From assembly GCF_010500845.1 (NCBI RefSeq), contig NZ_JAAAMI010000004.1, positions 124,001-188,000 on the forward strand: 64,000 bases of DNA, in the 5' to 3' direction. The position numbers and the translations under genes were made by a program. Under the pieces are notes generated by a model. That model saw only the letters and a program-made list of their open reading frames with translations. It did not search any database and was not told the DNA's origin. The stretch comes from Flagellimonas sediminis. GTDB taxonomy: Bacteria > Bacteroidota > Bacteroidia > Flavobacteriales > Flavobacteriaceae. How positions within the stretch are numbered: position 1 is the stretch's first letter; each line of letters opens with the position of its first letter. Positions 1 to 64,000 of this stretch are shown here, piece by piece.

Positions 1-1508
1 CTTTCCTGAAGTTTGTCAATGGAATAGGGAATGGCGGTACCATTTTCCATGGAAACCAAGGAACCGTTCAAACGCTGTGCAATCTCACCTTTCAATGGTT
101 GATATTCCATAAAGCGGTGTGCCATAATGGCCTCCCCTGCGGTGGCGGTCAACAATTGGTTCCTTAGACCGATGATACCACGGGATGGAATCATGAATTC
201 GCACAACATACGGGATCCTTTGGATTCCATGCTGATCATCTCCCCTTTTCTGATGGATACCATTTCCACGGCCTTGCCGGAAACTTCCTCTGGAAGGTCA
301 ATGGTCAAGTGCTCTACAGGCTCGCATTTAACACCATCAATCTCCTTGATGATAACCTGTGGCTGCCCGATTTGAAGTTCATAGCCTTCCCTTCTCATGG
401 TCTCGATCAATACGGAAAGGTGCAATACCCCTCTCCCGAATACCATGAATTTATCTGCGCTACCAGTTTCTTGTACCCTTAGGGCCAAGTTCTTCTCCAG
501 CTCTTTTTCCAATCTTTCCTTGATGTGCCTTGAGGTAACGAACTTTCCATCCTTACCGAAAAATGGACTATCATTAATGGTGAACAACATACTCATCGTT
601 GGCTCATCAATGGCGATGGTCTTCAATTTTTCAGGATTTTCAAAATCAGCAACCGTGTCCCCGATTTCAAAACCTTCCATACCTACAATGGCGCAGATAT
701 CACCGGCTATCACTTCAGGTACCCTTACTCTTCCCAGTCCTTCAAATGTGTACAATTCCTTTACTTTGGATTTGATGATCTTTCCATCTCTTTTCACCAA
801 AGAAATATTCTGACCCTCTTTAAGGATGCCCCGTTGCAACCTTCCAATGGCAATCCGTCCCGTAAATGAGGAATAATCCAAAGAAGTAATCAACATTTGG
901 GTAGACCCCTGCTGAGGCTTAAAGGTTGGGATATGCTCGATGACCATATCCAAAAGAGGTTCAATATTCTGGGTTGGCTCTTTCCAGTCCTCGCCCATCC
1001 AGTTGTTCTTGGCGGAGCCGTAAACCGTTGGAAAATCCAACTGCCATTCCTCGGCACCCAATTCGAACATCAAATCGAACACTTTTTCGTGTACTTCTTC
1101 TGGTGTACAGTTTTCTTTGTCCACCTTATTGATAACCACACAGGGTTTCAAACCAAGGGAAATGGCCTTTTGCAATACAAAACGGGTCTGTGGCATAGGA
1201 CCTTCAAAGGCATCCACCAACAACAGTACCCCGTCCGCCATATTGAGTACACGCTCCACTTCACCTCCAAAATCGGCGTGCCCAGGAGTATCGATAATGT
1301 TGATTTTGGTGCCCTTGTACACCACGGAAACGTTTTTGGATACGATAGTGATCCCACGTTCCCTTTCCAGGTCGTTGTTGTCCAAAATCAAATCGCCTTT
1401 GTTCTCATTATCGCGGAACAACTGGCAATGGTACATGATTTTATCCACCAAGGTAGTCTTACCGTGGTCTACGTGGGCAATGATTGCAATATTTTTGATG
1501 TTGGACAT
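1..1508 (-). CDS. typA: Ribosome-associated GTPase TypA/BipA (C-terminus beyond window)
   Basis: Translation GTPase of the EF-G-like family that binds the ribosome and supports growth under stress. Reading the minus strand from the ATG at 1508 gives 502 residues with no stop before the window edge; the family is about 600 aa, so roughly the last 100 residues are missing. Visible G motifs are AHVDHGKTT (residues 11-19), the switch-I ERGITI stretch (about 50-55), DTPGH (73-77) and NKVD (127-130). The later domains (II, III, V-like) follow without interruption. The gene is monocistronic as far as visible, and a good -7/-33 promoter pair lies just upstream. Family assignment is secure; the exact C-terminus cannot be seen. 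Confidence 0.96.
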   Translation of the reverse strand, partial: MSNIKNIAIIAHVDHGKTTLVDKIMYHCQLFRDNENKGDLILDNNDLERERGITIVSKNVSVVYKGTKINIIDTPGHADFGGEVERVLNMADGVLLLVDAFEGPMPQTRFVLQKAISLGLKPCVVINKVDKENCTPEEVHEKVFDLMFELGAEEWQLDFPTVYGSAKNNWMGEDWKEPTQNIEPLLDMVIEHIPTFKPQQGSTQMLITSLDYSSFTGRIAIGRLQRGILKEGQNISLVKRDGKIIKSKVKELYTFEGLGRVRVPEVIAGDICAIVGMEGFEIGDTVADFENPEKLKTIAIDEPTMSMLFTINDSPFFGKDGKFVTSRHIKERLEKELEKNLALRVQETGSADKFMVFGRGVLHLSVLIETMRREGYELQIGQPQVIIKEIDGVKCEPVEHLTIDLPEEVSGKAVEMVSIRKGEMISMESKGSRMLCEFMIPSRGIIGLRNQLLTATAGEAIMAHRFMEYQPLKGEIAQRLNGSLVSMENGTAIPYSIDKLQE

Positions 1509-1527
1509 AACCTGATTTTTAAGCCCG

Positions 1528-1557
1528 CAAAGATACTGCTATTTTTTTCTTGTCAAT
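1528..1557 (-). promoter_or_regulatory. Promoter of typA
   Basis: On the minus strand TATCTTTG (1535-1528) matches the Bacteroidota -7 element TAnnTTTG exactly, and ATTG (1557-1554) is a 3/4 match to the -33 TTTG with an 18-nt gap. It lies 20 nt upstream of the typA start codon. Confidence 0.6.
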
Positions 1558-1605
1558 ACACCCGAATGTTATTTTTATCTTATTGATTTTGTGGCAGTTT
1601 GAGTA

Positions 1606-2163
1606 CTACAGACCCACACACCACCGTTTTTCGCTGATGATGAAACCAATACTGAGGTTCACAACGGGGTAAATGCCACCTTTAAAGGGTCCGGCATAGT
1701 ACCCTGCGCCGGCATCAATGGAAAAGCTGATTCCTGAATTATAGCTGCGTTGAATGCCGTATACCAATCCGCCATAACCATGCACACCATCAACCAACCG
1801 TCCTTCAACGGTACGTTGTCCGGGCGAAAAAAGGGCAGCTGTTGGAGCGATATAATTTCCGGAATTGCCATAAATGGAACGACGACGATGGTAACGACCG
1901 TTGAAGTTGTGATAAAACCGATATTGGGTGGTAATGGCAGGGAAAAAGTCCAGATTTTGCATGGGTTCGCTACTGGCCGGCTCCAAGGCCACTTGCCATG
2001 CTACCCTAAAGTCCAAAGTACTGTTAACCCCAACACCCATCTCATATTCAAGGCCTGGATTGAAGATGTTCAGTTTTATCTGGCGTATCTCACAGTTTTT
2101 GCCATATTGGGAATGGCTCAAAAAGCCAGTGAACAACATCACCAACAAAAGGAAACGGCGCAT
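1606..2163 (-). CDS. Hypothetical outer-membrane-like protein, paralogue 1
   Basis: A 185-aa protein of unknown function. It has a typical signal peptide (basic MRRF, hydrophobic LLLVMLFTGFL, then SHSQ) and a body of alternating aromatic and small residues that suggests a small beta-barrel. It is related to the next gene: both carry an N-terminal PG(L/F)xYE-like segment, a YRFYHNF/YRYYHNF segment, the string GNSGNY, and a GxVYGIQR(S/T)Y(N/K) segment near residue 135-140. The two lie in tandem on the minus strand about 85 bp apart, most likely the result of duplication. No family name is recognised with certainty. Confidence 0.75.
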   Translation of the reverse strand: MRRFLLLVMLFTGFLSHSQYGKNCEIRQIKLNIFNPGLEYEMGVGVNSTLDFRVAWQVALEPASSEPMQNLDFFPAITTQYRFYHNFNGRYHRRRSIYGNSGNYIAPTAALFSPGQRTVEGRLVDGVHGYGGLVYGIQRSYNSGISFSIDAGAGYYAGPFKGGIYPVVNLSIGFIISEKRWCVGL

Positions 2164-2247
2164 AGTAGGTACATTTGGTACTGTTATAACATATACTTTT
2201 TAAAAAAAGTATTCAGATTCCCAAAATTCCTCATTGGCGAATGTGTT

Positions 2248-2832
2248 TTAATCAAACTGTGGTTCTCTAGATTTTTGCTTGGTCGCCACCCATCCAAAAG
2301 TAAAATGGATCAATGGCCCATACCCATCAGGAACACCATCTCCCTTGTAAAGCCCGGCACCCAGTTCCGCATTAAAATTGAACCCGTTTTTATAGGTTCG
2401 TTGGATACCGTATACCATCCCATAAAAACCGAGGTTAAAATCCTTTGGTCCATCAATATTGGAAGATATCCGCAACTGGGAAAAGAAAATGGCCTGGGCC
2501 GCGGCTAGGTAATTTCCAGAGTTGCCCGAAACATTCTTATCCCTATTGATGCGTCTTTGAAAATTGTGGTAATAGCGATACCTGTTATTCATGGTCAACC
2601 CAAACGCATATCCTTCCCCATAAGTGGCAGTGGCCAAACCCAAACCGATAGAGACACTTTGGTTTTTGAACAATCCCAATTCATAACTGAATCCAGGACT
2701 CAATAAATCAAACTTGAATTGATGGCGTTCCAGATTGATCAGATCAAAGGTCCTCCCCTTTTCATAAAATTGTGAAAAGACGGAAAAACAGCATAAGCCC
2801 ATAAAGGGAACAAGGAGTAATTTTTGGGTCAT
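2248..2832 (-). CDS. Hypothetical outer-membrane-like protein, paralogue 2
   Basis: A 194-aa paralogue of the preceding gene, sharing YRYYHNF, GNSGNY and MVYGIQRTY segments. The open frame runs much further upstream across kdsA, but the ATG at 2832 is chosen because it begins a good signal peptide (MTQKLLLVPFMGLCCFSVFS, then Q) and because the upstream extension is antisense to kdsA. Secreted, probably a small outer-membrane barrel; function unknown. Confidence 0.75.
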   Translation of the reverse strand: MTQKLLLVPFMGLCCFSVFSQFYEKGRTFDLINLERHQFKFDLLSPGFSYELGLFKNQSVSIGLGLATATYGEGYAFGLTMNNRYRYYHNFQRRINRDKNVSGNSGNYLAAAQAIFFSQLRISSNIDGPKDFNLGFYGMVYGIQRTYKNGFNFNAELGAGLYKGDGVPDGYGPLIHFTFGWVATKQKSREPQFD

Positions 2833-2884
2833 AATTGAGGGTTTTGATTGTGATAAATCTAAAAAGGTTACCAAGCTTATGTAG

Positions 2885-2892
2885 TATATTTG
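2885..2892 (+). promoter_or_regulatory. -7 element of kdsA promoter
   Basis: TATATTTG matches TAnnTTTG exactly and lies 15 nt before the kdsA ATG, implying a very short leader. No convincing -33 TTTG is seen at the right distance. Confidence 0.4.
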
Positions 2893-2907
2893 TGCAAACT
2901 TTAAGAA

Positions 2908-3726
2908 ATGGACATCACCAAAATCCCTCAGATAAAACATACGGATAGCAACAACTTTTTCCTTTTGGCCGGTCCTTGTGCCATTGAAGGGGAAGAAATG
3001 GCCATGCGAATTGCCGAAAAAGTGGTTGCCGTTACGGACCATCTCAAGATTCCCTATATTTTCAAAGGAAGTTTTAAAAAGGCGAACCGTAGCCGTATCG
3101 ATTCCTTTACGGGTATTGGCGATGAAAAAGCATTGAAAATTCTCAAAAAAGTCTCCGATACCTTTGGGGTACCCACAGTAACGGACATCCATGAAATTTC
3201 CGATGCCGCTATGGCGGCCGAATATGTGGATGTACTCCAGATCCCTGCCTTTTTGGTACGCCAGACCGATTTGGTGGTAGCTGCTGCAGAAACCGGCAAG
3301 GTGGTCAACTTGAAAAAAGGACAGTTCATGAGTCCAGAAAGTATGAAACATGCCGTGACCAAGGTGACCGAAACGGGAAATGAACAAGCTATCATCACCG
3401 ATCGCGGAACCATGTTCGGTTATCACGATATGATCGTGGACTTTAGGGGCATCCCTACCATGAAACAATATGCCCCTGTGATTTTGGATGTGACCCACTC
3501 CCTACAACAGCCCAACCAATCCTCTGGAGTAACAGGTGGTAGGCCCGCCTTGATCGGCACCATGGCCAGGGCTGGAATTGCCGCTGGCGTGGATGGACTC
3601 TTCATGGAAACCCATTTTGACCCTGCCAATGCCAAAAGTGATGGGGCCAACATGTTGGATCTAAGTTTATTGGAAAAGCTATTGACCGATTTAACGGCCA
3701 TTAGGACCACTGTCAATTCTCTCTAG
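2908..3726 (+). CDS. kdsA: KDO-8-phosphate synthase (metal-dependent class)
   Basis: 3-deoxy-D-manno-octulosonate-8-phosphate synthase: condenses phosphoenolpyruvate with arabinose-5-phosphate for the LPS inner core. The 272-aa protein has the family motifs AGPCAIE near the N-terminus, FKGSFKKANRS (about 52-62), IPAFLVRQTD (112-121), DVTHSLQ and METHFDP. All four metal ligands of the metal-dependent class appear to be present: Cys24 (in GPC), His197 (VTHS), Glu234 (MET) and Asp245 (KSDG). The E. coli-type metal-independent enzymes have Asn in place of the Cys. It stands alone between the OMP-like pair, on the other strand, and the siderophore receptor. Confidence 0.97.
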   Translation: MDITKIPQIKHTDSNNFFLLAGPCAIEGEEMAMRIAEKVVAVTDHLKIPYIFKGSFKKANRSRIDSFTGIGDEKALKILKKVSDTFGVPTVTDIHEISDAAMAAEYVDVLQIPAFLVRQTDLVVAAAETGKVVNLKKGQFMSPESMKHAVTKVTETGNEQAIITDRGTMFGYHDMIVDFRGIPTMKQYAPVILDVTHSLQQPNQSSGVTGGRPALIGTMARAGIAAGVDGLFMETHFDPANAKSDGANMLDLSLLEKLLTDLTAIRTTVNSL

Positions 3727-3795
3727 AGATGATTAAATCACATTATCCTTTTTAAAAATTACTGATTTTCAATAATTTAAAATTTATTTTAAGTT

Positions 3796-3885
3796 TTATT
3801 TATAATTAGTCTAAATATTATTTGGCCAAACAAGTGTTGAAATATAAATTTGTACTTGAAATTTATTTAGACCAATTATAAATAA
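3796..3885. repeat. Inverted pair of 22-bp boxes flanking the receptor promoter
   Basis: Arms at 3796-3817 and 3864-3885 are reverse complements with a single mismatch. Each contains the core ATTTAGAC(C/T)AATTATAAAT in opposite orientation. One arm ends 3 bp before the -33 element and the other begins 11 bp after the -7 element, so together they bracket the promoter. Each arm is itself an imperfect palindrome (ATTTA ... TAAAT), as expected for a metalloregulator operator. Binding by an iron regulator (Fur or DtxR family) is inference. Confidence 0.6.
3821..3852 (+). promoter_or_regulatory. Promoter of siderophore receptor operon
   Basis: TTTG at 3821-3824 and TAAATTTG at 3845-3852 are exact matches to the Bacteroidota -33 and -7 elements, with a 20-nt gap. 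The ATG at 3890 is about 37 nt downstream of the -7 element. Confidence 0.75.
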
Positions 3886-3889
3886 TAAA

Positions 3890-6211
3890 ATGAAGAATAT
3901 AGTACTTCTCCTGTGTTTGGCAGTTTTCTGCACTTCGCAAGCCCAAACCGGAAATCTTAAAGGATTAGTGACCGACCAAAGGAACAGCCCTTTATCCAAC
4001 GTGAACATTGCCCTTTCCAATACCAGTTTAGGAGCAACCACTAACGATTCTGGGAATTATCAGATCAACGATTTGGCACCTGGATTATACGAGTTGACCT
4101 TCTCCATGGTAGGCTATGGAACAAAAAAAGCTGCCATTTCCATTTCAGCAAATCAGACCACCAAAGTACCTACTGTTGCCCTTTCGGAACAACAGGAACA
4201 ATTGAACGAAGTAATTGTTGAAGGCCATCATAACAAATATGTGGAAAACAAACCTTCAACTTCCCTTCGCCTAAAGACCGAATTGGCGAAACTGCCCCAA
4301 AATGTGCAGGTCGTTAGTGCCGATCTTTTAAGGGACCAACAGGCAACCAATATCATGGACGGAGTGATCCGTAACGTGAGCGGTGTGACCATGTTGGAGC
4401 ATTGGGGACAATTTGCCCGTATCCATATGCGTGGATTTCGTTTGCCCGCCTTTAGGAATGGTGTCAATATCCAGGATACTTGGGGACCCTTGTCCGAGGA
4501 CATGAATACCGTAGAGCGCATTGAATTTGTGAAAGGTCCTGCGGGCTTTATGATGTCTGCCGGGGAACCTGGAGGATTCTACAACGTAGTGACCAAAAAA
4601 CCCACTGAGCAATTTATTGCCAATGCATCCTTCTCAGCTGGTAGTTTTGATTTCTTTAGAGGAACTGTTGATGTTAGTGGTAAACTTTCCGAAAATGGCA
4701 AGTTGTTGGGTCGTTTCAATGCCATGTATCAAACCACCGACAGCCACAGAGGCAATGAAGATGTTACCCGATATGGGATCGCTCCATCTTTGACCTATAA
4801 GTTCTCGGACAAGACCTCCATTACTACGGAAATGAACCTTCAACAAGCGGAATCCTATTTGGGTTCTGCCTACATCTTCGCGCCAGCAAGCGCAGGGTAT
4901 GCCAGTTTGGACAGGGATTTTAAATTTACCAACAACGATTATCCCATTACCGATATCCAGGAAGTGACCTTCTTTGCCAACCTGAAACATGAATTTTCAG
5001 ACCATTGGAGCATGGAAGGACAATTGGCATACCTGCGCTATGACCAAGTAGGAAACTCCACTTGGTTGCTGTCCATGGCAGACAATGGCGATGCATATCG
5101 ATATACTTCAAAATGGGATGCCCTTTCCATCGGAAAATTTGGACAGGTCTACATCTATGGCGACTTCAATACCGGTAGTATTTCCCATAAGATCATGGGC
5201 GGTTTTGACTATAGTGACAAAACCTATTGGGCCGATTGGTTCGAATCTTCTCCAGTGGACACCGATGGACCTTTTAACATTTACAATCCTGTTTACGGCG
5301 TAAGTCCTGAGACCAATTTTGATCGTTCGGTATCGGTTCAATACCGAAATGGTGGAACCCCATATGGATCCAGTACAGTTAGGGCTTATTACGCCCAGGA
5401 TGAAATCGGATTTTTGGAAAATCACATCCGATTGACCCTCGCTGGAAGATACACCAACCTGTACTCACTAGGCAAAACCGAAACTGATGATGTTTTCACC
5501 CCCAGAGTTGGATTAAGCGTGGACATTATCCCTTCCTTGACGGCCTATGCCCTTTATGACCAATCCTTTTTACCCCAGAGCGGCGTAAACAGTTCAGGCG
5601 ATATTTTGAACGACCCTGTGGAAGGAAAAGATATTGAAGGGGGAATCAAAGCCAACTTTTTCGATGGAAGATTGGTAACCTCATTAGGTGTTTATAAAAT
5701 CAATAAGAACAAGATCCTAGTGGGTGATCCTGCATTCCCCAATGACAATTTCTCCATCTATTCCGGAGAGGTTGAATCCAAAGGAATCGAATTTGATGCA
5801 CAGGGACAGATTACCCCAGAGCTGAACCTCGTCCTAAACTATGCCAACACGAATGTGGAGGATCAATCCGGGAATCTGGTGGCCGGTTTTGCCAAGCATG
5901 TCACCAATGGATGGCTGAACTACAACTTTGCCGAATCATCCACCTTAAAAGGTTTTGGTGCCTCTTTGGGCTACCAATATCAAGTGGACCGTTCCACATG
6001 GGCCTGGGCAGCGGACAACCAATCCGATCTACCTAATTATTTCCGATTGGATGGTGCCCTTTCTTGGAGAAACGATCATTTCAGGGTACAGGTGAACATC
6101 AACAACATTTTGGATGAGTACCTATATTCCGGCGCCAACTATGGAAGTTACCTATACTGGCAATCCGAGCCTGGCATTAATGGCAGATTGACCGTTTCCT
6201 ATACTTTTTAA
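3890..6211 (+). CDS. TonB-dependent siderophore receptor
   Basis: Outer-membrane receptor for uptake of an iron chelate powered by TonB. The 773-aa protein has a signal peptide (to about residue 19, ...TSQAQ), a carboxypeptidase-regulatory-like beta domain (about 22-100, with LKGLVTD and the SMVGYGTKK turn), a plug domain (about 120-235, with NVQVV, RNVSGV, RIHMRGF and VERIEFVKGPAG) and a 22-strand barrel ending in the terminal Phe expected for outer-membrane insertion. The RGF and GPAG motifs are those of FhuA/FoxA-like siderophore receptors. The ligand cannot be told. It heads an operon with a DUF4198 protein and a PepSY protein, and is controlled by the boxed promoter upstream. Confidence 0.93.
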   Translation: MKNIVLLLCLAVFCTSQAQTGNLKGLVTDQRNSPLSNVNIALSNTSLGATTNDSGNYQINDLAPGLYELTFSMVGYGTKKAAISISANQTTKVPTVALSEQQEQLNEVIVEGHHNKYVENKPSTSLRLKTELAKLPQNVQVVSADLLRDQQATNIMDGVIRNVSGVTMLEHWGQFARIHMRGFRLPAFRNGVNIQDTWGPLSEDMNTVERIEFVKGPAGFMMSAGEPGGFYNVVTKKPTEQFIANASFSAGSFDFFRGTVDVSGKLSENGKLLGRFNAMYQTTDSHRGNEDVTRYGIAPSLTYKFSDKTSITTEMNLQQAESYLGSAYIFAPASAGYASLDRDFKFTNNDYPITDIQEVTFFANLKHEFSDHWSMEGQLAYLRYDQVGNSTWLLSMADNGDAYRYTSKWDALSIGKFGQVYIYGDFNTGSISHKIMGGFDYSDKTYWADWFESSPVDTDGPFNIYNPVYGVSPETNFDRSVSVQYRNGGTPYGSSTVRAYYAQDEIGFLENHIRLTLAGRYTNLYSLGKTETDDVFTPRVGLSVDIIPSLTAYALYDQSFLPQSGVNSSGDILNDPVEGKDIEGGIKANFFDGRLVTSLGVYKINKNKILVGDPAFPNDNFSIYSGEVESKGIEFDAQGQITPELNLVLNYANTNVEDQSGNLVAGFAKHVTNGWLNYNFAESSTLKGFGASLGYQYQVDRSTWAWAADNQSDLPNYFRLDGALSWRNDHFRVQVNINNILDEYLYSGANYGSYLYWQSEPGINGRLTVSYTF

Positions 6212-6225
6212 TCAAAAATTTAACT

Positions 6226-6247
6226 GGGTCCCTGAGCACAGGGACCC
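6226..6247 (+). terminator. Intercistronic hairpin after receptor gene
   Basis: GGGTCCCTG (6226-6234), loop AGCA, CAGGGACCC (6239-6247), then TTTAAAA. A perfect 9-bp GC-rich stem with only three U residues after it, placed 14 nt before the next start codon. It may stabilise or partly terminate the message so that the receptor is made in excess over downstream genes. Confidence 0.6.
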
Positions 6248-6261
6248 TTTAAAACCTTATC

Positions 6262-6975
6262 ATGAAAACAAGACTTATATATCTCCTTTTCTTCTTTGCA
6301 TCCCTATCGGCCAAAGCCCATTACTTATGGATTGAAACCAACGGCAACGCAAAATCGGGCCAAAAACATGAAGTCCGAGTCCATTTTGGGGAGTACACCT
6401 ATGGTGTCATCGAAAAGGTGGAAGGCGAAGCCTTTCCATCAGTAGCCAACTTTACCCTTTGGGTAATTGCCCCGGATGGAACCAAGACCGAATTGAAGAC
6501 CGAAGCCAAGGAAGATCATTATCTGGCCTATTTTACCCCTACCCAAAACGGGGTGTACACCGTTGCCCTTAACAACAATGAAATTGACGTCATCGATTAT
6601 ACGCAATATGATTTTGGTATTTTCAAGACCCACTACCACTCCACTGCAAAAGTACAGGTAGGGATGACTGATGGAGATACCCAAACGGCAAACCCAAATG
6701 GAATCGTGGTAAAACAATTGGCCAATGAAAACTCTGAAGTAAAGCTTCAGGTTTTTTATAAAGGTGAGCCCTTGGCCAAAAATGAGTTAAAGGTATATGT
6801 CGCAGATCTTTGGTCCAAGACTTTATATACCGACGACAATGGTCAGGTTTCCTTTGCAAGACCTTGGGATACCAAATACATTGTGGAGACCACCATCAAA
6901 GAAGAAGTTCCTGGCACCTACAAAGGCGAGGATTATCAATTTATTTGGCACTGCGCCACACATTGCATTAAATAA
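6262..6975 (+). CDS. DUF4198-family periplasmic protein
   Basis: A 237-aa secreted protein with signal peptide (FFFASLSAKA, then HYLWIE). The N-terminal AHYLWIET segment, the HFGEYTYG stretch and two beta-sandwich-like halves are typical of DUF4198 proteins, which sit beside TonB-dependent metal receptors and are thought to take part in periplasmic metal handling. The C-terminus carries WHCATHC, with two Cys and two His residues, a possible metal site. It follows the siderophore receptor by 50 bp and is probably cotranscribed. The exact biochemical role is unknown. Confidence 0.75.
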   Translation: MKTRLIYLLFFFASLSAKAHYLWIETNGNAKSGQKHEVRVHFGEYTYGVIEKVEGEAFPSVANFTLWVIAPDGTKTELKTEAKEDHYLAYFTPTQNGVYTVALNNNEIDVIDYTQYDFGIFKTHYHSTAKVQVGMTDGDTQTANPNGIVVKQLANENSEVKLQVFYKGEPLAKNELKVYVADLWSKTLYTDDNGQVSFARPWDTKYIVETTIKEEVPGTYKGEDYQFIWHCATHCIK

Positions 6976-6989
6976 CAGCTTTGCAAGTT

Positions 6990-7322
6990 ATGGTCACCTT
7001 CGTTTCACTGCTCATTTTCATTTCCTTTTATCTCTTCTACGGTACCTCTAAAAAAATGGTGGTCATCCATAGTTTTGGTATGGAAAAGTGGGTCGGTGAA
7101 CATGCAAGCACCTCAAAATTTATCGGCACTGCCCTAATGATCATTTCATTGGGGCTTAGCTGTTACCAATGGGGATGGGGTTCTGGAGTGTTCACGTTTA
7201 GCATCCTATTAATGACCTTTGCCAGCCTTGTCATTCTTTTGGCCCCACTACAATTACTGAATTACCGAATCCTTGCCATTGCTTTTATATCATCCCTAAT
7301 CTTCGAATTATTCTTGTTTTAA
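6990..7322 (+). CDS. Small membrane protein, DUF3325-like
   Basis: A 110-aa protein with three or four predicted membrane helices (about 2-18, 46-62, 66-86 and 92-108). The ATG at 6990 is preferred over the TTG at 6981. A conserved-looking KKMVVIHSFGMEKW segment follows the first helix. In proteobacterial PepSY iron-uptake operons two small membrane proteins (DUF3649 and DUF3325) accompany the PepSY protein; position, size and topology here fit the DUF3325 partner, but sequence similarity is not certain. It lies 14 nt after the DUF4198 gene. Confidence 0.6.
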   Translation: MVTFVSLLIFISFYLFYGTSKKMVVIHSFGMEKWVGEHASTSKFIGTALMIISLGLSCYQWGWGSGVFTFSILLMTFASLVILLAPLQLLNYRILAIAFISSLIFELFLF

Positions 7323-7323
7323 G

Positions 7324-7623
7324 ATGCCAGCCAACAAAAAATATTTGACCCAGTCCCCATGGCAACGCTTTGCCAAAATCACCGCTGCAATCATAGGTGG
7401 CTTGGTAGTGGCCGTCATGTTCCATTTGGCATTGGCCAGTTGGTTCGACCATGTAAACATCATCATCACCAGTACTTTCACCGCTTTTATTTTGTGGGCC
7501 ATTTTGATGGTGGTTGCCTTTTTGGCCAAAAATGGTTGGAAAATTTGGGGTCTTTATCTGCTTGTAAGTGCAACCCTAGGCTTGGTATATTATTTCGGGA
7601 TCCAAATCCTTCCAATTGTTTGA
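7324..7623 (+). CDS. Small membrane protein, DUF3649-like
   Basis: A 99-aa protein with three predicted membrane helices (about 18-38, 46-66 and 74-96), separated from the previous stop by one base and ending 4 bp before the PepSY gene start, so translation is likely coupled. The pattern of a basic N-terminus, a GGLVVAVMFHLAL helix, a FILWAILMVVAF helix and a short third helix resembles the DUF3649 iron-uptake partner. Assignment rests on context and topology more than on motifs. Confidence 0.6.
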   Translation: MPANKKYLTQSPWQRFAKITAAIIGGLVVAVMFHLALASWFDHVNIIITSTFTAFILWAILMVVAFLAKNGWKIWGLYLLVSATLGLVYYFGIQILPIV

Positions 7624-7627
7624 TCTT

Positions 7628-9196
7628 ATGGGGAACAGAATTTACAACATCCTTTTTCATACGCATACCGTGAGTGGTATTGTGATCAGTGTGGCACTTT
7701 ACGTTATTTTCTTTGCGGGTTCCTTTTCCTTTTTCCGGGACGAGATTGCCAATTGGCAACGTGGACACCAAGTTTCCCAAGAAGATGCCATTCCGGGGAG
7801 TGTAGACCAGTATTTGAAAGATCTTTCCGAAAATTACAACCTCCAGGGAAGGGATGTGGAACTCTACCACTATTTCAACGAACGGAGCATTTCGGTAAGC
7901 TTATCGGCTTCCAAAGATTCGTTGGCCACGGAGAAAGACAAGGTCGGGGCTTTTTTCTATATGGATACCGAGGATAAGACCACCTCGGATTATAGGAGTT
8001 CCTATCACTTGGGCGAGTTTTTATATCGCCTTCACTTTTTGGATCAAATCCCCTACCCGTACGGACGCTATTTGGCGGGATTGGTGGCATTCTTCTTTCT
8101 TTTTGCCATCATCACCGGAATTTTGGTACACTGGAACAAAATCGTATCCAACTTTTACACGTTTAGACCATGGGCCAAACTGAAAACGGTTTGGACTGAT
8201 GCCCATACCGCTTTGGGCGTGATCGGGTTTCCGTTTCAATTTGTTTATGCCGTGACCGGTGCCTTCTTTTTATTGAAGGGAATTTTGATTCTACCTATTG
8301 TAATGGGACTGTACAATGGGGACCAGAACAAACTGTATGAAGATCTGGAATACAACCATCCTGTTTATGCCTTTCACAACGAAAAGCTGGAAGAACCCGT
8401 CCAAATAGATCCATTGATTGCCGAAATGAAACACGATTGGCCGGATTTCCGGGTAAAAGAGGTGCATCTTTTCAATTTTGGGGATGTCAATATGCATGCA
8501 TCCATTAGTGGGCACTTGGGATATGGTTCCAAGCTCAATGGTATAGGTCACCGAATCTATAAAATTAAAGACGGATCTGTAGTAGAAGAAAAAGTTCCCA
8601 TGACCAACAATTCTTATCTGGATGGCGTAAAGAACATCATGTTCCGCCTCCATTTTGGAGACTATGCCGGTTATGGCTTGCGGGTGATTTCTTTTATCCT
8701 CGGATTGGTATCCTGCTTTGTAATCTTGTCCGGGGTCATGATCTGGCTAGTAGCCCGTGACAAAAGGAACGTGCCCGAAAAAAGACGCAGGTTCAATCAG
8801 CAAGTGGCCAATGTATACATGGCCGTATGTTTGTCCATGTTCCCCGTTACCGCCTTGGAATTCATTATTGTGAAATGCTCCCAAAATGTGGACATGACCT
8901 TCCTGTACCGTACCTATTTCCCGGTATGGTTGATCACCACACTCTTTTTCATCTTCAAAAACAATATTGGCTTCACCAACCGGTGGACTTTAATATCTGG
9001 CGGTATTTTGGCGCTTTGGATACCTGTGGTTAATGGTATTATGTCAGGCAATTGGCTTTGGGAAGCATACAGGAATGGCCATGAACAAGTAATGTTGGTT
9101 GACTTGCTATGGCTGATCTTAGGGTTGGTAGCATTGTGGATTGCTTTCTTCAAACTAGGGAAATCTAAAAGTAAAATTGCCACTAACGATGTTTAG
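7628..9196 (+). CDS. PepSY-associated transmembrane protein (iron uptake/reduction)
   Basis: A 522-aa inner-membrane protein of the PepSY-TM (PiuB/FecR-like) family; members are linked to siderophore uptake and are proposed to reduce or release iron from the chelate in the periplasm. ATG 7628 is chosen; the in-frame TTG 12 bp upstream overlaps the previous gene. The N-terminal helix contains HTHTVSG with paired His (near residue 13-15), followed by the large periplasmic part, an LVAFFFLFAIITGILVHW helix, the DAHTALGVIGFPFQFVYAVTG helix and several C-terminal helices. Conserved histidines in these helices fit haem or metal ligation. Last gene of the iron operon; its end overlaps the convergent DUF1801 gene by 14 bp. 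Confidence 0.85.
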   Translation: MGNRIYNILFHTHTVSGIVISVALYVIFFAGSFSFFRDEIANWQRGHQVSQEDAIPGSVDQYLKDLSENYNLQGRDVELYHYFNERSISVSLSASKDSLATEKDKVGAFFYMDTEDKTTSDYRSSYHLGEFLYRLHFLDQIPYPYGRYLAGLVAFFFLFAIITGILVHWNKIVSNFYTFRPWAKLKTVWTDAHTALGVIGFPFQFVYAVTGAFFLLKGILILPIVMGLYNGDQNKLYEDLEYNHPVYAFHNEKLEEPVQIDPLIAEMKHDWPDFRVKEVHLFNFGDVNMHASISGHLGYGSKLNGIGHRIYKIKDGSVVEEKVPMTNNSYLDGVKNIMFRLHFGDYAGYGLRVISFILGLVSCFVILSGVMIWLVARDKRNVPEKRRRFNQQVANVYMAVCLSMFPVTALEFIIVKCSQNVDMTFLYRTYFPVWLITTLFFIFKNNIGFTNRWTLISGGILALWIPVVNGIMSGNWLWEAYRNGHEQVMLVDLLWLILGLVALWIAFFKLGKSKSKIATNDV

Positions 9197-9560
9197 TTTT
9201 ATAGAATCCTTTGTGGTTGACCGACTTGGCCTCCAGTAAAAGTTGAACAACAATCCTACCATCTATTTCCTCTTGGTTAAAATAGCGTAATGACTTCATA
9301 ACTTTTCGCCCATCAGTAACCAATTTATCTTGATGGACGGTCAAATGGGCCGAGTTCCAAAGACACATATCAACATAACCCTTTTTTAAGGAAGCGTTGA
9401 AATAACAAAACGGATTGTTGTTTAAATAGTAAAAGGGCAACTTGTACTTATAATCCAACCTGACCTCTGGTATTGTTGTTTCTACCAACACCTGCAATTG
9501 CAATAAGATGCTTCTAAAAGGTTCTACTTGATTCAGGATATAGTTTTCTGCAGGGTTCAT
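9183..9560 (-). CDS. DUF1801 (YdhG-like) protein
   Basis: A 125-aa cytoplasmic protein with the features of the DUF1801/YdhG-like fold: N-terminal helix (AENYILNQVEPFRSILLQL), a KYKLPFYYLNNNPFCYF strand pair and a GYVDMCLWNSAHL segment. Function unknown across the family. Its 3' end overlaps the convergent PepSY gene by 14 bp. Confidence 0.75.
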   Translation of the reverse strand: MNPAENYILNQVEPFRSILLQLQVLVETTIPEVRLDYKYKLPFYYLNNNPFCYFNASLKKGYVDMCLWNSAHLTVHQDKLVTDGRKVMKSLRYFNQEEIDGRIVVQLLLEAKSVNHKGFYKTKHR

Positions 9561-9596
9561 CCTTCAATTTATTTAGATACACAATCTCAAAAAAAA

Positions 9597-9627
9597 TTAG
9601 TTCAAATGAAAATTAATTATAACTTTG
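9597..9627 (+). promoter_or_regulatory. Promoter of membrane protein-regulator pair
   Basis: TAACTTTG at 9620-9627 matches TAnnTTTG exactly, with TTAG (9597-9600) as a 3/4 match to the -33 element 19 nt upstream. The -7 element overlaps the left arm of the palindromic operator at 9622-9638, so a bound regulator would compete with RNA polymerase. Confidence 0.55.
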
Positions 9628-9638
9628 AATTTCAAAGT
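9622..9638. promoter_or_regulatory. Palindromic operator, copy 1
   Basis: ACTTTGAATTTCAAAGT is a perfect 17-bp palindrome (8-bp arms around one base). The identity with the copy before creD extends 7 bp further right (to 9645), and that extension adds a second overlapping palindrome, AAAGTACTTT. It ends 8 bp before the ATG at 9647. Confidence 0.7.
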
Positions 9639-9646
9639 ACTTTAAA

Positions 9647-10255
9647 ATGGATTCAAAAAAATATTTGGATGATATCTCACAGATTAAAGATTTGATGAAC
9701 CGTTCTTCCCGGTTCATATCATTAAGTGGCCTATCAGGAATACTGGCCGGAATATATGCTATCATCGGTTCTCTTGTTGCCTACTTTTTTTTACTTCCTG
9801 GGGTTGATGACTACGTCACCTTACACAATAGGAACTTTAAACTAATTATGGGTATATTAATCCTAGTGGCTGTGCTAAGCTTTGTCACTGCTTATTTGTT
9901 AACCACCAGAAAGGCAAAAAAGAACAATGAAAAAATTTGGGACGACACGACCAAACGATTGCTCGTCAATTTTTTTGTCCCCTTGGTGACCGGGGGTATC
10001 TATATCCTTATCAAGTTGAACAGCCAACACTATGGCCTCACCGCCTCGCTCATGCTCATTTTCTATGGTTTGGCATTGGTGAATGCATCAAAATACACCA
10101 TTGGCACGGTAAAATATCTTGGTTACACCCAAATTGTCCTTGGCCTAATCTGTGCTGCATTTCCTGGCTATGGTTTTTGGTTTTGGGTACTGGGTTTTGG
10201 CATTTTGCACATTGTGTATGGAAGTATCATGTATTTAAAAGAGGATAAGGCATAA
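9647..10255 (+). CDS. Hypothetical integral membrane protein
   Basis: A 202-aa protein with five predicted membrane helices (about 27-50, 66-87, 103-121, 131-147 and 155-197, the last probably two short helices) and a soluble N-terminus (MDSKKYLDDISQIKDLMNRS). No family name is recognised. It is one base upstream of the winged-helix regulator gene and shares an identical operator with creD, so the three form one regulatory unit. A role in sensing or buffering envelope stress is only a guess from the CreD link. Confidence 0.8.
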   Translation: MDSKKYLDDISQIKDLMNRSSRFISLSGLSGILAGIYAIIGSLVAYFFLLPGVDDYVTLHNRNFKLIMGILILVAVLSFVTAYLLTTRKAKKNNEKIWDDTTKRLLVNFFVPLVTGGIYILIKLNSQHYGLTASLMLIFYGLALVNASKYTIGTVKYLGYTQIVLGLICAAFPGYGFWFWVLGFGILHIVYGSIMYLKEDKA

Positions 10256-10256
10256 A

Positions 10257-10553
10257 GTGGGACTTATTGATAACATAAACAAGTTGTTTGACCATCGCAT
10301 ACGATTGGGCATCATGTCCATTCTTATGGTGAACGAAGAGGTGGATTTCAATCGGCTTAAGGAACTTTTGGACGTTACCGATGGAAATTTGGCAAGCCAT
10401 ACCAAAACCCTTGAAAATGCAGAATACATCAAAATAGAAAAATCCTTTATTGGCAAAAAACCCAACACCAAATATATCATCACACGTGTGGGCAGGAAAG
10501 CTTTCAAAAAACATATTGATGCTCTGGAGCATCTTATCAGGAACCCAGAATAA
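10257..10553 (+). CDS. Winged-helix transcriptional regulator (creD-linked)
   Basis: A 98-aa single-domain winged helix-turn-helix protein starting at a GTG codon one base after the previous stop. Helix 1 (DHRIRLGIMSILMVNEE), the VDFNRLKELLDVTDGNLASHTKTLENAEYI helix-turn-helix and the KPNTKYIITRVGRKAFKKH wing match the ArsR/MarR-like family of short regulators that are common in Bacteroidota. The likely targets are the two identical palindromes at 9622 and 10569, giving autoregulation plus control of creD. Binding is inferred from co-location. Confidence 0.85.
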   Translation: MGLIDNINKLFDHRIRLGIMSILMVNEEVDFNRLKELLDVTDGNLASHTKTLENAEYIKIEKSFIGKKPNTKYIITRVGRKAFKKHIDALEHLIRNPE

Positions 10554-10568
10554 TTTTTTTATCCATTC

Positions 10569-10585
10569 ACTTTGAATTTCAAAGT
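10569..10585. promoter_or_regulatory. Palindromic operator, copy 2 (creD)
   Basis: Exact second copy of ACTTTGAATTTCAAAGT; identity with copy 1 continues to 10592. A TCACTTTG (10567-10574), one mismatch from TAnnTTTG, overlaps the left arm as in copy 1. It lies 18 bp before the creD ATG. Confidence 0.7.
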
Positions 10586-10603
10586 ACTTTAATATTTAAT
10601 AAC

Positions 10604-11962
10604 ATGACATCACAAAAACAAAGATTCGGAAACTGGCTGAAACATTCCATATCAGCAAAAATGATCACAGTAGGCTTTTTGATACTCATTCTATTGATAC
10701 CATTAGGTTTTGTTAGCGATTTGATACGGGAACGTGGATTTAGACAAGCAGAAGTAATCCAAGAAATCAATTCAAAATGGGGAGGGCAGGTCATCATCAA
10801 TGGCCCAATCCTTAAAATACCTTACCAGCAATATGTAGAGGAGAAAATCTTCAACGAGTCAACAAAAACCTACATGATAAATCAAAAAGCTGTTCGGCAG
10901 CATGCCTATTTCTTTCCAAATAATTTGGAAATAGGTTCCGACGTTTCCACTAAACCATTGGAGCGTGGCATATATGAATCTGTGGTTTTTAGTGCGGCTT
11001 CAACCATTAATGGAAAGTTCGCCTCACCCAGTTTCACTGAAATTGAATTGAAAGATGGGGATATTCTTTGGGATAAGGCCACTGTTTTATTCAAGGTGAG
11101 TAATTTAAAAGGCATCCGGAACACAGTAAACATCAAATTGGGAGATACAGAATATACGCTCAATCCTAAGTTTGACAACTCCTACATGAACACCCTGGAG
11201 TCCGGCTTTGTCAAAAATCTTGATGAACTACAAGAAAAACCTATGGGCTTCGAATCCGAAATCACCATCAATGGTAGTACTAGTTTACAGTTTGTTCCCA
11301 TAGGGAAAGAGACCCTAGTTTCCATGAACTCCAACTGGCACTCGCCTAGTTTTAACGGAAATTTTCTTCCCGAGACAGAGGGCAAGGAAATATCGGACAA
11401 AGGCTTCACTGCCAAATGGAAGGTTTTGGAAACTAACCGGCGCTTTGGCCAATCCTTTTTTGATCAATTGCCTGATCTAAACGAATTTTCATTCGGCACG
11501 GAATTCTTAATCCCAGTGGATGATTATCAAAAAACCGAACGCACCAGCAAATATGGACTTATGATTATTGGTCTTACCTTGTTGGTGTTCCTTTTGATAC
11601 AGATCAGCAGCAAAATACATATTCATCCATTTCAATATCTGATGATCGGTTTGGCATTGGTCATGTTCTACACGCTACTGATCTCCATATCAGAACATAA
11701 AAACTACCTCTTTGCCTATTTGATATCGGGGGCTTCGGTGGTAACATTGATAACCGTATACTCCAGAACAATTTTGAAGAGCAATAAATTTACACTGTTA
11801 ATATTGGGGTCCATGCTGGGATTGTACACCTTTATCTTGGTCATTATCCAGATAGAGGACTACGCCCTTCTGGTGGGAAGTATTGGGCTCTTTGTAATCT
11901 TGTCCATCATCATGTTCACCTCCCGTAAAATAGATTGGGCAGGGGCCAGTATTTCAGATTAG
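10604..11962 (+). CDS. creD: Inner membrane protein CreD
   Basis: A 452-aa CreD-family inner-membrane protein. In enterobacteria the family is induced by the CreBC system and linked to envelope integrity and colicin/beta-lactam phenotypes; here regulation seems to be by the adjacent winged-helix protein instead. One N-terminal helix (about 20-42), the signature GGQVIINGPILKIPYQQY (about 65-82), a large periplasmic domain with FGTEFLIPVDDYQKTERTSKYG (about 297-318), then five to six C-terminal helices. Length is normal. It is followed by a good terminator. Confidence 0.92.
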   Translation: MTSQKQRFGNWLKHSISAKMITVGFLILILLIPLGFVSDLIRERGFRQAEVIQEINSKWGGQVIINGPILKIPYQQYVEEKIFNESTKTYMINQKAVRQHAYFFPNNLEIGSDVSTKPLERGIYESVVFSAASTINGKFASPSFTEIELKDGDILWDKATVLFKVSNLKGIRNTVNIKLGDTEYTLNPKFDNSYMNTLESGFVKNLDELQEKPMGFESEITINGSTSLQFVPIGKETLVSMNSNWHSPSFNGNFLPETEGKEISDKGFTAKWKVLETNRRFGQSFFDQLPDLNEFSFGTEFLIPVDDYQKTERTSKYGLMIIGLTLLVFLLIQISSKIHIHPFQYLMIGLALVMFYTLLISISEHKNYLFAYLISGASVVTLITVYSRTILKSNKFTLLILGSMLGLYTFILVIIQIEDYALLVGSIGLFVILSIIMFTSRKIDWAGASISD

Positions 11963-11972
11963 TTGGATACGC

Positions 11973-12009
11973 AATGGTCTCATCTAAGTTAAGGGTGAGA
12001 CCATTTTTT
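11973..12009 (+). terminator. Rho-independent terminator of creD
   Basis: AATGGTCTCA (11973-11982) pairs with TGAGACCATT (11996-12005) around a 13-nt loop and runs into TTTT. It lies 10 bp after the creD stop. Confidence 0.8.
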
Positions 12010-12047
12010 GTTTACAGTTTATTAATGTTAGGAACCAATCAGTTTCA

Positions 12048-12055
12048 TACTTTTG
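12048..12055 (+). promoter_or_regulatory. -7 element of PHP-protein gene
   Basis: TACTTTTG matches TAnnTTTG exactly, 14 bp before the ATG at 12070. It supports that start over the longer open frame that begins inside creD. Confidence 0.4.
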
Positions 12056-12069
12056 AGAAAACCACCGAT

Positions 12070-13185
12070 ATGAAATTCCACTTTCTTTTTATTGCTCTTG
12101 TTTCCACTTTGGCCGTATCTGCGCAGGATCATTCGCACAAAAGTTCTCGGGCCATCACTTTCCCAGATGTTTCTGGATACAAGACCTTGAAGACCGACCT
12201 GCACCAACACACTGTTTTTTCCGATGGAAACGTTTGGCCCACCATTCGTGTAATGGAAGCGCTTCGCGATAATCTGGATGTGATCTCATTAACGGAGCAT
12301 TTGGAATACCAGCCCCACAAGGAAGACATACCCCACCCTGACCGCAACCGATCATATCATTTGGCGTTGCAGGAAGCCAAGGATCATGACCTATTGATCA
12401 TCCATGGGTCTGAAATTACCAGACAGGCTCCTATGGGGCACAATAATGCGGTTTTTATACAGGATGCCAACAAATTGTTGAACGAAAAGGCGGAAACTTC
12501 CTTTGCAGAGGCCAAGGATCAGGGTGCTTTTATCTTTTGGAACCACCCAGCGTGGTACGCACAATCACCACAAGGAACGCCTATTTTGAGTGATTTTCAA
12601 AAAGAGCGTATCAAAAAAGGTGAACTCCATGGTATTGAGGTAATCAATACCGGGGATTATGCAGAAGAGTCCTTGGCATTGGCATTGGAAAACAATTTGA
12701 CCATTATGGGAACCAGCGATATTCATGGTCTTATTGATTGGGATTATATCGAAAAAGGACATGATCGTCCCATAACACTGGTTTTCGCCAAGGAAAAAAC
12801 CGCAGAATCCTTAAAGGAGGCTCTTTTCACAGGGAGAACAGTGGCCGTTTTCAATTCTTTATTGGTTGGAAAGAAGGAAAACCTGGTTCCGCTCTTGCAT
12901 GCTTGCATAGAAGTTGAAAAGGCCCAATACATTAACAAAACTTCCATTTTGGAAGTTACCTTGAAGAACGTTTCCAGTAGTGACCTCGTCTTTGAAAACC
13001 AAATGCCCTACACATTCTATTCAAGTTCCCCAGTATTCACGGTTCCTGCAGGTGGCACAAAGACCATCAACATTAAAACTTTGGACAAAAAAGACGGGAT
13101 AACCTTAAAACTGAAAGCATTGGGTGCCTATGTGGCTCCAAAGCAACAACCCACCATTGAATGGGCTCTCAAGGTCGAGGATTAA
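12070..13185 (+). CDS. Secreted PHP-domain phosphoesterase-like protein
   Basis: A 371-aa protein with a signal peptide (FIALVSTLAVSA, then QDHSH) and a PHP domain. Metal-binding motifs of the family are present: DLHQHT...SDG (about 42-50), LTEHLEY (about 77-83), HGSE (about 113-116), FWNHPAW (about 156-162) and GTSDIHG (about 216-222). About 130 C-terminal residues form a separate beta-rich region that resembles the Sb-PDE C-terminal domain. PHP proteins hydrolyse phosphate esters with a multinuclear metal centre; the substrate here is unknown. Own promoter, own operon. Confidence 0.85.
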   Translation: MKFHFLFIALVSTLAVSAQDHSHKSSRAITFPDVSGYKTLKTDLHQHTVFSDGNVWPTIRVMEALRDNLDVISLTEHLEYQPHKEDIPHPDRNRSYHLALQEAKDHDLLIIHGSEITRQAPMGHNNAVFIQDANKLLNEKAETSFAEAKDQGAFIFWNHPAWYAQSPQGTPILSDFQKERIKKGELHGIEVINTGDYAEESLALALENNLTIMGTSDIHGLIDWDYIEKGHDRPITLVFAKEKTAESLKEALFTGRTVAVFNSLLVGKKENLVPLLHACIEVEKAQYINKTSILEVTLKNVSSSDLVFENQMPYTFYSSSPVFTVPAGGTKTINIKTLDKKDGITLKLKALGAYVAPKQQPTIEWALKVED

Positions 13186-13187
13186 AC

Positions 13188-13463
13188 TTAAGCCACCGAA
13201 GGAACAACGGAACCATTGATCTCGATGTCAAAATCGGGTAAGATTTTCTTGATGCATTCCCTTGGGGTCTTTTCGGATATCCATACCCATTTGCGCTTGA
13301 GATCCACATCAAAATGGAAACAGGAGAAGTCCCCACAGCATTCCCCATCGATTTTTTTCAATAAAAATTTGGTGATCCTGGGCCTTAGGCTGTATTCCAT
13401 ATCGATGCAGGCCCTTTTTGTGGCCGGGTTCTCGTCGCCCAAAGTCAACCAATTAAAATGCAC
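13188..13463 (-). CDS. Hypothetical protein
   Basis: A 91-aa protein starting at GTG (an in-frame TGA lies two codons upstream). No signal peptide or helix. It holds the segments ENPATKRACIDMEYSLRPRI and GECCGDFSCFHFDVD, with four Cys residues, and an acidic C-terminus. Family not recognised. It ends 2 bp from the stop of the convergent PHP-protein gene. Confidence 0.55.
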   Translation of the reverse strand: MHFNWLTLGDENPATKRACIDMEYSLRPRITKFLLKKIDGECCGDFSCFHFDVDLKRKWVWISEKTPRECIKKILPDFDIEINGSVVPSVA

Positions 13464-13541
13464 TTTTCAGAATAATAGGACAAACAATATACTAAAAAAC
13501 AATTGATTGCAAGCCAAAAAAATGGTTTCTCGATTTATGGC

Positions 13542-14747
13542 CTATTCCTTACCATCCACATAATCCTGAAGATATGCATATCGTTGGGTAAGCTTGCCGT
13601 TTTGGGTCATCCGGGCCCGTTCCAGGATACCTTCCTCATCATTGTTGAAAAAGGCAGGGATCACATATTTGGAGAATGCTTCCCCGAATCCAATACTGGC
13701 ATCCCTGGGCAGTTCGCAAGGCAGATTGTCCACCGCCATGACCGCGATGGCCTTTTCTTGCCTAAAATCCGTTTCGGATTCGGTCATAGGGTCATAACCA
13801 TAGATCGGCTCCGCAATGGTTGACGCCCTAATGGTCGTGGCCACTGGCCCATCAATGTCGCAGCTGATATCGGCCACCACTTTTATATTAAAGTCGGGAT
13901 GTTTAACATCTTCCCTTGTGTATAGATACGGGGCACCGTCACCGTAAAAATGTCCGGCAATATAAAAATCGGTGACCTTGGCAAACCGAAAGAAATTAGA
14001 TCTGTATTCGTGAGGGTTTTGAAAGAAATCCATTTTACTGCCCCTTACACCATCCTTACGCTTGTTGTATTCCGATGCATCTATCTGACAATAGATGGGT
14101 TCAGAAAAGGTCTTTTTCAAGTAATCGTCGACACCTACTTTTTTTATCCCCATGCCATCCAGCATTTCCTTGGCCCCATTACCGACCCTGCCCCTACCGG
14201 TGAGCAAAATCTTGATATTGGGCAAGTGCAATTTTTTTAGTTCTGAAATCAGTGCCTGTTGATCCTTCAAGGTTTCTGCCTTTGGCAATTGGAACAGATT
14301 GAACTTGAATCCATAGGTTCTGAAGCCATTGTAAGCCCCAACGATACCGGCATATCTACCAAAAGCAACAAGCCGCTGTCCCTTTGGATTTGTAATCACT
14401 TCATGATCATACAATTCAATTTTCTTATCCAAAACCGCACGAAGTAATTCCCGATTATATGGTTGCTTTTTTATGGTATGCGAAAAGAAAAAATATTTCT
14501 TGTTGGATATCAAGGCATCAATTGGTACTTCCTTCACCCCCAAAAGCACTTCACAGGCATCCATGCCATACACTACTTCAAGCCCTTTTTCCCTGTACTC
14601 ATCATCCGTGAACACCCTTATAGGGGAAGATTCCACTAAAATCAGGGCTTTCGGAAACTGGGAAAGGACATTTTGACATGCTGAAGGGGAGAGCACCACC
14701 CTGCGGTCTGGCGGGTTTTTACGTTCTCGAATGATTCCGAATTTCAT
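13542..14747 (-). CDS. Lysine/saccharopine dehydrogenase-like NAD(P)-dependent oxidoreductase
   Basis: A 401-aa protein that starts with the alanine dehydrogenase/transhydrogenase N-terminal fold (MKFGIIRERKNPPDRRVVLSP, with the RE and R/K residues that bind the substrate carboxylate). Later segments are HTIKKQPYN (about 91-99), YDHEVITNPKGQRLVAFGRYAG (about 113-134), the Rossmann-like ILLTGRGRVGNGAKEM (about 180-195) and DISCDIDGPVATTIRASTIAEPIYGYD, characteristic of saccharopine dehydrogenase (L-lysine forming) and related enzymes. Reaction assigned by family only; the physiological substrate in Flavobacteriia is not settled. Monocistronic. Confidence 0.8.
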   Translation of the reverse strand: MKFGIIRERKNPPDRRVVLSPSACQNVLSQFPKALILVESSPIRVFTDDEYREKGLEVVYGMDACEVLLGVKEVPIDALISNKKYFFFSHTIKKQPYNRELLRAVLDKKIELYDHEVITNPKGQRLVAFGRYAGIVGAYNGFRTYGFKFNLFQLPKAETLKDQQALISELKKLHLPNIKILLTGRGRVGNGAKEMLDGMGIKKVGVDDYLKKTFSEPIYCQIDASEYNKRKDGVRGSKMDFFQNPHEYRSNFFRFAKVTDFYIAGHFYGDGAPYLYTREDVKHPDFNIKVVADISCDIDGPVATTIRASTIAEPIYGYDPMTESETDFRQEKAIAVMAVDNLPCELPRDASIGFGEAFSKYVIPAFFNNDEEGILERARMTQNGKLTQRYAYLQDYVDGKE

Positions 14748-14811
14748 AAAATGGTTTGGTATAATTGTTGACCAAAATAAGAGGTTTGGAAAGGGTAAGC
14801 AAACTTTTGAT

Positions 14812-14819
14812 TAACTTTG
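14812..14819 (+). promoter_or_regulatory. -7 element of ssrA promoter
   Basis: TAACTTTG matches TAnnTTTG; a TTTG lies at 14785-14788 but 23 nt upstream, longer than usual. The site is 33 nt before the mature tmRNA 5' end, allowing for a leader removed by RNase P. Confidence 0.45.
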
Positions 14820-14851
14820 CGATCCTTTTGGGGAAAGTTCTTGAACATATT

Positions 14852-15245
14852 GGGGCCGACCGGTTTTGACAGCAAGACCAATGGCTATGTAAGCATGCCG
14901 AGCAATGGAATTGATGCTCGTTAATCTCCGTTCCAACCTTTTAAATGGCGATAATAATTACGCTCTTGCCGCATAATCTGAATTATAGTAGGATAATGCC
15001 TCGTCTCCGCTAGGCGGAGAAGCGAGATGTCCCTGAATAGCCCTTGTTGGCGGCGATTCGTAAAGGGGCACCATAAAAGTCAACATAGCGATCTTATGGC
15101 TTCGATAAGGTCGTAAAACTTAAGAGGCTAAGCGTACGATAGGCGGTTTTCGGTCGGTCGTGCGCCGACAACCAAACGAAAACTAAGCATGTAGAAAGCA
15201 TTGTTATTGCTTGTTTGGACGAGGGTTCGAATCCCTCCGGCTCCA
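14852..15245 (+). ncRNA. ssrA: tmRNA (ssrA)
   Basis: Transfer-messenger RNA that rescues stalled ribosomes. The 5' end GGGGCCGACCGGTTTTGAC pairs with the 3' GGCTCC (15239-15244) to form the tRNA-like acceptor stem (one G-U pair), and the T-arm GAGGGTTCGAATCCCTCC is present. The CCA end is not encoded. The tag frame begins at GGC 14947 and reads GDNNYALAA before TAA at 14974-14976. This is close to the AENNYALAA/GENNYALAA-type tags of the phylum. Length about 394 nt. Confidence 0.95.
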
Positions 15246-15251
15246 CTTTAT

Positions 15252-15279
15252 ACCCCTGTAGCACAATGAATACAGGGGT
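15252..15279 (+). terminator. Terminator of ssrA
   Basis: ACCCCTGTA (15252-15260) pairs perfectly with TACAGGGGT (15271-15279) over a 10-nt loop, 7 nt after the tmRNA end. The following T-run is weak (TAACTTTCTC). Confidence 0.6.
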
Positions 15280-15356
15280 TAACTTTCTCATTCGGCTCAT
15301 GAGCAACTAAGGTTACCCTCGAACCGATAAAAATGTAGAATAAATTGTAATTCGGT

Positions 15357-15458
15357 TTACTCGAAAAATCCATTTCGAAGCAAAATGCCCATTACAAGAA
15401 CTACTGTTACCAGCAATACCCCAAAGGACATGTAAACCTGTTGTCTTAGGTGTTTCAT
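15357..15458 (-). CDS. Putative 33-aa membrane micro-protein
   Basis: An ATG at 15458 opens a 33-codon frame ending in TAA at 15357-15359: basic N-terminus MKHLRQQVYMS, one strong hydrophobic helix FGVLLVTVVLVMGILL, then RNGFFE. This basic-helix-short-tail layout is typical of real single-span small membrane proteins. It lies alone between ssrA and the DUF6340-like gene. Function unknown. Confidence 0.5.
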   Translation of the reverse strand: MKHLRQQVYMSFGVLLVTVVLVMGILLRNGFFE

Positions 15459-15564
15459 AGTGTTGGTTGAGATGGCTCAATATATAAAAAATTGTAAGAT
15501 TAATCTTTTTTCAAAGCTGGAATTATAATACTTTTTATCATTTTATCAACCTAAAGACTCTGTC

Positions 15565-15611
15565 ATTCCATTTTTGACAAAATCTATAAAAATTCCATTC
15601 TTGACCAAATC
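15565..15611. repeat. Tandem direct repeat in intergenic region
   Basis: ATTCCATTTTTGACAAAATC (15565-15584) and ATTCCATTCTTGACCAAATC (15592-15611) agree at 18 of 20 positions with a 27-bp period. They lie between the micro-protein gene and the DUF6340-like gene. A paired regulator site is possible. The rest of 15459-15750 is AT-rich with no gene seen. Confidence 0.5.
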
Positions 15612-15750
15612 AATTTGAAACTTATTCACATCCCATTCTAACCCATTGAAAATAAAATATATGCTTAAACGTTTTTAGGAATGGGATTCAAAATTTCATT
15701 TTTTTTTGGCACGTTTGTTGTTTTTTTACTCCCCACCAAATTTTACAATC

Positions 15751-16752
15751 ATGAAAAAACCTCACCTCTTCATCATTGGTACATTTTGCTTTAGTCTATT
15801 TTCTTGCGCCAGTTCTGGCTACGTCTATTTGAACTACCCACAAGAACCAGTTTTGGTGCTTCCAAGGGAAATAGATGATATTGCCGTAGTAAACCGTTGC
15901 CTTACGAACGAAGAAGAAAAACCTAACAAAACCTTGGAATCGATTGCCACTGGAGAAATTGTTGGTTCCGATAAATTGGCTTCGGACGAAGCCATTAAGG
16001 GAATCTTTGATGGGCTTAGGAACAAAGATGATATTCGGTTGGTCATTCCAACCACTTTGAGATTACCCGGAACCGGCACCCGGAAAACCCCCGATATACT
16101 GGATTGGGAAAAAGTAAGTGAGATTTGTGATGAAACGGAATCCGATGCCCTTTTGGTTTTGGAAACCTTCGATTCCAACTCTGATTTTGTGTTGAATACC
16201 GCCGTGGAGCAGGTATCCTCCGTGTTGCAAACCGGAAAGCCCAGCGGCAGGATACCACGTCGAGCCCGGGTGAACGTAGTAAGTTATTGGCGTCTTTATG
16301 ATCCGAGCACCAAAACAATATTGGACCAGTTCCAACAAACCCATTTTATGGATTTTGACCTGGCCAACGGCGGAATTCCGTTGACAGCCCTTCCGGAAAC
16401 GGCCTATGCTTCAGGGTTGGATTATACAAGTCGATTGTATCCCAGTTTTTTTAGGGTCAGAAGAGATATGTACAAAAAAGGTAAGGGGCGGGACAAACGC
16501 CTTTTTGATGCCGGTTGGCGCCGTACCGAGGTGGCCAACTGGAACGAAGCCATTTCCATTTGGTCAGAAATTGCCAACGTTCGTAAAAGTAAATCGGCAG
16601 GCAGGGCCGCCTATAATATTGCCGTGGCAAATGAAGTATTGGGCAATACGGACCTAGCATTGGAGTGGGCCCAAAGATCGTATCAAGATTATGGAGACAA
16701 AATGGCCCGTGATTATGCCAAGGTTTTGCTCAGGAGAAAACAGTGGGAATAA
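15751..16752 (+). CDS. DUF6340-like lipoprotein
   Basis: A 333-aa secreted lipoprotein: signal peptide with lipobox LFSC (Cys near residue 19), ATG at 15751 chosen because it begins that signal. The body contains VYLNYPQEPVLVLPREI and later WRLYDPSTKTILDQFQQTHFMDFD, and the C-terminal ~100 residues look helical with a tetratricopeptide-like stretch (WNEAISIWSEIANVRKSKSAGRAAYNIAVANEVLG). This architecture fits the DUF6340 lipoproteins of Bacteroidota, whose function is unknown. Monocistronic. Confidence 0.7.
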   Translation: MKKPHLFIIGTFCFSLFSCASSGYVYLNYPQEPVLVLPREIDDIAVVNRCLTNEEEKPNKTLESIATGEIVGSDKLASDEAIKGIFDGLRNKDDIRLVIPTTLRLPGTGTRKTPDILDWEKVSEICDETESDALLVLETFDSNSDFVLNTAVEQVSSVLQTGKPSGRIPRRARVNVVSYWRLYDPSTKTILDQFQQTHFMDFDLANGGIPLTALPETAYASGLDYTSRLYPSFFRVRRDMYKKGKGRDKRLFDAGWRRTEVANWNEAISIWSEIANVRKSKSAGRAAYNIAVANEVLGNTDLALEWAQRSYQDYGDKMARDYAKVLLRRKQWE

Positions 16753-16985
16753 AATCCTTGGCACAGTCCGAATAAATTTTGCTGGCATAGTGGTCCCGTT
16801 TTATGGACATCCCAAAAACTATTTCCGCAGACCGGAAACGGATGTATAAAGTGATATACGACGCAAGATTCAATCAGATCGTCCTTTTCTTCAAGAGCTA
16901 CATTGCCAGCGTTCCGTAAATCCCCTGCTTGCAAAAGATAAGTCAATACATGACCAAAGCCATTATGAACCATGCGTACTTGCCA
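16730..16985 (-). pseudogene. Possible frameshifted remnant of a small gene
   Basis: Two minus-strand frames look coding in turn. One (from about 16985) gives RWQVRMVHNGFGHVLTYLL and goes on to EEKDDLIESC; further on, the next frame gives SYITLYIRFRSAEIVFGMS and then DHYASKIYSDCAKDFIPTVF before TGA at 16730-16732. Joining them needs one indel near 16850-16870. The end overlaps the convergent DUF6340-like gene by about 22 bp. No homologue is recognised. The 304-bp gap 16753-17056 otherwise holds nothing. Confidence 0.3.
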
Positions 16986-17056
16986 TCGTTACGCCTTATG
17001 TTTTGAAGCAATACTTACTATTTTTTTGAAGCCACGTAACTGTGAATCAAATCCAA

Positions 17057-17815
17057 CTAGAATTGAATAACTTCTTTAAGTTTTTCAAATTCTCCGTTGC
17101 TCATTGATGAGCCATCCAAAGAATTCTTTCTAAATCTATATAAAAAGGCACCTCTCTTTGAACCCGACATGTCTTTCGTGTCCGTTTTCTCCAATATGTT
17201 CAAGGAAAGAATTTTTTTTCTAAAATTTCTCGGGTCAAATTTAGTATCATAGATACTTTCATAAAGAATCTGTAGTTGGGGCAATGTGAAAAGTTGTGGA
17301 AGCAATTCAAATCCCAAGGGTCTGTTCCGCGCCATCAGCCTTAAGCTTCTGATGGCATCCTGGACCATTCTACCATGGTCTAGCAATAGGTCCGGTACAT
17401 CTTTCAAATCAAACCATCTGGCATCATGGTCCTCCACAGCCTTTAGATCAAATTCGTTTATCCTGATCAAACTGTAATAGGCCACGGAAATAACCCGTTC
17501 AACAGGATCGCGGTTCACGGCACCGTAGGTCTTCAATTGCTTTAGATATACATCCCTAAGACCTGTTAGCCGATAAAGTATTTCACTGGCCCCTTGATCC
17601 AAGGACACATCATTTTTAATCAATGCACCAATAAGGGACCATGAACCTTTAAAAGGCTCCACTTTCCTTCGGAATAGAAGCAATTTTAGTTTTTCCGAAT
17701 CGAACCCAAAAATAATACAATCAACTGCAACGGTAATTCTTTGTTGTGGGTCGTATTTACTGCGTAGCACACTACTCTGTTTTAGCGGTGGATTAATGAC
17801 CATAGCACCATCCAT
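17057..17815 (-). CDS. Nudix-family transcriptional regulator (NrtR/AraR-like)
   Basis: A 252-aa protein with an N-terminal Nudix-like domain (about 25-150; VAVDCIIFGF, GSWSLIGALIKNDVSLDQGA) and a C-terminal winged helix (about 165-235; GFELLPQLFTLPQLQILYESIY, RNFRKKIL). The Nudix box lacks the glutamates needed for hydrolysis, as in regulators of the NrtR/AraR type that bind a sugar or nucleotide ligand. It is clearly similar to the AraR candidate at 47.5 kb (same VDCIIFGF, GFELLP, LYESI segments). No sugar genes adjoin it, so its effector and targets are unknown. Preceded on its strand by the secretion genes 265 bp upstream. Confidence 0.85.
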   Translation of the reverse strand: MDGAMVINPPLKQSSVLRSKYDPQQRITVAVDCIIFGFDSEKLKLLLFRRKVEPFKGSWSLIGALIKNDVSLDQGASEILYRLTGLRDVYLKQLKTYGAVNRDPVERVISVAYYSLIRINEFDLKAVEDHDARWFDLKDVPDLLLDHGRMVQDAIRSLRLMARNRPLGFELLPQLFTLPQLQILYESIYDTKFDPRNFRKKILSLNILEKTDTKDMSGSKRGAFLYRFRKNSLDGSSMSNGEFEKLKEVIQF

Positions 17816-17852
17816 TACTGGAAGGCTGCACTCAATATAGTCAAATTCATCA

Positions 17853-17860
17853 CAAAATTA
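17853..17860 (-). promoter_or_regulatory. -7 element of Nudix regulator gene
   Basis: Minus strand TAATTTTG matches TAnnTTTG, 38 nt upstream of the start at 17815. It suggests transcription separate from the hlyD-like gene. Nothing else was identified in 17816-18080. Confidence 0.4.
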
Positions 17861-18080
17861 AGTTGAAAAATAAGAGAAAGCCTTCTGCCTTGATCCTTTA
17901 TGCTCTTTTTCCAAATTGGACCTGTAAAAGTTGCTCTTTTAATGATCGAAAATAAAAATAATGCAATTTCCCTTTTGAGCATCCCAAGTTTGTTCCATCG
18001 ATTTGTATAACCCCAGAACCAAATCAACGATGCCTCGGTAAGCATTTTAATTTCTTATGGGACCGAACCTTCATGGATGC

Positions 18081-19379
18081 TCAATAGCTAAATAAATTCT
18101 TCACCTTGTAGAACAATCTTTCAGCTAAGCTTAGGTCCTCAGTTATGATTTCTGCAGTACCGAGCATTTCTTGCTTAAAATCGATTTTCTGGTTATAAGA
18201 TGTCTTCATACCATCCTTTAACGAAATATACACAACATAGTTTCCTTGGGTATCCGGTGAAATGGAAATATTTTCCACAATGCCGATCAGCATTCCGAAC
18301 TGCTGGTAGGGAAAATTATCCAACTTGATCAGTACCTTTTGGCCTACGTTGATCTTTCCTGCATTTTGGGAAGCGATGGTAAGCCTACCCACAAAGTCCG
18401 ATTTTTTTTTCGGAAGGATGGTAAAAACAACATCACCTTCCGTCACCTGTTGGTTTGTTCCCCAGAATTCATTGAAACTTACGACACCATCAATTGAAGC
18501 GGACAAAACGTATTGGTACCTCCAATCATTGATGGCCTTTTTTAGAGCGTTGAACGAATGCAACAGATTCTTCCTGGTCCGGGCATGTTCCAGCTCTTTA
18601 TTGATGTAGGTTGCCCTTAAATCTTGGTTCGCCGATGAGAGGGCCTCCCTCATTTGTGAGATCGAAATTACCGTACTGTTCATGCTTTTTTTGGCTTGAA
18701 GAAAATCGAGGCCTTTGGATTCGAACTCTTGTTGGGAGATCACCCCTTTTTGGAACAATACTTTGTATCGGTCATATTCTATCTGTTTTAGGTTGAGTTC
18801 TTCCTCTAAAATCTTTTTTTGTTCCATTTGTTCAGAAAGTTGGCTTCTTACTTCCTCTAAGGATATTTTGTTGCCACTCAATCGGTTTTCATATGGAAAT
18901 AGTTCTTTTAATAAAGTGAATTCCAAGTAACTTTTCTCAAACTCTAAATAGGAGGATTCTATATCACCCAAGGTCAATGCGGAAGTAGTCTCCATCGGAA
19001 ATTGAAATCCGTTTTCCACCAAATTGATGGTATCCACAATTTGCATCAAAAGGGACAGATCCCCATAGTTGGAAATGTTTTTAATGATAGCTAATTCCTC
19101 ACCCTTGGTTACGGAATCTCCATTCTTCACAAAAAAGCTCTCAATCTGACCAGAAGAACGGGCCACTACTTTTTCAGTAGGGTTTTTGGTCGTGATCAAC
19201 ACTTTAGCGGACACAAAATCCGGATAGTTGATAATGAACGACAATGCAATAAGAATACACACAAAGGCAAAGACCAAGGTAATGCCCCACCTTACGATCC
19301 AAGATGGGGGTGTACCAAGAATCTCCTGAACTTCCTCAGACCTTAGATTCAACTTTATTACATCCTTCTTCCCCTCCAT
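18081..19379 (-). CDS. HlyD-family membrane fusion protein of peptide exporter
   Basis: A 432-aa periplasmic adaptor for the adjacent ABC exporter. ATG 19379 is chosen, 2 bp after the exporter stop; a TTG two codons further upstream overlaps it. One membrane helix (about 31-52, ITLVFAFVCILIALSFI), a lipoyl-like half-motif (SGQIESFFVKNGDSVTKGEELAII, about 90-113), a long coiled-coil region (about 130-280, rich in EQMEQKKILEEEL) and a beta-barrel domain with GKINVGQKVLIKLDNFPYQQFG. Family size and layout are those of bacteriocin/microcin exporters. Last gene of the peptide operon. Confidence 0.9.
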   Translation of the reverse strand: MEGKKDVIKLNLRSEEVQEILGTPPSWIVRWGITLVFAFVCILIALSFIINYPDFVSAKVLITTKNPTEKVVARSSGQIESFFVKNGDSVTKGEELAIIKNISNYGDLSLLMQIVDTINLVENGFQFPMETTSALTLGDIESSYLEFEKSYLEFTLLKELFPYENRLSGNKISLEEVRSQLSEQMEQKKILEEELNLKQIEYDRYKVLFQKGVISQQEFESKGLDFLQAKKSMNSTVISISQMREALSSANQDLRATYINKELEHARTRKNLLHSFNALKKAINDWRYQYVLSASIDGVVSFNEFWGTNQQVTEGDVVFTILPKKKSDFVGRLTIASQNAGKINVGQKVLIKLDNFPYQQFGMLIGIVENISISPDTQGNYVVYISLKDGMKTSYNQKIDFKQEMLGTAEIITEDLSLAERLFYKVKNLFSY

Positions 19380-19381
19380 GG

Positions 19382-21616
19382 TCAATTGGTCAGTTTTAGC
19401 TTTTCAAGGGCAAGTTGGTTCCTTACCAGATTAAAATATGCACCGCCTTTGGTAATTAGGGATTCATGGTTGCCAATTTCCTTTATCATCCCCTTTTCAA
19501 GTACCACGATCTGATCGGCATTCTGTACCGTGCTCAAACGGTGGGCAATGATCAAGACGGTCCTGTTTTTAAAAAAAACATCAAGGTTTTCCATGATCTC
19601 GGATTCATTGGAGGCATCCAATGCGGAAGTCGCCTCGTCAAAGAATAGAAAATGGGGGTCTTTATATAGGGCTCGGGCAATGAATATGCGCTGCTTTTGA
19701 CCCGTACTGATACCTATACCCTCATTCCCGATTTTGGTGTTGAACCCCAATGGCAATGATTGTACAAACTCATAGATATTGGCCAATTTTACGGACTGGA
19801 GCAGTTTTTCCTCATCGATTACATCTACCCCTACAGCGATGTTACCGGCTATGGTATCGTTAAAAATATAGCCTTCTTGCATGACCACTCCGCAACTTGC
19901 CCTCCAAGCGGTATGTGATATATCGCGCAGGTTATGGTCCCCAAACAAAATCTTACCCTCGTTTGGCTCATAAAACTTAAGGATGAGTTTCATGAGAGTG
20001 GTTTTGCCGCTTCCGCTCATGCCCACTATGGCTGTTTTTTTTCCAGCAGGAATTGTCAGTGATAATTTATTCATCACATTGACATCGTTCCCCAAATACC
20101 TAAATGAGATATTATCGATGTTGATATCATTATCAGGACCGATCCTGGATATGTAGGTCCTGTTCTCGTTTTCTTCATTTTCCTTGTCATGAATCTCTCC
20201 CAATCGTTCCAAACTTATCTTTGCATCCTGTGCTGTTCTAATGAAATTGACCAACTGTAAAATAGGTGAATTCAACTGACCTATTATATATTGGATGGAG
20301 AGCATCATACCCAAAGTAATGTTCCCGTTGATCACCATGATGGCCGAGGTGAACGTAATGGCAATATTCTTCAACTCATTTATAAAGGAGGATCCAATTT
20401 CCTGCGTCTGCTCCAAGGCCAGGTTTTGCATGTTCACCTTAAAGAGTCGGGCCTGGACAAATTCCCAGCCCCATCGTTTCTTTTTTTCGGCATTGTTCAT
20501 TTTTATTTCCTGCATACCGTTGATCAACTCAATGACCGTGCTCTGTTCTTGGCTCAACTGGGAAAAACGTTTGTGGTCCAGTTCCTTTCTGCGTTTCAGA
20601 AAGAACAATATCCAAACCACATAAAGGGCACTTCCCACTATGAATATGCTGAAAATGGATATGTCATAATAGATAAGCACCAAACCAAAGACAAAAAGGT
20701 TGGCCAAGGAAAAAAGAGTATTAAGGGTGTCACTTGTAAGAAGACGTTCTATACGGCTATGATCGTTGATCCGTTGCATGATATCGCCGGTCATCCTGGT
20801 ATCAAAATAAGAGATGGGCAGGGCCATCAATTTGATAAAAAAATCGGATATCAGGGAAATATTGATCCGTGTACTAAGATGGAGCAAGATCCAACTCCTA
20901 AAAAACTCCACACTTATCCTACCCAAAAAAAGTAAAATCTGTCCAAATAAAACTGCATAGATGAAACTGATATCCTGGTTCTGTATCCCAATATCCACAA
21001 TACTTTGGGTAAGAAAAGGAAAAATCAGTTGCAACAAGCTGCCAACCAAAAGCCCTACACAAAGTTGAACTACCAGTGTTCTATATTTGAAAAGATATTG
21101 ATAGAGGAAGAGCAAGGACTTCTTATCCGTCCTTTCCCATTTTTGTGATCTAAATTTTGGGGTGACCTCAAGTAAAAGTGCAATACCCTCGTTCGTGGCC
21201 TCATTGGCATTGTTCCCGATCCAACGGGTCAAGAACTCTTCTTTTTGAAAAGAAATCAGTCCAAATGCCGGATCGGAGATATAGATCACATCATCCTTGA
21301 TCTTATAGATGACCACAAAATGGCTTTTGTCCCAATGGGCAATAAGGGGAAGTGGGGCATTTTTGAGTTTTTGATAGTTGGTCTTTAGAGCTAAGGACTT
21401 AAATCCGATTTTTTCAGCTGCATCGCTCAATTTTAATAGGTTACTACCTTCCCTCGTGGTTTCTGTAAGCTCTCTGATCTGCTTCAACGAAATGAGCTTA
21501 CCATAATATTTGGCAACTATTTTTAGGCATGTAGGGCCGCAATCCTTTAGATCGGGCTGCTTGTAGAAGGGAAAGTTTTTTTTCAAAGGGTAAAAGCTAA
21601 TTTGACATTTACTCAA
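19382..21616 (-). CDS. Peptidase-containing ABC transporter (C39 peptidase, PCAT)
   Basis: A 744-aa exporter that cleaves double-glycine leaders and pumps out the mature peptide. Residues 1-130 form an N-terminal C39 peptidase with the catalytic set intact: Gln20, Cys26 (KDCGPTC), His99 (SHFVVIY) and Asp115 (SDPAFG). Residues about 160-440 are a six-helix ABC membrane domain. The C-terminal ATPase has Walker A GMSGSGKTT, signature STGQKQR and Walker B FLFFDEATSALD, and the H-loop IIAHRLST. No ATG fits the frame: the start is TTG 21616 (or TTG 21583), an oddity. A hairpin terminator precedes it. Substrates are surely the three peptides encoded just upstream. Confidence 0.95.
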   Translation of the reverse strand: MSKCQISFYPLKKNFPFYKQPDLKDCGPTCLKIVAKYYGKLISLKQIRELTETTREGSNLLKLSDAAEKIGFKSLALKTNYQKLKNAPLPLIAHWDKSHFVVIYKIKDDVIYISDPAFGLISFQKEEFLTRWIGNNANEATNEGIALLLEVTPKFRSQKWERTDKKSLLFLYQYLFKYRTLVVQLCVGLLVGSLLQLIFPFLTQSIVDIGIQNQDISFIYAVLFGQILLFLGRISVEFFRSWILLHLSTRINISLISDFFIKLMALPISYFDTRMTGDIMQRINDHSRIERLLTSDTLNTLFSLANLFVFGLVLIYYDISIFSIFIVGSALYVVWILFFLKRRKELDHKRFSQLSQEQSTVIELINGMQEIKMNNAEKKKRWGWEFVQARLFKVNMQNLALEQTQEIGSSFINELKNIAITFTSAIMVINGNITLGMMLSIQYIIGQLNSPILQLVNFIRTAQDAKISLERLGEIHDKENEENENRTYISRIGPDNDINIDNISFRYLGNDVNVMNKLSLTIPAGKKTAIVGMSGSGKTTLMKLILKFYEPNEGKILFGDHNLRDISHTAWRASCGVVMQEGYIFNDTIAGNIAVGVDVIDEEKLLQSVKLANIYEFVQSLPLGFNTKIGNEGIGISTGQKQRIFIARALYKDPHFLFFDEATSALDASNESEIMENLDVFFKNRTVLIIAHRLSTVQNADQIVVLEKGMIKEIGNHESLITKGGAYFNLVRNQLALEKLKLTN

Positions 21617-21630
21617 TATGCCGTAAAAAC

Positions 21631-21662
21631 AATTGGGAATACCCCATGAAGTATTCCCAATT
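21631..21662 (-). terminator. Hairpin terminator between peptide genes and exporter gene
   Basis: AATTGGGAATAC (21631-21642) and GTATTCCCAATT (21651-21662) form a perfect 12-bp stem with an 8-nt loop; on the minus strand it is followed by GTTTTTACGG. It sits in the 66-bp gap after the third peptide gene. Partial termination would give many peptide transcripts per exporter transcript. Confidence 0.75.
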
Positions 21663-21682
21663 TCATTTTCGATTACCCTGCT

Positions 21683-21862
21683 TTAATAGCAGTAATCTAT
21701 CCCGGAGTGCCAAACACCTGAACAATACGCAGCTGCTTGTGAACACGTTGGGAAATTGTAGACGACTTGTGCATATTGGTGGTCACACCTCAAGGTCGCG
21801 CCACCCAATATCTTCTTTTGTTCATTTTTGGACAGCTCTTGTCCGAGATCCAACTTTTTCAT
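21683..21862 (-). CDS. Double-glycine leader peptide precursor C (four Cys)
   Basis: A 59-aa precursor not reported by long-frame searches. Leader of 21 residues ending LGQELSKNEQKKILGG, then a 38-residue core with Cys at core positions 5, 19, 26 and 37. The leader is nearly identical to those of the next two genes while the cores differ, as in tandem bacteriocin-like families. The core keeps the C-x6-C spacing and the YC-xG motif. Expected to be cleaved after GG by the C39 peptidase and to form two disulfides. It ends 20 bp before the terminator hairpin. Confidence 0.85.
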   Translation of the reverse strand: MKKLDLGQELSKNEQKKILGGATLRCDHQYAQVVYNFPTCSQAAAYCSGVWHSGIDYCY

Positions 21863-21898
21863 GATTTAGAATATTTAGGTTCAACTTTTAGTTGTGGA

Positions 21899-22099
21899 TT
21901 ACCAACAAGACACCATGGATCCTTGATAATAAACTCCGGCACAATATGCAGGTCCGTTAGAACAGTTCACGACGGGGTTGCCCACCGTTACGTATTGATA
22001 TTCCGGGGGGTTGTGAGGAGCGTAGCAGATCACCCCTCCACCTAGAATTTTCTTTTGTTCGTTTTTGGACAATTCCTGCCCAAGACTCAATCTTTTCAT
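21899..22099 (-). CDS. Double-glycine leader peptide precursor B (four Cys)
   Basis: A 66-aa precursor: 21-residue leader (MKRLS, then LGQELSKNEQKKILGG) and a 45-residue core with Cys at 4, 25, 32 and 44. Core motifs shared with precursor A are NCSxGPAYCxG and a V-x-S-C end. The core is rich in Tyr, Gly, Asn and Pro, near neutral in charge, and lacks the YGNGV box of pediocin-like bacteriocins. Secreted after cleavage; activity unknown. Confidence 0.9.
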   Translation of the reverse strand: MKRLSLGQELSKNEQKKILGGGVICYAPHNPPEYQYVTVGNPVVNCSNGPAYCAGVYYQGSMVSCW

Positions 22100-22120
22100 T
22101 TTTATGGCCTTAAAGATTGA

Positions 22121-22309
22121 TCAAGAACAGGATGTAACATATCCATTATGGGCCCCTTGGCAATAAGCCGGTCCATAAGAGCAGTTAGAGAAATTGTACA
22201 CGGTAACATAATCATGCAGGTTGTTGCTCCAACATGTCAAGGTTGCTCCCCCAAGGATCTTCTTTTGTTCGTTCTTGGACAGTTCCTGTCCTAAATTCAA
22301 TTTGTTCAT
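22121..22309 (-). CDS. Double-glycine leader peptide precursor A (four Cys)
   Basis: A 62-aa precursor, first of the tandem three: leader MNKLN + LGQELSKNEQKKILGG and a 41-residue core with Cys at 5, 22, 29 and 40. It shares ATLxC with precursor C and NCSxGPAYCxG with precursor B, so the three cores form one family. The first gene follows a 146-bp AT-rich gap from the glycosyltransferase gene. No clear TAnnTTTG was found there. Confidence 0.9.
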   Translation of the reverse strand: MNKLNLGQELSKNEQKKILGGATLTCWSNNLHDYVTVYNFSNCSYGPAYCQGAHNGYVTSCS

Positions 22310-22455
22310 AGTTTTCAGAAATAAATGATTAGTAAATATTTAACACCCTTAAATTATAAAAATTTAAATAAAATCCTACATTTTTAGTAATATAATTTTT
22401 ACAATAAAATATATTTACCAATATCACAATTCCATTTGTGGACAAATCCCTTGAA

Positions 22456-24063
22456 TTATTTGACTTCTACTAGGTTTTCAAAGGCCATTCGCTTTATGGT
22501 ATCAAAAAGAAGTTTTTGGTATTGTACATTGTCAATGGTAAGGTCGTCTTCAAAATATTTGGTCAGTTCAGATGCCAACGCTCGGATATTACCTTTACCT
22601 ATGTGGCTGAGAAGGGCTGCGTCCAGGCCATCATGTCTTGTTTCAACAATATCAAGATTCATAATGTTAGGATGTAGTGTAATCACATATCTTACGCCAG
22701 TATCATCCAAATTTTCCATAAGCATACTTCCATCGTTATTTTCTGAGAGCACATTAACATCCCATGAGCTTTCAAAAACTTCAACTCCCTCTGCAAGCTC
22801 AATCCCATGTTCCATCCAATTTTCACTAAAAAAGAACCTTGATGCCAAAGCATAACGATGCATATCTTGCAAATACAAGTGTTCCTTAATACCCACATGG
22901 TCTTCGTTCAGTTTGGACAACATAATATATTTGTTTCTTTCCAATCCATAGACCTCTTCCAGTAATCCGGTAAATTTGTCCTGTTTTCTTGCATTGATAT
23001 GATTACTCAACTCCCAAAAATTGGCCAGGTAAACATCATCTATCCGATGTAACAGATGAATGGTTCTTGCAAAAGTCCTTTTAACGCCAGTACCATTTAT
23101 ATACTCTGCAACATTTAGGTCGGTCTTTTTTTTACCATTTATCATATGCAAAGGACCATTGTGGAAGTAAGCATACAGCCTATTTTCCACGTCAATGTGT
23201 TGACATTGATATAGTATGTTGTAGTATACGGAGGGGTACTCTAACCGGAGTCGTTTTGAAAGATGGTTAAGTACAAAAGCCTCTTTTTTGCAACCTCCTA
23301 CGGGATGGATAAGTTTTACATGGGGGATGTCCGAAAATCTCCAATAATCCTCATACAATGGATTTATGACCGGTTCTTCGAACAAATAGGACACTGAAAC
23401 CTCCTCTTTCTTTGATAGATAGTACAACGAAACCTGTTCTATCAACCAATTCAATTTGCCAACGTCCACAAGCTCCAATTTGTCTGGATTTTTCGAAATG
23501 AGTGCATTGGCTTCTTCACAATATCTTTTGATGAAATCCAGGTCACCACCACCTAAGATTCCTGCATTACACGCATAAATATGGTCATCCTTGTGTTTCT
23601 CCTTTAAATGGTCTGGGATTTTGAATCCTTTTTCATGTACGGTTTCCAGAATCTCCTTATTGAAGAAAAGGTCCATTTCCAGATTTGATGCGATAAGTCC
23701 AGCCTCAGAAAATGATTTTGGAAAGGGTTGCCATAGGTATATATCTCCATCAACATGTAAGAACGGTTCATCCTGAACGGAATAAGTCTTGATCTTTGCC
23801 AAAGAAAACAGCTCGGGCCTGCATTGAAAGGATTCATCAAATATGAGGTGTACTTTGGTATAGGGAAGTTTTAACACGTCAATTAATATGTGTTTGCCCA
23901 ACTCATCGGTATAAAGCTCCACACGTTCATATTGTCTTCGCAACGTTAAACAGCTGAGAGCCCATGACATCCAATGGTATTCCGCAGACCTCCACCCCGC
24001 CTTGATATCCAGGTTGGTCACACCATCGTTTAGTCCCGTCCAAAAGGTCTGCGTAATTTTCAT
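22456..24063 (-). CDS. DUF6734-like glycosyltransferase with extra C-terminal domain
   Basis: A 535-aa cytoplasmic protein. The N-terminal ~330 residues resemble DUF6734 and the GT-A glycosyltransferase pattern: FLHVDGDIYLW with a DGD metal motif at 105-107, and YACNAGILGGGDLDFI (163-178), like the NAG..GG acceptor-loop segment of such enzymes. Residues about 330-430 are helical, and about 445-533 form a compact C-terminal region (DGSMLMENLDD, then a helix-rich end GNIRALASELTKYF) that may be a PqqD/RRE-like leader-binding domain. It heads the peptide operon, so the peptides are the natural candidate acceptors. Glycosylation is inference; donor sugar unknown. Confidence 0.7.
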   Translation of the reverse strand: MKITQTFWTGLNDGVTNLDIKAGWRSAEYHWMSWALSCLTLRRQYERVELYTDELGKHILIDVLKLPYTKVHLIFDESFQCRPELFSLAKIKTYSVQDEPFLHVDGDIYLWQPFPKSFSEAGLIASNLEMDLFFNKEILETVHEKGFKIPDHLKEKHKDDHIYACNAGILGGGDLDFIKRYCEEANALISKNPDKLELVDVGKLNWLIEQVSLYYLSKKEEVSVSYLFEEPVINPLYEDYWRFSDIPHVKLIHPVGGCKKEAFVLNHLSKRLRLEYPSVYYNILYQCQHIDVENRLYAYFHNGPLHMINGKKKTDLNVAEYINGTGVKRTFARTIHLLHRIDDVYLANFWELSNHINARKQDKFTGLLEEVYGLERNKYIMLSKLNEDHVGIKEHLYLQDMHRYALASRFFFSENWMEHGIELAEGVEVFESSWDVNVLSENNDGSMLMENLDDTGVRYVITLHPNIMNLDIVETRHDGLDAALLSHIGKGNIRALASELTKYFEDDLTIDNVQYQKLLFDTIKRMAFENLVEVK

Positions 24064-24138
24064 AAATACAATATATTAAGTTTTTTCTTACTTTAAACAT
24101 GGAAAATAAGTATATATTTAATCGATATTATATTCTCA

Positions 24139-25782
24139 ATGGACTTTTTTGAAGATGCATACAAGTTCCTAAGGGTATCAGGTTACCAAGTGAGCAAGAG
24201 TTACCTAAAGGAATGGATGCAGGCCCATCCCCACTACCCTGCCTTGATAAGTTTTACAGATTTACTGGATGAGTTCCAAATCAGCCACAAGGTCATCAGG
24301 ATTGAGAAGGACTCGCCCCAAGAACTGTTTCCCAACAGGTTGTTTATCCATTTTGCTTTTGATTCGGGTGAAGCAGGTTTTCGTATTGTCCACAGAAATT
24401 CAAAAGGGGAATTTGACACAAAAGACCTGGCAGGCTGGACCGGGATCACATTACTTTTGGACGAAAGTTCAAAACTGGAACATCCAGAGCATCTCAAAGT
24501 TTATTCAGGCGAACGGGTTGAAAAAATGATGGTGGTATCATTGGTATCCGTTCTTATCCTTCTTTTTTCCGTCAATCTGATTTATAGCGCCCTATGGATC
24601 ATGCCCATAAGTTTTATGCTGTTTGCCGTGGGATTCTTCTTTTCTATCCTAATAGTTTCCAAGGAAATAGGGTTAAAAAGCAATGTTTCCGAGTTTTTTT
24701 GCAAAACGGATGATACGGGTTGCAGCACCGTCTTACACTCCAAATACGGAAAATTGGGTCGGTATTTAAGTTTGGGTGATCTTGCCCTCATCTATTTCGG
24801 CGGATCCCTTTTATATGTAGCTATGTTCACAGAAACACCACCGTTGGAGAAGGTGACTTTCTTGTCCATCCTTCAAATACCAGGTCTCTTGTTCACTCCT
24901 TTTTCCATTTATTATCAAACAAAGCTTAAATCTTTTTGTCCCCTTTGTTCGGCTTTACTTTTTGTACTTTGGCTACAGGCCATTACTTTATTTGGTTATG
25001 TCCTTGATCAGTATCCTTCCCAGATAGGGTCACTTTTTACCCTCAAAGCCATCACCAACTTTCTTATACCTTATGCCCTGGCCGTATCGTGGATAATCCT
25101 AAAACCAAAGTTGATACAAAACCTAAGCATACCTCATCAGAATACCATGCTACGGAAATGGAGGCAAAACCCTATCTGGTTCGATGCACTTCTGCCTCTG
25201 CACAAAAAAGTGGACACTTCACCTTGGGGCATGGAAATAGCGTATGGAAATCCTGAAGGGGTATTGCAGTTTCTTATTGTAAGCAATCCCTTTTGTGACC
25301 ACTGTGCCATTGCGCACAAAAATCTGGAAAAAATCTTGGATAGGCATCCTACCGATATTGGGGTTCGAATAAGATTTTATTTGAAAACATCCGACGTTGA
25401 AACTAAAAGTGAAAAATTCCTTGCAGTCTGCCAAATGCTACATATCTACATAGAAAGGATTTGGTCCATTGACCAGAGCTTGGACAAAAGGAAGATGATG
25501 TCCCGAAAAATTATCGGAGACTGGTATGAAATGGGCAAAAATAGATGGGAGAATGAATATGGTCCTGTAGCTTCCTTTGACAAACTTAACGAGTCCACAA
25601 TGAAAATCATTCAAAATTCTGTCCAGTGGTGCAATGAGGTAGGGATAGACCAAACTCCTTCCTTTTTTGTGAACGGCCATGAAATGCCCAATCCCCATAC
25701 CTTCAAAGATGTATTCCTATTTGCAACGGATTATATCGATATTTTGAAGCGCAAAATGGAGAAAAACCCTGTGGCCGTATAG
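24139..25782 (+). CDS. VKOR-DsbA fusion with degenerate C39-like N-terminus
   Basis: A 547-aa membrane protein that should make disulfides in the periplasm. Residues 1-115 look like the C39-peptidase fold (HPHYPALISFTDLLDEF) but lack the catalytic Cys. Then come helices (about 129-175) and a vitamin K epoxide reductase domain with loop cysteines 188 and 195 and the CxxC pair 267/270 (FCPLC), followed by a thioredoxin/DsbA-like domain with CDHC at 386-389 and a cis-Pro loop QTPSFFVNG. VKOR passes electrons from the DsbA part to quinone. Divergent from the peptide operon by 75 bp; the four-Cys peptides are the likely clients. Confidence 0.88.
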   Translation: MDFFEDAYKFLRVSGYQVSKSYLKEWMQAHPHYPALISFTDLLDEFQISHKVIRIEKDSPQELFPNRLFIHFAFDSGEAGFRIVHRNSKGEFDTKDLAGWTGITLLLDESSKLEHPEHLKVYSGERVEKMMVVSLVSVLILLFSVNLIYSALWIMPISFMLFAVGFFFSILIVSKEIGLKSNVSEFFCKTDDTGCSTVLHSKYGKLGRYLSLGDLALIYFGGSLLYVAMFTETPPLEKVTFLSILQIPGLLFTPFSIYYQTKLKSFCPLCSALLFVLWLQAITLFGYVLDQYPSQIGSLFTLKAITNFLIPYALAVSWIILKPKLIQNLSIPHQNTMLRKWRQNPIWFDALLPLHKKVDTSPWGMEIAYGNPEGVLQFLIVSNPFCDHCAIAHKNLEKILDRHPTDIGVRIRFYLKTSDVETKSEKFLAVCQMLHIYIERIWSIDQSLDKRKMMSRKIIGDWYEMGKNRWENEYGPVASFDKLNESTMKIIQNSVQWCNEVGIDQTPSFFVNGHEMPNPHTFKDVFLFATDYIDILKRKMEKNPVAV

Positions 25783-25818
25783 GACCCGATCCTGATGGTT
25801 TTTACCAGCACCCAAATT

Positions 25819-26583
25819 TTAAAGCTTCCTTATTTTAATATCCCTGAACCAGGTTTCAAAATACCAATATTGAAGGGCAATTTTGCCTTGGGTAGCCTTA
25901 CCGAATTCAGGATAATTGACAAAATGGGTGGCAGCGATCATTTTCTTCCATTCCGGATCGTTAAAATCCTGTTCCCCTGTCAATACCCCGTTCAGATAGA
26001 ACTCCACTTTGCCATCCACTTGTTTGATCCGGGTGGAATTCCATTCCCCTGACTTCATTTCCACTGCGTTTTCCTGAGGTGCAAAAACATACAGGCAACC
26101 TGGCCGTTTCGCAGGAAGCTTATAATCCATGTGTTCAGAGTCCAGAATTTGGTATTCAGGACCAGTTTGCCATGCCGTGGGAATATCCGGCTTTTCCTGT
26201 ACGTTCAAAAAGATACCGCTATTGCCGCGAGAAGCGATTTTCCACTCCAAGGTAAGTTCATAATTTTCATAGGCGTTGTCTGTCAACAGATCCCCTGCCA
26301 TCAACGATTCATCATTGGCGTCGCTATGGATTTCACCATTTACTACTTCCCAAACCGAATCGGCGTCAGGATTGTTGTACAAATGCCATCCATTCAAGGT
26401 TTTTCCATCAAAAAGCAATTCCCATCCTTGTTCTTTTTCCACTTCCAACAATTGGTTGTGTGTTTCATTGGCCAAGGCCATTTTTTTGGTCCTCCATGCT
26501 TGGGGCTCTTCTTTTTTATTTTCTTGTTTGCAGGACATCATGGACAATAAAGAGAAGAACAATAATGAGAATTTGGTACGCAT
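25819..26583 (-). CDS. DUF1080 (3-keto-disaccharide hydrolase-like) lipoprotein
   Basis: A 254-aa lipoprotein: ATG 26583 begins the signal MRTKFSLLFFSLLSMMSC with Cys as lipobox. The mature part is one concanavalin-like DUF1080 domain with the usual WELLFDGKTLNGWH opening, ENYELTLEWKI, NSGIFLNV and RPGCLYVF segments and FRDIKIRKL ending. Members act on 3-keto-sugars or bind carbohydrate. Isolated gene, convergent with the VKOR fusion gene. Substrate unknown. Confidence 0.88.
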   Translation of the reverse strand: MRTKFSLLFFSLLSMMSCKQENKKEEPQAWRTKKMALANETHNQLLEVEKEQGWELLFDGKTLNGWHLYNNPDADSVWEVVNGEIHSDANDESLMAGDLLTDNAYENYELTLEWKIASRGNSGIFLNVQEKPDIPTAWQTGPEYQILDSEHMDYKLPAKRPGCLYVFAPQENAVEMKSGEWNSTRIKQVDGKVEFYLNGVLTGEQDFNDPEWKKMIAATHFVNYPEFGKATQGKIALQYWYFETWFRDIKIRKL

Positions 26584-26742
26584 CACTTTTGTTTGTTTTG
26601 TTTGTGCAGCGTTTAAATTTAGAAAAAGAAGTTGAGTCATTGCCAATTGAAGATGGAAATGTCACAAATTGGATAAGATGACTTTCATCAATTGCGATGA
26701 TTTCTAGTTTTCATAACTTGTATACTCTTAAATTTTGAAGCC

Positions 26743-27042
26743 ATGAAAGGTAATTTTTCGGACCTGATCAATACCGACCAACTGGTGCTTATCGACTTTT
26801 CAGCAGAATGGTGTGGACCTTGCAAAATGTTGGCCCCAATCCTTAGTCAGGTGAAACAAGAACTTGGGGATTCCTTGAAGATTGTTAAAATAGATGTGGA
26901 CAAAAACCAAGGTCTTGCCAATACCTACCAAGTTAGGGGCGTGCCCACCATGATGTTCTTTAAAAATGGCAAACAGCTTTGGAGGCAATCGGGTGTCATC
27001 CAAAAAGCGGATATTGTTCAGGTGGCGCGGTCTTTTATGTAA
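26743..27042 (+). CDS. trxA: Thioredoxin
   Basis: A 99-aa single-domain cytoplasmic thioredoxin with the WCGPCKM active site near residue 24-30, VDKN, and the cis-Pro loop RGVPTMMFF. No signal peptide. Slightly shorter than E. coli TrxA (109 aa). Stands alone between the DUF1080 gene and the UspA pair. Confidence 0.92.
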   Translation: MKGNFSDLINTDQLVLIDFSAEWCGPCKMLAPILSQVKQELGDSLKIVKIDVDKNQGLANTYQVRGVPTMMFFKNGKQLWRQSGVIQKADIVQVARSFM

Positions 27043-27162
27043 TTGCCAAAAACATATCATCACGTCCTTTGAGCAAGAAAATTGGAAGATTCGGTTAAGT
27101 TAAAAGTCCAGGTTACCATTTCATCATGGATCATTTAAGTTGAAATCATTGAAACCTAAAGC

Positions 27163-28020
27163 CTATTCAAATAGATGAATGACCAAAAAAGGAACTATGG
27201 AATTAAAGGCAATTTTTTTGATGACAGGCTCACGGGTCAATCTTTCAAAAAAACCCCGATCATGATTGATCATGGCCACAAGATCTATGGCTTGGTCATC
27301 CCCTATTATTTTTTGTATGGAATTCTGAACCGTGGTCTCCTTTTTCACTTCTATAAAATCAATGGGGACCGATTTGAATTTCAATTTTAAGGTCTTTTTG
27401 GAATGTTCCTGCTCCTTGGTAAGATTTCCATCCGTTACATGTGCCATTTGAATTTTGGCATGGAACATTTCCGCCAACTGTACAACGGGACTGAGTTCAT
27501 AGGATTCAAAAAGATGTTCATAGCCTGTAACCAATAGAATGGTTCTTAATCCTTCAGTGCATTGATAATCATCCGGAACAGCAATGATGGGGCAAAAATC
27601 AATCTCGCGGATGATTTTGTAGGTATTGCTTCCCATAAAAACCTCTTTTAGACCAGATGCCCCCTTGGTTCCCATGATGATGTAATCCATACCCTTATTA
27701 TAGACGGTTCTGCCAATGGCATTGACCAAATTGTCCGCAATGGACAATCCATGGAAATGATGGTCTGGATTCGTGCTGATCTGATGGAGTTGGTCCAAAG
27801 TCTTGTTCACCTCCCGTTCCGATTCCTCTTTCAACAAATTGAAGAAATGGGTATCATTGGCCATGCCTATTTTGGTCCCCAACCCCGATGTGCCAACCTG
27901 AAAAGCATTCAAAACATAAAAATCGCAAGGGACTTCTTTAAAAATAGCAAGGGCATAAATCATGGCATTCCAGGCATTTTTGGAAAAATCGGTAGGCAAT
28001 ATGATTCGCTTTGTTTTCAA
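27163..28020 (-). CDS. Universal stress protein (tandem UspA)
   Basis: A 285-aa protein with two UspA-like domains: the first (1-145) begins RIILPTDFSKNAWNAM and has the ATP-binding-type IMGTKGASGLKEVFMGSNTYKII motif; the second (about 155-285) is degenerate. It overlaps the preceding usp gene by 4 bp (ATG/TAA), so the two are cotranscribed and coupled. Cytoplasmic; precise role in stress not known. Confidence 0.9.
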   Translation of the reverse strand: MKTKRIILPTDFSKNAWNAMIYALAIFKEVPCDFYVLNAFQVGTSGLGTKIGMANDTHFFNLLKEESEREVNKTLDQLHQISTNPDHHFHGLSIADNLVNAIGRTVYNKGMDYIIMGTKGASGLKEVFMGSNTYKIIREIDFCPIIAVPDDYQCTEGLRTILLVTGYEHLFESYELSPVVQLAEMFHAKIQMAHVTDGNLTKEQEHSKKTLKLKFKSVPIDFIEVKKETTVQNSIQKIIGDDQAIDLVAMINHDRGFFERLTREPVIKKIAFNSIVPFLVIHLFE

Positions 28021-28862
28021 CGGTTAAGGTTCTGCATTACCAAAAAGGGGATTTTCATCTTTAAACTCAGAAGATCAACGGTAGATCGGTAGAGCATGTC
28101 CTCAAAAAAAGAATGGCGGGAATTGACCATAACCAGCATATCCGCATTTTTTTCACTTACTTGTTCCATAATGGCATCTGCCCTATTCTGGACCCCAGTG
28201 GTCTCAAAAAATATGTAGGGTCTGGTCAAGACTTCTTCCAAAAACATTTTGTTGTCTTCCTGTCTAGGACTAAGCTCTTCAAAATCGGTAATGTATAAAC
28301 AATACACATTGGATTTGAACTTACCGGCCAGATCACCCAATAATTTCAACTCCCTCCGTTTGTAGGGCAACATATAATCCGTTGGAAAGAGGATATTCTT
28401 GGGTTGCCTGTATTCAAACTCCTCAGGAACCGCCAGTACCGGGCATTTTACATATTTGAACACCTCTATGGTGTAACTTCCAAATGTGGTTTTATGATTG
28501 CTGGTTTCCCCTTTGGTACCCATGATCACCAAATCAATGTTCATATCATCCACAAAGTCATTGATTCCATCAACCAAGGTATCGAAACTTGCAATTGACT
28601 CATAGGTATGCAGCGGATTGGGCGGAGTTCCCACAACTTCCTCCAGCATTTGGTCCAAGTTCCTTTCTATTTCTTGCTTTTTGTCGGCCTTCCGTTGTGC
28701 TATTTGTTCGTGTGAAGCAGTTTTGTACTCTCCATACACCTCATCGGCATAGGCATGGAAAATGAAAAAGCAAGCCCGCTCGCATTTGTACAATTCCTGG
28801 GCATAACGTAGTGCGTGCAGCGCGTTTTTGGAAAAATCCGTTGGGATAAGTACCGTTCTCAT
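28017..28862 (-). CDS. Universal stress protein (tandem UspA)
   Basis: A 281-aa double UspA protein. ATG 28862 is chosen (MRTVLIPTDFSKNALHAL is the conserved start of the fold); an upstream extension lacks family similarity. Domain 1 has IMGTKGETSNHKTTFGSYTIEVF, and domain 2 begins NILFPTDYMLPYKRREL. Paralogue of the gene that overlaps its 3' end by 4 bp. 28863-29124 holds the divergent start of the RND operon and nothing else obvious. Confidence 0.9.
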   Translation of the reverse strand: MRTVLIPTDFSKNALHALRYAQELYKCERACFFIFHAYADEVYGEYKTASHEQIAQRKADKKQEIERNLDQMLEEVVGTPPNPLHTYESIASFDTLVDGINDFVDDMNIDLVIMGTKGETSNHKTTFGSYTIEVFKYVKCPVLAVPEEFEYRQPKNILFPTDYMLPYKRRELKLLGDLAGKFKSNVYCLYITDFEELSPRQEDNKMFLEEVLTRPYIFFETTGVQNRADAIMEQVSEKNADMLVMVNSRHSFFEDMLYRSTVDLLSLKMKIPFLVMQNLNR

Positions 28863-29068
28863 GACTGTCTCTTTTCCTAAAGGTACCGCTACACGTTCAC
28901 CTGGAAAATGACATAGGTCAATCCCGCTTTGGCCAATTTTAACAATTTTAACATTGAACATTGTGGTTCGCACCGCCTATTTTGTCGTTAACCCATAACA
29001 TCTGGACGTTCAAGGGATTCGCCTGTTAAAATACCAACATGCTTTTTTAAAGAACTCTGGGTAAACTC

Positions 29069-29076
29069 TATCTTTG
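29069..29076 (+). promoter_or_regulatory. -7 element of RND efflux operon
   Basis: TATCTTTG matches TAnnTTTG, 49 bp before ATG 29125. A T-run replaces a clean -33 TTTG. It lies upstream of the alternative start at 29074, supporting the shorter protein. Confidence 0.45.
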
Positions 29077-29124
29077 GCACTGTGCGGTTTCTTGTTGAAA
29101 CCCAATGCCATCCACCAAACCAAA

Positions 29125-30201
29125 ATGAAAGTAAAACATATAGTCTACATCTTGTTAGTTGTTGGAATAGGTGCCCTTATCACCTATAGAATCATGTCCA
29201 ACGCTGAAATAGGCAAGAATATGGATACTGGCCCTCAAGTTACCACAGTATCCGGAATGATCCTTGAACCTCAGATCTTCAAGGATAACATCTCTATTTC
29301 CGGTACCTTGGAAGCCGATGAACAGATTGAAATCCGAAGTGAGGTCTCAGGAGTTGTTGAAAGCATCAACTTTAAGGAAGGAAGCAAGGTCGTAAAAGGC
29401 CAAGTACTCCTCAAAGTAAACGACATTGAACTCCAAGCCCAGTTGTCAAAGGCCCAGACTGCCAAAAAATTGGCTTCGGAAAATGAACGAAGGGCCAAAT
29501 TATTGTTGGAGAAACAGGCCATCAGCCAAGAGGAATATGATATTGCAAGTGCAGATTACCAGTCGGCCACTTCTGAAGCCGACCTAATTGCCGCACAATT
29601 GTCCAAAACTACTATAAGGGCACCTTTTTCAGGGACCATCGGATTACGTTCCATATCAATGGGAACCTACGTTACCCCATCTACGGTAATTGCCAAACTG
29701 GTGAATACCGACGATTTGAAAATCACCTTTTCGGTACCTGAAAAATACGCCTCCCAAATCAGTGTGGGCACCATACTTACGTTTACAACTTCCGATTCAG
29801 AAGAAGAATATAAGGCCACCATTTATGCCATCGACCCAGAGGTGGACATCAATACCAGAACGTTAAGGATGCGAGCGATTACCGACAATCGGAAAAACGG
29901 TCTTTATCCAGGAGCCTACGCCAATGTAAGCTTGCCATTGGAAACTATAGATGATGCCTTATTGGTACCCTCTGAAGCATTGATCCCGGTTCAAAATGGT
30001 AAAAGGATCTTTGTGTATCAAAATGGAAAGGCCAAAGAAGTCGATGTACAAATTGGCTCACGTACCGGTAAGGTTGTCAGAGTATTGACGAACCTAAAAC
30101 CCGGGGATACAATTTTGACCTACGGTGTCATGGCACTGAAGGATGGTTCGCCTGTAAAGGTTAAACTTGAAGAACTTGAACCGCAGACCAACGTACAATG
30201 A
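29125..30201 (+). CDS. RND efflux membrane fusion protein
   Basis: A 358-aa periplasmic adaptor (AcrA/MexA type) linking the RND pump to the outer-membrane channel. One N-terminal helix (VYILLVVGIGALITYRI), the split lipoyl motif (SGVVESINFKEGSKVVKGQVLLKV, then TTIRAPFSGTIG), a short alpha-hairpin between them and the beta-barrel and membrane-proximal domains (LVPSEALIPVQNGKRIFVYQNGKA). Its stop overlaps the pump start as ATGA (30198-30201). The pumped substrate is not predictable. Confidence 0.93.
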   Translation: MKVKHIVYILLVVGIGALITYRIMSNAEIGKNMDTGPQVTTVSGMILEPQIFKDNISISGTLEADEQIEIRSEVSGVVESINFKEGSKVVKGQVLLKVNDIELQAQLSKAQTAKKLASENERRAKLLLEKQAISQEEYDIASADYQSATSEADLIAAQLSKTTIRAPFSGTIGLRSISMGTYVTPSTVIAKLVNTDDLKITFSVPEKYASQISVGTILTFTTSDSEEEYKATIYAIDPEVDINTRTLRMRAITDNRKNGLYPGAYANVSLPLETIDDALLVPSEALIPVQNGKRIFVYQNGKAKEVDVQIGSRTGKVVRVLTNLKPGDTILTYGVMALKDGSPVKVKLEELEPQTNVQ

Positions 30202-33200
30202 ACCTCTCAACCATAAGCATAAAACGGCCCGTTCTTACAATTGTGTTGAACATTACGATAATCCTTTTCGGGATTATCGGATATACTTTTTTAGGTGTTA
30301 GGGAATTTCCATCCATCGACCCAGCAGTGGTATCTGTACGTACCAGTTATTCAGGGGCCAATGCGGACATCATCGAGTCCCAGATCACGGAGCCCTTGGA
30401 AAAAGCCATCAACTCTATTGACGGGATACGGAACATTACCTCTTCCAGTGTGCAAGGTTCAAGCTCCATCAGTGTGGAGTTTGATCTGGACAAAGACCTC
30501 GAAGCTGCTGCCAATGACGTTCGTGACAAAGTATCACAAGCCTTGCGCAGCCTACCCGAAGATCTTGACGCGCCACCAGTGGTATCTAAAGCCGACGCCG
30601 ATGCGGAAAGGATCATTTCCATGACGGTGCAAAGCGATAATAAAAATATTTTGGAGCTTTCCGATTACGCGGAAAATGTAATTGCCCAACGAATCGAGAC
30701 CATCCCTGGGGTAAGCGGAGTTCAAATTTGGGGACAACGCCGGTATGCCATGAGATTATGGATCGATCCCTTGAAATTGGCTTCCTATGGGCTTACAGTT
30801 GCAGATGTGAGGGCTGCTCTTTTGGCCCAGAATATTGAATTGCCTTCAGGTAAACTTACAGGGGAAAACACCGAGTTGACCGTAAAGACCTTGGGCAACC
30901 TGAATACCGAAGAACAGTTCAACGATATCATCATTATGGCCGATGGCGAAAAATTGGTACAACTGAGCGATATTGGTAGGGCTAGTTTGGAAGGCGAGAA
31001 CATGGAGACCAAAATGAGCGATTCAGGCCAACCAATGGTGGCCGTGGCCGTGGTACCACAACCAGGGACCAACTACCTTGAAATCGCCGATGCCTTCTAC
31101 AAGGAATACGAAAAACTTCAAAAAGACCTTCCAGAGGACTTTAAGTTGAACATCGTTATTGATGATACCCGATTTGTTAAAAGAGCAGTAACCGAAGTGG
31201 CAGAGACCATTTTGATTTCCATCATACTCGTAATCTTGGTAATCTATCTCTTCTTCAGGAACTGGTCCTTGGCCTTACGTCCTTTGCTGGATATTCCCGT
31301 TTCGCTGATTGCCACGTTCTTTTTTATGTGGTTATTGGGATTCTCGATCAACGTGTTGACCCTCTTGGCCATTGTACTGGCTACAGGGCTTGTGGTAGAT
31401 GATGGAATTGTGGTCACCGAGAACATCTATAAAAAAATAGAAGAGGGCATGAACCCTATAGAGGCTGCTATCAAAGGTTCCAAAGAAATCTTTTTTGCGG
31501 TCATTTCCATATCCATCACATTGGCGGCAGTATTTTTGCCTGTTATCTTTTTGGAAGGATTTGTAGGAAGATTGTTCCGTGAGTTCGGGGTGGTTTTGGG
31601 CACGGCGGTACTGGTGTCCGCCTTTGTGTCACTTACCCTTACCCCAATGCTGAACGCCTATCTTACCAAACCGGGCAAGCAGAGTAAATCCAAATTCTAT
31701 GTGGTCACTGAAAAATATTTTGTGGCCATGAACGAGTCCTATAAAAGTTCCTTGGAAAAATTCATGCAACGCAAGTGGCTAAGTTTTCCAATCCTTTTTG
31801 GTTGTATCGGATTGATTGTGTTATTCTATTCCCTTCTACAAAAAGAAACGGCACCTTATGATGACCGTGCATTCGTGCGCTTGAACGTAACTGCGCCCGA
31901 AGGGTCCTCATACGAATACATGGACCGCCTCATGACCGATATCACTGACCTCATAAATGATTCCATCCCAGAGAAAAAAGTGAGTTTGGTGCTTACATCG
32001 CCAGGATTTGGTTCATCCTCGGTAAATAGTGGTCGTGCCAACGTGGCCCTGGTAGATCCGGGCGAAAGGGAACGTTCACAACACGAAATCGCCGAAGATC
32101 TTGGGCGTTGGGCCAAAGCCTACGTCGGCGGACGCTCCAATGTTTCGGAAAGGCCGACCATTTCGGTCAATCGCCGTGGGGGACCACCGATACAATTCAT
32201 CATCCAAGCCAAAAACTTCGAGAAGTTGGAAGAAAAGATTCCTGAATTTATGGCCGAGGCGGAAAAAGACCCCACCTTTTCTTTCGTGGATGTGAATCTG
32301 AAGTTCGACAAACCAGAGATTTACGTTTCCATTAATAGGGAAAAGGCCGAAAGCCTTGGGGTATCTGTCCGCGATGTGGCCCAAACCCTGCAATTATCTT
32401 TGAGTGGTCAACGTTTCGGATACTTTTTGATGAATGGAAAACAATATCAGGTCATCGGGCAATTTGATAAGCAAGACCGTGACGAACCCATGGACCTTAC
32501 CTCCATTTTTGTGAAGAACAAGGAAGGACAATTGATCCAGTTGGACAATCTGGTGACTATTGAGGAACACAGTAGCCCGCCACAATTGTTCCACAACAAC
32601 CGATATATGTCGGCTACCGTATCTGCCAATCTGGCCCCGGGAAAAAGTATTGGGGATGGTATAGACGCCATGAACGAAATTAAAGACCGTGTCTTGGATG
32701 ACACCTTTACTACGGATTTGGGTGGGGAATCAAGGGATTTTGTGGAAAGTAGCTCCAACACGGCTTTTGCCTTCGGATTGGCTTTCCTACTCATTTTCCT
32801 CATCTTAGCTGCCCAGTTTGAAAGTTTTATCGACCCCTTCATTATCATATTGACAGTGCCTATGGCGGTTGCCGGGGCCATGTTCTCCCTTTGGCTTTTT
32901 GGGGAAACCTGGAATATTTTTAGTCAGATCGGGACCATCATGTTGATAGGGTTGGTGACTAAAAATGGTATCCTGATCGTGGAATTCGCCAATCAATTGC
33001 AGGAGGAGGATGAAAATCTAACAAAAATGGAGGCTATCATGAAAGCTTCGGTTTCCAGGCTTCGCCCCATATTGATGACCAGTCTTACCGTTGCTTTGGG
33101 TGCTTTGCCCATCGCCCTGTCCCTGGGTGCAGCCTCAGCAAGTAGAACCGGTATGGGTGTGGTGATTATCGGGGGAACTTTGTTCTCACTGGTGTTGACC

Positions 33201-33284
33201 TTGTTCGTGATTCCTGCCCTCTATTATATGTGGTCCAGAAAAAAAGTCCAAAGACCAGAATTCAAAACCCTTGAACTGTCCTAG
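30198..33284 (+). CDS. RND efflux pump permease (HAE1 family)
   Basis: A 1028-aa inner-membrane proton-driven pump of the AcrB/MexF family with 12 helices and two large periplasmic loops. It opens with the family pattern NLSTISIKRPVLTIVLN; the proton-relay aspartates appear in helix 4 (ATGLVVDDGIVVTEN) and the lysine in helix 10 (GLVTKNGILIVEF). Length is normal. Middle gene of a complete MFP-RND-TolC operon; the next gene starts one base after its stop. Confidence 0.96.
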   Translation: MNLSTISIKRPVLTIVLNITIILFGIIGYTFLGVREFPSIDPAVVSVRTSYSGANADIIESQITEPLEKAINSIDGIRNITSSSVQGSSSISVEFDLDKDLEAAANDVRDKVSQALRSLPEDLDAPPVVSKADADAERIISMTVQSDNKNILELSDYAENVIAQRIETIPGVSGVQIWGQRRYAMRLWIDPLKLASYGLTVADVRAALLAQNIELPSGKLTGENTELTVKTLGNLNTEEQFNDIIIMADGEKLVQLSDIGRASLEGENMETKMSDSGQPMVAVAVVPQPGTNYLEIADAFYKEYEKLQKDLPEDFKLNIVIDDTRFVKRAVTEVAETILISIILVILVIYLFFRNWSLALRPLLDIPVSLIATFFFMWLLGFSINVLTLLAIVLATGLVVDDGIVVTENIYKKIEEGMNPIEAAIKGSKEIFFAVISISITLAAVFLPVIFLEGFVGRLFREFGVVLGTAVLVSAFVSLTLTPMLNAYLTKPGKQSKSKFYVVTEKYFVAMNESYKSSLEKFMQRKWLSFPILFGCIGLIVLFYSLLQKETAPYDDRAFVRLNVTAPEGSSYEYMDRLMTDITDLINDSIPEKKVSLVLTSPGFGSSSVNSGRANVALVDPGERERSQHEIAEDLGRWAKAYVGGRSNVSERPTISVNRRGGPPIQFIIQAKNFEKLEEKIPEFMAEAEKDPTFSFVDVNLKFDKPEIYVSINREKAESLGVSVRDVAQTLQLSLSGQRFGYFLMNGKQYQVIGQFDKQDRDEPMDLTSIFVKNKEGQLIQLDNLVTIEEHSSPPQLFHNNRYMSATVSANLAPGKSIGDGIDAMNEIKDRVLDDTFTTDLGGESRDFVESSSNTAFAFGLAFLLIFLILAAQFESFIDPFIIILTVPMAVAGAMFSLWLFGETWNIFSQIGTIMLIGLVTKNGILIVEFANQLQEEDENLTKMEAIMKASVSRLRPILMTSLTVALGALPIALSLGAASASRTGMGVVIIGGTLFSLVLTLFVIPALYYMWSRKKVQRPEFKTLELS

Positions 33285-33285
33285 A

Positions 33286-34596
33286 ATGCATACGAAGAAC
33301 CGAATCTGCATACTATTGCTTTGGTTGGGTGGGCTCGCCTTTGGATTCGCCCAAGAAGTTTTAACGGTTGACGAAGCCGTAAAGATTGCCCTAGAAAATA
33401 ATTACCAAATAAAAACGGCCCGGAATGACCTTAAAATAGATGAGTTGGGAGTTAGTCCGGGGCAGGCAGGAATGTTGCCACAATTGGGGGCCAACCTTAC
33501 GGACAATAACAGTGTACAAAGCCTCACCCAAGTACGTAACGATGGTACTGTACAAGATCGTGATAACGTAAAAAACAGCAGTTTCAATTACGGAGTAGCT
33601 TTAGAATGGACCATTTTTGATGGATTTAGCATGTTCGCCAATTTTGAGCAATTGAAAGAGACCCAAAAATTGGGGGAAGCCGAACTGAAACAGGCCATAT
33701 TGACCAAGGTGGGCGAGATCATGATCACGTACTATGACCTTGTGCAACAGCAACAACAATTATCCGCATTGGATAGCACCTTATTGATCTCCGAACAACG
33801 GGTAGAATTGGCCCACAATAGATTTACGATTGGAAAAGCGTCCAAATTGGAAGTGTTGAACGCCCAAGTGGACCTGAACACCGACCGAACCTTGATGCAA
33901 CGTCAACAGGAGCTTTACAAGAATACCAAGACCCAACTCAACGAACAGTTGGCACGCGACCTAAAAATTGATTTTAGGGTAATCCCTGAAATCTTTGTGG
34001 ACCAGAAATTGGAACTGGAAGAACTGGAAGCCAAGGTTGCCGAAGAGAACCCTCAACTGCAGGCCGAAAAAATCAATAAACGGATCAGTGAATTGGAACT
34101 TAAACAGATAAAGGCTGCAAGATACCCATCCGTTTTTGTAACGTCTGGATATAACATCGCTAATTCAAAATCGGAGTTGGGCTTTGCAACAAGTTCCGAT
34201 TCCAAAGGATTTAGTTATGGATTTGGTGCCACCTTAAACCTTTTTGACGGTTTTAACCAAACCCGAAACGAAAAGAAGAGCAAGGTGGCCCTTCAAAATG
34301 CTGAAATTGCCATATCACAACAAGAACAGGAATTGGCATCCATGGTCAATACCACTTACCAGACCTATTTGACCAATATCAGCCTCATGGAACTGGAGGA
34401 AAAAAATGAGGCCATTGCCAAGGAAAATTTAGACATTACGGTAGAAAAGTACAGAATCGGCATTATACCCACCATCGAGTTCAGAACAGCCCAACTTAAC
34501 TACATCAATGCACAGGTTCGTCATAGCAACGCTAAATTTCAGGCCAAGGTTTCCGAAATTATTCTGAAACAATTGGCGGGTAACTTGGAGATATAA
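33286..34596 (+). CDS. TolC-family outer-membrane efflux channel
   Basis: A 436-aa outer-membrane factor with signal peptide (ICILLLWLGGLAFGFA, then QEVLTVDEAVKIALENNYQIK) and the two internally repeated helical-hairpin halves of the family (the second around LELKQIKAARYPSVFVTSGYN). ATG 33286 fits the signal peptide better than the earlier start overlapping the pump gene. Ends the RND operon at a strong terminator. Could also serve other exporters, for example the peptide exporter, whose operon lacks an outer-membrane factor. Confidence 0.93.
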   Translation: MHTKNRICILLLWLGGLAFGFAQEVLTVDEAVKIALENNYQIKTARNDLKIDELGVSPGQAGMLPQLGANLTDNNSVQSLTQVRNDGTVQDRDNVKNSSFNYGVALEWTIFDGFSMFANFEQLKETQKLGEAELKQAILTKVGEIMITYYDLVQQQQQLSALDSTLLISEQRVELAHNRFTIGKASKLEVLNAQVDLNTDRTLMQRQQELYKNTKTQLNEQLARDLKIDFRVIPEIFVDQKLELEELEAKVAEENPQLQAEKINKRISELELKQIKAARYPSVFVTSGYNIANSKSELGFATSSDSKGFSYGFGATLNLFDGFNQTRNEKKSKVALQNAEIAISQQEQELASMVNTTYQTYLTNISLMELEEKNEAIAKENLDITVEKYRIGIIPTIEFRTAQLNYINAQVRHSNAKFQAKVSEIILKQLAGNLEI

Positions 34597-34625
34597 AAAA
34601 GCCCATCCTTTGGATGGGCTTTTTT
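34595..34625. terminator. Bidirectional terminator
   Basis: GCCCATCC (34601-34608), loop TTT, GGATGGGC (34612-34619), flanked by six A on the left (34595-34600) and six T on the right (34620-34625). Works in both directions between the convergent tolC-like gene and the symporter gene. Confidence 0.93.
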
Positions 34626-34643
34626 ATATCTTTAAAGTCTCTT

Positions 34644-36263
34644 TTACTTTCCATTGAACCAAACCATCACATAGGCCACAATGGCCAAGATGATTATTGA
34701 AATAGCAATGTCTTTCCAATTGTAACTGTTCTTGTTTTTCTTTCTCTCTTCTTCTGAAATGGTACCATAAGTAAGGTTCATCACCTTTTCTGGGGCAGGT
34801 GCCGCGGTGGCGTAGCTCACTACCAAAATCAAAATGATACAGAACAGGAAGAACCATGAGGCAAAGGACAGGAAGTTCATATCACCCAATAGGAACCAAA
34901 AACTTTCTGGATCCAATGAATCCTTGACCAGTTCCAGAATGATGCGTAAGGCCCCTACCACAAAACCAACAATCAAGGTTACATAGGCACCTTGTGCATT
35001 GATTCGCTTGTGGAAAATACCCAACAGGAATACCGCAGTGATCGGAGGGGCAATATAGGATTGTACACTCTGTAGGTACTCATACAAAACTCCTGAAATA
35101 TTGGCCATGATCGGAATCCAGACAATACCGATGATCACTGTAATGACCGTGGCAATCTGTCCGGTGCGCACCAACTTCTTCTCAGGGGTATTGGGTCTTA
35201 ATTTTTTATAGATATCCACAGTGAACAAGGTGGAACAGGAGTTGAAAACGGATGCCAAGGAACTCATCAAGGCTGCCAAAAGTCCTGCTGCCACCAATCC
35301 ACGAAGCCCGGATGGCAACAAATTGCTCATCAACACAGGAAAGGCCTGATCGGGACTGTCCCAGTTGAGTTCTCCCCTCATTTTCAATGTCAGGGCAATG
35401 ACCCCGGGAATCAGGAACAAGAAAACGGGCATCAGTTTTAACAAGGCACCGAAAATGGTTCCTCTCCTACCTTCCTTGATATTCTTGGCCGTAAGGGCCC
35501 GTTGAACAATATACTGATCGGTACACCAATACCAAATACCGGTGATGGTACTGGCAATCAACAAAGGAGGCCATGGAAAATCAGGGTCCGAAGCCGCCCT
35601 CCACATATTCAGGTATTCCGGTGTAACAGTTTCCTTCATACTTTGCCAGCCACCCACATGATCTAACCCAATAATGGTTAGGGCTGCCGCGCCAACCACT
35701 AAGATGATAGCCTGAAGGGTTTCGGTATAGACAACGGCCCGCATACCACCAAGCACGGTATACACCCCGGTCAAGACCACCGTGGCGATGGCACCGGTCC
35801 AGAAATCGATTCCCAACAAAGCAGAAACCACAATACCACCGGCATAAATGGTAACCGAAATTTTGGTCAACACATAGGCCACTATGGAGAAAATGGATAA
35901 AATCCATCGGGAACGGGCGTCAAAACGTTTTTCCAAAAACTCGGGCATGGTGAAAACACCCGCCCTTGCATAAAACGGAAGAAATACCCAACCCAAGATC
36001 AATACGATCCATGCTTGGATCTCATAGATCAACATGGGCAGACGGTTTCCGGCACCTGCTCCAGCCAATCCCACTACGTGTTCAGAACCGATATTTGATG
36101 CAAAAATAGAGGCACCCACTACAAACCATCCCACATTTCGGCCTGCCAAGAAATAATCCTCGGTACTTTCCTTTTTCTTGCGGATTACCCAAACCGCTAT
36201 GCCCAACAGGACCAAAAAATAGATGGATATCGTGATCCAGTCAAAAGAATCCAATGTTTTCAT
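34644..36263 (-). CDS. Sodium:sugar symporter (SSS/SGLT family), probably L-arabinose
   Basis: A 539-aa inner-membrane symporter with about 14 helices and the SGLT signature WFVVGASIFASNIGSEHVVGLAG near residues 46-68, plus YFLAGRNVGW just before. Last gene of the arabinose operon, 7 bp after the epimerase gene, so L-arabinose (or arabino-oligosaccharide) is the likely substrate. That assignment rests on context. Confidence 0.88.
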   Translation of the reverse strand: MKTLDSFDWITISIYFLVLLGIAVWVIRKKKESTEDYFLAGRNVGWFVVGASIFASNIGSEHVVGLAGAGAGNRLPMLIYEIQAWIVLILGWVFLPFYARAGVFTMPEFLEKRFDARSRWILSIFSIVAYVLTKISVTIYAGGIVVSALLGIDFWTGAIATVVLTGVYTVLGGMRAVVYTETLQAIILVVGAAALTIIGLDHVGGWQSMKETVTPEYLNMWRAASDPDFPWPPLLIASTITGIWYWCTDQYIVQRALTAKNIKEGRRGTIFGALLKLMPVFLFLIPGVIALTLKMRGELNWDSPDQAFPVLMSNLLPSGLRGLVAAGLLAALMSSLASVFNSCSTLFTVDIYKKLRPNTPEKKLVRTGQIATVITVIIGIVWIPIMANISGVLYEYLQSVQSYIAPPITAVFLLGIFHKRINAQGAYVTLIVGFVVGALRIILELVKDSLDPESFWFLLGDMNFLSFASWFFLFCIILILVVSYATAAPAPEKVMNLTYGTISEEERKKNKNSYNWKDIAISIIILAIVAYVMVWFNGK

Positions 36264-36270
36264 GGCACTG

Positions 36271-37455
36271 CTATTTGGTGGTTAGTTTAAAGGTGGTCTT
36301 CGTTTTGTAGGTTTCCCCAGGGTTCAAACGGACGGAAGGAAAATTAGGTTGGTTGGGACTATCCGGATAGTGTTGGGTCTCCAAGCAAAAGCCGGCTCTT
36401 TGTCCGTACACGCCACCTTTTTGAGCCGGGAGTGTACCATCGAGAAAATTTCCGCTATAAAATTGGATTCCAGGCTCATCGGTATATACTTCCAATACCC
36501 TACCTGTGGCCGGATGATATGCGGTTGCTGCAAGACCAAATCCTCCCTTTTCTTCATTCAAGACCCAGCAATGATCGTATCCCTTGCCCAATTTCAATTG
36601 CTCGTCATCGGCTCCTATTTCCTTGCCCATTACTTTGGATGTTGTAAAATCGAAAGGGGTACCTGCAACGGGTCTCAACTCTCCTGTCGGAATTAAACCA
36701 CCATCCACAGGAAGGTATGCATCGGCATCCAAAAAGAGTTCATGGTCCAGCACACTTTGGGTAAAATCCCCCGAGAGGTTGAAATAACTGTGCTGTGTAA
36801 GGTTTACAACGGTAGGTTTGTCTGTCACGGCCTCGTAAAGTACTTCAAGTTGATTGTCGCCTGTCAGGGTGTAAGTTACCTTCACTTCCAAATTACCGGG
36901 ATAGCCTTCTTCCCCGTCCACACTGGTATAGGTCAATTCCAATACGGCACCATCATCGGTACTTTTAGGAGTTGCCACCCAGATGACTTTGTCAAACCCC
37001 TTTAACCCACCATGTAGATGGTTTTCCCCATCATTGGTGGCCAAGGTATAGGTTTGCCCATCCAAGGAAAATTTGCCTTTGGCAATACGGTTCCCGTAGC
37101 GACCTATCAAGGCTCCAAAGTATGGATTGCCGTCCAAATAGGATTTTAGGTCATCAAAACCGAGCACTACATCATCATACTTTCCATTTTTATCCGGAGC
37201 GGTCCATCGCGTAATGATTCCCCCATAGGTAATCACGTCCACTTCCATGCCCATGGAATTCTTTAAGGTGTATTTATCCACTGTTGTTCCGTCTGGCTTT
37301 TCGCCAAAGGTGGATTTTACAATGTGGTCACTTTCCATTGAGGTGTTTTCGGTTTCCATGTCTGTTTGGCTTTCCTTTTTGTTCTCTTTACATCCCAAAT
37401 TTAGAAGTGTTAAAAGAAAAACAAAACAAAATAAGGAAGGTTGTACTGTTTTCAT
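36271..37455 (-). CDS. galM: Aldose 1-epimerase (galactose mutarotase) lipoprotein
   Basis: A 394-aa mutarotase that interconverts sugar anomers. Signal peptide with lipobox NLGC near residue 22, then a linker rich in Lys/Glu/Thr, then the beta-sandwich with the catalytic His in VVNLTQHSYFNLSG, His in GENHLHGG and Glu in AGFCLETQHYPDSPN. Anchored in a periplasmic or surface membrane, it fits conversion of released arabinose anomers for isomerase or transporter. Between araA and the symporter gene. Confidence 0.93.
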   Translation of the reverse strand: MKTVQPSLFCFVFLLTLLNLGCKENKKESQTDMETENTSMESDHIVKSTFGEKPDGTTVDKYTLKNSMGMEVDVITYGGIITRWTAPDKNGKYDDVVLGFDDLKSYLDGNPYFGALIGRYGNRIAKGKFSLDGQTYTLATNDGENHLHGGLKGFDKVIWVATPKSTDDGAVLELTYTSVDGEEGYPGNLEVKVTYTLTGDNQLEVLYEAVTDKPTVVNLTQHSYFNLSGDFTQSVLDHELFLDADAYLPVDGGLIPTGELRPVAGTPFDFTTSKVMGKEIGADDEQLKLGKGYDHCWVLNEEKGGFGLAATAYHPATGRVLEVYTDEPGIQFYSGNFLDGTLPAQKGGVYGQRAGFCLETQHYPDSPNQPNFPSVRLNPGETYKTKTTFKLTTK

Positions 37456-37489
37456 GATTATGGTTTATTCGTTAATTTTTATGTGTGGC

Positions 37490-38995
37490 CTACATCCCGT
37501 GTTGGAACAAATGATAATAGGCTTCGTTAGCGTGCAATTGGTCCTTGAAACTTCTGATTTTGGTATCTGCATCGATCACCAAAAGTTCAATACCAAAAAT
37601 ATCGGCAAAATCTTCCATATATTCCGTGGTCAAAGCCTGGGTATAGACCGTGTGATGTGCGCCACCGGCATAGATCCAAGCTGTTGCAGCAATATCCAGG
37701 TTCGGTTTGGGATCCCAAAGCACCCTAGCTACAGGCAGTTTAGGCAAATCTGCCATTGGCTTTATCGCTTCCACTTCGTTCACGATCAATCGGAACCTAT
37801 TGCCCATGTCCACCAATGAAGCATTCAGGGCGTTTCCTGCTGGGGAGTTGAACACCAAACGAACGGGGTCTTCCTTACCCCCAATGCCCAAAGGATGCAC
37901 CTCGCATGAGGGTTTTCCACTGGCGATGGATGGACATATCTCTAGCATGTGCGAGCCCAGAACGTACTCCCTTTCCGGGGTAAAATGGTAGGTGTAGTCT
38001 TCCATGAAGGAGGTTCCCCCATTCAATCCCTCGGCCATTACTTTCATGGTGCGGACCATGGCAGCTGTTTTCCAATCGCCTTCACCGCCAAATCCATAAC
38101 CATCTGCCATTAAACGTTGTACGGCAATACCCGGTAATTGACGAAGTTTCCCCAAATTTTCAAAAGTATCGGTAAAGGCCTTAAAACCGCCTTCCTCCAA
38201 AAAGGAACGCATGGCCAGTTCAATCTTGGCAGCTTCCAACAAGGATTCTCGTTTAGCCCCATTTTTTTGAAGGGATGAAGACAAATCATAACTTACCTCG
38301 TATTCTTCCACAAGGTTATCGATGGCGTTTTGTCCAATGTTGTCCATACGATCGGTGATATCGGAAGAGTCGTATCCATTTACAGCCACACCAAACCGCA
38401 TTTGGGCGGCAACCTTGTCGCCTTCGGTTACGGCAACTTCACGCATATTATCCCCAAAACGGGCCACTTTCATGTGTTTGAGTTCATCTACACCCAAAGC
38501 CACTCGGGCAAAAACACCCAATTTTTGTTGTACCCTTTCACTTTTCCAGTGACCGACCACTACTTTTCGGTTTTTTCGCATACGCGACATCATAAACCCA
38601 AATTCACGATCCCCGTGGGCGGCTTGGTTCAGGTTCATAAAATCCATGTCAATGCTGTCCCAAGGAATTTCTGCATTGAACTGGGTATGAAGATGGCATA
38701 ATGGCTTACTTAAGACAGAAAGTCCGGCAATCCACATTTTAGAAGGGGAAAACGTATGCATCCAAGCTACAATACCGATGCAGTTTTCCTGGTTACTGGC
38801 TTCCCTGCAAAGCGCCAAAATTTCTTGTGGTGTGGTCACCACCGGTTTGAAAACAAGTGTTAACGGAATTTTTTCCGAACCGTTCAATCCATCCACAATG
38901 TTCTTTGAATTGTCAGCAACTTGTTTTAAGGTTTCCGGTCCATATAAATGTTGGCTTCCTGTTACAAACCAGATTTCTTTTGAGGATATTTTCAT
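37490..38995 (-). CDS. araA: L-arabinose isomerase
   Basis: Converts L-arabinose to L-ribulose. The 501-aa cytoplasmic enzyme is full length. Family motifs: [14 protein letters not shown] at the start, [30 protein letters not shown] and FMEDYTYHF (the two catalytic Glu), [10 protein letters not shown] and [12 protein letters not shown] (metal-binding His). Third of the araB-araD-araA order, 34 bp upstream of the epimerase gene. Confidence 0.97.
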
Positions 38996-39011
38996 TTAGT
39001 TTTAAATTATA

Positions 39012-39713
39012 TTATTGACCGTAATAGGCATTTTTGCCATGTTTACGCTCGTAGTGTTTTTTTATGAGTGAATCTTTTAATCTGGGTGCGTTCGGATTGA
39101 TCTGAAGCGTGAGATAGGCCATCTGAGCCACAGTTTCCAAAACTTTACTGTTATACACGGCCTTGGCCGCATTCTTTCCCCAAGCAAATGGTCCATGGTT
39201 ACCGATTAGCACCATTTCGACCTCATTATGGTCCAAGTTCCTTTCTTTGAAACAATCCAATATCTGGATACCGGTATTGTGCTCATAATTCCCTTGTATC
39301 AATTCGTCTGCCATGGGAGGGGCACACGGGATATCTTGGGTCAAATGATCGGCATGGGTGGTTCCAAAAACGGGAATATCCCTCTGTGCTTGGGCCCATG
39401 AAACGGAATACATGGCGTGGGTGTGTGCCACTCCTCCAATGCTTTCCCAGTTTTTGTAGAGGTGACTATGGGTTTCGGTATCGGATGAGGGCCTCATATT
39501 GCCATCCACCACATTGTTATCGTAGTCCAAGATCACCATGTCCTCGGGTTTCAAAGTTTCATACGGAACCCCGCTTGGTTTGATGGCAAAAACGGCTTTG
39601 TCCCTATCCACTGCACTAACATTCCCAAAGGTGTAGATCACCAATCCCAAGGCATTGAGTTCCATATTGGCCTCGTAGCATTCTTCTTTGAGCGATTTGT
39701 ATTTTGAGCTCAT
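39012..39713 (-). CDS. araD: L-ribulose-5-phosphate 4-epimerase
   Basis: Converts L-ribulose-5-phosphate to D-xylulose-5-phosphate, the exit to the pentose phosphate pathway. The 233-aa class II aldolase-fold protein has GNVSAVDRD, KPSGVPYE, SSDTETH, the zinc-binding HTHAMYS (near 95-101) and IGNHGPFAWG (near 169-178). Lies 3 bp after araB, 16 bp before araA. Confidence 0.96.
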   Translation of the reverse strand: MSSKYKSLKEECYEANMELNALGLVIYTFGNVSAVDRDKAVFAIKPSGVPYETLKPEDMVILDYDNNVVDGNMRPSSDTETHSHLYKNWESIGGVAHTHAMYSVSWAQAQRDIPVFGTTHADHLTQDIPCAPPMADELIQGNYEHNTGIQILDCFKERNLDHNEVEMVLIGNHGPFAWGKNAAKAVYNSKVLETVAQMAYLTLQINPNAPRLKDSLIKKHYERKHGKNAYYGQ

Positions 39714-39716
39714 GGG

Positions 39717-41393
39717 TTATTTATTTTTATTGGTTTGGTCTTCCACGAAAGTTCCCAGTTGTTTGTATGCTTCCATCAATTTGGAATAAGCATCCACTTG
39801 GGACGCCTGTGGAAAATATTCTGCTTCAAAATCACTGCCCATCACTTTACTGGCTTCAATTACGTTGTCATAAATCCCAGATGCGACTGCGGCGTAAATA
39901 GCAGCCCCCAATGCGGGAGCTTGGTCAGATTCGGCTACTTTGATGGGCATGTTCAACACATTGGCCAAGGTCTGCATGATGAAGGGTGACTTTCTGGCCA
40001 CACCTCCAATACCAATCACCGTTTCAATCTTCACTCCTTCTTCCTCAAAACGATCTACGATCATCTTGGCCCCAAAACAAATGGCATTCACCAAAGCCTT
40101 AAAAATATGTGGTGCCTTGGTTCCGAGTGATATCCCCATCATCGCACTCTTTAACTCTTGGTTGGCATCGGGGGTCCTTCGGCCGTTGACCCAATCCAAG
40201 GCAATGGGTACGGTTTCCGTCAGTGGAATATGTTCTGCTTGTTTCGCCAATTCACGGATAAACTTGGATTCCATTTCATCTTTCAAATCTTTCTTTTGCT
40301 GATCGGACAACAAAGAAGATTTCATGACCAAATTGTCCAAAGGCCATTCCAACACATTTTTGAACCAAGCCAAAACATCACCAAAAGCGGACTGACCTGC
40401 TTCCAAACCAACCATTCCAGGAATTACAGAGCCATCAACTTGGCCACATATTCCCTTTACTGTCTTGTCCCCAACTGCATCGTTGGAAGAGACCATGATA
40501 TCGCAAGTACTAGTCCCCATCACCCGTACCAAGGCATGATGATCTACCTTGGCACCCACTGCACCTGCATGGGCATCAAAAGTGCCTACGGTAACAACGG
40601 TTTTGGTAGTCAGTCCCAATCGTTCCGCCCATTCCGGGTTCAAATGACCTGCTACTTGATCCGATGTATAGGTTTCATCATAAAGGGAATCGCGCAAATC
40701 GGCCAGATAAGGATCCAGCCTTTTCAAAAAATCCTTACTTGGCAACCCGCCCCAACTCTCATGCCACATGGCCTTGTGCCCAGCGGCGCATCTACTTCTT
40801 TTAAAGGTAGCAAGGTCTTTGTCATCAGCAATGAGATAGGTAATAAAATCACAATGTTCCATCCACGTGTAGGTGGCATCTACTACCTTTTTGTCTTCCC
40901 TTGCCACATGCAAGATTTTGGCCCAAAACCATTCGGAGGAGTAGATTCCACCTTCGTATTTGGTATAATCTTCCCCGCCCCAAGTCCTGGCCAGTTCATT
41001 GATCTCATTGGCTTCCTCAACGGCCGTGTGGTCTTTCCAAAGAACCATCATGGCATTGGGATTTTCTTCAAAACCCTTTACCATGGCCAATGGAGTTCCA
41101 TCTTTGATGATGGGCATGGGAGACGAACCCGTGGTATCGATACAGATTCCGAGAACGGCTTCAGGTTCAACTCTGCTTTGCTCCATCACTGATTTTACGG
41201 CATGCTCCAATCCTTCAATATGGTCCAATGGGTGCTGCCGAAACTGATTGATCTCGGGCCTGCAGTATTTCTGTTCCTTCCAGCGTGGGTACCAAAATAC
41301 CTCCGAAGCCAGTTCTGCCCCGTTTTGGGAATCAATCATTACGGCCCGCACGGAATCCGAACCATAATCCAATCCAATTACATACTTTTTCAT
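39717..41393 (-). CDS. araB: Ribulokinase
   Basis: Phosphorylates L-ribulose with ATP. The 558-aa FGGY kinase opens with YVIGLDYGSDSVRAVM, has CIDTTGSSPMP, the GVRMGTS-like RVMGTSTCDIMVS motif, and the C-terminal ATP-binding GGVARKSPFIMQTLANVLNMPI. Normal length. The first sugar-metabolism gene after the three glycosidase genes of the operon (57-bp gap). Confidence 0.96.
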   Translation of the reverse strand: MKKYVIGLDYGSDSVRAVMIDSQNGAELASEVFWYPRWKEQKYCRPEINQFRQHPLDHIEGLEHAVKSVMEQSRVEPEAVLGICIDTTGSSPMPIIKDGTPLAMVKGFEENPNAMMVLWKDHTAVEEANEINELARTWGGEDYTKYEGGIYSSEWFWAKILHVAREDKKVVDATYTWMEHCDFITYLIADDKDLATFKRSRCAAGHKAMWHESWGGLPSKDFLKRLDPYLADLRDSLYDETYTSDQVAGHLNPEWAERLGLTTKTVVTVGTFDAHAGAVGAKVDHHALVRVMGTSTCDIMVSSNDAVGDKTVKGICGQVDGSVIPGMVGLEAGQSAFGDVLAWFKNVLEWPLDNLVMKSSLLSDQQKKDLKDEMESKFIRELAKQAEHIPLTETVPIALDWVNGRRTPDANQELKSAMMGISLGTKAPHIFKALVNAICFGAKMIVDRFEEEGVKIETVIGIGGVARKSPFIMQTLANVLNMPIKVAESDQAPALGAAIYAAVASGIYDNVIEASKVMGSDFEAEYFPQASQVDAYSKLMEAYKQLGTFVEDQTNKNK

Positions 41394-41449
41394 TCTTCTT
41401 AACTAACCTCCAATTATGAGCTTATCCAAAGGATAAATTTTATTTTTAT

Positions 41450-43468
41450 TTAAATATTGATTCGATAAATAACCAAAGCTTGGGGAGGCAATAGTGCATC
41501 CAATTTACTTTTCTTGAGTTCCAAGACACTTTCTTTGGGACTGATCTTTAAAGGATCTGCAAAGGAATTTTCTGCCTGTGGGTCATCCATGGCCAAAGTC
41601 AATACCCCGACCTTGCCCTTCAGCACCTCATCCCCGAAGCCAATACTTATGTGTTGTTGTCCGTTTGATGTGTTCACTACCTTAATAATGATCTCGTTTG
41701 TAGTTGCATCTTTCACCACAGTGGCATAAAGCCCATCTTGTCCTATCAACTCCTCCCCATTTTCGGTAATGGACAATAGATCCGTGCCGGCGTGGGTAGA
41801 AAACATTTTCTGTACCTGATAATTTGCTGTTCCGAACGACTGAAGGTTATTGAACCAGATCATGTCCGGGGTCCACTGCCAACCTTCGGCATGGGCCATC
41901 AACGGGGCATAGGATGTTAAATAAACCACATCTGCATTGCGTTCCAAACCTGTCATGAAAGCAGCTTCGGAAAGGGCACAATCCCAGTTGTTCCTGTTTT
42001 CAGGACTTGCGGTGGCCACACTTTGTGCGGCATATTCGCCCGCAAAAACCTTGGGACCGTTTCGATCATAACTGTCATAACGATCGGCATTTTCCCTGAA
42101 CCATTGTGGGGGACGATAATAATGTTCGTCCACGATTTCGGCGTTCAACTTTTTAAGTTGGTCCCAACCATATTCAAAATAATCCCCCTCAGGGAAAGGT
42201 CCACTGCCCGAAACGATCACAATTTCTGGATATCTGGATTTAATGGCCTGTTCAAATACCATGTATCTTTCAATGTAAGCTGGTCCCCATTGTTCATTTC
42301 CAATACCGATATATTTCATGTTAAAGGGTTCTGGATGACCCATCTCGGCCCTTACTTTTCCCCAAGCCGTATTCATATCGCCATTGGCAAACTCGATAAG
42401 ATCAAGGGCATCCTGTACATAGGGTCCCAATTCGTCCATGGGTGCCAACTCCCCGGTATTGAACTGACAAGCCATTCCACATCCTAATATGGGAAGGGGC
42501 TGGGCACCAATATCCTCGGACAGTTGAAAATATTCAAAGAACCCGAGTCCAAAACTTTGGTAGTAATCCGGGGCCGGTCTATGTGCAAATTCGGTGTTCC
42601 AACGGTTGATCAAAATTTCCCTATCCTCAATATCTCCCACCGTTTTTTTCCATTGGTACCGTCGTGCCAAGGTTCTACCCTCCACAACACAACCTCCGGG
42701 AAAACGAAGGAATCCAGGGTGAAGATCGGCCAGTAATTGCACTAGATCCTTCCGAAGTCCTTTTTCCCTTCCTTTCCAAGTATCTTTTGGAAAAAGGGAG
42801 ATCATATCCAAATCGATTTCTCCTTTGCCTTCGAAAGTAATCTTGGCCTTGGCCTTCATTTCTGTTTTGAAAACCGTGAAACTGGTGTCATACGTTTTCC
42901 AATCCCTGCCATCAGGAAGAATGGTGGCTTCCCCCAATACCTGATCCAAAGAATCTACTAACTGAAAATGGATTTTTTGAATGTCACCCGAATGTTTAGC
43001 CGCCTTCAGAGAAAGATCATACTGGGCACCTTCGTGTACACCCATGCCCTTAAATCCTTCGTTGATCAAAACATAGCCTTGGGGATCCCTTACCTCAACC
43101 CGAGCAAAATTATGGTTGGTTCCTTCGCCTCCATATTTTACCACGGACATGATCCCTGATTGGTTGTTGAAGGAATGTCGATCGCTATTGGGTTCTACCC
43201 AACCTATTTTGGGCAAGGTGAACTCAAAGGAGCGGTTCTTGATCATTTCGGCATACAGACCTCCATCCGCAGCAAAATTGATATCTTCAAAAAAGATACC
43301 GTACATGGTGGGTTGAATCTTGATACCTGTATCCTTGAGGTCAACCACTAAGTGATGTTCCAAGTTGGCAGGTGATGTTTCAGATGTATTGGTTACTTGG
43401 TCCTTGCAGCCCAAAAAACTGGCGGCCAACACCCCGATTACCAACATATTTTGAAAAGGAACTTTCAT
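41450..43468 (-). CDS. GH51 alpha-L-arabinofuranosidase lipoprotein (long type)
   Basis: Removes alpha-L-arabinofuranosyl side chains. The 672-aa protein has a lipobox signal (GVLAASFLGC), a carbohydrate-binding-like insert (about 85-210), and the GH51 barrel with acid/base in IGIGNEQWGP and nucleophile in VFAGEYAAQS, then the beta-domain. ATG 43468 is chosen for the signal peptide. Longer than the other GH51 in the operon because of the inserted N-terminal module. Exported, anchored to a membrane. Confidence 0.92.
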   Translation of the reverse strand: MKVPFQNMLVIGVLAASFLGCKDQVTNTSETSPANLEHHLVVDLKDTGIKIQPTMYGIFFEDINFAADGGLYAEMIKNRSFEFTLPKIGWVEPNSDRHSFNNQSGIMSVVKYGGEGTNHNFARVEVRDPQGYVLINEGFKGMGVHEGAQYDLSLKAAKHSGDIQKIHFQLVDSLDQVLGEATILPDGRDWKTYDTSFTVFKTEMKAKAKITFEGKGEIDLDMISLFPKDTWKGREKGLRKDLVQLLADLHPGFLRFPGGCVVEGRTLARRYQWKKTVGDIEDREILINRWNTEFAHRPAPDYYQSFGLGFFEYFQLSEDIGAQPLPILGCGMACQFNTGELAPMDELGPYVQDALDLIEFANGDMNTAWGKVRAEMGHPEPFNMKYIGIGNEQWGPAYIERYMVFEQAIKSRYPEIVIVSGSGPFPEGDYFEYGWDQLKKLNAEIVDEHYYRPPQWFRENADRYDSYDRNGPKVFAGEYAAQSVATASPENRNNWDCALSEAAFMTGLERNADVVYLTSYAPLMAHAEGWQWTPDMIWFNNLQSFGTANYQVQKMFSTHAGTDLLSITENGEELIGQDGLYATVVKDATTNEIIIKVVNTSNGQQHISIGFGDEVLKGKVGVLTLAMDDPQAENSFADPLKISPKESVLELKKSKLDALLPPQALVIYRINI

Positions 43469-43488
43469 GTATTGCTTTTTGAATCCTA

Positions 43489-45483
43489 TTAATTTTCCTT
43501 GACAGGCAACCAAATCTTCATTTTACCCACGCCTCTGTTTGACCAGGCATAGTAAGGAATGGCAGTCAAATGTTCATTGGAAACCGTATTCACACCCCCC
43601 AATAGATCGGGTTTCAGTTCCACCTTAAATCGATCACTGGGATATAAACCTATTTGGTCAAAATCGATCTTGTTGTCCATTTCTTCGACCGCATATACCA
43701 GAGGGCCATACTCAAGGGACATTTTGCCCCTGTCCTCTTCAACCAATTGGTTGGCCATCACTTTTCTTACCTCCATAGGGAAACTCAGTTCCACCACATC
43801 GCCTGCTTGCCAAGTTCTTGAAATGGTGAAATAGCCATTTTCTTGCTTGGCATTCACTTGCTCATCATTGACACTGATTATGTTTCGATCCTCCATTTGA
43901 GAGGAAAAATGATACAGATTGCCATGCAGTACTTGATTTCTTGCCCACCCTGGAATTCTTAGCTTCATGGTAAACTCTCCTGCTTGGTCGGGATCAATGG
44001 TCAATTTTACCTTGCCATCCCAAGGATACATGGTTTCTTGTTTCACTTTAAGATGGTGGTCTTTTAGTTCAACCGTAGCCTCGTTTGAAGCATAGAGATT
44101 CACATAGAGTGTATTCCCGGTTTTGGAATAGATGAGTCCGGGCATGGCGGGAATGAATCGAATCACATTGGTAGGGCAGCAGGAACAATCGAACCAGTCC
44201 TTTCTTGTACAGGCTCCCTGATTGAATTTGTAAACTCCGTCCGATTCCAAGGCATTCGGATAAAAGAATTGTTGACCATCCAAGGAAAGCCCTGAAATCA
44301 ATCCATTGTAAAGGGTCCTCTCTATGACATCAAAGTACTTTACATCTCCCGTAAGGTTGTGTAACCTATGGTTCCAATACACATCGCCAATAGCAGCGCA
44401 AGTTTCGTTATAAGCAGTTAAATTGGGGAGTTCGTAGTTCTCCCCGAAGGCCTCTCCGTCGTGTTTGGCACCTATTCCGCCCGTAATGTACATTTTTTTG
44501 TCCACCATATTGTTCCATAGCGCATTTACCGCTTTTAGGTAAGCGGTATCCTTTTCAATGGCAGCGATATCGGTCATTCCAGCGTACATGTATACAGCCC
44601 TTACGGCATGCCCCACTACTTCGTCCTGATCGACCACTGGAAAATGGTCTTGGGAATACGGACCGAACAATTCATGGTTTTCGGAATCTCCCCTATGGTC
44701 AAGAAAGTATTTTGCCAAATCCATGTACTCCTTTTTGCCGGTCACTTGATACAACTGTATGAGTCCGGTCTCAATGATCTGGTGACCAGGAACTGCGGCA
44801 ATTTTGCCATCGCCATCCCCAAAAGTATCCACCATAAGATCGGCATTTTTTATAGCAATGTCCAGAAAGTTGCGCTTTCCGGTTGCTTTAAAATGTACCA
44901 CGGCAGCCTCGTACAGGTGGCCGGCGTTGTATAGCTCATGGCTCATGAAGAGGGATTCCCATCTTTTTCCTTCCTTCACTTCTACCCACTTTGCGGGTGG
45001 TTTTGCAGGATTGATGGTTCTCCAAGTGGTCAAGTAACCATCCGATTCCTGGCCTACTTTGATGATGGACACCAAGGAATCCATCAATTTTTCAAGTTCC
45101 GGATTTGGTGAACTGATCAAGGAATTGGAAGCCCCCTCAATAATCTTATACACATCGGTATCATCAAAGGGCATGGCCCCTTTTACCTCTCCTGGCATTT
45201 TCCCACCGGCAATCAAAAAGTTGTCAAATCGTCCTTCTTCCCTACATTTTTCTATGGCGTACTCAATGGTCTTCTGTTGAACCCTCTCGATAATGGGGAG
45301 CCAGAATTTATCCTTCAATTTAATATTTCTAATATTGATGGCCTCGATAGGATATCCGGTCGAAGTTATCTCCGCAGTCTCAGCCTCGGCTACCATTTCA
45401 TTTTTTTTACACCCAAACAAACAAATTAGGGTGATTGCAAGAAGTAAGCATCGATTAAAACAGGGCGAATATTTTAGGTTCAT
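43489..45483 (-). CDS. GH127 beta-L-arabinofuranosidase (DUF1680) lipoprotein
   Basis: Cleaves beta-L-arabinofuranose, the linkage found on hydroxyproline arabinosides (HypBA1 of Bifidobacterium longum is the model, similar size). The 664-aa protein has a lipobox signal LFGC, the (alpha/alpha)6 barrel, and the GH127 zinc-thiolate site: ETCAAIGDVYW (Glu and first Cys) and DWFDCSCCPTNV (nucleophile Cys and zinc Cys). These are intact. Between the two GH51 genes. Confidence 0.92.
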   Translation of the reverse strand: MNLKYSPCFNRCLLLAITLICLFGCKKNEMVAEAETAEITSTGYPIEAINIRNIKLKDKFWLPIIERVQQKTIEYAIEKCREEGRFDNFLIAGGKMPGEVKGAMPFDDTDVYKIIEGASNSLISSPNPELEKLMDSLVSIIKVGQESDGYLTTWRTINPAKPPAKWVEVKEGKRWESLFMSHELYNAGHLYEAAVVHFKATGKRNFLDIAIKNADLMVDTFGDGDGKIAAVPGHQIIETGLIQLYQVTGKKEYMDLAKYFLDHRGDSENHELFGPYSQDHFPVVDQDEVVGHAVRAVYMYAGMTDIAAIEKDTAYLKAVNALWNNMVDKKMYITGGIGAKHDGEAFGENYELPNLTAYNETCAAIGDVYWNHRLHNLTGDVKYFDVIERTLYNGLISGLSLDGQQFFYPNALESDGVYKFNQGACTRKDWFDCSCCPTNVIRFIPAMPGLIYSKTGNTLYVNLYASNEATVELKDHHLKVKQETMYPWDGKVKLTIDPDQAGEFTMKLRIPGWARNQVLHGNLYHFSSQMEDRNIISVNDEQVNAKQENGYFTISRTWQAGDVVELSFPMEVRKVMANQLVEEDRGKMSLEYGPLVYAVEEMDNKIDFDQIGLYPSDRFKVELKPDLLGGVNTVSNEHLTAIPYYAWSNRGVGKMKIWLPVKEN

Positions 45484-45523
45484 TTATCTGGTTTTTATGT
45501 GTTTGTCCCTTCGGGATTTCCCT

Positions 45524-47056
45524 TTATTCCGATTGAAGCACTACCACTGAAAATGGCGGCAAGACAATTTCTGCCTGTCCTTTTTTGATTTTTATCTTTG
45601 AAAATGCTTTGGGTTTTACCCTATCCGGATTCTCAAAAGTGTTGTGGTCCTGCAGGTCATCGGAAGTCAGGATCGTTCCGGTAAATTGTTTTGTACCAAA
45701 CTCCTCCAACGAAAGATTGATGACATGTTCTTTGTGTGCATCAATATTCACCAATGAAATATGGACTTTCCCTTGTTTATTTTTGGAGGCCGAAATGGAA
45801 ATAGCAGGCAATTCGCTCCCTTGAAATACGTACTTGGGCGAAGTAAAGGAAACGGTCAACAACGCTGCATCTTGGTGCACGTTGTACATTTTCATAACAT
45901 GGTAGGTAGGGGTGAGTAGCATTTTTTCACCTTCGGTCAGCACCACTGCCTGTAATACATTGACTGTTTGGGCCAAATTGGCCATCTTGACCCTATCCGC
46001 ATGATTATTGAAAATATTAAGGGTAGTTCCCGCAATCATGGCATCTCGGAGTGTATTCTGCTGATACAGGAAACCGGGATTGGTACCTTCCATCACATCA
46101 TACCATCCTCCCCACTCATCGACCACCAGTGCTATGGTATTGTCTGGATCGTATTTATCCATGATGGCTGTATGGTTCACGATCAAGGTGTCCATTTTGA
46201 GGGCGGTCCTCATGGTTGAAAAGTATTCTTCCTCACTATAGTCTACGGATGAACCTTTATCGTTCCATTCCACAAAGGAATAGGAATGCAGTGCAACCCC
46301 TTCTATCAGATGCTTAGGTATATCCCGCATCAAAACCTCGGTCCAATGGTAATCATCCACATTGGCCCCTGAAGCAATCCTGAAAATACCATCATTATTG
46401 GACCAATCGGTCATAAAAGTTGCATACTGCCTGTAAACATTGGCATAATGCTCTGCGGTCATATTACCGCCGCAGCCCCACATTTCATTACCAACCCCCC
46501 AATATTTTACCTTCCATGGTTCTTCTCGACCGTTTTGTCTACGCCATTCGGCCATGGGACTGCCACTTTTGTGCAGCACGTACTCCACATATTCGGTAAA
46601 CTCCTTTACTGTGCTGCTGCCCACATTGGCCGCCAAGTAGGGTTCCGCACCCAAGGTCTCGCACAGGTTTAAAAAGTCATGGGTGCCAAAGCTATTATCC
46701 TCTGTAACCCCTCCCCACCATCTGTTTACCATGGTAGGCCTCTTATCCTTTGGGCCCACGCCATCCTTCCAGTGGTAGGTGTCGGCAAAACAACCGCCGG
46801 GCCATCTAAGGTTCGGAATCTTTAGTTCCTGTAAAGCTTTGATGATATCGGCGCGAACACCATCCTTATTTGGGATCTTGCTTTCTTCACCTACATAAAG
46901 GCCATCGTAAATACAACGTCCCAAATGTTCAGAAAAATGACCATAAATGTGTTTGCTTATGGTTACCGGCTCGAATGGTTCCGATATGGCAACTGTGGTC
47001 TGCGCCGAAACTTCCACCGAAACAAAAACACCAATAATCCAAATCAATCCTTTCAT
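45524..47056 (-). CDS. abfA: GH51 alpha-L-arabinofuranosidase (short type)
   Basis: A 510-aa secreted GH51 enzyme. ATG 47056 opens a signal peptide (LIWIIGVFVSVEVSA). The sequence starts QTTVAISEPFEPVTISKHIYGHFSEHLGRCIYDG, with acid/base Glu in GVGNEMWGCGG and nucleophile Glu in LVVDEWGGWYDV. First gene of the large arabinose operon (to 34644), preceded by a long leader with a hairpin. Confidence 0.94.
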   Translation of the reverse strand: MKGLIWIIGVFVSVEVSAQTTVAISEPFEPVTISKHIYGHFSEHLGRCIYDGLYVGEESKIPNKDGVRADIIKALQELKIPNLRWPGGCFADTYHWKDGVGPKDKRPTMVNRWWGGVTEDNSFGTHDFLNLCETLGAEPYLAANVGSSTVKEFTEYVEYVLHKSGSPMAEWRRQNGREEPWKVKYWGVGNEMWGCGGNMTAEHYANVYRQYATFMTDWSNNDGIFRIASGANVDDYHWTEVLMRDIPKHLIEGVALHSYSFVEWNDKGSSVDYSEEEYFSTMRTALKMDTLIVNHTAIMDKYDPDNTIALVVDEWGGWYDVMEGTNPGFLYQQNTLRDAMIAGTTLNIFNNHADRVKMANLAQTVNVLQAVVLTEGEKMLLTPTYHVMKMYNVHQDAALLTVSFTSPKYVFQGSELPAISISASKNKQGKVHISLVNIDAHKEHVINLSLEEFGTKQFTGTILTSDDLQDHNTFENPDRVKPKAFSKIKIKKGQAEIVLPPFSVVVLQSE

Positions 47057-47175
47057 AGCAGTATATATTATATGTTTCACTAGTGATTCACCAAAATCCA
47101 TCAGATCTATCTGTAACCTATAAGCTGCCAAGCACTTAAAAATATGGCGCGACTCATAAATTGTTTTAATAATAG

Positions 47176-47203
47176 ATTCCGCACCCCTAGTTGGATGCGG
47201 AAT
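47176..47203 (-). promoter_or_regulatory. Leader hairpin of arabinose operon
   Basis: ATTCCGCA (47176-47183) and TGCGGAAT (47196-47203) pair perfectly over a 12-nt loop. It lies near the predicted 5' end of the transcript, 120 nt before the first gene, with no U-run after it. Message stability or a regulatory role is possible. Confidence 0.4.
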
Positions 47204-47215
47204 TCAAAAATTAAC

Positions 47216-47223
47216 CAAACTTA
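47216..47223 (-). promoter_or_regulatory. -7 element of arabinose operon promoter
   Basis: Minus strand TAAGTTTG matches TAnnTTTG exactly. A TTTA (47250-47247) lies 23 nt upstream as a weak -33. The implied leader is about 150 nt. Confidence 0.5.
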
Positions 47224-47354
47224 ATTATATATTCAATATAATTCTTTAAATATCAGGGCTTTAAAAACTATTTTTCAAGATTCAACGCAGAACATCCATT
47301 TAAAAGGACAAGGCATTACACTATTGGGAAAACGTTTTACGGTTCCACTCAAAA

Positions 47355-47464
47355 GCAAACCATTCCGTTAAATCCTAGAAATTGCGGTTCATTGTTTTTA
47401 CAAGTGTTTTTTAAACACCATAAATAAAGGAAAGAAAGTTTGGAAATGCAAACATTCCGTTAAA
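47355..47464. repeat. Direct repeats in the araR-abfA intergenic region (candidate AraR sites)
   Basis: GCAAACCATTCCGTTAAA (47355-47372) and GCAAACATTCCGTTAAA (47448-47464) differ by one inserted C and lie 93 bp apart between divergent araR and the arabinose operon. No other copies were noticed. AraR binding is inferred from place only. The remaining part of 47057-47552 shows no gene. Confidence 0.45.
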
Positions 47465-47552
47465 AAAATGTATATTTAACACTTATAAGTTTTACCGTGG
47501 ATTCCCCGACCTTTATTTGTTTTATAATAATAGAATTAAGATTTTAGACCTC

Positions 47553-48290
47553 ATGAAAATTTTAGATAACATGGAGGTTGCCAAAGATGCCAACTTACAA
47601 CTCAATTATTATCAGAAAGAAGATCAGGTTCTTTTGGCGGTTGACTGTATCATTTTTGGATTCGATAAAAAGGATTTAAAAATATTATTGATCAAACGAA
47701 ACTTTGAGCCGGAAAAAGGGAAATGGTCTTTGATCGGTGGATTTCTTAAGAAGAACGAGAACCTTGATCAGGCCGCAGTGCGGGTTTTGAAGACCCTTAC
47801 GGGCCTAAGCGATATTTACATGGAACAACTGTATACGTACAGCAAAGTGGACCGTGATCCAGGTCAACGCACCATATCCGTTTGTTATTATGCCTTAATC
47901 GATGTGAATGCCCATAATTTTGATGGCATACAAATCGATTCTGCCAGTTGGATCGAACTGAAGAAGGCTCCAGAGCTTATCTTCGACCATGACGAGATGG
48001 TACAAAAGGCCATTGCAAGACTCCGACGTAAGGCAATGACCAATCCCATTGGATTTGAACTACTGCCTGAAAAATTCACCATGAGACAACTCCAGAACCT
48101 GTATGAATCCATCTTGGATAAGAAACTGGACAAAAGGAATTTCATCAATAAAATCAATTCTTTAGATGTGCTCGTGAAATTGGATGAAAAAGATATGACC
48201 GTTTCCCGAAAAGGTGCCTATCTCTACATTTTCGACAAGGAAAAATATGAGAAAAAGGTAGAAGAACATGGTTTCAACTTTAAGATTTAG
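47553..48290 (+). CDS. araR: Nudix-family arabinose regulator AraR
   Basis: A 245-aa regulator with an N-terminal Nudix-like domain that binds effector (LLAVDCIIFGFDKKDLKILLIKR, GKWSLIGGFLKKNENLDQAA) and a C-terminal winged helix (GFELLPEKFTMRQLQNLYESIL, KRNFINKINSL). The Nudix catalytic glutamates are absent, as in AraR of Bacteroides thetaiotaomicron, which is displaced from DNA by L-arabinose. Divergent from the arabinose operon, supporting this name. Start ATG 47553 or 47571; an earlier TTG is unlikely. Paralogue of the Nudix regulator at 17.1-17.8 kb. Confidence 0.9.
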   Translation: MKILDNMEVAKDANLQLNYYQKEDQVLLAVDCIIFGFDKKDLKILLIKRNFEPEKGKWSLIGGFLKKNENLDQAAVRVLKTLTGLSDIYMEQLYTYSKVDRDPGQRTISVCYYALIDVNAHNFDGIQIDSASWIELKKAPELIFDHDEMVQKAIARLRRKAMTNPIGFELLPEKFTMRQLQNLYESILDKKLDKRNFINKINSLDVLVKLDEKDMTVSRKGAYLYIFDKEKYEKKVEEHGFNFKI

Positions 48291-48310
48291 AACAAAAAAC
48301 CCTTATTTTC

Positions 48311-50473
48311 CTATTTACCCTTGAATTTTGGATTGGAGGTTTTCATCAAATCGTTGATTTCATCCAAATCCAGAGCATAATCGTACATCTTTACCGAAGA
48401 TAAATAACCGGAAAAGTGCTCGCCTACGTCGGAAGCTCCTATTCGTAACTCTGCATCCTGAATCTGGGAAGCAAGCACCATGACTTGGGAGTTATCCAAT
48501 TCTCCATCTACATATATTTTTTCGACTACCCCATCAAAAGTGAGTACCAAATGATGCCAAATACCCGAAGACGGTATAGTGTTATAACCCATATCAAAAT
48601 GACCATCCAAATGGGCAGCTGCACCATAATTACCACTATTGTAGTGCATGGCATTATAGCTATTGGCCAAGTTATAACGAAACCTGTCGCACCATGATGC
48701 CAAGCACTCCCCTTCCTTCCCAATTTCAGGGTTTTTTACCCACGTGGCCAACGTGTAAGCCCCGTTCCACTCCAGACCTTTGGGAACAGGCCGATCCAGA
48801 ACCAAGGCCCCCTCAACAAACTCAAAGGCCTTCACTCCCTCATCATCCACGGAAAGGGCCACCTGTCCGTTTCTCATGAATTTTCCTCCTAAACTTCCAT
48901 GATTCCTAATGGAATCCAGCCCAACTGCTTGGGACATTTCCTTAGCATCAATACCTATCAATTGTTGATGTGTACTGGCCGTACCCGGCCCTTCACTGGA
49001 AGGCTTGCCCCGCATTTGCAACGGAATTTCGAATAACGAATCATATACCTTGATGTTCCAAACGGACGCATATAACCCTGTTTTCTCCGTCCCTAAAATG
49101 GTCAACCTCATATAACGCCCCTTTGCATCGCCATCATCGATCATAGGACTTCCCGGCACCCTGTTTTGGGAACGATCGGTAAAAAGTTGCCATGATTCTC
49201 CATCCTTGGAATACTCCAACTTGTATTGGTAGTAATATCCGGCAAACTCAAATTGGGTCATCACCCTTTTGATATTGATCATCCGACCCAAATCAATAGT
49301 AAGATCTTGTGGAAACGTATTGTTACTAGCCTTCCAAAGGGTGGCATTGTGGTCATCCGTGGCATGGGAAGGTTGGTACTCGTAATCGTATTGCAAGGAT
49401 TTTAGCTGGTATGATGACGAAGCTGTTGCCTTTGCATATAAAGCTTTATTTTCAGGGACCTCGGATGCCATATCCCCAAAAATAGGCCTGGCGCCCGGTT
49501 CCACTTTCTTGAGGGTGGAATCGTTCTCGAAAACCATTTCATCTGCACAGACCTGCCGTGACAGCCCTCCCCTGGTCATGGGATAATCGTGCTTATGATA
49601 CACTATGTAGTAATGGCCATTTTCTTCCAATACGGAATGATGCCCCGGCCCATGGACCGTTCCATCTTCATTAGTGGCCAAAATGGGATTGTTCTCCCCT
49701 GGTAAAAAAGGTCCGTAAGGCGAATCGGAATACGCATACCTAACATGATAGGTTTCATCATGACAGGAACCTCCAGAATACATAAAAATATATTTATCGC
49801 CCTTTTTCATCATGTAGGCTGCCTCAAAAGGTTCCGGGGTCTGTTCCAAGGGAATGTTTTTGGCATTCTTCATTTTGGCCATACTGATGGTATCCAGTTC
49901 CCCAACGGCATAACCGCCATTGTAATGCACCCAAGTGCCCCAATAACCATAGATTTTATTATCATCGTCCTTAAAAAATTGTGCATCCAAAGAAGGGAAA
50001 CCTTCACGGGGATAGTTGTGGGCAATGACCGGTATATCCTCTTCATTCAACTTTTTCCACGGTCCCACTGGAGAATCCGACACATAACCATAGATATTAC
50101 AACCCGCCTGACAATTCCCAAAGTACAGGTAATATTTCCCATCCGAGCCTTCAATGATATCCGGTGCCCAAAAATTCCTGAGGTTCACCGATTCCAAAGA
50201 TGGCACTTCCATGGTATGATTGTACCAATTTTTAAAATCCTTGCTATACCATACCGTGGGTACCCCAGAAGCGAGCATTTCATTATCGGTAGTGGCATAG
50301 ATGTAATAAATGCCCCCAAACTTTTTTATGGTCGGGTCTGCAAAATACCCTGGTAAAATAGGATTGGTCCCATGTGAAGATTTCACCACCTCAGGTTGTG
50401 GTGCACTTGAATTGCAACTACACAAAAGCAACCCAAAAAGGCACAAAAGTATCGTTACAACCCTAATCCTCAT
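48311..50473 (-). CDS. GH43 arabinanase/arabinofuranosidase with LamG domain, lipoprotein
   Basis: A 720-aa surface or periplasmic enzyme. Lipobox signal LLLCSC, five-blade GH43 domain (about 30-330) with the catalytic Asp in GYFADPTIKK, pKa-modulating Asp in FWAPDIIEG and Glu in EPFEAAYMM; then an F5/8-type discoidin-like carbohydrate module (about 345-480) and a C-terminal LamG/concanavalin-like domain (about 530-715, with KIYVDGELDNSQ and ELRIGASD). Acts on arabinan-type linkages by family; exact bond unknown. Convergent with araR, 20 bp apart; 9 bp after the DUF5695 gene. Confidence 0.9.
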   Translation of the reverse strand: MRIRVVTILLCLFGLLLCSCNSSAPQPEVVKSSHGTNPILPGYFADPTIKKFGGIYYIYATTDNEMLASGVPTVWYSKDFKNWYNHTMEVPSLESVNLRNFWAPDIIEGSDGKYYLYFGNCQAGCNIYGYVSDSPVGPWKKLNEEDIPVIAHNYPREGFPSLDAQFFKDDDNKIYGYWGTWVHYNGGYAVGELDTISMAKMKNAKNIPLEQTPEPFEAAYMMKKGDKYIFMYSGGSCHDETYHVRYAYSDSPYGPFLPGENNPILATNEDGTVHGPGHHSVLEENGHYYIVYHKHDYPMTRGGLSRQVCADEMVFENDSTLKKVEPGARPIFGDMASEVPENKALYAKATASSSYQLKSLQYDYEYQPSHATDDHNATLWKASNNTFPQDLTIDLGRMINIKRVMTQFEFAGYYYQYKLEYSKDGESWQLFTDRSQNRVPGSPMIDDGDAKGRYMRLTILGTEKTGLYASVWNIKVYDSLFEIPLQMRGKPSSEGPGTASTHQQLIGIDAKEMSQAVGLDSIRNHGSLGGKFMRNGQVALSVDDEGVKAFEFVEGALVLDRPVPKGLEWNGAYTLATWVKNPEIGKEGECLASWCDRFRYNLANSYNAMHYNSGNYGAAAHLDGHFDMGYNTIPSSGIWHHLVLTFDGVVEKIYVDGELDNSQVMVLASQIQDAELRIGASDVGEHFSGYLSSVKMYDYALDLDEINDLMKTSNPKFKGK

Positions 50474-50482
50474 GTCTGGCCG

Positions 50483-53182
50483 CTAAAGTTTGATTTGGAT
50501 TTCTTTCTTGCCCAACTCAATTTCATAGGCGCCCCTTACCATTTTGTAAGGAAGTGTCACAGTCCCATCAACCCTTAGGTAGGCTACCGGTGTATGCTCG
50601 GTCTTATTATTCAGCGTTGCCATCACTTCACCCGTAACCAAGTTGTAGGATACTTTTTTAAAGGTTCCTGCATCCAAGGTCATCCAAAGGTTTTTTGGGG
50701 CAATGAATACCCTGGATTTGGCCGCAGTGGTAATTTCCATTTCTACCACATCCCCTTTTTGGGCAAGGTTCCCTCCAAAGGCCAGCCATCCCAAATGTTC
50801 ATCTTTTACCAAATAGGAAGAGGTATTCACTGCATAGCCATAAAAACCGGAACCGTAATCCCCAGAAATGCCATCAATTTTGAGGGTCGACGGATAGGAA
50901 TGGAAGGCTGCTGGACCAAAACCGTCTTGGGTAATGTTGGAAATACCTCCCAAAAGTCCACCGTAACCGACTCGCAACAAATACAAATCGTCCGGTTTTT
51001 TTCTGAATTGGTTCAGTACCGGGATGGCATTCAACGAGGAACCATAGTGATGGATCTGTCGTTCCACTCGAGAGGTTTCCCCTGCCTTTCCACCGTACAG
51101 AAAGTCCCAATATCTCCTTGCGTTGCCATTATAGCCCCAATGGGGCATGGTGGGCATATAGGCCAAAATGGCATTAAGGGTAATGAAAGCTTTTCGGTCA
51201 AACCCGAAATAATCGGACCACATGTACACTTCTTCCTGACCTGTGGAATCCCATGGCATTTCACTACCAAAAGGGTAGTCCAACGCCCGCCAGTGTTCGG
51301 CCCTTTCCTTCATTCTGTTCTCCAGATCGGTGGCCTCTTTGGTCAATCCTTCATTTTGCAAATCTTTCAGTATCAAAAGGAAAACAGATCCTTCCATTTG
51401 ACCGAATTGGGCATAATAGGGTGCTTTTTCTACCATGGCCACACTGGTCTGGTAGGCATTTTCCAAATACCACTCCCAAGAATGGTTGTCCACCAATCCT
51501 TGATGGTAGCGGGCCAACCGGTACATCGTCCAATAAGCTGCGGCCACATGGGGGTAGTTGTACGATCGTCCTGGATCGTTGGCATGCTTGTGGTCCCACG
51601 CTGCCCAGGTATTATAGTTTATCTTTTCGTCATAAGTGCCTTTGGGAAGGGAATCAGGGGCATAATAGAACACACTCTTTTTTACCCCATATTTGTTCGG
51701 CCCTTCATTGTATTGGATGTTTCCCCAAAGGGTTTCATCCACAAAATGTTGCAGTTTTGCAATTTCTTCCCGATCGGGCTGAACCAATTGTTTCATAATG
51801 GCGGCCAACCAACTACCTGCACCACCTTCATCACTCAATCCGCTGATCCATGCCCTTCCATCTTTAGTAACCTGTTCCTTTTTCTCATAATCATAGGTGA
51901 TGGGGGATGGATTTCTTCCAAAAGGATCGTTGGGATCATCGAACCATTGTTCGGTAGTCAAGAAATGGCCAAAATCTCGGATCACCTCGGATTCAGGTTT
52001 GATCACTTTATAATTTACGGTCTGTTGTACACCATCGGTATAGGTAATGGTAAGTCTGGCCCTACCCCATTTTTTGCCTTGGACCACATATCTTAGACTG
52101 CCGGATGGAGCTTTGCCATCGGGTTTGACCTCCAAAGCTCCCTTCGGTTCAACCATCAAAGAGGCAATTTCATTTTTATATTGAATGAAAAGCTGGCCCT
52201 TTATATCTTGAGGCAACACGTACCCAGGCACACCAACGGCAACCGGTAGCTCTTCCTGCACCAAGGTTTCTTGAATGTTCTTAATCCCTTCGGACAAGAC
52301 CAGTTTGAAGGAAAAGTTCTTGGATTCCCTAGGTTTTAAGACAATAGAGGTTGGTTCATTCCACTGCTCCACCCCTTTCCATTCGTTATCTGCATAAGCC
52401 TTGCTGTATACCATCCACTCATGAAAACCTTCAAACACAATGCTCTTCGGGGTGGGGTCGTCCAATAAAGGTCGGTAAGCTTCAAAAGCCATGTTTTCTT
52501 TCGGCAATACCAAAAGGGCCGGTCCTCTTCCGCTTAAACGTTTTACTTCCAGATACCCGGCATCTTTTCCCATATAGGGATCGAAGAACACATTTTGGGC
52601 ATGGGTCTCCACAAGCGACTTGCCTTCCAGAATGTTATTGAAGATCATCGGGATACCCAATGCTCCAATTTCAATAGGCGCACCCGACTTGTTTGTAATT
52701 TCAAAACGTATGACCAGCTTGTCGTTATCCAATTCGTAATAGCGTTTTACCGAAACCGGAATATCGGATGGCAGGGTATTGGCCAAATCGGCGGCGGCCA
52801 ATATATTTCCAGAGGTTGACAAAGGAGTGACTGTAGCCCGGTGATATGCAGTGGAATACTTTTTCCACTCGTCATTGGCTTCCTTGATTCTAAGATTGAT
52901 GTCTCCCAAATGATACAGACTATCCTTGTCCCTAATTTCCAATCGGTCACCTGGAGTGAAATCAAAATAAGGTTCTTTGACTGGGTTCAAAGCGGCAACG
53001 GTTTGGGAAGCTCGCACCAATTTCAACCTGAAATCCGGCGTTTCAAATTTTTGATATACATCGGAAACCCCCAAGGTGGATTCCCTCTTTTCAACGCGAC
53101 TCCAATAGGTCTGTTGCGCTTGTGCTTCAGGTAATATGATGGCGCATAGAAGGACAGCCATCCAAAGTTTGATATGCTTCAT
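50483..53182 (-). CDS. DUF5695-like secreted protein, possible glycoside hydrolase
   Basis: An 899-aa secreted protein; ATG 53182 opens the signal peptide (WMAVLLCAIILPEAQA). The N-terminal half is beta-rich (about 20-420) and the C-terminal half helical with many aromatic residues (WAAWDHKHANDPGRSYNYPHVAAAYW, WGYNGNARRYWDFLYGG), a layout seen in (alpha/alpha)6-barrel glycosidases and lyases. It matches what I know as DUF5695. No catalytic residues can be named. Its place between GH43 and the DUF885 gene points to glycan or glycoprotein breakdown. Confidence 0.65.
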   Translation of the reverse strand: MKHIKLWMAVLLCAIILPEAQAQQTYWSRVEKRESTLGVSDVYQKFETPDFRLKLVRASQTVAALNPVKEPYFDFTPGDRLEIRDKDSLYHLGDINLRIKEANDEWKKYSTAYHRATVTPLSTSGNILAAADLANTLPSDIPVSVKRYYELDNDKLVIRFEITNKSGAPIEIGALGIPMIFNNILEGKSLVETHAQNVFFDPYMGKDAGYLEVKRLSGRGPALLVLPKENMAFEAYRPLLDDPTPKSIVFEGFHEWMVYSKAYADNEWKGVEQWNEPTSIVLKPRESKNFSFKLVLSEGIKNIQETLVQEELPVAVGVPGYVLPQDIKGQLFIQYKNEIASLMVEPKGALEVKPDGKAPSGSLRYVVQGKKWGRARLTITYTDGVQQTVNYKVIKPESEVIRDFGHFLTTEQWFDDPNDPFGRNPSPITYDYEKKEQVTKDGRAWISGLSDEGGAGSWLAAIMKQLVQPDREEIAKLQHFVDETLWGNIQYNEGPNKYGVKKSVFYYAPDSLPKGTYDEKINYNTWAAWDHKHANDPGRSYNYPHVAAAYWTMYRLARYHQGLVDNHSWEWYLENAYQTSVAMVEKAPYYAQFGQMEGSVFLLILKDLQNEGLTKEATDLENRMKERAEHWRALDYPFGSEMPWDSTGQEEVYMWSDYFGFDRKAFITLNAILAYMPTMPHWGYNGNARRYWDFLYGGKAGETSRVERQIHHYGSSLNAIPVLNQFRKKPDDLYLLRVGYGGLLGGISNITQDGFGPAAFHSYPSTLKIDGISGDYGSGFYGYAVNTSSYLVKDEHLGWLAFGGNLAQKGDVVEMEITTAAKSRVFIAPKNLWMTLDAGTFKKVSYNLVTGEVMATLNNKTEHTPVAYLRVDGTVTLPYKMVRGAYEIELGKKEIQIKL

Positions 53183-53264
53183 TTTGGTTGTTTGTTCTGT
53201 TTTGATAGTAAAGGAATGGACAATCGGTTCTGTCCAGTACAATTCATCTATTCTGTCATCATTG

Positions 53265-54971
53265 CTACTTGAACTGAGTGGAGAATTTCCACTTGGTCTT
53301 GTAATTTTTGTTCAAGGGAAGATCTTGTAACAAGCTTCGCAATAGTTCAATGGGCATCCTACCTTCCTGCATCACCCTGTCATGGAACTGTTTCTCCGTC
53401 CAACCCTTTTCCAACATCTCATTTCGGAGCGCATAAAACTGCAGGCCACCCATCATATAGGCCAATTGGTACAAAGGCGGATAATTGGTAGTGAAGGAAC
53501 GGCGCACCTCGGCTTCTGCATTGGCATACTCGTGCCCTACTTGATCCACCAATAGATCGATACATTCCTGCGGGGTCATTTCACCCAAATGGAATTTTAA
53601 GGAGAAGATGATCCGCGCACAACGGTGGATCCTCCAAAAAAGCATGCCCATTTTTTGCTCGGGTGTTTGTGGAAAATCCTTGTTCCAGAGAATGATTTCC
53701 CAGTACAGTGACCAACCTTCTGTCCAAAATGGAGTGGAAAAGGGTCTTCTGTAGCTCTTGTGCCTACTGGTCATAAAGTACTGCAAATTATGGCCCGGCA
53801 ACAATTCATGCTGTACCGTGGGAAACGAAAAATTGGGGTTATTGCCACGCATACTCATCAATTTATCGTCATGATCCATGTCCAAAGTAGGATACGAGAT
53901 GATGATATCCCTTCCTCCCAAAAAGAAAGGGTTCACTTTTTGGCGCTCCGGACTCATCATTTCCATGCCCCATGTTTCCTTGGCCAATTCTGGTAAGGTT
54001 ATCAAATCCCTTTCCTCTATGAATTTCACGGAATGGGAATACAGGTCCATGATGGCCTGGGGTTGATCCCCGGCTGGCACATAGGTGTTCTTCACATGTT
54101 CCAAAGCAGCTTTCCAGTCGTCACCGTAACCCAATTCGCGTGATGCCTTGATCATCTCGCTTTTGCACCACGCAAATTGTTCTTCTGCCGTCTTGATGAG
54201 TTCTGCAGGGGTGTAAGGTATGAACTCCATGGCCAAACTTTCCTTGAGGGCCGCCTCACCAATAGGTTTCCCTATGATTCCGCTTCCATCATCCTTAACA
54301 CTGTTCTGTGAATAGTTGTTTTTGAGGAACTCGGCATAGGTAGTAAGCTCTTCATTGATTTTTTTGTATGGCTCCTTCACCCACCAGGTAAAATTCGGGT
54401 CGTAAGCGTAGTAGAAATTATAGGCTTCTTCCAGTCCTTTTTGAAGAGATACCACCACTCCCGAAGCCTTGTCGGCCGTTTGCCAATCTTTGAAAGGTTT
54501 GGATTTCCAAGCTTCAGTATCAGCAGCTATGGTCTTTGATGCATTTTGAAGAATCTGTGCTAAATTTTTAGCATCGGGTCTTTTCCCTCTTCTTCTTTCC
54601 TTGATGAACGGGTAGATATCCTTGGCAAATGCCGCTACTTGCTCTACTTGTTTGAATTCATCATAATCCTGGTTTAAAAAATAGGACCCCTTGGTCACTT
54701 GGTTCTTCAACAACACATAATCCACCTTTCCCTGTTGTGAGAGCCCGTCAAAATCCACGGCGTCCATCTTTTTCTCCCAATCAGAATAAAAAGTTTTGAA
54801 CCTTTGATAATATTCTTGGGATTCGTGGACATTGTAGGTACGGTTCAACGCCCAATTGTCCGCTTCGAACTCCGTCACAATGTCGGCCAATTTACTGTTC
54901 TGTGCCGAGGCAAGGGTACCCATCAAGGCAATTGCCAAAGTCCCGATTTTCTTTAAACCCATTTTGATCAT
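53265..54971 (-). CDS. DUF885 metallopeptidase-like secreted protein
   Basis: A 568-aa protein with signal peptide (IGTLAIALMGTLASA, then QN). DUF885 family, predicted zinc peptidases of largely helical fold: the metal motif HELLPGHNLQY (HExxxGH, near residue 395) and the downstream Glu in FWTEGWSLYWE. Start 54971 or the Met three codons later. Peptide substrate unknown; in this setting it may work on peptides released from glycoproteins. Confidence 0.85.
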   Translation of the reverse strand: MIKMGLKKIGTLAIALMGTLASAQNSKLADIVTEFEADNWALNRTYNVHESQEYYQRFKTFYSDWEKKMDAVDFDGLSQQGKVDYVLLKNQVTKGSYFLNQDYDEFKQVEQVAAFAKDIYPFIKERRRGKRPDAKNLAQILQNASKTIAADTEAWKSKPFKDWQTADKASGVVVSLQKGLEEAYNFYYAYDPNFTWWVKEPYKKINEELTTYAEFLKNNYSQNSVKDDGSGIIGKPIGEAALKESLAMEFIPYTPAELIKTAEEQFAWCKSEMIKASRELGYGDDWKAALEHVKNTYVPAGDQPQAIMDLYSHSVKFIEERDLITLPELAKETWGMEMMSPERQKVNPFFLGGRDIIISYPTLDMDHDDKLMSMRGNNPNFSFPTVQHELLPGHNLQYFMTSRHKSYRRPFSTPFWTEGWSLYWEIILWNKDFPQTPEQKMGMLFWRIHRCARIIFSLKFHLGEMTPQECIDLLVDQVGHEYANAEAEVRRSFTTNYPPLYQLAYMMGGLQFYALRNEMLEKGWTEKQFHDRVMQEGRMPIELLRSLLQDLPLNKNYKTKWKFSTQFK

Positions 54972-55058
54972 GTTTGTGTTGGTTTTTTGGGATACACCTT
55001 GGGTGCATCTATTGGTCTTCCAAGGTATTAAATTGTTGTCTCTTTTTCTTGCTGATAC

Positions 55059-58000
55059 TTATTTTAGGGTTACATCCAAATACACGGAATGCCTTCCATA
55101 GGTTTCATAAAAGGGTTTAAAAACCACCCCATCAATGGTGAACTCCAATTTCTGGGGATTCCCTTGTATGGTTTTTCCAAGATCCTCGGCGTCCAGGGTT
55201 ACTTTACGCCAATCATTTCTTGCCTCCGGTTCTTGGGCCGCCAACAAAATGGGACCATAAAATAGGCTGGCAATGTTCTGTTGGTCCATCACAGAATTCA
55301 AATGAAACTGAAATGGCATCTGAATGTCGACGGTATCCCCGTTTTTCCAATTTCGGGACAAAGTCAGGTAAGTTCCAGGTTGGGCCGATACTTTCTCTTC
55401 CTTACCATTGATCTTTACATAAAACCCTTTGGTGGCCCATTGGGGTACGCGAACGTTAAGGTCGAACTTTCCTTTTCCTTTTACAATCAATTGTGTATGA
55501 TCTTCCTTCGGGAAAGTGGTTTTCTGTTCCACGATGATATTCCTTTCTTTCCATTGCAAGGTAGATGGAACAAACAGGTTCACATACAATGCCTTATGAT
55601 CGTGACTTTCAAAATAGATGGAATTCTGTAGTTTGGTACTGCTCTCCAAAGCAGTTCCATTACAACAAGTAAAACCTGACATATCTGCATTGCCAAACCT
55701 TTTCATGGAACCGGGTCGTAAAGACACATGGTAGGTATTGCCTGCATTGTCATCGGCCACGGAAGCAAGTATATGGTTGTAAAGTCCACGTTCATAATAG
55801 TCCATCAACTCGGTTCGCTGATCGAACATAAAGAGGTTGCGGGTCAACTTGAGCATGTTATAGGTGGCACAGGTTTCGTTCTGCCCACCTGCGGAAAACC
55901 CATTTTCATACAAGGTAGCAGGTTGACTTATGAAACATTCCGCATTGGTAGGATTACGGGCACCGGCCACTCCCCCAATGCTGTACATGTAATCATTCTT
56001 GGCCTTATACCAAAAATTGTCCGCTACTCGGAAGTATTCGGGTAATTCGGAATCGCGATAAATTTCTAGGGCTCCCATAATCTGTGGGATGTGTTGGTTG
56101 GCATGTAGGCCTCTAAAGGAATCCACATTTTTTGCCAATCCGTGTGAATGTTCTGCATCACCAAAGAACACCTTGATGTTATCGAACAATTGTGCCACCT
56201 CCAAATAGCGGTGTTCATTAGTGATTCGATACAAACGTGCCATGGCTTCGTTCATCCCTCCAAATTCTCCAGCAATATAGGTATTCCACATGCTGATAAG
56301 GGTATCTTTTGGCACTTGGCTCAAACGGGCATAAACCCAGTTTCCCATTCCCTTGGCGATATCCAAGGCCTTTTGGTTACCGGTCACTTCATAGATATCC
56401 ATCAACCCGGCCAAAATCTTATGCAAGGTGTAGTATGGAGCCCACACTTGGTTTTTTTGGGTACCATACTTGGCCCCACCTTCCAACATGATGAACTGAT
56501 CGGGAGGATAGGCACTGATGAATCCTTCTCCCCAGTTCCAATAATCGGTACGTATACCACTCTCGCTCAGATCGGAATCAAACCCTTCCCTACCAGCACC
56601 AGGGGGCACCTCAGTGGGATTGGAAACGTATGGACCACCTGCTTCCTTTGCATGCCCAGAAAGTTGGGAAAGCCCATAAAGGGTATTCACCATATAATCC
56701 ATTTTTTGAGCAAAATTGGCATGTAAATTTTTGTCATATCCCGTACTGGCGTAGGCTTGGGCTATGGCCGTGAGATAATGGCCGGTGGCATGGCCACGCA
56801 ACTTGGTCTCTTGACTGTCCCAAACGCCCAACGGGGTTGCTCCTTCAGGTTGTGGTTGGCCAAAAGCATTTCGAAACATATAGAGAAAATTATCAGGATT
56901 GGTCTGCGCCAAGGTATTGATGAACTTGTCCCTGTTCTCTATGAATTTTGTTTGATTTCCCAAGGCATCATAATCCAGAGAAACATCCTCCAATTCAAAT
57001 GCTTCCAAGTTTTGATGGGGCGTACCTCCAGTTTCACCATTTTTAACGGTGATAATCGCTTTGGGTTGAAAATTGGTTCCGGCCACTTTTCCTATCACCT
57101 CATATGTGCCGGGTTGTTGAACACTGGAATTATCGGTTGGGGATGGCCACAATACCCTAACTTCCGGACCTTGCACACCATCTTTATAAGTACCCTTCAC
57201 ATAACGTGGTAACCTAGGAAGGTAGCCCACCACGGTCTCTACCTCTACATTTGGGACTCCAGTCAAGTATGTATTGTACAGTTGCGGGTTGCTCGGCTCA
57301 AATTGGGGCAGGTTGTCCACGGGTTTTTCTCTTTTGACCACTTCATCACCTCCCTTTAAGGCTATATACCGAATCCTTTCTATCTGCTGTTCACTTAAGG
57401 GGATTCTGTACAATCTGAAATCATGGATCTTTGCATTGAGAAATGGATTGCCCGATGCAATGGATCTTCCAATGTAAAGCTGGTTTTCATGTGTAAACAA
57501 CTCTTTCAACTCCATTTCCATGTGCTCCACCTTTCCCACTTGCTTCCCATTGATGTAGATTCCCATGGTTTTCGAAGGAATGTCAAGGACCACCGCCAAG
57601 TGCACCCATTGGTTTGTCTCTATTTTAATATCGTTGGAAAGGGCCACATATTTCTGCTTGCCATTTTGAATGATCTGTGCCTGGTAGCCTTCCTTTTTCT
57701 TGGTTCCAAAAGGAGATACAAAAAAATGGGTCCTATCATCCTTGCCAAAATCAAAAAGGGTCTGACCCATTTGCTCGGAGCTGAAATTGACCCATGCGGT
57801 AATACTTAAAGATTCTTCACCTTCTATTGCCTCACCCGAAATGGAAACATAGGTCTTGTCATCTCCAGGCAACAAAAGCACTTTACCAAACTTTTCGTCA
57901 TCTTCAAACTTGGCGTTGGGACCATAAATCCTGCCATGTAGATTGTTCCGGGACCAATCCTTGGCATCCCCGTTGAAGATATATCGGGCTATCATTCCCG

Positions 58001-58106
58001 TTTCGCCGATACCATCCAATATTTGGTTACCGCTTTGGCCCACCATTGTTGACATCCCCACAACAAGGCCCAACATGGTGAAGTAAAATCGTTTGATCAT
58101 TTTCAT
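55059..58106 (-). CDS. Multidomain DUF1680 enzyme (GH127/GH146-like) with LamG domain
   Basis: A 1015-aa secreted protein; ATG 58106 begins the signal (MKMIKRFYFTMLGLVVGMST). Order: LamG/concanavalin-like domain (about 35-235, LSITAWVNFSSEQMG, GIYINGKQVGKVEHMEM), Ig-like module (about 275-360, ends AIITVKNGE), then the DUF1680 (alpha/alpha)6 catalytic domain with ETCATYNMLKLT and FTCCNGTALES, the same Glu-Cys and Cys-Cys signature as in GH127, and a C-terminal beta domain. The TCCNGT form and size resemble GH146 enzymes (beta-L-arabinofuranosidases). Substrate linkage by family; could be attached to glycoproteins. Confidence 0.85.
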   Translation of the reverse strand: MKMIKRFYFTMLGLVVGMSTMVGQSGNQILDGIGETGMIARYIFNGDAKDWSRNNLHGRIYGPNAKFEDDEKFGKVLLLPGDDKTYVSISGEAIEGEESLSITAWVNFSSEQMGQTLFDFGKDDRTHFFVSPFGTKKKEGYQAQIIQNGKQKYVALSNDIKIETNQWVHLAVVLDIPSKTMGIYINGKQVGKVEHMEMELKELFTHENQLYIGRSIASGNPFLNAKIHDFRLYRIPLSEQQIERIRYIALKGGDEVVKREKPVDNLPQFEPSNPQLYNTYLTGVPNVEVETVVGYLPRLPRYVKGTYKDGVQGPEVRVLWPSPTDNSSVQQPGTYEVIGKVAGTNFQPKAIITVKNGETGGTPHQNLEAFELEDVSLDYDALGNQTKFIENRDKFINTLAQTNPDNFLYMFRNAFGQPQPEGATPLGVWDSQETKLRGHATGHYLTAIAQAYASTGYDKNLHANFAQKMDYMVNTLYGLSQLSGHAKEAGGPYVSNPTEVPPGAGREGFDSDLSESGIRTDYWNWGEGFISAYPPDQFIMLEGGAKYGTQKNQVWAPYYTLHKILAGLMDIYEVTGNQKALDIAKGMGNWVYARLSQVPKDTLISMWNTYIAGEFGGMNEAMARLYRITNEHRYLEVAQLFDNIKVFFGDAEHSHGLAKNVDSFRGLHANQHIPQIMGALEIYRDSELPEYFRVADNFWYKAKNDYMYSIGGVAGARNPTNAECFISQPATLYENGFSAGGQNETCATYNMLKLTRNLFMFDQRTELMDYYERGLYNHILASVADDNAGNTYHVSLRPGSMKRFGNADMSGFTCCNGTALESSTKLQNSIYFESHDHKALYVNLFVPSTLQWKERNIIVEQKTTFPKEDHTQLIVKGKGKFDLNVRVPQWATKGFYVKINGKEEKVSAQPGTYLTLSRNWKNGDTVDIQMPFQFHLNSVMDQQNIASLFYGPILLAAQEPEARNDWRKVTLDAEDLGKTIQGNPQKLEFTIDGVVFKPFYETYGRHSVYLDVTLK

Positions 58107-58160
58107 TTCTGATGCCATTACTTTTATTCTGAACATTTCCAGTTCAATTATAGTTTTTAA

Positions 58161-60413
58161 TTAATTATAGACTTCTTCCCAAGAAGGAGGGGTAACCCCC
58201 AAAAGATGTTCCACGAAAAAATCCTTGCGTTTTCGCTCCCCAAAATCGCCTCCAGAGGAGTGGCCCATACCCGGAATGGTAACCAACTCAAAATCCTTGT
58301 TGGCCTTAATCAGGGCATTGGCAAATTGCATAGTGGTTGCTGGATCCACGTTATCGTCCACCTCTCCCAAGATGAGCATTAAATCGCCACCCATTTGGGC
58401 CGCATTTTCCACATTGGAACATGCCGCATAATGGGGTCCGACGGGATAGCCCATAAATTGTTCGTTCCACCAGATCTTGTCCATTCTGTTGTCATGGCAG
58501 CCACAGGAAGAAACGGCCACATCGTAAAAATCCGAATTGAATACCAAGGCGGCAGCGGCGTTCTGTCCACCTGCCGATGTTCCAAAAATTCCCACGTTGT
58601 CCGCATTCATGTATGGGTATTTTTTGGCGGCGGCCTGGATCCAAAGCTTGCGATCGGGAAAACCTCCATCCTTCAGGTTCTTCCAACAAACGTCATGAAA
58701 GGCCTTGGAGCGGTTGGATGTTCCCATTCCGTCAATCTGAACCACAATAAAACCCAACTCTGCTATTGAGGACATGGACCAGTAGTAGGCCCTAAAATCC
58801 TTTGGCACAAACGAACTATGAGGCCCTGCATAAATATACTCGATTACAGGATAGGTTTTGTTGGGATCAAAAGAGGTGGGGCGAATAATGACACCCCAGA
58901 TGTCGGTTTTTCCGTCACGCCCCTTTGCCGTGAAGACTTCGGGAGCAATCCATCCTTCCTTAAGCAAAGCAGCATGATCCGCCTGTTGCAAGGTCTTCAT
59001 GTTTTTATTCCCTTGGGCCGATTTCAATACGGTCATAGGTGGTGTGTCAACCCTGGAATACTGATCCACATAATACCTGTAGTCCTCGGAAAAAGTTACG
59101 TCATGGTTACCATCTTCCTTGGTGAAACGGATAAAATTCTTTCCATCAAAATCCACCTTGCAATAATGGATAAAATAAGGGTCCTGGTCTTTGTCCAACC
59201 CACTGGCCGTGAAGTAGACCTCCCTTTTTTCCTCATCTACATGAACAACCTTGCGCACCACCCATTCCCCTTTGGTAAGCTGCTTTTTCACCTGTCCGGT
59301 TTTACCATCGTACAGATAAATATGGTTCCAGCCATCCCGTTCCGATGTCCAGATGATTTCTTGTCCATCCTTAACATCATACCGGTATTTTTTGCTACTG
59401 TAATCGATAAAGGTGTTGCTGGTCTCATTCACCAGCACCTTCACTTTTCCTGTGGAAGCATCTACTTCTATAATTTTGTAGGCTTGATGTCCCCTTTGAT
59501 TGTATTCGAAGGTAAAGGCACGGCTATCTTCCCGCCAATCCATATTGTTCAGACCAAACTGATGGTTAAACTCGTTGGTGGGTATTTCAATATGCTTTTT
59601 GGAATCCACCAAAAACAGTTGTGGACTTTTAAACGGCAATTCGTCACCAGGTTTTAAATAGTCCCTGGATTGCAATTTGGGCTGAAATTGATCTGTTGGG
59701 CTAGATTCCACAAAATAGATTTTGCGATCGTCCCCAGGCCGGACTTTGTACGCCATGATCTTCTTGCCATCAGGTGACCATTTTAGGTAGGTTGAATAGA
59801 AAAACCCGGGTGCCCCATCGTAACTCAACTGGGTTTCCTCTCCCGATTTGTTCTCCTTGATATAAACGTTACTGTTTTTGATAAAGGCCGTCATGGTAGA
59901 ATCCGGTGAGACTACCGGTGGATTCTTGGTTTCATCGAACCTACTTCCCCAATAACCCCGCTCCCAACCTTTCTTTTCTTCTATGGTATCAAGTGCGGTC
60001 AAACTATTGGAGCCCGGCAAATAGGAAAGTCTTTTTCCATTGAACACCAATTTGATTTCCCTGAAGCTGGCATCAAAATCCAATTCAGTGATTTCCATAT
60101 TATCGGAGTCCACGTCCTTATCTAATTGGTCGGTAAGCAATTTGGCCAACGCCACTTGATCAAAACACTTTTTCTGGATACCGGTCGTAGGATCTACCCA
60201 CAAATATTCCTTTCCTTGAGACGTATTGTTTACATACCAAAGTAGATTGTTGGGTAGCCAGTGAAATTCAGAAGGGGTATTGAACACTTTATTCCGAAAT
60301 AGGGAGTCCAAGGCAATGGCCTTTTTATATTCCTTTACCGTTCCCTGCCCAAATGCAGCTCCAAAGGTTATAAGTATAAAAAGTACACTTATTTTTTTGA
60401 CAAAAGATCTCAT
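58161..60413 (-). CDS. S9 family prolyl peptidase (DPP IV-like)
   Basis: A 750-aa serine peptidase with signal peptide (ISVLFILITFGAAFG), a beta-propeller DPP IV N-terminal domain (about 90-480) and an alpha/beta-hydrolase domain with Ser613 in FGTSAGG, Asp686 or Asp687 in GEVDDNVDP and His718 in GMGHSSGG. The family cleaves after Pro or Ala in short peptides. Probably first gene of the S9-GH146-DUF885-DUF5695-GH43 set. A role in peptides rich in Pro/Hyp fits its place next to hydroxyproline catabolism. Confidence 0.93.
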   Translation of the reverse strand: MRSFVKKISVLFILITFGAAFGQGTVKEYKKAIALDSLFRNKVFNTPSEFHWLPNNLLWYVNNTSQGKEYLWVDPTTGIQKKCFDQVALAKLLTDQLDKDVDSDNMEITELDFDASFREIKLVFNGKRLSYLPGSNSLTALDTIEEKKGWERGYWGSRFDETKNPPVVSPDSTMTAFIKNSNVYIKENKSGEETQLSYDGAPGFFYSTYLKWSPDGKKIMAYKVRPGDDRKIYFVESSPTDQFQPKLQSRDYLKPGDELPFKSPQLFLVDSKKHIEIPTNEFNHQFGLNNMDWREDSRAFTFEYNQRGHQAYKIIEVDASTGKVKVLVNETSNTFIDYSSKKYRYDVKDGQEIIWTSERDGWNHIYLYDGKTGQVKKQLTKGEWVVRKVVHVDEEKREVYFTASGLDKDQDPYFIHYCKVDFDGKNFIRFTKEDGNHDVTFSEDYRYYVDQYSRVDTPPMTVLKSAQGNKNMKTLQQADHAALLKEGWIAPEVFTAKGRDGKTDIWGVIIRPTSFDPNKTYPVIEYIYAGPHSSFVPKDFRAYYWSMSSIAELGFIVVQIDGMGTSNRSKAFHDVCWKNLKDGGFPDRKLWIQAAAKKYPYMNADNVGIFGTSAGGQNAAAALVFNSDFYDVAVSSCGCHDNRMDKIWWNEQFMGYPVGPHYAACSNVENAAQMGGDLMLILGEVDDNVDPATTMQFANALIKANKDFELVTIPGMGHSSGGDFGERKRKDFFVEHLLGVTPPSWEEVYN

Positions 60414-60599
60414 AACTTAAATAAGCCTAAAACTAGAGATAATCTCCTTTGATTTACCCTTTCATATTACCACAAACCAATACTATATTACCCTTAACAT
60501 CCTACAATGGGCAAAAAAATACGGATAATTGGTCAAGTGATATGAAATATCGGCTTCTATAAAGGTCAGAATAGCATGGGACAAATTGAAATGGCGGTG

Positions 60600-61841
60600 T
60601 TAATATCTATCGGGGGATATCGGGTCAAGATTGATTGAAGTAGATCTATTGTCAATTTCATCGGCAATCAATTTACCGGTTATGGGGCCAAGGCTCCATC
60701 CCATCATGGCATGCCCAGCGGCTATGGTCAAATTGGAATATTTGGATGTTCTACCAATGAAGGGCAGACCGTCAGGTGATACCGGTCTTAACCCAGAGGT
60801 AGCATTTTGCTTTTCATTTTCATTGATTTCCACTTCCCGATAATGTTCCTTGACTGCATTGGCCAAGGCATTCACACGCTCTTTGCGAACGGTGCTATTG
60901 TTGCCCGAAAATTCCATGGTTCCCGCAAAACGGGTAAAACCTTCCATTGGGGTAATGGCGGCTCTGGCATCCACCAAAATGGTGGGCAATGTAATTCCCG
61001 TTGGACGGTGCACATCCATACTATAACCTTTTCCCCCTTGGATGGGTATGTTCAGTTTTAAGGATTTTGCCAACTGGGAGGTCCAACTTCCACTGGCCAA
61101 CACAAACGCATCGGCCTCAAAAACGGAATCCTGGGTTTTCACCGCGCTTATGCAATTCCCATCTAACAAAAAACTATCCACGGCCTGGTTGTATTCAAAA
61201 ATAACACCTTTTGATTTCAACCAAGTTTTCATACCCTTCATGAATTGATTGGGAGTCATGTGGGCATCACATGTGTAATGCACAGCACCCAACACCTTGT
61301 CCGATAACACAGGTTGGATTTTTTGCAATTCTTCCTTGGATAACACCACGGCGTCCAATCCCAATTTTATGGCTTTTTCGGCTACTTCATGCTCTTCATG
61401 TTCACTTTTGGCCGTACTGTATGCCATCAAAACACCTTTTCTCTCGTAGTGAAAAGCAAAATCAAGGTCGGCAACCATTTGCTCATACAGCTCCCTACTC
61501 TTCAGATTAAGTTCCTTGATTATGGGAACGGCCCTCTTTACTTGCGAAGCCGTGGCGGCTTTCTTAAAAAGCAAGGCCCATTTGAAGAATTCCATATCCC
61601 ATCTCGGTTTGACGTAAAAGGGACTGGAACCATTGAACATCCATTTGATGCCCTGGGTAATAATCCCTGGGGCGGCCAAGGGAATAAAATGGCTCGGTGT
61701 TATGTACCCTGCATTTATAAAAGAGGCTCCTGTGGATATATCCGTACGGTCCAAAACGGTTACCTGGTGCCCTCCCCTTACCAAATAATAGGCACTACAA
61801 AGCCCGGAGATACCACCTCCCACAACAACTATTCTCTTCAT
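60600..61841 (-). CDS. FAD-dependent D-amino-acid dehydrogenase, probably D-hydroxyproline
   Basis: A 413-aa DadA-like flavoenzyme: FAD motif VVVGGGISGLCSAYYLVRGGHQVTVLD at the N-terminus, LASGSWTSQLAKSL in the middle and the C-terminal GLRPVSPDGLPFIGRT. Sixteen bp after the hydroxyproline epimerase gene, so the likely reaction is oxidation of cis-4-hydroxy-D-proline to pyrroline-4-hydroxy-2-carboxylate. The next step, a deaminase, should lie outside the window. The 186-bp gap 60414-60599 shows nothing clear. Confidence 0.85.
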   Translation of the reverse strand: MKRIVVVGGGISGLCSAYYLVRGGHQVTVLDRTDISTGASFINAGYITPSHFIPLAAPGIITQGIKWMFNGSSPFYVKPRWDMEFFKWALLFKKAATASQVKRAVPIIKELNLKSRELYEQMVADLDFAFHYERKGVLMAYSTAKSEHEEHEVAEKAIKLGLDAVVLSKEELQKIQPVLSDKVLGAVHYTCDAHMTPNQFMKGMKTWLKSKGVIFEYNQAVDSFLLDGNCISAVKTQDSVFEADAFVLASGSWTSQLAKSLKLNIPIQGGKGYSMDVHRPTGITLPTILVDARAAITPMEGFTRFAGTMEFSGNNSTVRKERVNALANAVKEHYREVEINENEKQNATSGLRPVSPDGLPFIGRTSKYSNLTIAAGHAMMGWSLGPITGKLIADEIDNRSTSINLDPISPDRY

Positions 61842-61856
61842 TTTTAGCTGATTACA

Positions 61857-62864
61857 TCATAAAACCTGGAACCCGTGGGCGTAGGGGTCGTCATCATCTA
61901 TGATGATGTTGTTATAGCCCGTTACCTGCGCCCAACCTTGAATGCTCGGAACGATCGCCTTCTTGTCGGCCAAGGTGGTTTCTTGTTCCACCCTACCCAC
62001 AAACTTGCTCCCGATAAAACTTTCATGGATAAACGGTTCGCCCTGTTTCAACTTTCCTTTAGCATGCAGTTGTGCCATTCGGGCCGACGTACCTGTTCCG
62101 CAAGGAGAACGATCAATGGCCTTATCACCATAAAAAACGGCGTTCCTTCCTGAAGAGGTAGGATCAATGGGTTCACCCGTCCACAACATATGGCTTACAT
62201 CGCGAATGGTGCTATTTTCTGGATGGATAAATAGGTCAGGATATTTTTCGTTGATACGCCTCCTCACCACTTGGGAGTATTGTATGATTTGGCCAGCCGT
62301 AAAATCCTGTACACCGCTAAAGTTTTCTTGTGGATCCACGATGGCGTAGTAGTTACCTCCGTAGGCCACATCAAAAGTGAGTTTACCCAACTCTGGACAT
62401 TCCACTGTCAAATTTTCGGCGGCCAAATAGGATTTTACATTCACCAATCGCACCCAATCTACCTTTTTCCCGGTCTGTTGGTATTCAATTTCCACCAATC
62501 CCGCAGGGGCTTCCATTCTTATCTTACCAGGAATTTTTGGTGTGATGAGTCCTTCTTCTATGGCAATCGTAATAGTTCCAATGGTACCATGTCCGCACAT
62601 GGGCAAACACCCAGAAGTCTCGATGAACAAAATGGCAAAATCATTTTGGGGATCATGCGGTGGGAAAAGAATGCTTCCACTCATCATGTCGTGCCCTCTT
62701 GGTTCGAACATGAGTCCTTTGCGGATCCAATCATATTCCTTTAGGAAATGCTGTCTTTTTTCACTCATGTTTGCGCCCAAAAGATTGGGACCTCCCCCTG
62801 CAACAACCCGCACGGGATTGCCACAGGTATGTGCATCTACACAAAAAAAAGTTTTTCTTGCCAC
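61857..62864 (-). CDS. 4-hydroxyproline 2-epimerase
   Basis: A 335-aa proline-racemase-family enzyme that converts trans-4-hydroxy-L-proline to cis-4-hydroxy-D-proline. Both catalytic cysteines are present: Cys90 in MCGHGTIG and Cys255 in DRSPCGTGTSA. Presence of both excludes the dehydratase branch, where the first is Ser/Thr. Its position between an ALDH and a D-amino-acid oxidase gene gives the Hyp assignment. No signal peptide. Confidence 0.92.
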   Translation of the reverse strand: MARKTFFCVDAHTCGNPVRVVAGGGPNLLGANMSEKRQHFLKEYDWIRKGLMFEPRGHDMMSGSILFPPHDPQNDFAILFIETSGCLPMCGHGTIGTITIAIEEGLITPKIPGKIRMEAPAGLVEIEYQQTGKKVDWVRLVNVKSYLAAENLTVECPELGKLTFDVAYGGNYYAIVDPQENFSGVQDFTAGQIIQYSQVVRRRINEKYPDLFIHPENSTIRDVSHMLWTGEPIDPTSSGRNAVFYGDKAIDRSPCGTGTSARMAQLHAKGKLKQGEPFIHESFIGSKFVGRVEQETTLADKKAIVPSIQGWAQVTGYNNIIIDDDDPYAHGFQVL

Positions 62865-62917
62865 TCGCAGGTCTTTAAAACTATCCTATTTTATGCAATA
62901 TTCTCTTTAAGTGAACC

Positions 62918-64000
62918 TTACCCTTTTAAATGATCGGGCAATAATTCCTGTGGAAAGGACTGATAACTCACCGGTCTCACCCATCTTTTAATGGCATGGA
63001 TACCTACCGCCGTAAACCTTGAATCGGTAGATGCGGGATAGGGACCTCCATGCTGCATGGACGGGCACACCTCTACCCCGGTTGGGACACCGTTATAGAT
63101 AATCCGGCCCACCCTATTTTGAAGGGTATCCACAAGTTCGATCAAATCCATGTCATCATCCTTCTCGGCAATGATAGTACCGGTCAATTGGCCTTCCAAA
63201 CCTTCAATGATCTGAAGAAGCTCTGCTTCGTTTTTGCATTGGACCACCATGGAAAAAGGTCCGAAGACCTCTTGGTGCAATTTTGGATTGGCCAAAAAAT
63301 CGGCTCCCGAAACCGTGGCGACGACCGATGCTGCATAATTGGGCTCCAATGTTCCTTCTACCTTCCCCACAACGGTTACCCCACTTTGCGAGGTGACATT
63401 CTCTCCCTTCTTTTCGTACCCACTTTTGATGTTGGGGTGCAACATGCATTGGGGATCTAGGGCGATGGTCTCCTTGGCCAGTTCTTGGATAAACTCTTGG
63501 GTATGGTAACCTTGGACCGTTAGCAACAAACCGGGATTGGTACAAAACTGACCTGTACCCAAAGTGATGGATCCTGCATAGGTCTTGGCTATTTCCGATG
63601 CCCTTTTGGCCAAAGCATTGGGCGTAATGATCACTGGGTTGATACTCCCCATTTCCGCAAATACCGGAATCGGTTCCTCCCTTTTGGAAGCTAGGTCGAA
63701 CAACGCCCTGCCACCAGCAATACTTCCTGTAAACCCAACAGCCTTAACTTTCGGATGGTTGACCAAATCCACGCCAGCTTGGATTCCACCATTGATACTG
63801 GAAAACACTCCTTTCGGCATTCCTGTTTTTTCTGCCGCCTTTACAATGGCCGTAGCGACCAATTCAGAAGTACCGGCATGCATGGGGTGCGATTTTACGA
63901 TAACCGGACAACCGGCAGCCAATGCACTTGCCGTATCGCCCCCTGCGGTAGAGTACGCCAAAGGAAAATTACTGGCCCCAAAAACGGCCACGGGGCCCAA
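62918..64000 (-). CDS. Alpha-ketoglutarate semialdehyde dehydrogenase (N-terminus beyond window)
   Basis: A 360-aa C-terminal part of an NADP-type aldehyde dehydrogenase (full length about 520). Visible: the cofactor segment KSHPMHAGTSE, catalytic Glu in VFAEMGSINPVI, nucleophile Cys in GTGQFCTNPGLLL and the C-terminal GVEVCPSMQHGGPYPASTD. It resembles 2,5-dioxovalerate dehydrogenases, which finish hydroxyproline, arabinate and glucarate routes. Upstream of the epimerase by 53 bp. The initiation codon and the first ~150 residues are cut off. Confidence 0.9.
   Translation of the reverse strand: MGPVAVFGASNFPLAYSTAGGDTASALAAGCPVIVKSHPMHAGTSELVATAIVKAAEKTGMPKGVFSSINGGIQAGVDLVNHPKVKAVGFTGSIAGGRALFDLASKREEPIPVFAEMGSINPVIITPNALAKRASEIAKTYAGSITLGTGQFCTNPGLLLTVQGYHTQEFIQELAKETIALDPQCMLHPNIKSGYEKKGENVTSQSGVTVVGKVEGTLEPNYAASVVATVSGADFLANPKLHQEVFGPFSMVVQCKNEAELLQIIEGLEGQLTGTIIAEKDDDMDLIELVDTLQNRVGRIIYNGVPTGVEVCPSMQHGGPYPASTDSRFTAVGIHAIKRWVRPVSYQSFPQELLPDHLKG

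What the first reader, a model, noticed from the sequence alone, without database searches (positions are those of the whole stretch)
18081..25782. Four-cysteine double-glycine peptide system with C39 exporter, VKOR-DsbA and a DUF6734-like glycosyltransferase
Three tandem precursors (59, 66, 62 aa) share the leader LGQELSKNEQKKILGG, but the cores differ. Every core has four Cys with constant C2-x6-C3 spacing and 10-11 residues between C3 and C4. Seen: an active C39 ABC exporter and HlyD adaptor downstream, a VKOR-DsbA fusion divergent, a GT-like enzyme upstream. Known: glycocins use a similar kit (GG leader peptide, GT, PCAT, thiol oxidoreductase), but in Gram-positives. Inference: this is a Gram-negative, disulfide-bonded and possibly glycosylated peptide family for competition or signalling. 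The cores do not contain the pediocin YGNGV box.
Basis: partly seen in the sequence, partly recalled or inferred. Interest (0 to 1): 0.88.

Follow-up and report, generated by a model that had tools for sequence, protein, structure and literature searches.

The report
Sugar-adding peptide toxin kit, Bacteroidota
A genome of the bacterial family Flavobacteriaceae carries a gene set, shared with related bacteria, that is predicted to make small secreted peptides held together by two disulfide bonds and to decorate them with a sugar, using an enzyme that likely grips the peptide's leader with its own extra domain; the products would likely be weapons against competing bacteria, but nothing has been tested in the laboratory.

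The parts
24139..25782 (+). VKOR-DsbA fusion (547 aa), divergent; residues ~1-120 are a degenerate C39-like domain
   Evidence: Pfam VKOR and Thioredoxin_4; hhalign of the N-terminal region of 33 VKORs with that of 36 C39 exporters: probability 98.9, E 2.4e-17, the catalytic-Cys segment not aligned; VKOR-part CxxC 33 of 33, DsbA-part CxxC 32 of 33
22456..24063 (-). DUF6734 protein (535 aa): predicted peptide glycosyltransferase
   Evidence: PF20508 1.4e-94; AlphaFold model pLDDT 88.6
23209..24063 (-). GT-A fold domain, residues 1-285; invariant D105, D107, H253, K259, near-invariant G256
   Evidence: Foldseek and VIA-align; conservation in 67 sequences
22459..22851 (-). C-terminal domain, residues 405-535: winged helix like a RiPP recognition element
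22121..22309 (-). precursor 1 (62 aa; 21 aa leader, 41 aa core, 4 Cys)
21899..22099 (-). precursor 2 (66 aa; 45 aa core, 4 Cys)
21683..21862 (-). precursor 3 (59 aa; 38 aa core, 4 Cys)
21631..21662 (-). terminator-like hairpin between last precursor and exporter gene
   Evidence: 14 pairs, then GTTTTT; the scan's total of 9 sites does not exceed its shuffles, 7.5 +- 2.9; fold z -3.99; a hairpin lies at the same place in 5 of 5 homologous loci folded, not always with a T run
19382..21616 (-). C39 peptidase-containing ABC exporter (744 aa)
   Evidence: PF03412, PF00664, PF00005
18081..19385 (-). HlyD-type periplasmic adaptor (434 aa)
   Evidence: PF13437

Best explanation
This is a conserved gene cluster that is predicted to make glycosylated, disulfide-bonded RiPP peptides, likely bacteriocins, with a DUF6734 enzyme whose N-terminal half is predicted to be a GT-A glycosyltransferase and whose C-terminal domain would bind the precursor leader. 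Shown by sequence: the genes, the shared leaders, the conserved cores, the order in relatives, and that the two halves of the enzyme occur both fused and apart. Inferred: (1) the C-terminal domain of DUF6734 binds the GG leader in the cytoplasm; (2) the GT-A half moves a sugar, probably with retention, onto a core residue (the tyrosine directly before Cys3 is the best candidate because it is nearly invariant); (3) the C39 exporter with HlyD and an outer-membrane channel cleaves after GG and secretes the core; (4) the VKOR-DsbA fusion makes two disulfides in the periplasm, its C39-like domain possibly docking on leader peptides; (5) a hairpin before the exporter gene keeps peptide output above exporter output; (6) the products act on related bacteria.
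Confidence: 0.62

Rival explanations
1. A bacteroidetocin-like (class IIf) bacteriocin set: disulfide-bonded but unglycosylated peptides, with DUF6734 doing something else, such as modifying a surface receptor for self-protection.
For: Bacteroidetocins have four Cys, a GG leader, a thiol oxidoreductase, a C39-type exporter, no YGNGVXC and no immunity gene (PMC6671954 passages). A VKOR relative and C39 exporter without DUF6734 also occur in this genome (L041).
Against: DUF6734 pairs with a precursor alone in 7 Mucilaginibacter loci; its C-terminal domain is shared with LanC-like RiPP enzymes; no gene for the 5-TM protein, whose deletion attenuates bacteroidetocin activity, lies among the parts.
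Confidence: 0.2
2. The peptides are signals (pheromones), not toxins.
For: GG-leader peptides exported by C39 transporters include signals (PMC6363468 abstract start); no immunity gene is seen.
Against: No receptor kinase or response regulator gene lies between the parts; four-Cys cores resemble bacteriocins more; core sequences differ within one locus.
Confidence: 0.15
3. DUF6734 makes a sugar-bearing intermediate that is attached to the peptide, as in class IIb microcins, rather than glycosylating the peptide directly.
For: GG leader, C39 exporter, HlyD and a glycosyltransferase also occur together there (recalled, no call).
Against: None of the nine proteins scanned around the cluster belongs to a siderophore family (the rest of the window was not annotated), and the enzyme is GT-A, whereas the microcin enzyme is GT-B (recalled).
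Confidence: 0.04

Closest known systems
Bacteroidetocins (class IIf bacteriocins; Coyne 2019, PMC6671954; passages seen)
   Same: Bacteroidota; GG leader; four Cys; no YGNGVXC; thiol oxidoreductase; C39-type ABC exporter; no immunity gene seen
   Different: Leader 21 aa here versus 15-16; no 5-TM protein gene among the parts; HlyD adaptor and DUF6734 added; 'glycos' occurs 0 times in that paper's main text. Their peptide sequences could not be compared (figures are not held)
Glycocins (PMC6405829, PMC12457901; passages seen)
   Same: GG-type leader, glycosyltransferase, C39 exporter, thiol oxidoreductases, disulfide-bonded core
   Different: Their enzyme is SunS-like (PMC6405829); here it is PF20508 with a recognition-element-like C-terminal domain. 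The nested two-disulfide pattern is not shown here
RRE-glycosyltransferase fusions reported with RRE-Finder (PMC7470986, PMC12710340; passages seen)
   Same: Recognition element fused to a glycosyltransferase
   Different: The 2025 paper names PF00535; DUF6734 is not named in the passages seen, and a full-text search for DUF6734 found 0 papers
Bacteroidales RiPP clusters with glycosyltransferases (PMC10352776; passages seen)
   Same: Bacteroidota RiPP clusters with GG leaders, C39 exporters and, in some, glycosyltransferases or a GlyS domain
   Different: Radical-SAM and LanC clusters; DUF6734 is not named in the passages seen; whether BGC3 or BGC9 hold a DUF6734 protein was not checked
Class IIb microcins (recalled)
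   Same: Gram-negative, GG leader, C39 exporter, HlyD, a glycosyltransferase
   Different: Siderophore conjugates; different enzyme fold

Membership tests
Bacteroidetocins | at least two, in A and B four, core Cys | tested here: met
   four in 3 of 3 precursors
Bacteroidetocins | leader of 15-16 aa ending in GG | tested here: not met
   GG is present but the leader is 21 aa
Bacteroidetocins | 5-TM protein gene in the cluster | tested here: not met
   the genes of 17057-26646 are assigned otherwise by Pfam; no membrane-helix predictor was run
Bacteroidetocins | C39 ABC exporter and thiol oxidoreductase | tested here: met
Bacteroidetocins | kills Bacteroidales; target BamA | not testable with these tools
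   needs peptide; target from the PMC8546649 title, listing only
Glycocins | SunS-like peptide glycosyltransferase | tested here: not met
   PF20508 is the only family over its cut-off
Glycocins | sugar on Cys, Ser or Thr of the core | not testable with these tools
   needs mass spectrometry
Glycocins | two nested disulfides | tested here: inconclusive
   four Cys present; connectivity unknown
GT-A glycosyltransferase with GT8-like motifs | GT-A fold | tested here: met
GT-A glycosyltransferase with GT8-like motifs | DxD and HxxGxxK | tested here: met
   D105, D107, H253, K259 invariant, G256 at least 90% of 67; the PW that ends HxxGxxKPW is absent in the window protein
RiPP recognition element | beta strands then three helices (winged helix, bbb-aaa) | tested here: met
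RiPP recognition element | binds the leader | not testable with these tools
   needs a binding assay
RiPP recognition element | detected by known sequence families | tested here: not met
   only one weak match, NF033536 at E 0.11 in 1 of 34 sequences

The most novel reading that the evidence does not exclude
DUF6734 founds a new class of RiPP glycosyltransferases: retaining GT-A enzymes with a swappable leader-binding half, shared with lanthionine cyclases, that glycosylate the nearly invariant core tyrosine next to a disulfide cysteine, giving tyrosine-O-glycosylated, disulfide-bonded bacteriocins across Bacteroidota.
Probability: 0.3. Interest if true: 0.9.

Novelty: new variant of a known kind. 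Interest (0 to 1): 0.76.

Why it matters
It gives an unstudied protein family (0 papers) a concrete, testable role, and offers a genome-mining handle for glycosylated peptides in Gram-negative bacteria. A leader-binding half fused to, or split from, a glycosyltransferase would be a ready-made tool for adding sugars to chosen peptides. It would also extend the known peptide arsenal of Bacteroidota.

Tried and rejected
Pfam and NCBIfam scans of 34 C-terminal sequences found no significant recognition-element family; the idea was kept on structure and domain swapping. Those 34 (alignment A2) were picked by eye from the loci translated; sequences without the domain, such as L066 and L067, were left out. 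Alignment A1 took the window protein and 66 of the 120 listed homologs, those nearly full length (203 passed the threshold; only the 7994 candidates sharing most words were scored). Sequence search of the A1 profile against solved structures gave 4 matches, all E 0.32 or worse. The search with the LanC-like protein's C-terminal region found only itself. The single-precursor search in 395 genomes gave five other genomes, all E 0.003 or worse. Bacteroidota-type promoter motifs (recalled) were not found before the precursors in the window, L046 and L049; the other loci's stretches were overwritten in that script and not scanned. Sigma-70-like sites did not exceed shuffles. The second own-genome C39/VKOR locus (L041) gave one GG-peptide candidate by eye. 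Pediocin-type peptides rejected: no YGNGV. Glycocin membership rejected on the enzyme. The broken second precursor copy of L046 and the truncated third one of L052 were left out of A3. Papers were seen as search listings, abstract starts or passages; none was read whole.

Full report
The window lies in a 4.22 Mb genome. On the minus strand, three small genes code for precursors with an identical leader stretch and four core cysteines; upstream of them is a DUF6734 gene, downstream a C39 exporter and an HlyD adaptor, and divergent to the whole is a VKOR-DsbA fusion.

The gene set is a family, not a single event. One scan of the species-genome collection with the DUF6734 alignment kept the best 80 of 187 encoding stretches, 79 distinct named loci. 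In six of the 79 (Croceivirga, Allomuricauda, Maribacter, two Flagellimonas and an uncultured Flavobacteriaceae) all five parts stand in the same order; in the Maribacter locus two extra genes stand before the exporter. Over the 79 loci, 32 show a C39 exporter and 31 a VKOR relative within the DNA held; many loci are cut by contig ends, so these are lower bounds (counted). Identity to the window among the six is 75-90% for the exporter but 41-53% for DUF6734 and 38-56% for VKOR (best segments). With the own genome counted, 16 of 395 genomes of the phylum sample carry DUF6734, 12 of 296 of the order sample and 13 of 71 of the genus: a patchy, accessory distribution.

The peptides have a shared, non-pediocin core. 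In 23 aligned precursors the GG, the Tyr-Cys pair at Cys3 and the last Cys are invariant. A profile search found 107 relatives: 107 of 107 have GG, 88 have four core Cys, in 87 of these 88 a Tyr directly precedes Cys3, and Cys3-Cys4 spacing is 10 in 75 of 88. Two relatives hold two complete cores in one chain. A broken precursor copy stands in L046.

Domain swapping gives independent support. A profile of DUF6734 residues 330-535 also finds LanC-like proteins in L099 (Saprospiraceae, E 1.1e-11) and L117 (Chryseobacterium, E 1.9e-7), each in a locus with GT-only DUF6734 genes; a shorter C-terminal model found L099 but not L117, and hit 0 of 1956 reversed or shuffled proteins. I then predicted that GT-only DUF6734 genes in the window's genus would have this half on a neighbouring LanC-like enzyme, or else lack GG precursors. 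The outcome is partly as predicted: in 8 of 9 a separate gene of 207-235 aa, not a LanC-like enzyme, lies next to the glycosyltransferase gene and matches the C-terminal half by group profile comparison (hhalign 96.9% for L137, L139, L140; 93.9% for L141-L144, L148; controls at most 2.0%). A plain HMM search at E 0.01 had found only L137 and L139. L138 has a LanC-like neighbour without a detectable domain (5.2%), and the neighbour in L035, outside the genus, also failed (7.2%).

Pairing is closest in Mucilaginibacter: in 7 of the 9 loci of that genus (L056-L062) DUF6734 is followed within 44-77 nt by one precursor, with no exporter or VKOR match in the DNA held, which is short (under 15 kb) for three of them; the other two, L073 and L105, have exporters and other arrangements. 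Four of the seven genomes, and those of L048 and L053, all carry C39 exporters elsewhere (6 of 6). Across the 79 loci, GG/Cys-rich ORFs are about eight times denser near DUF6734 than beyond 6 kb (49 against 5). Still, 40 of 79 loci gave none, including all 17 labelled Bacteroidaceae, Prevotellaceae, Bacteroides, Prevotella or Leyella, and the association with the C-terminal domain is modest (31 of 56 with it, 14 of 44 without).

The VKOR-DsbA protein begins with a degenerate C39-like domain (98.9%, E 2.4e-17). Pfam also finds a C39 domain at the C-terminus of one DUF6734 relative, P0111. Leader-binding domains may thus be attached to several enzymes of this pathway; that is inference. A hairpin lies between the last precursor and the exporter gene in the window (followed by a T run) and in 5 of 5 homologous loci folded (z -3.5 to -7.8 in stretches chosen around the hairpins; L049 was not folded), though the terminator scan as a whole did not exceed its shuffles. 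This is consistent with more peptide than exporter being made.

Comparison with the known. Bacteroidetocins share most of the kit (PMC6671954 passages) but have shorter leaders and a 5-TM protein. Glycocins share the logic with another enzyme (PMC6405829, PMC12457901 passages). Glycocin clusters in Gram-negative bacteria have been stated before (PMC7616364 passage), RRE-glycosyltransferase fusions too (PMC7470986 passage), and some Bacteroidales RiPP clusters hold glycosyltransferases (PMC10352776 passages; not compared with DUF6734). A search for DUF6734 in 5.39 million papers found none, and six further searches (with 90 on glycocins beyond Firmicutes) listed no paper recognisable from title, abstract start or the passages opened as describing this system; subscription papers are mostly not covered. 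I therefore call it a new variant of a known kind.

Noticed in passing
L037-L040, L044, L045 (about 8800-11300): A divergent GT-only branch of DUF6734 (275-295 aa, in four of the six loci two copies) sits in a conserved cassette with ~900, ~1150 and ~1300 aa proteins and no GG peptides by the filter; not identified.
   Followed up: no
L046 12021-12197: A second precursor copy is broken (internal stop, second Gly of GG and some Cys lost).
   Followed up: partly
P0111: A DUF6734 relative carries a C39 peptidase-like domain at its C-terminus.
   Followed up: partly
L089, L093, L094, L101, L104, L108, L111: DUF6734 with very short GG peptides bearing only two Cys (C-x10-C), a different core type.
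   Followed up: no
L041 and L043 (own genome contigs C3 and C16): Further C39 exporter and VKOR relatives in the same genome, which has only one DUF6734.
   Followed up: partly
17057-17815: NrtR/AraR-type Nudix regulator gene just beyond the HlyD gene; link to the cluster unknown.
   Followed up: no
L137, L139, L140: GT-only DUF6734 with its split partner near a GG peptide and proteins resembling lantibiotic dehydratase pieces (by eye): possible glycosylated lanthipeptides.
   Followed up: partly
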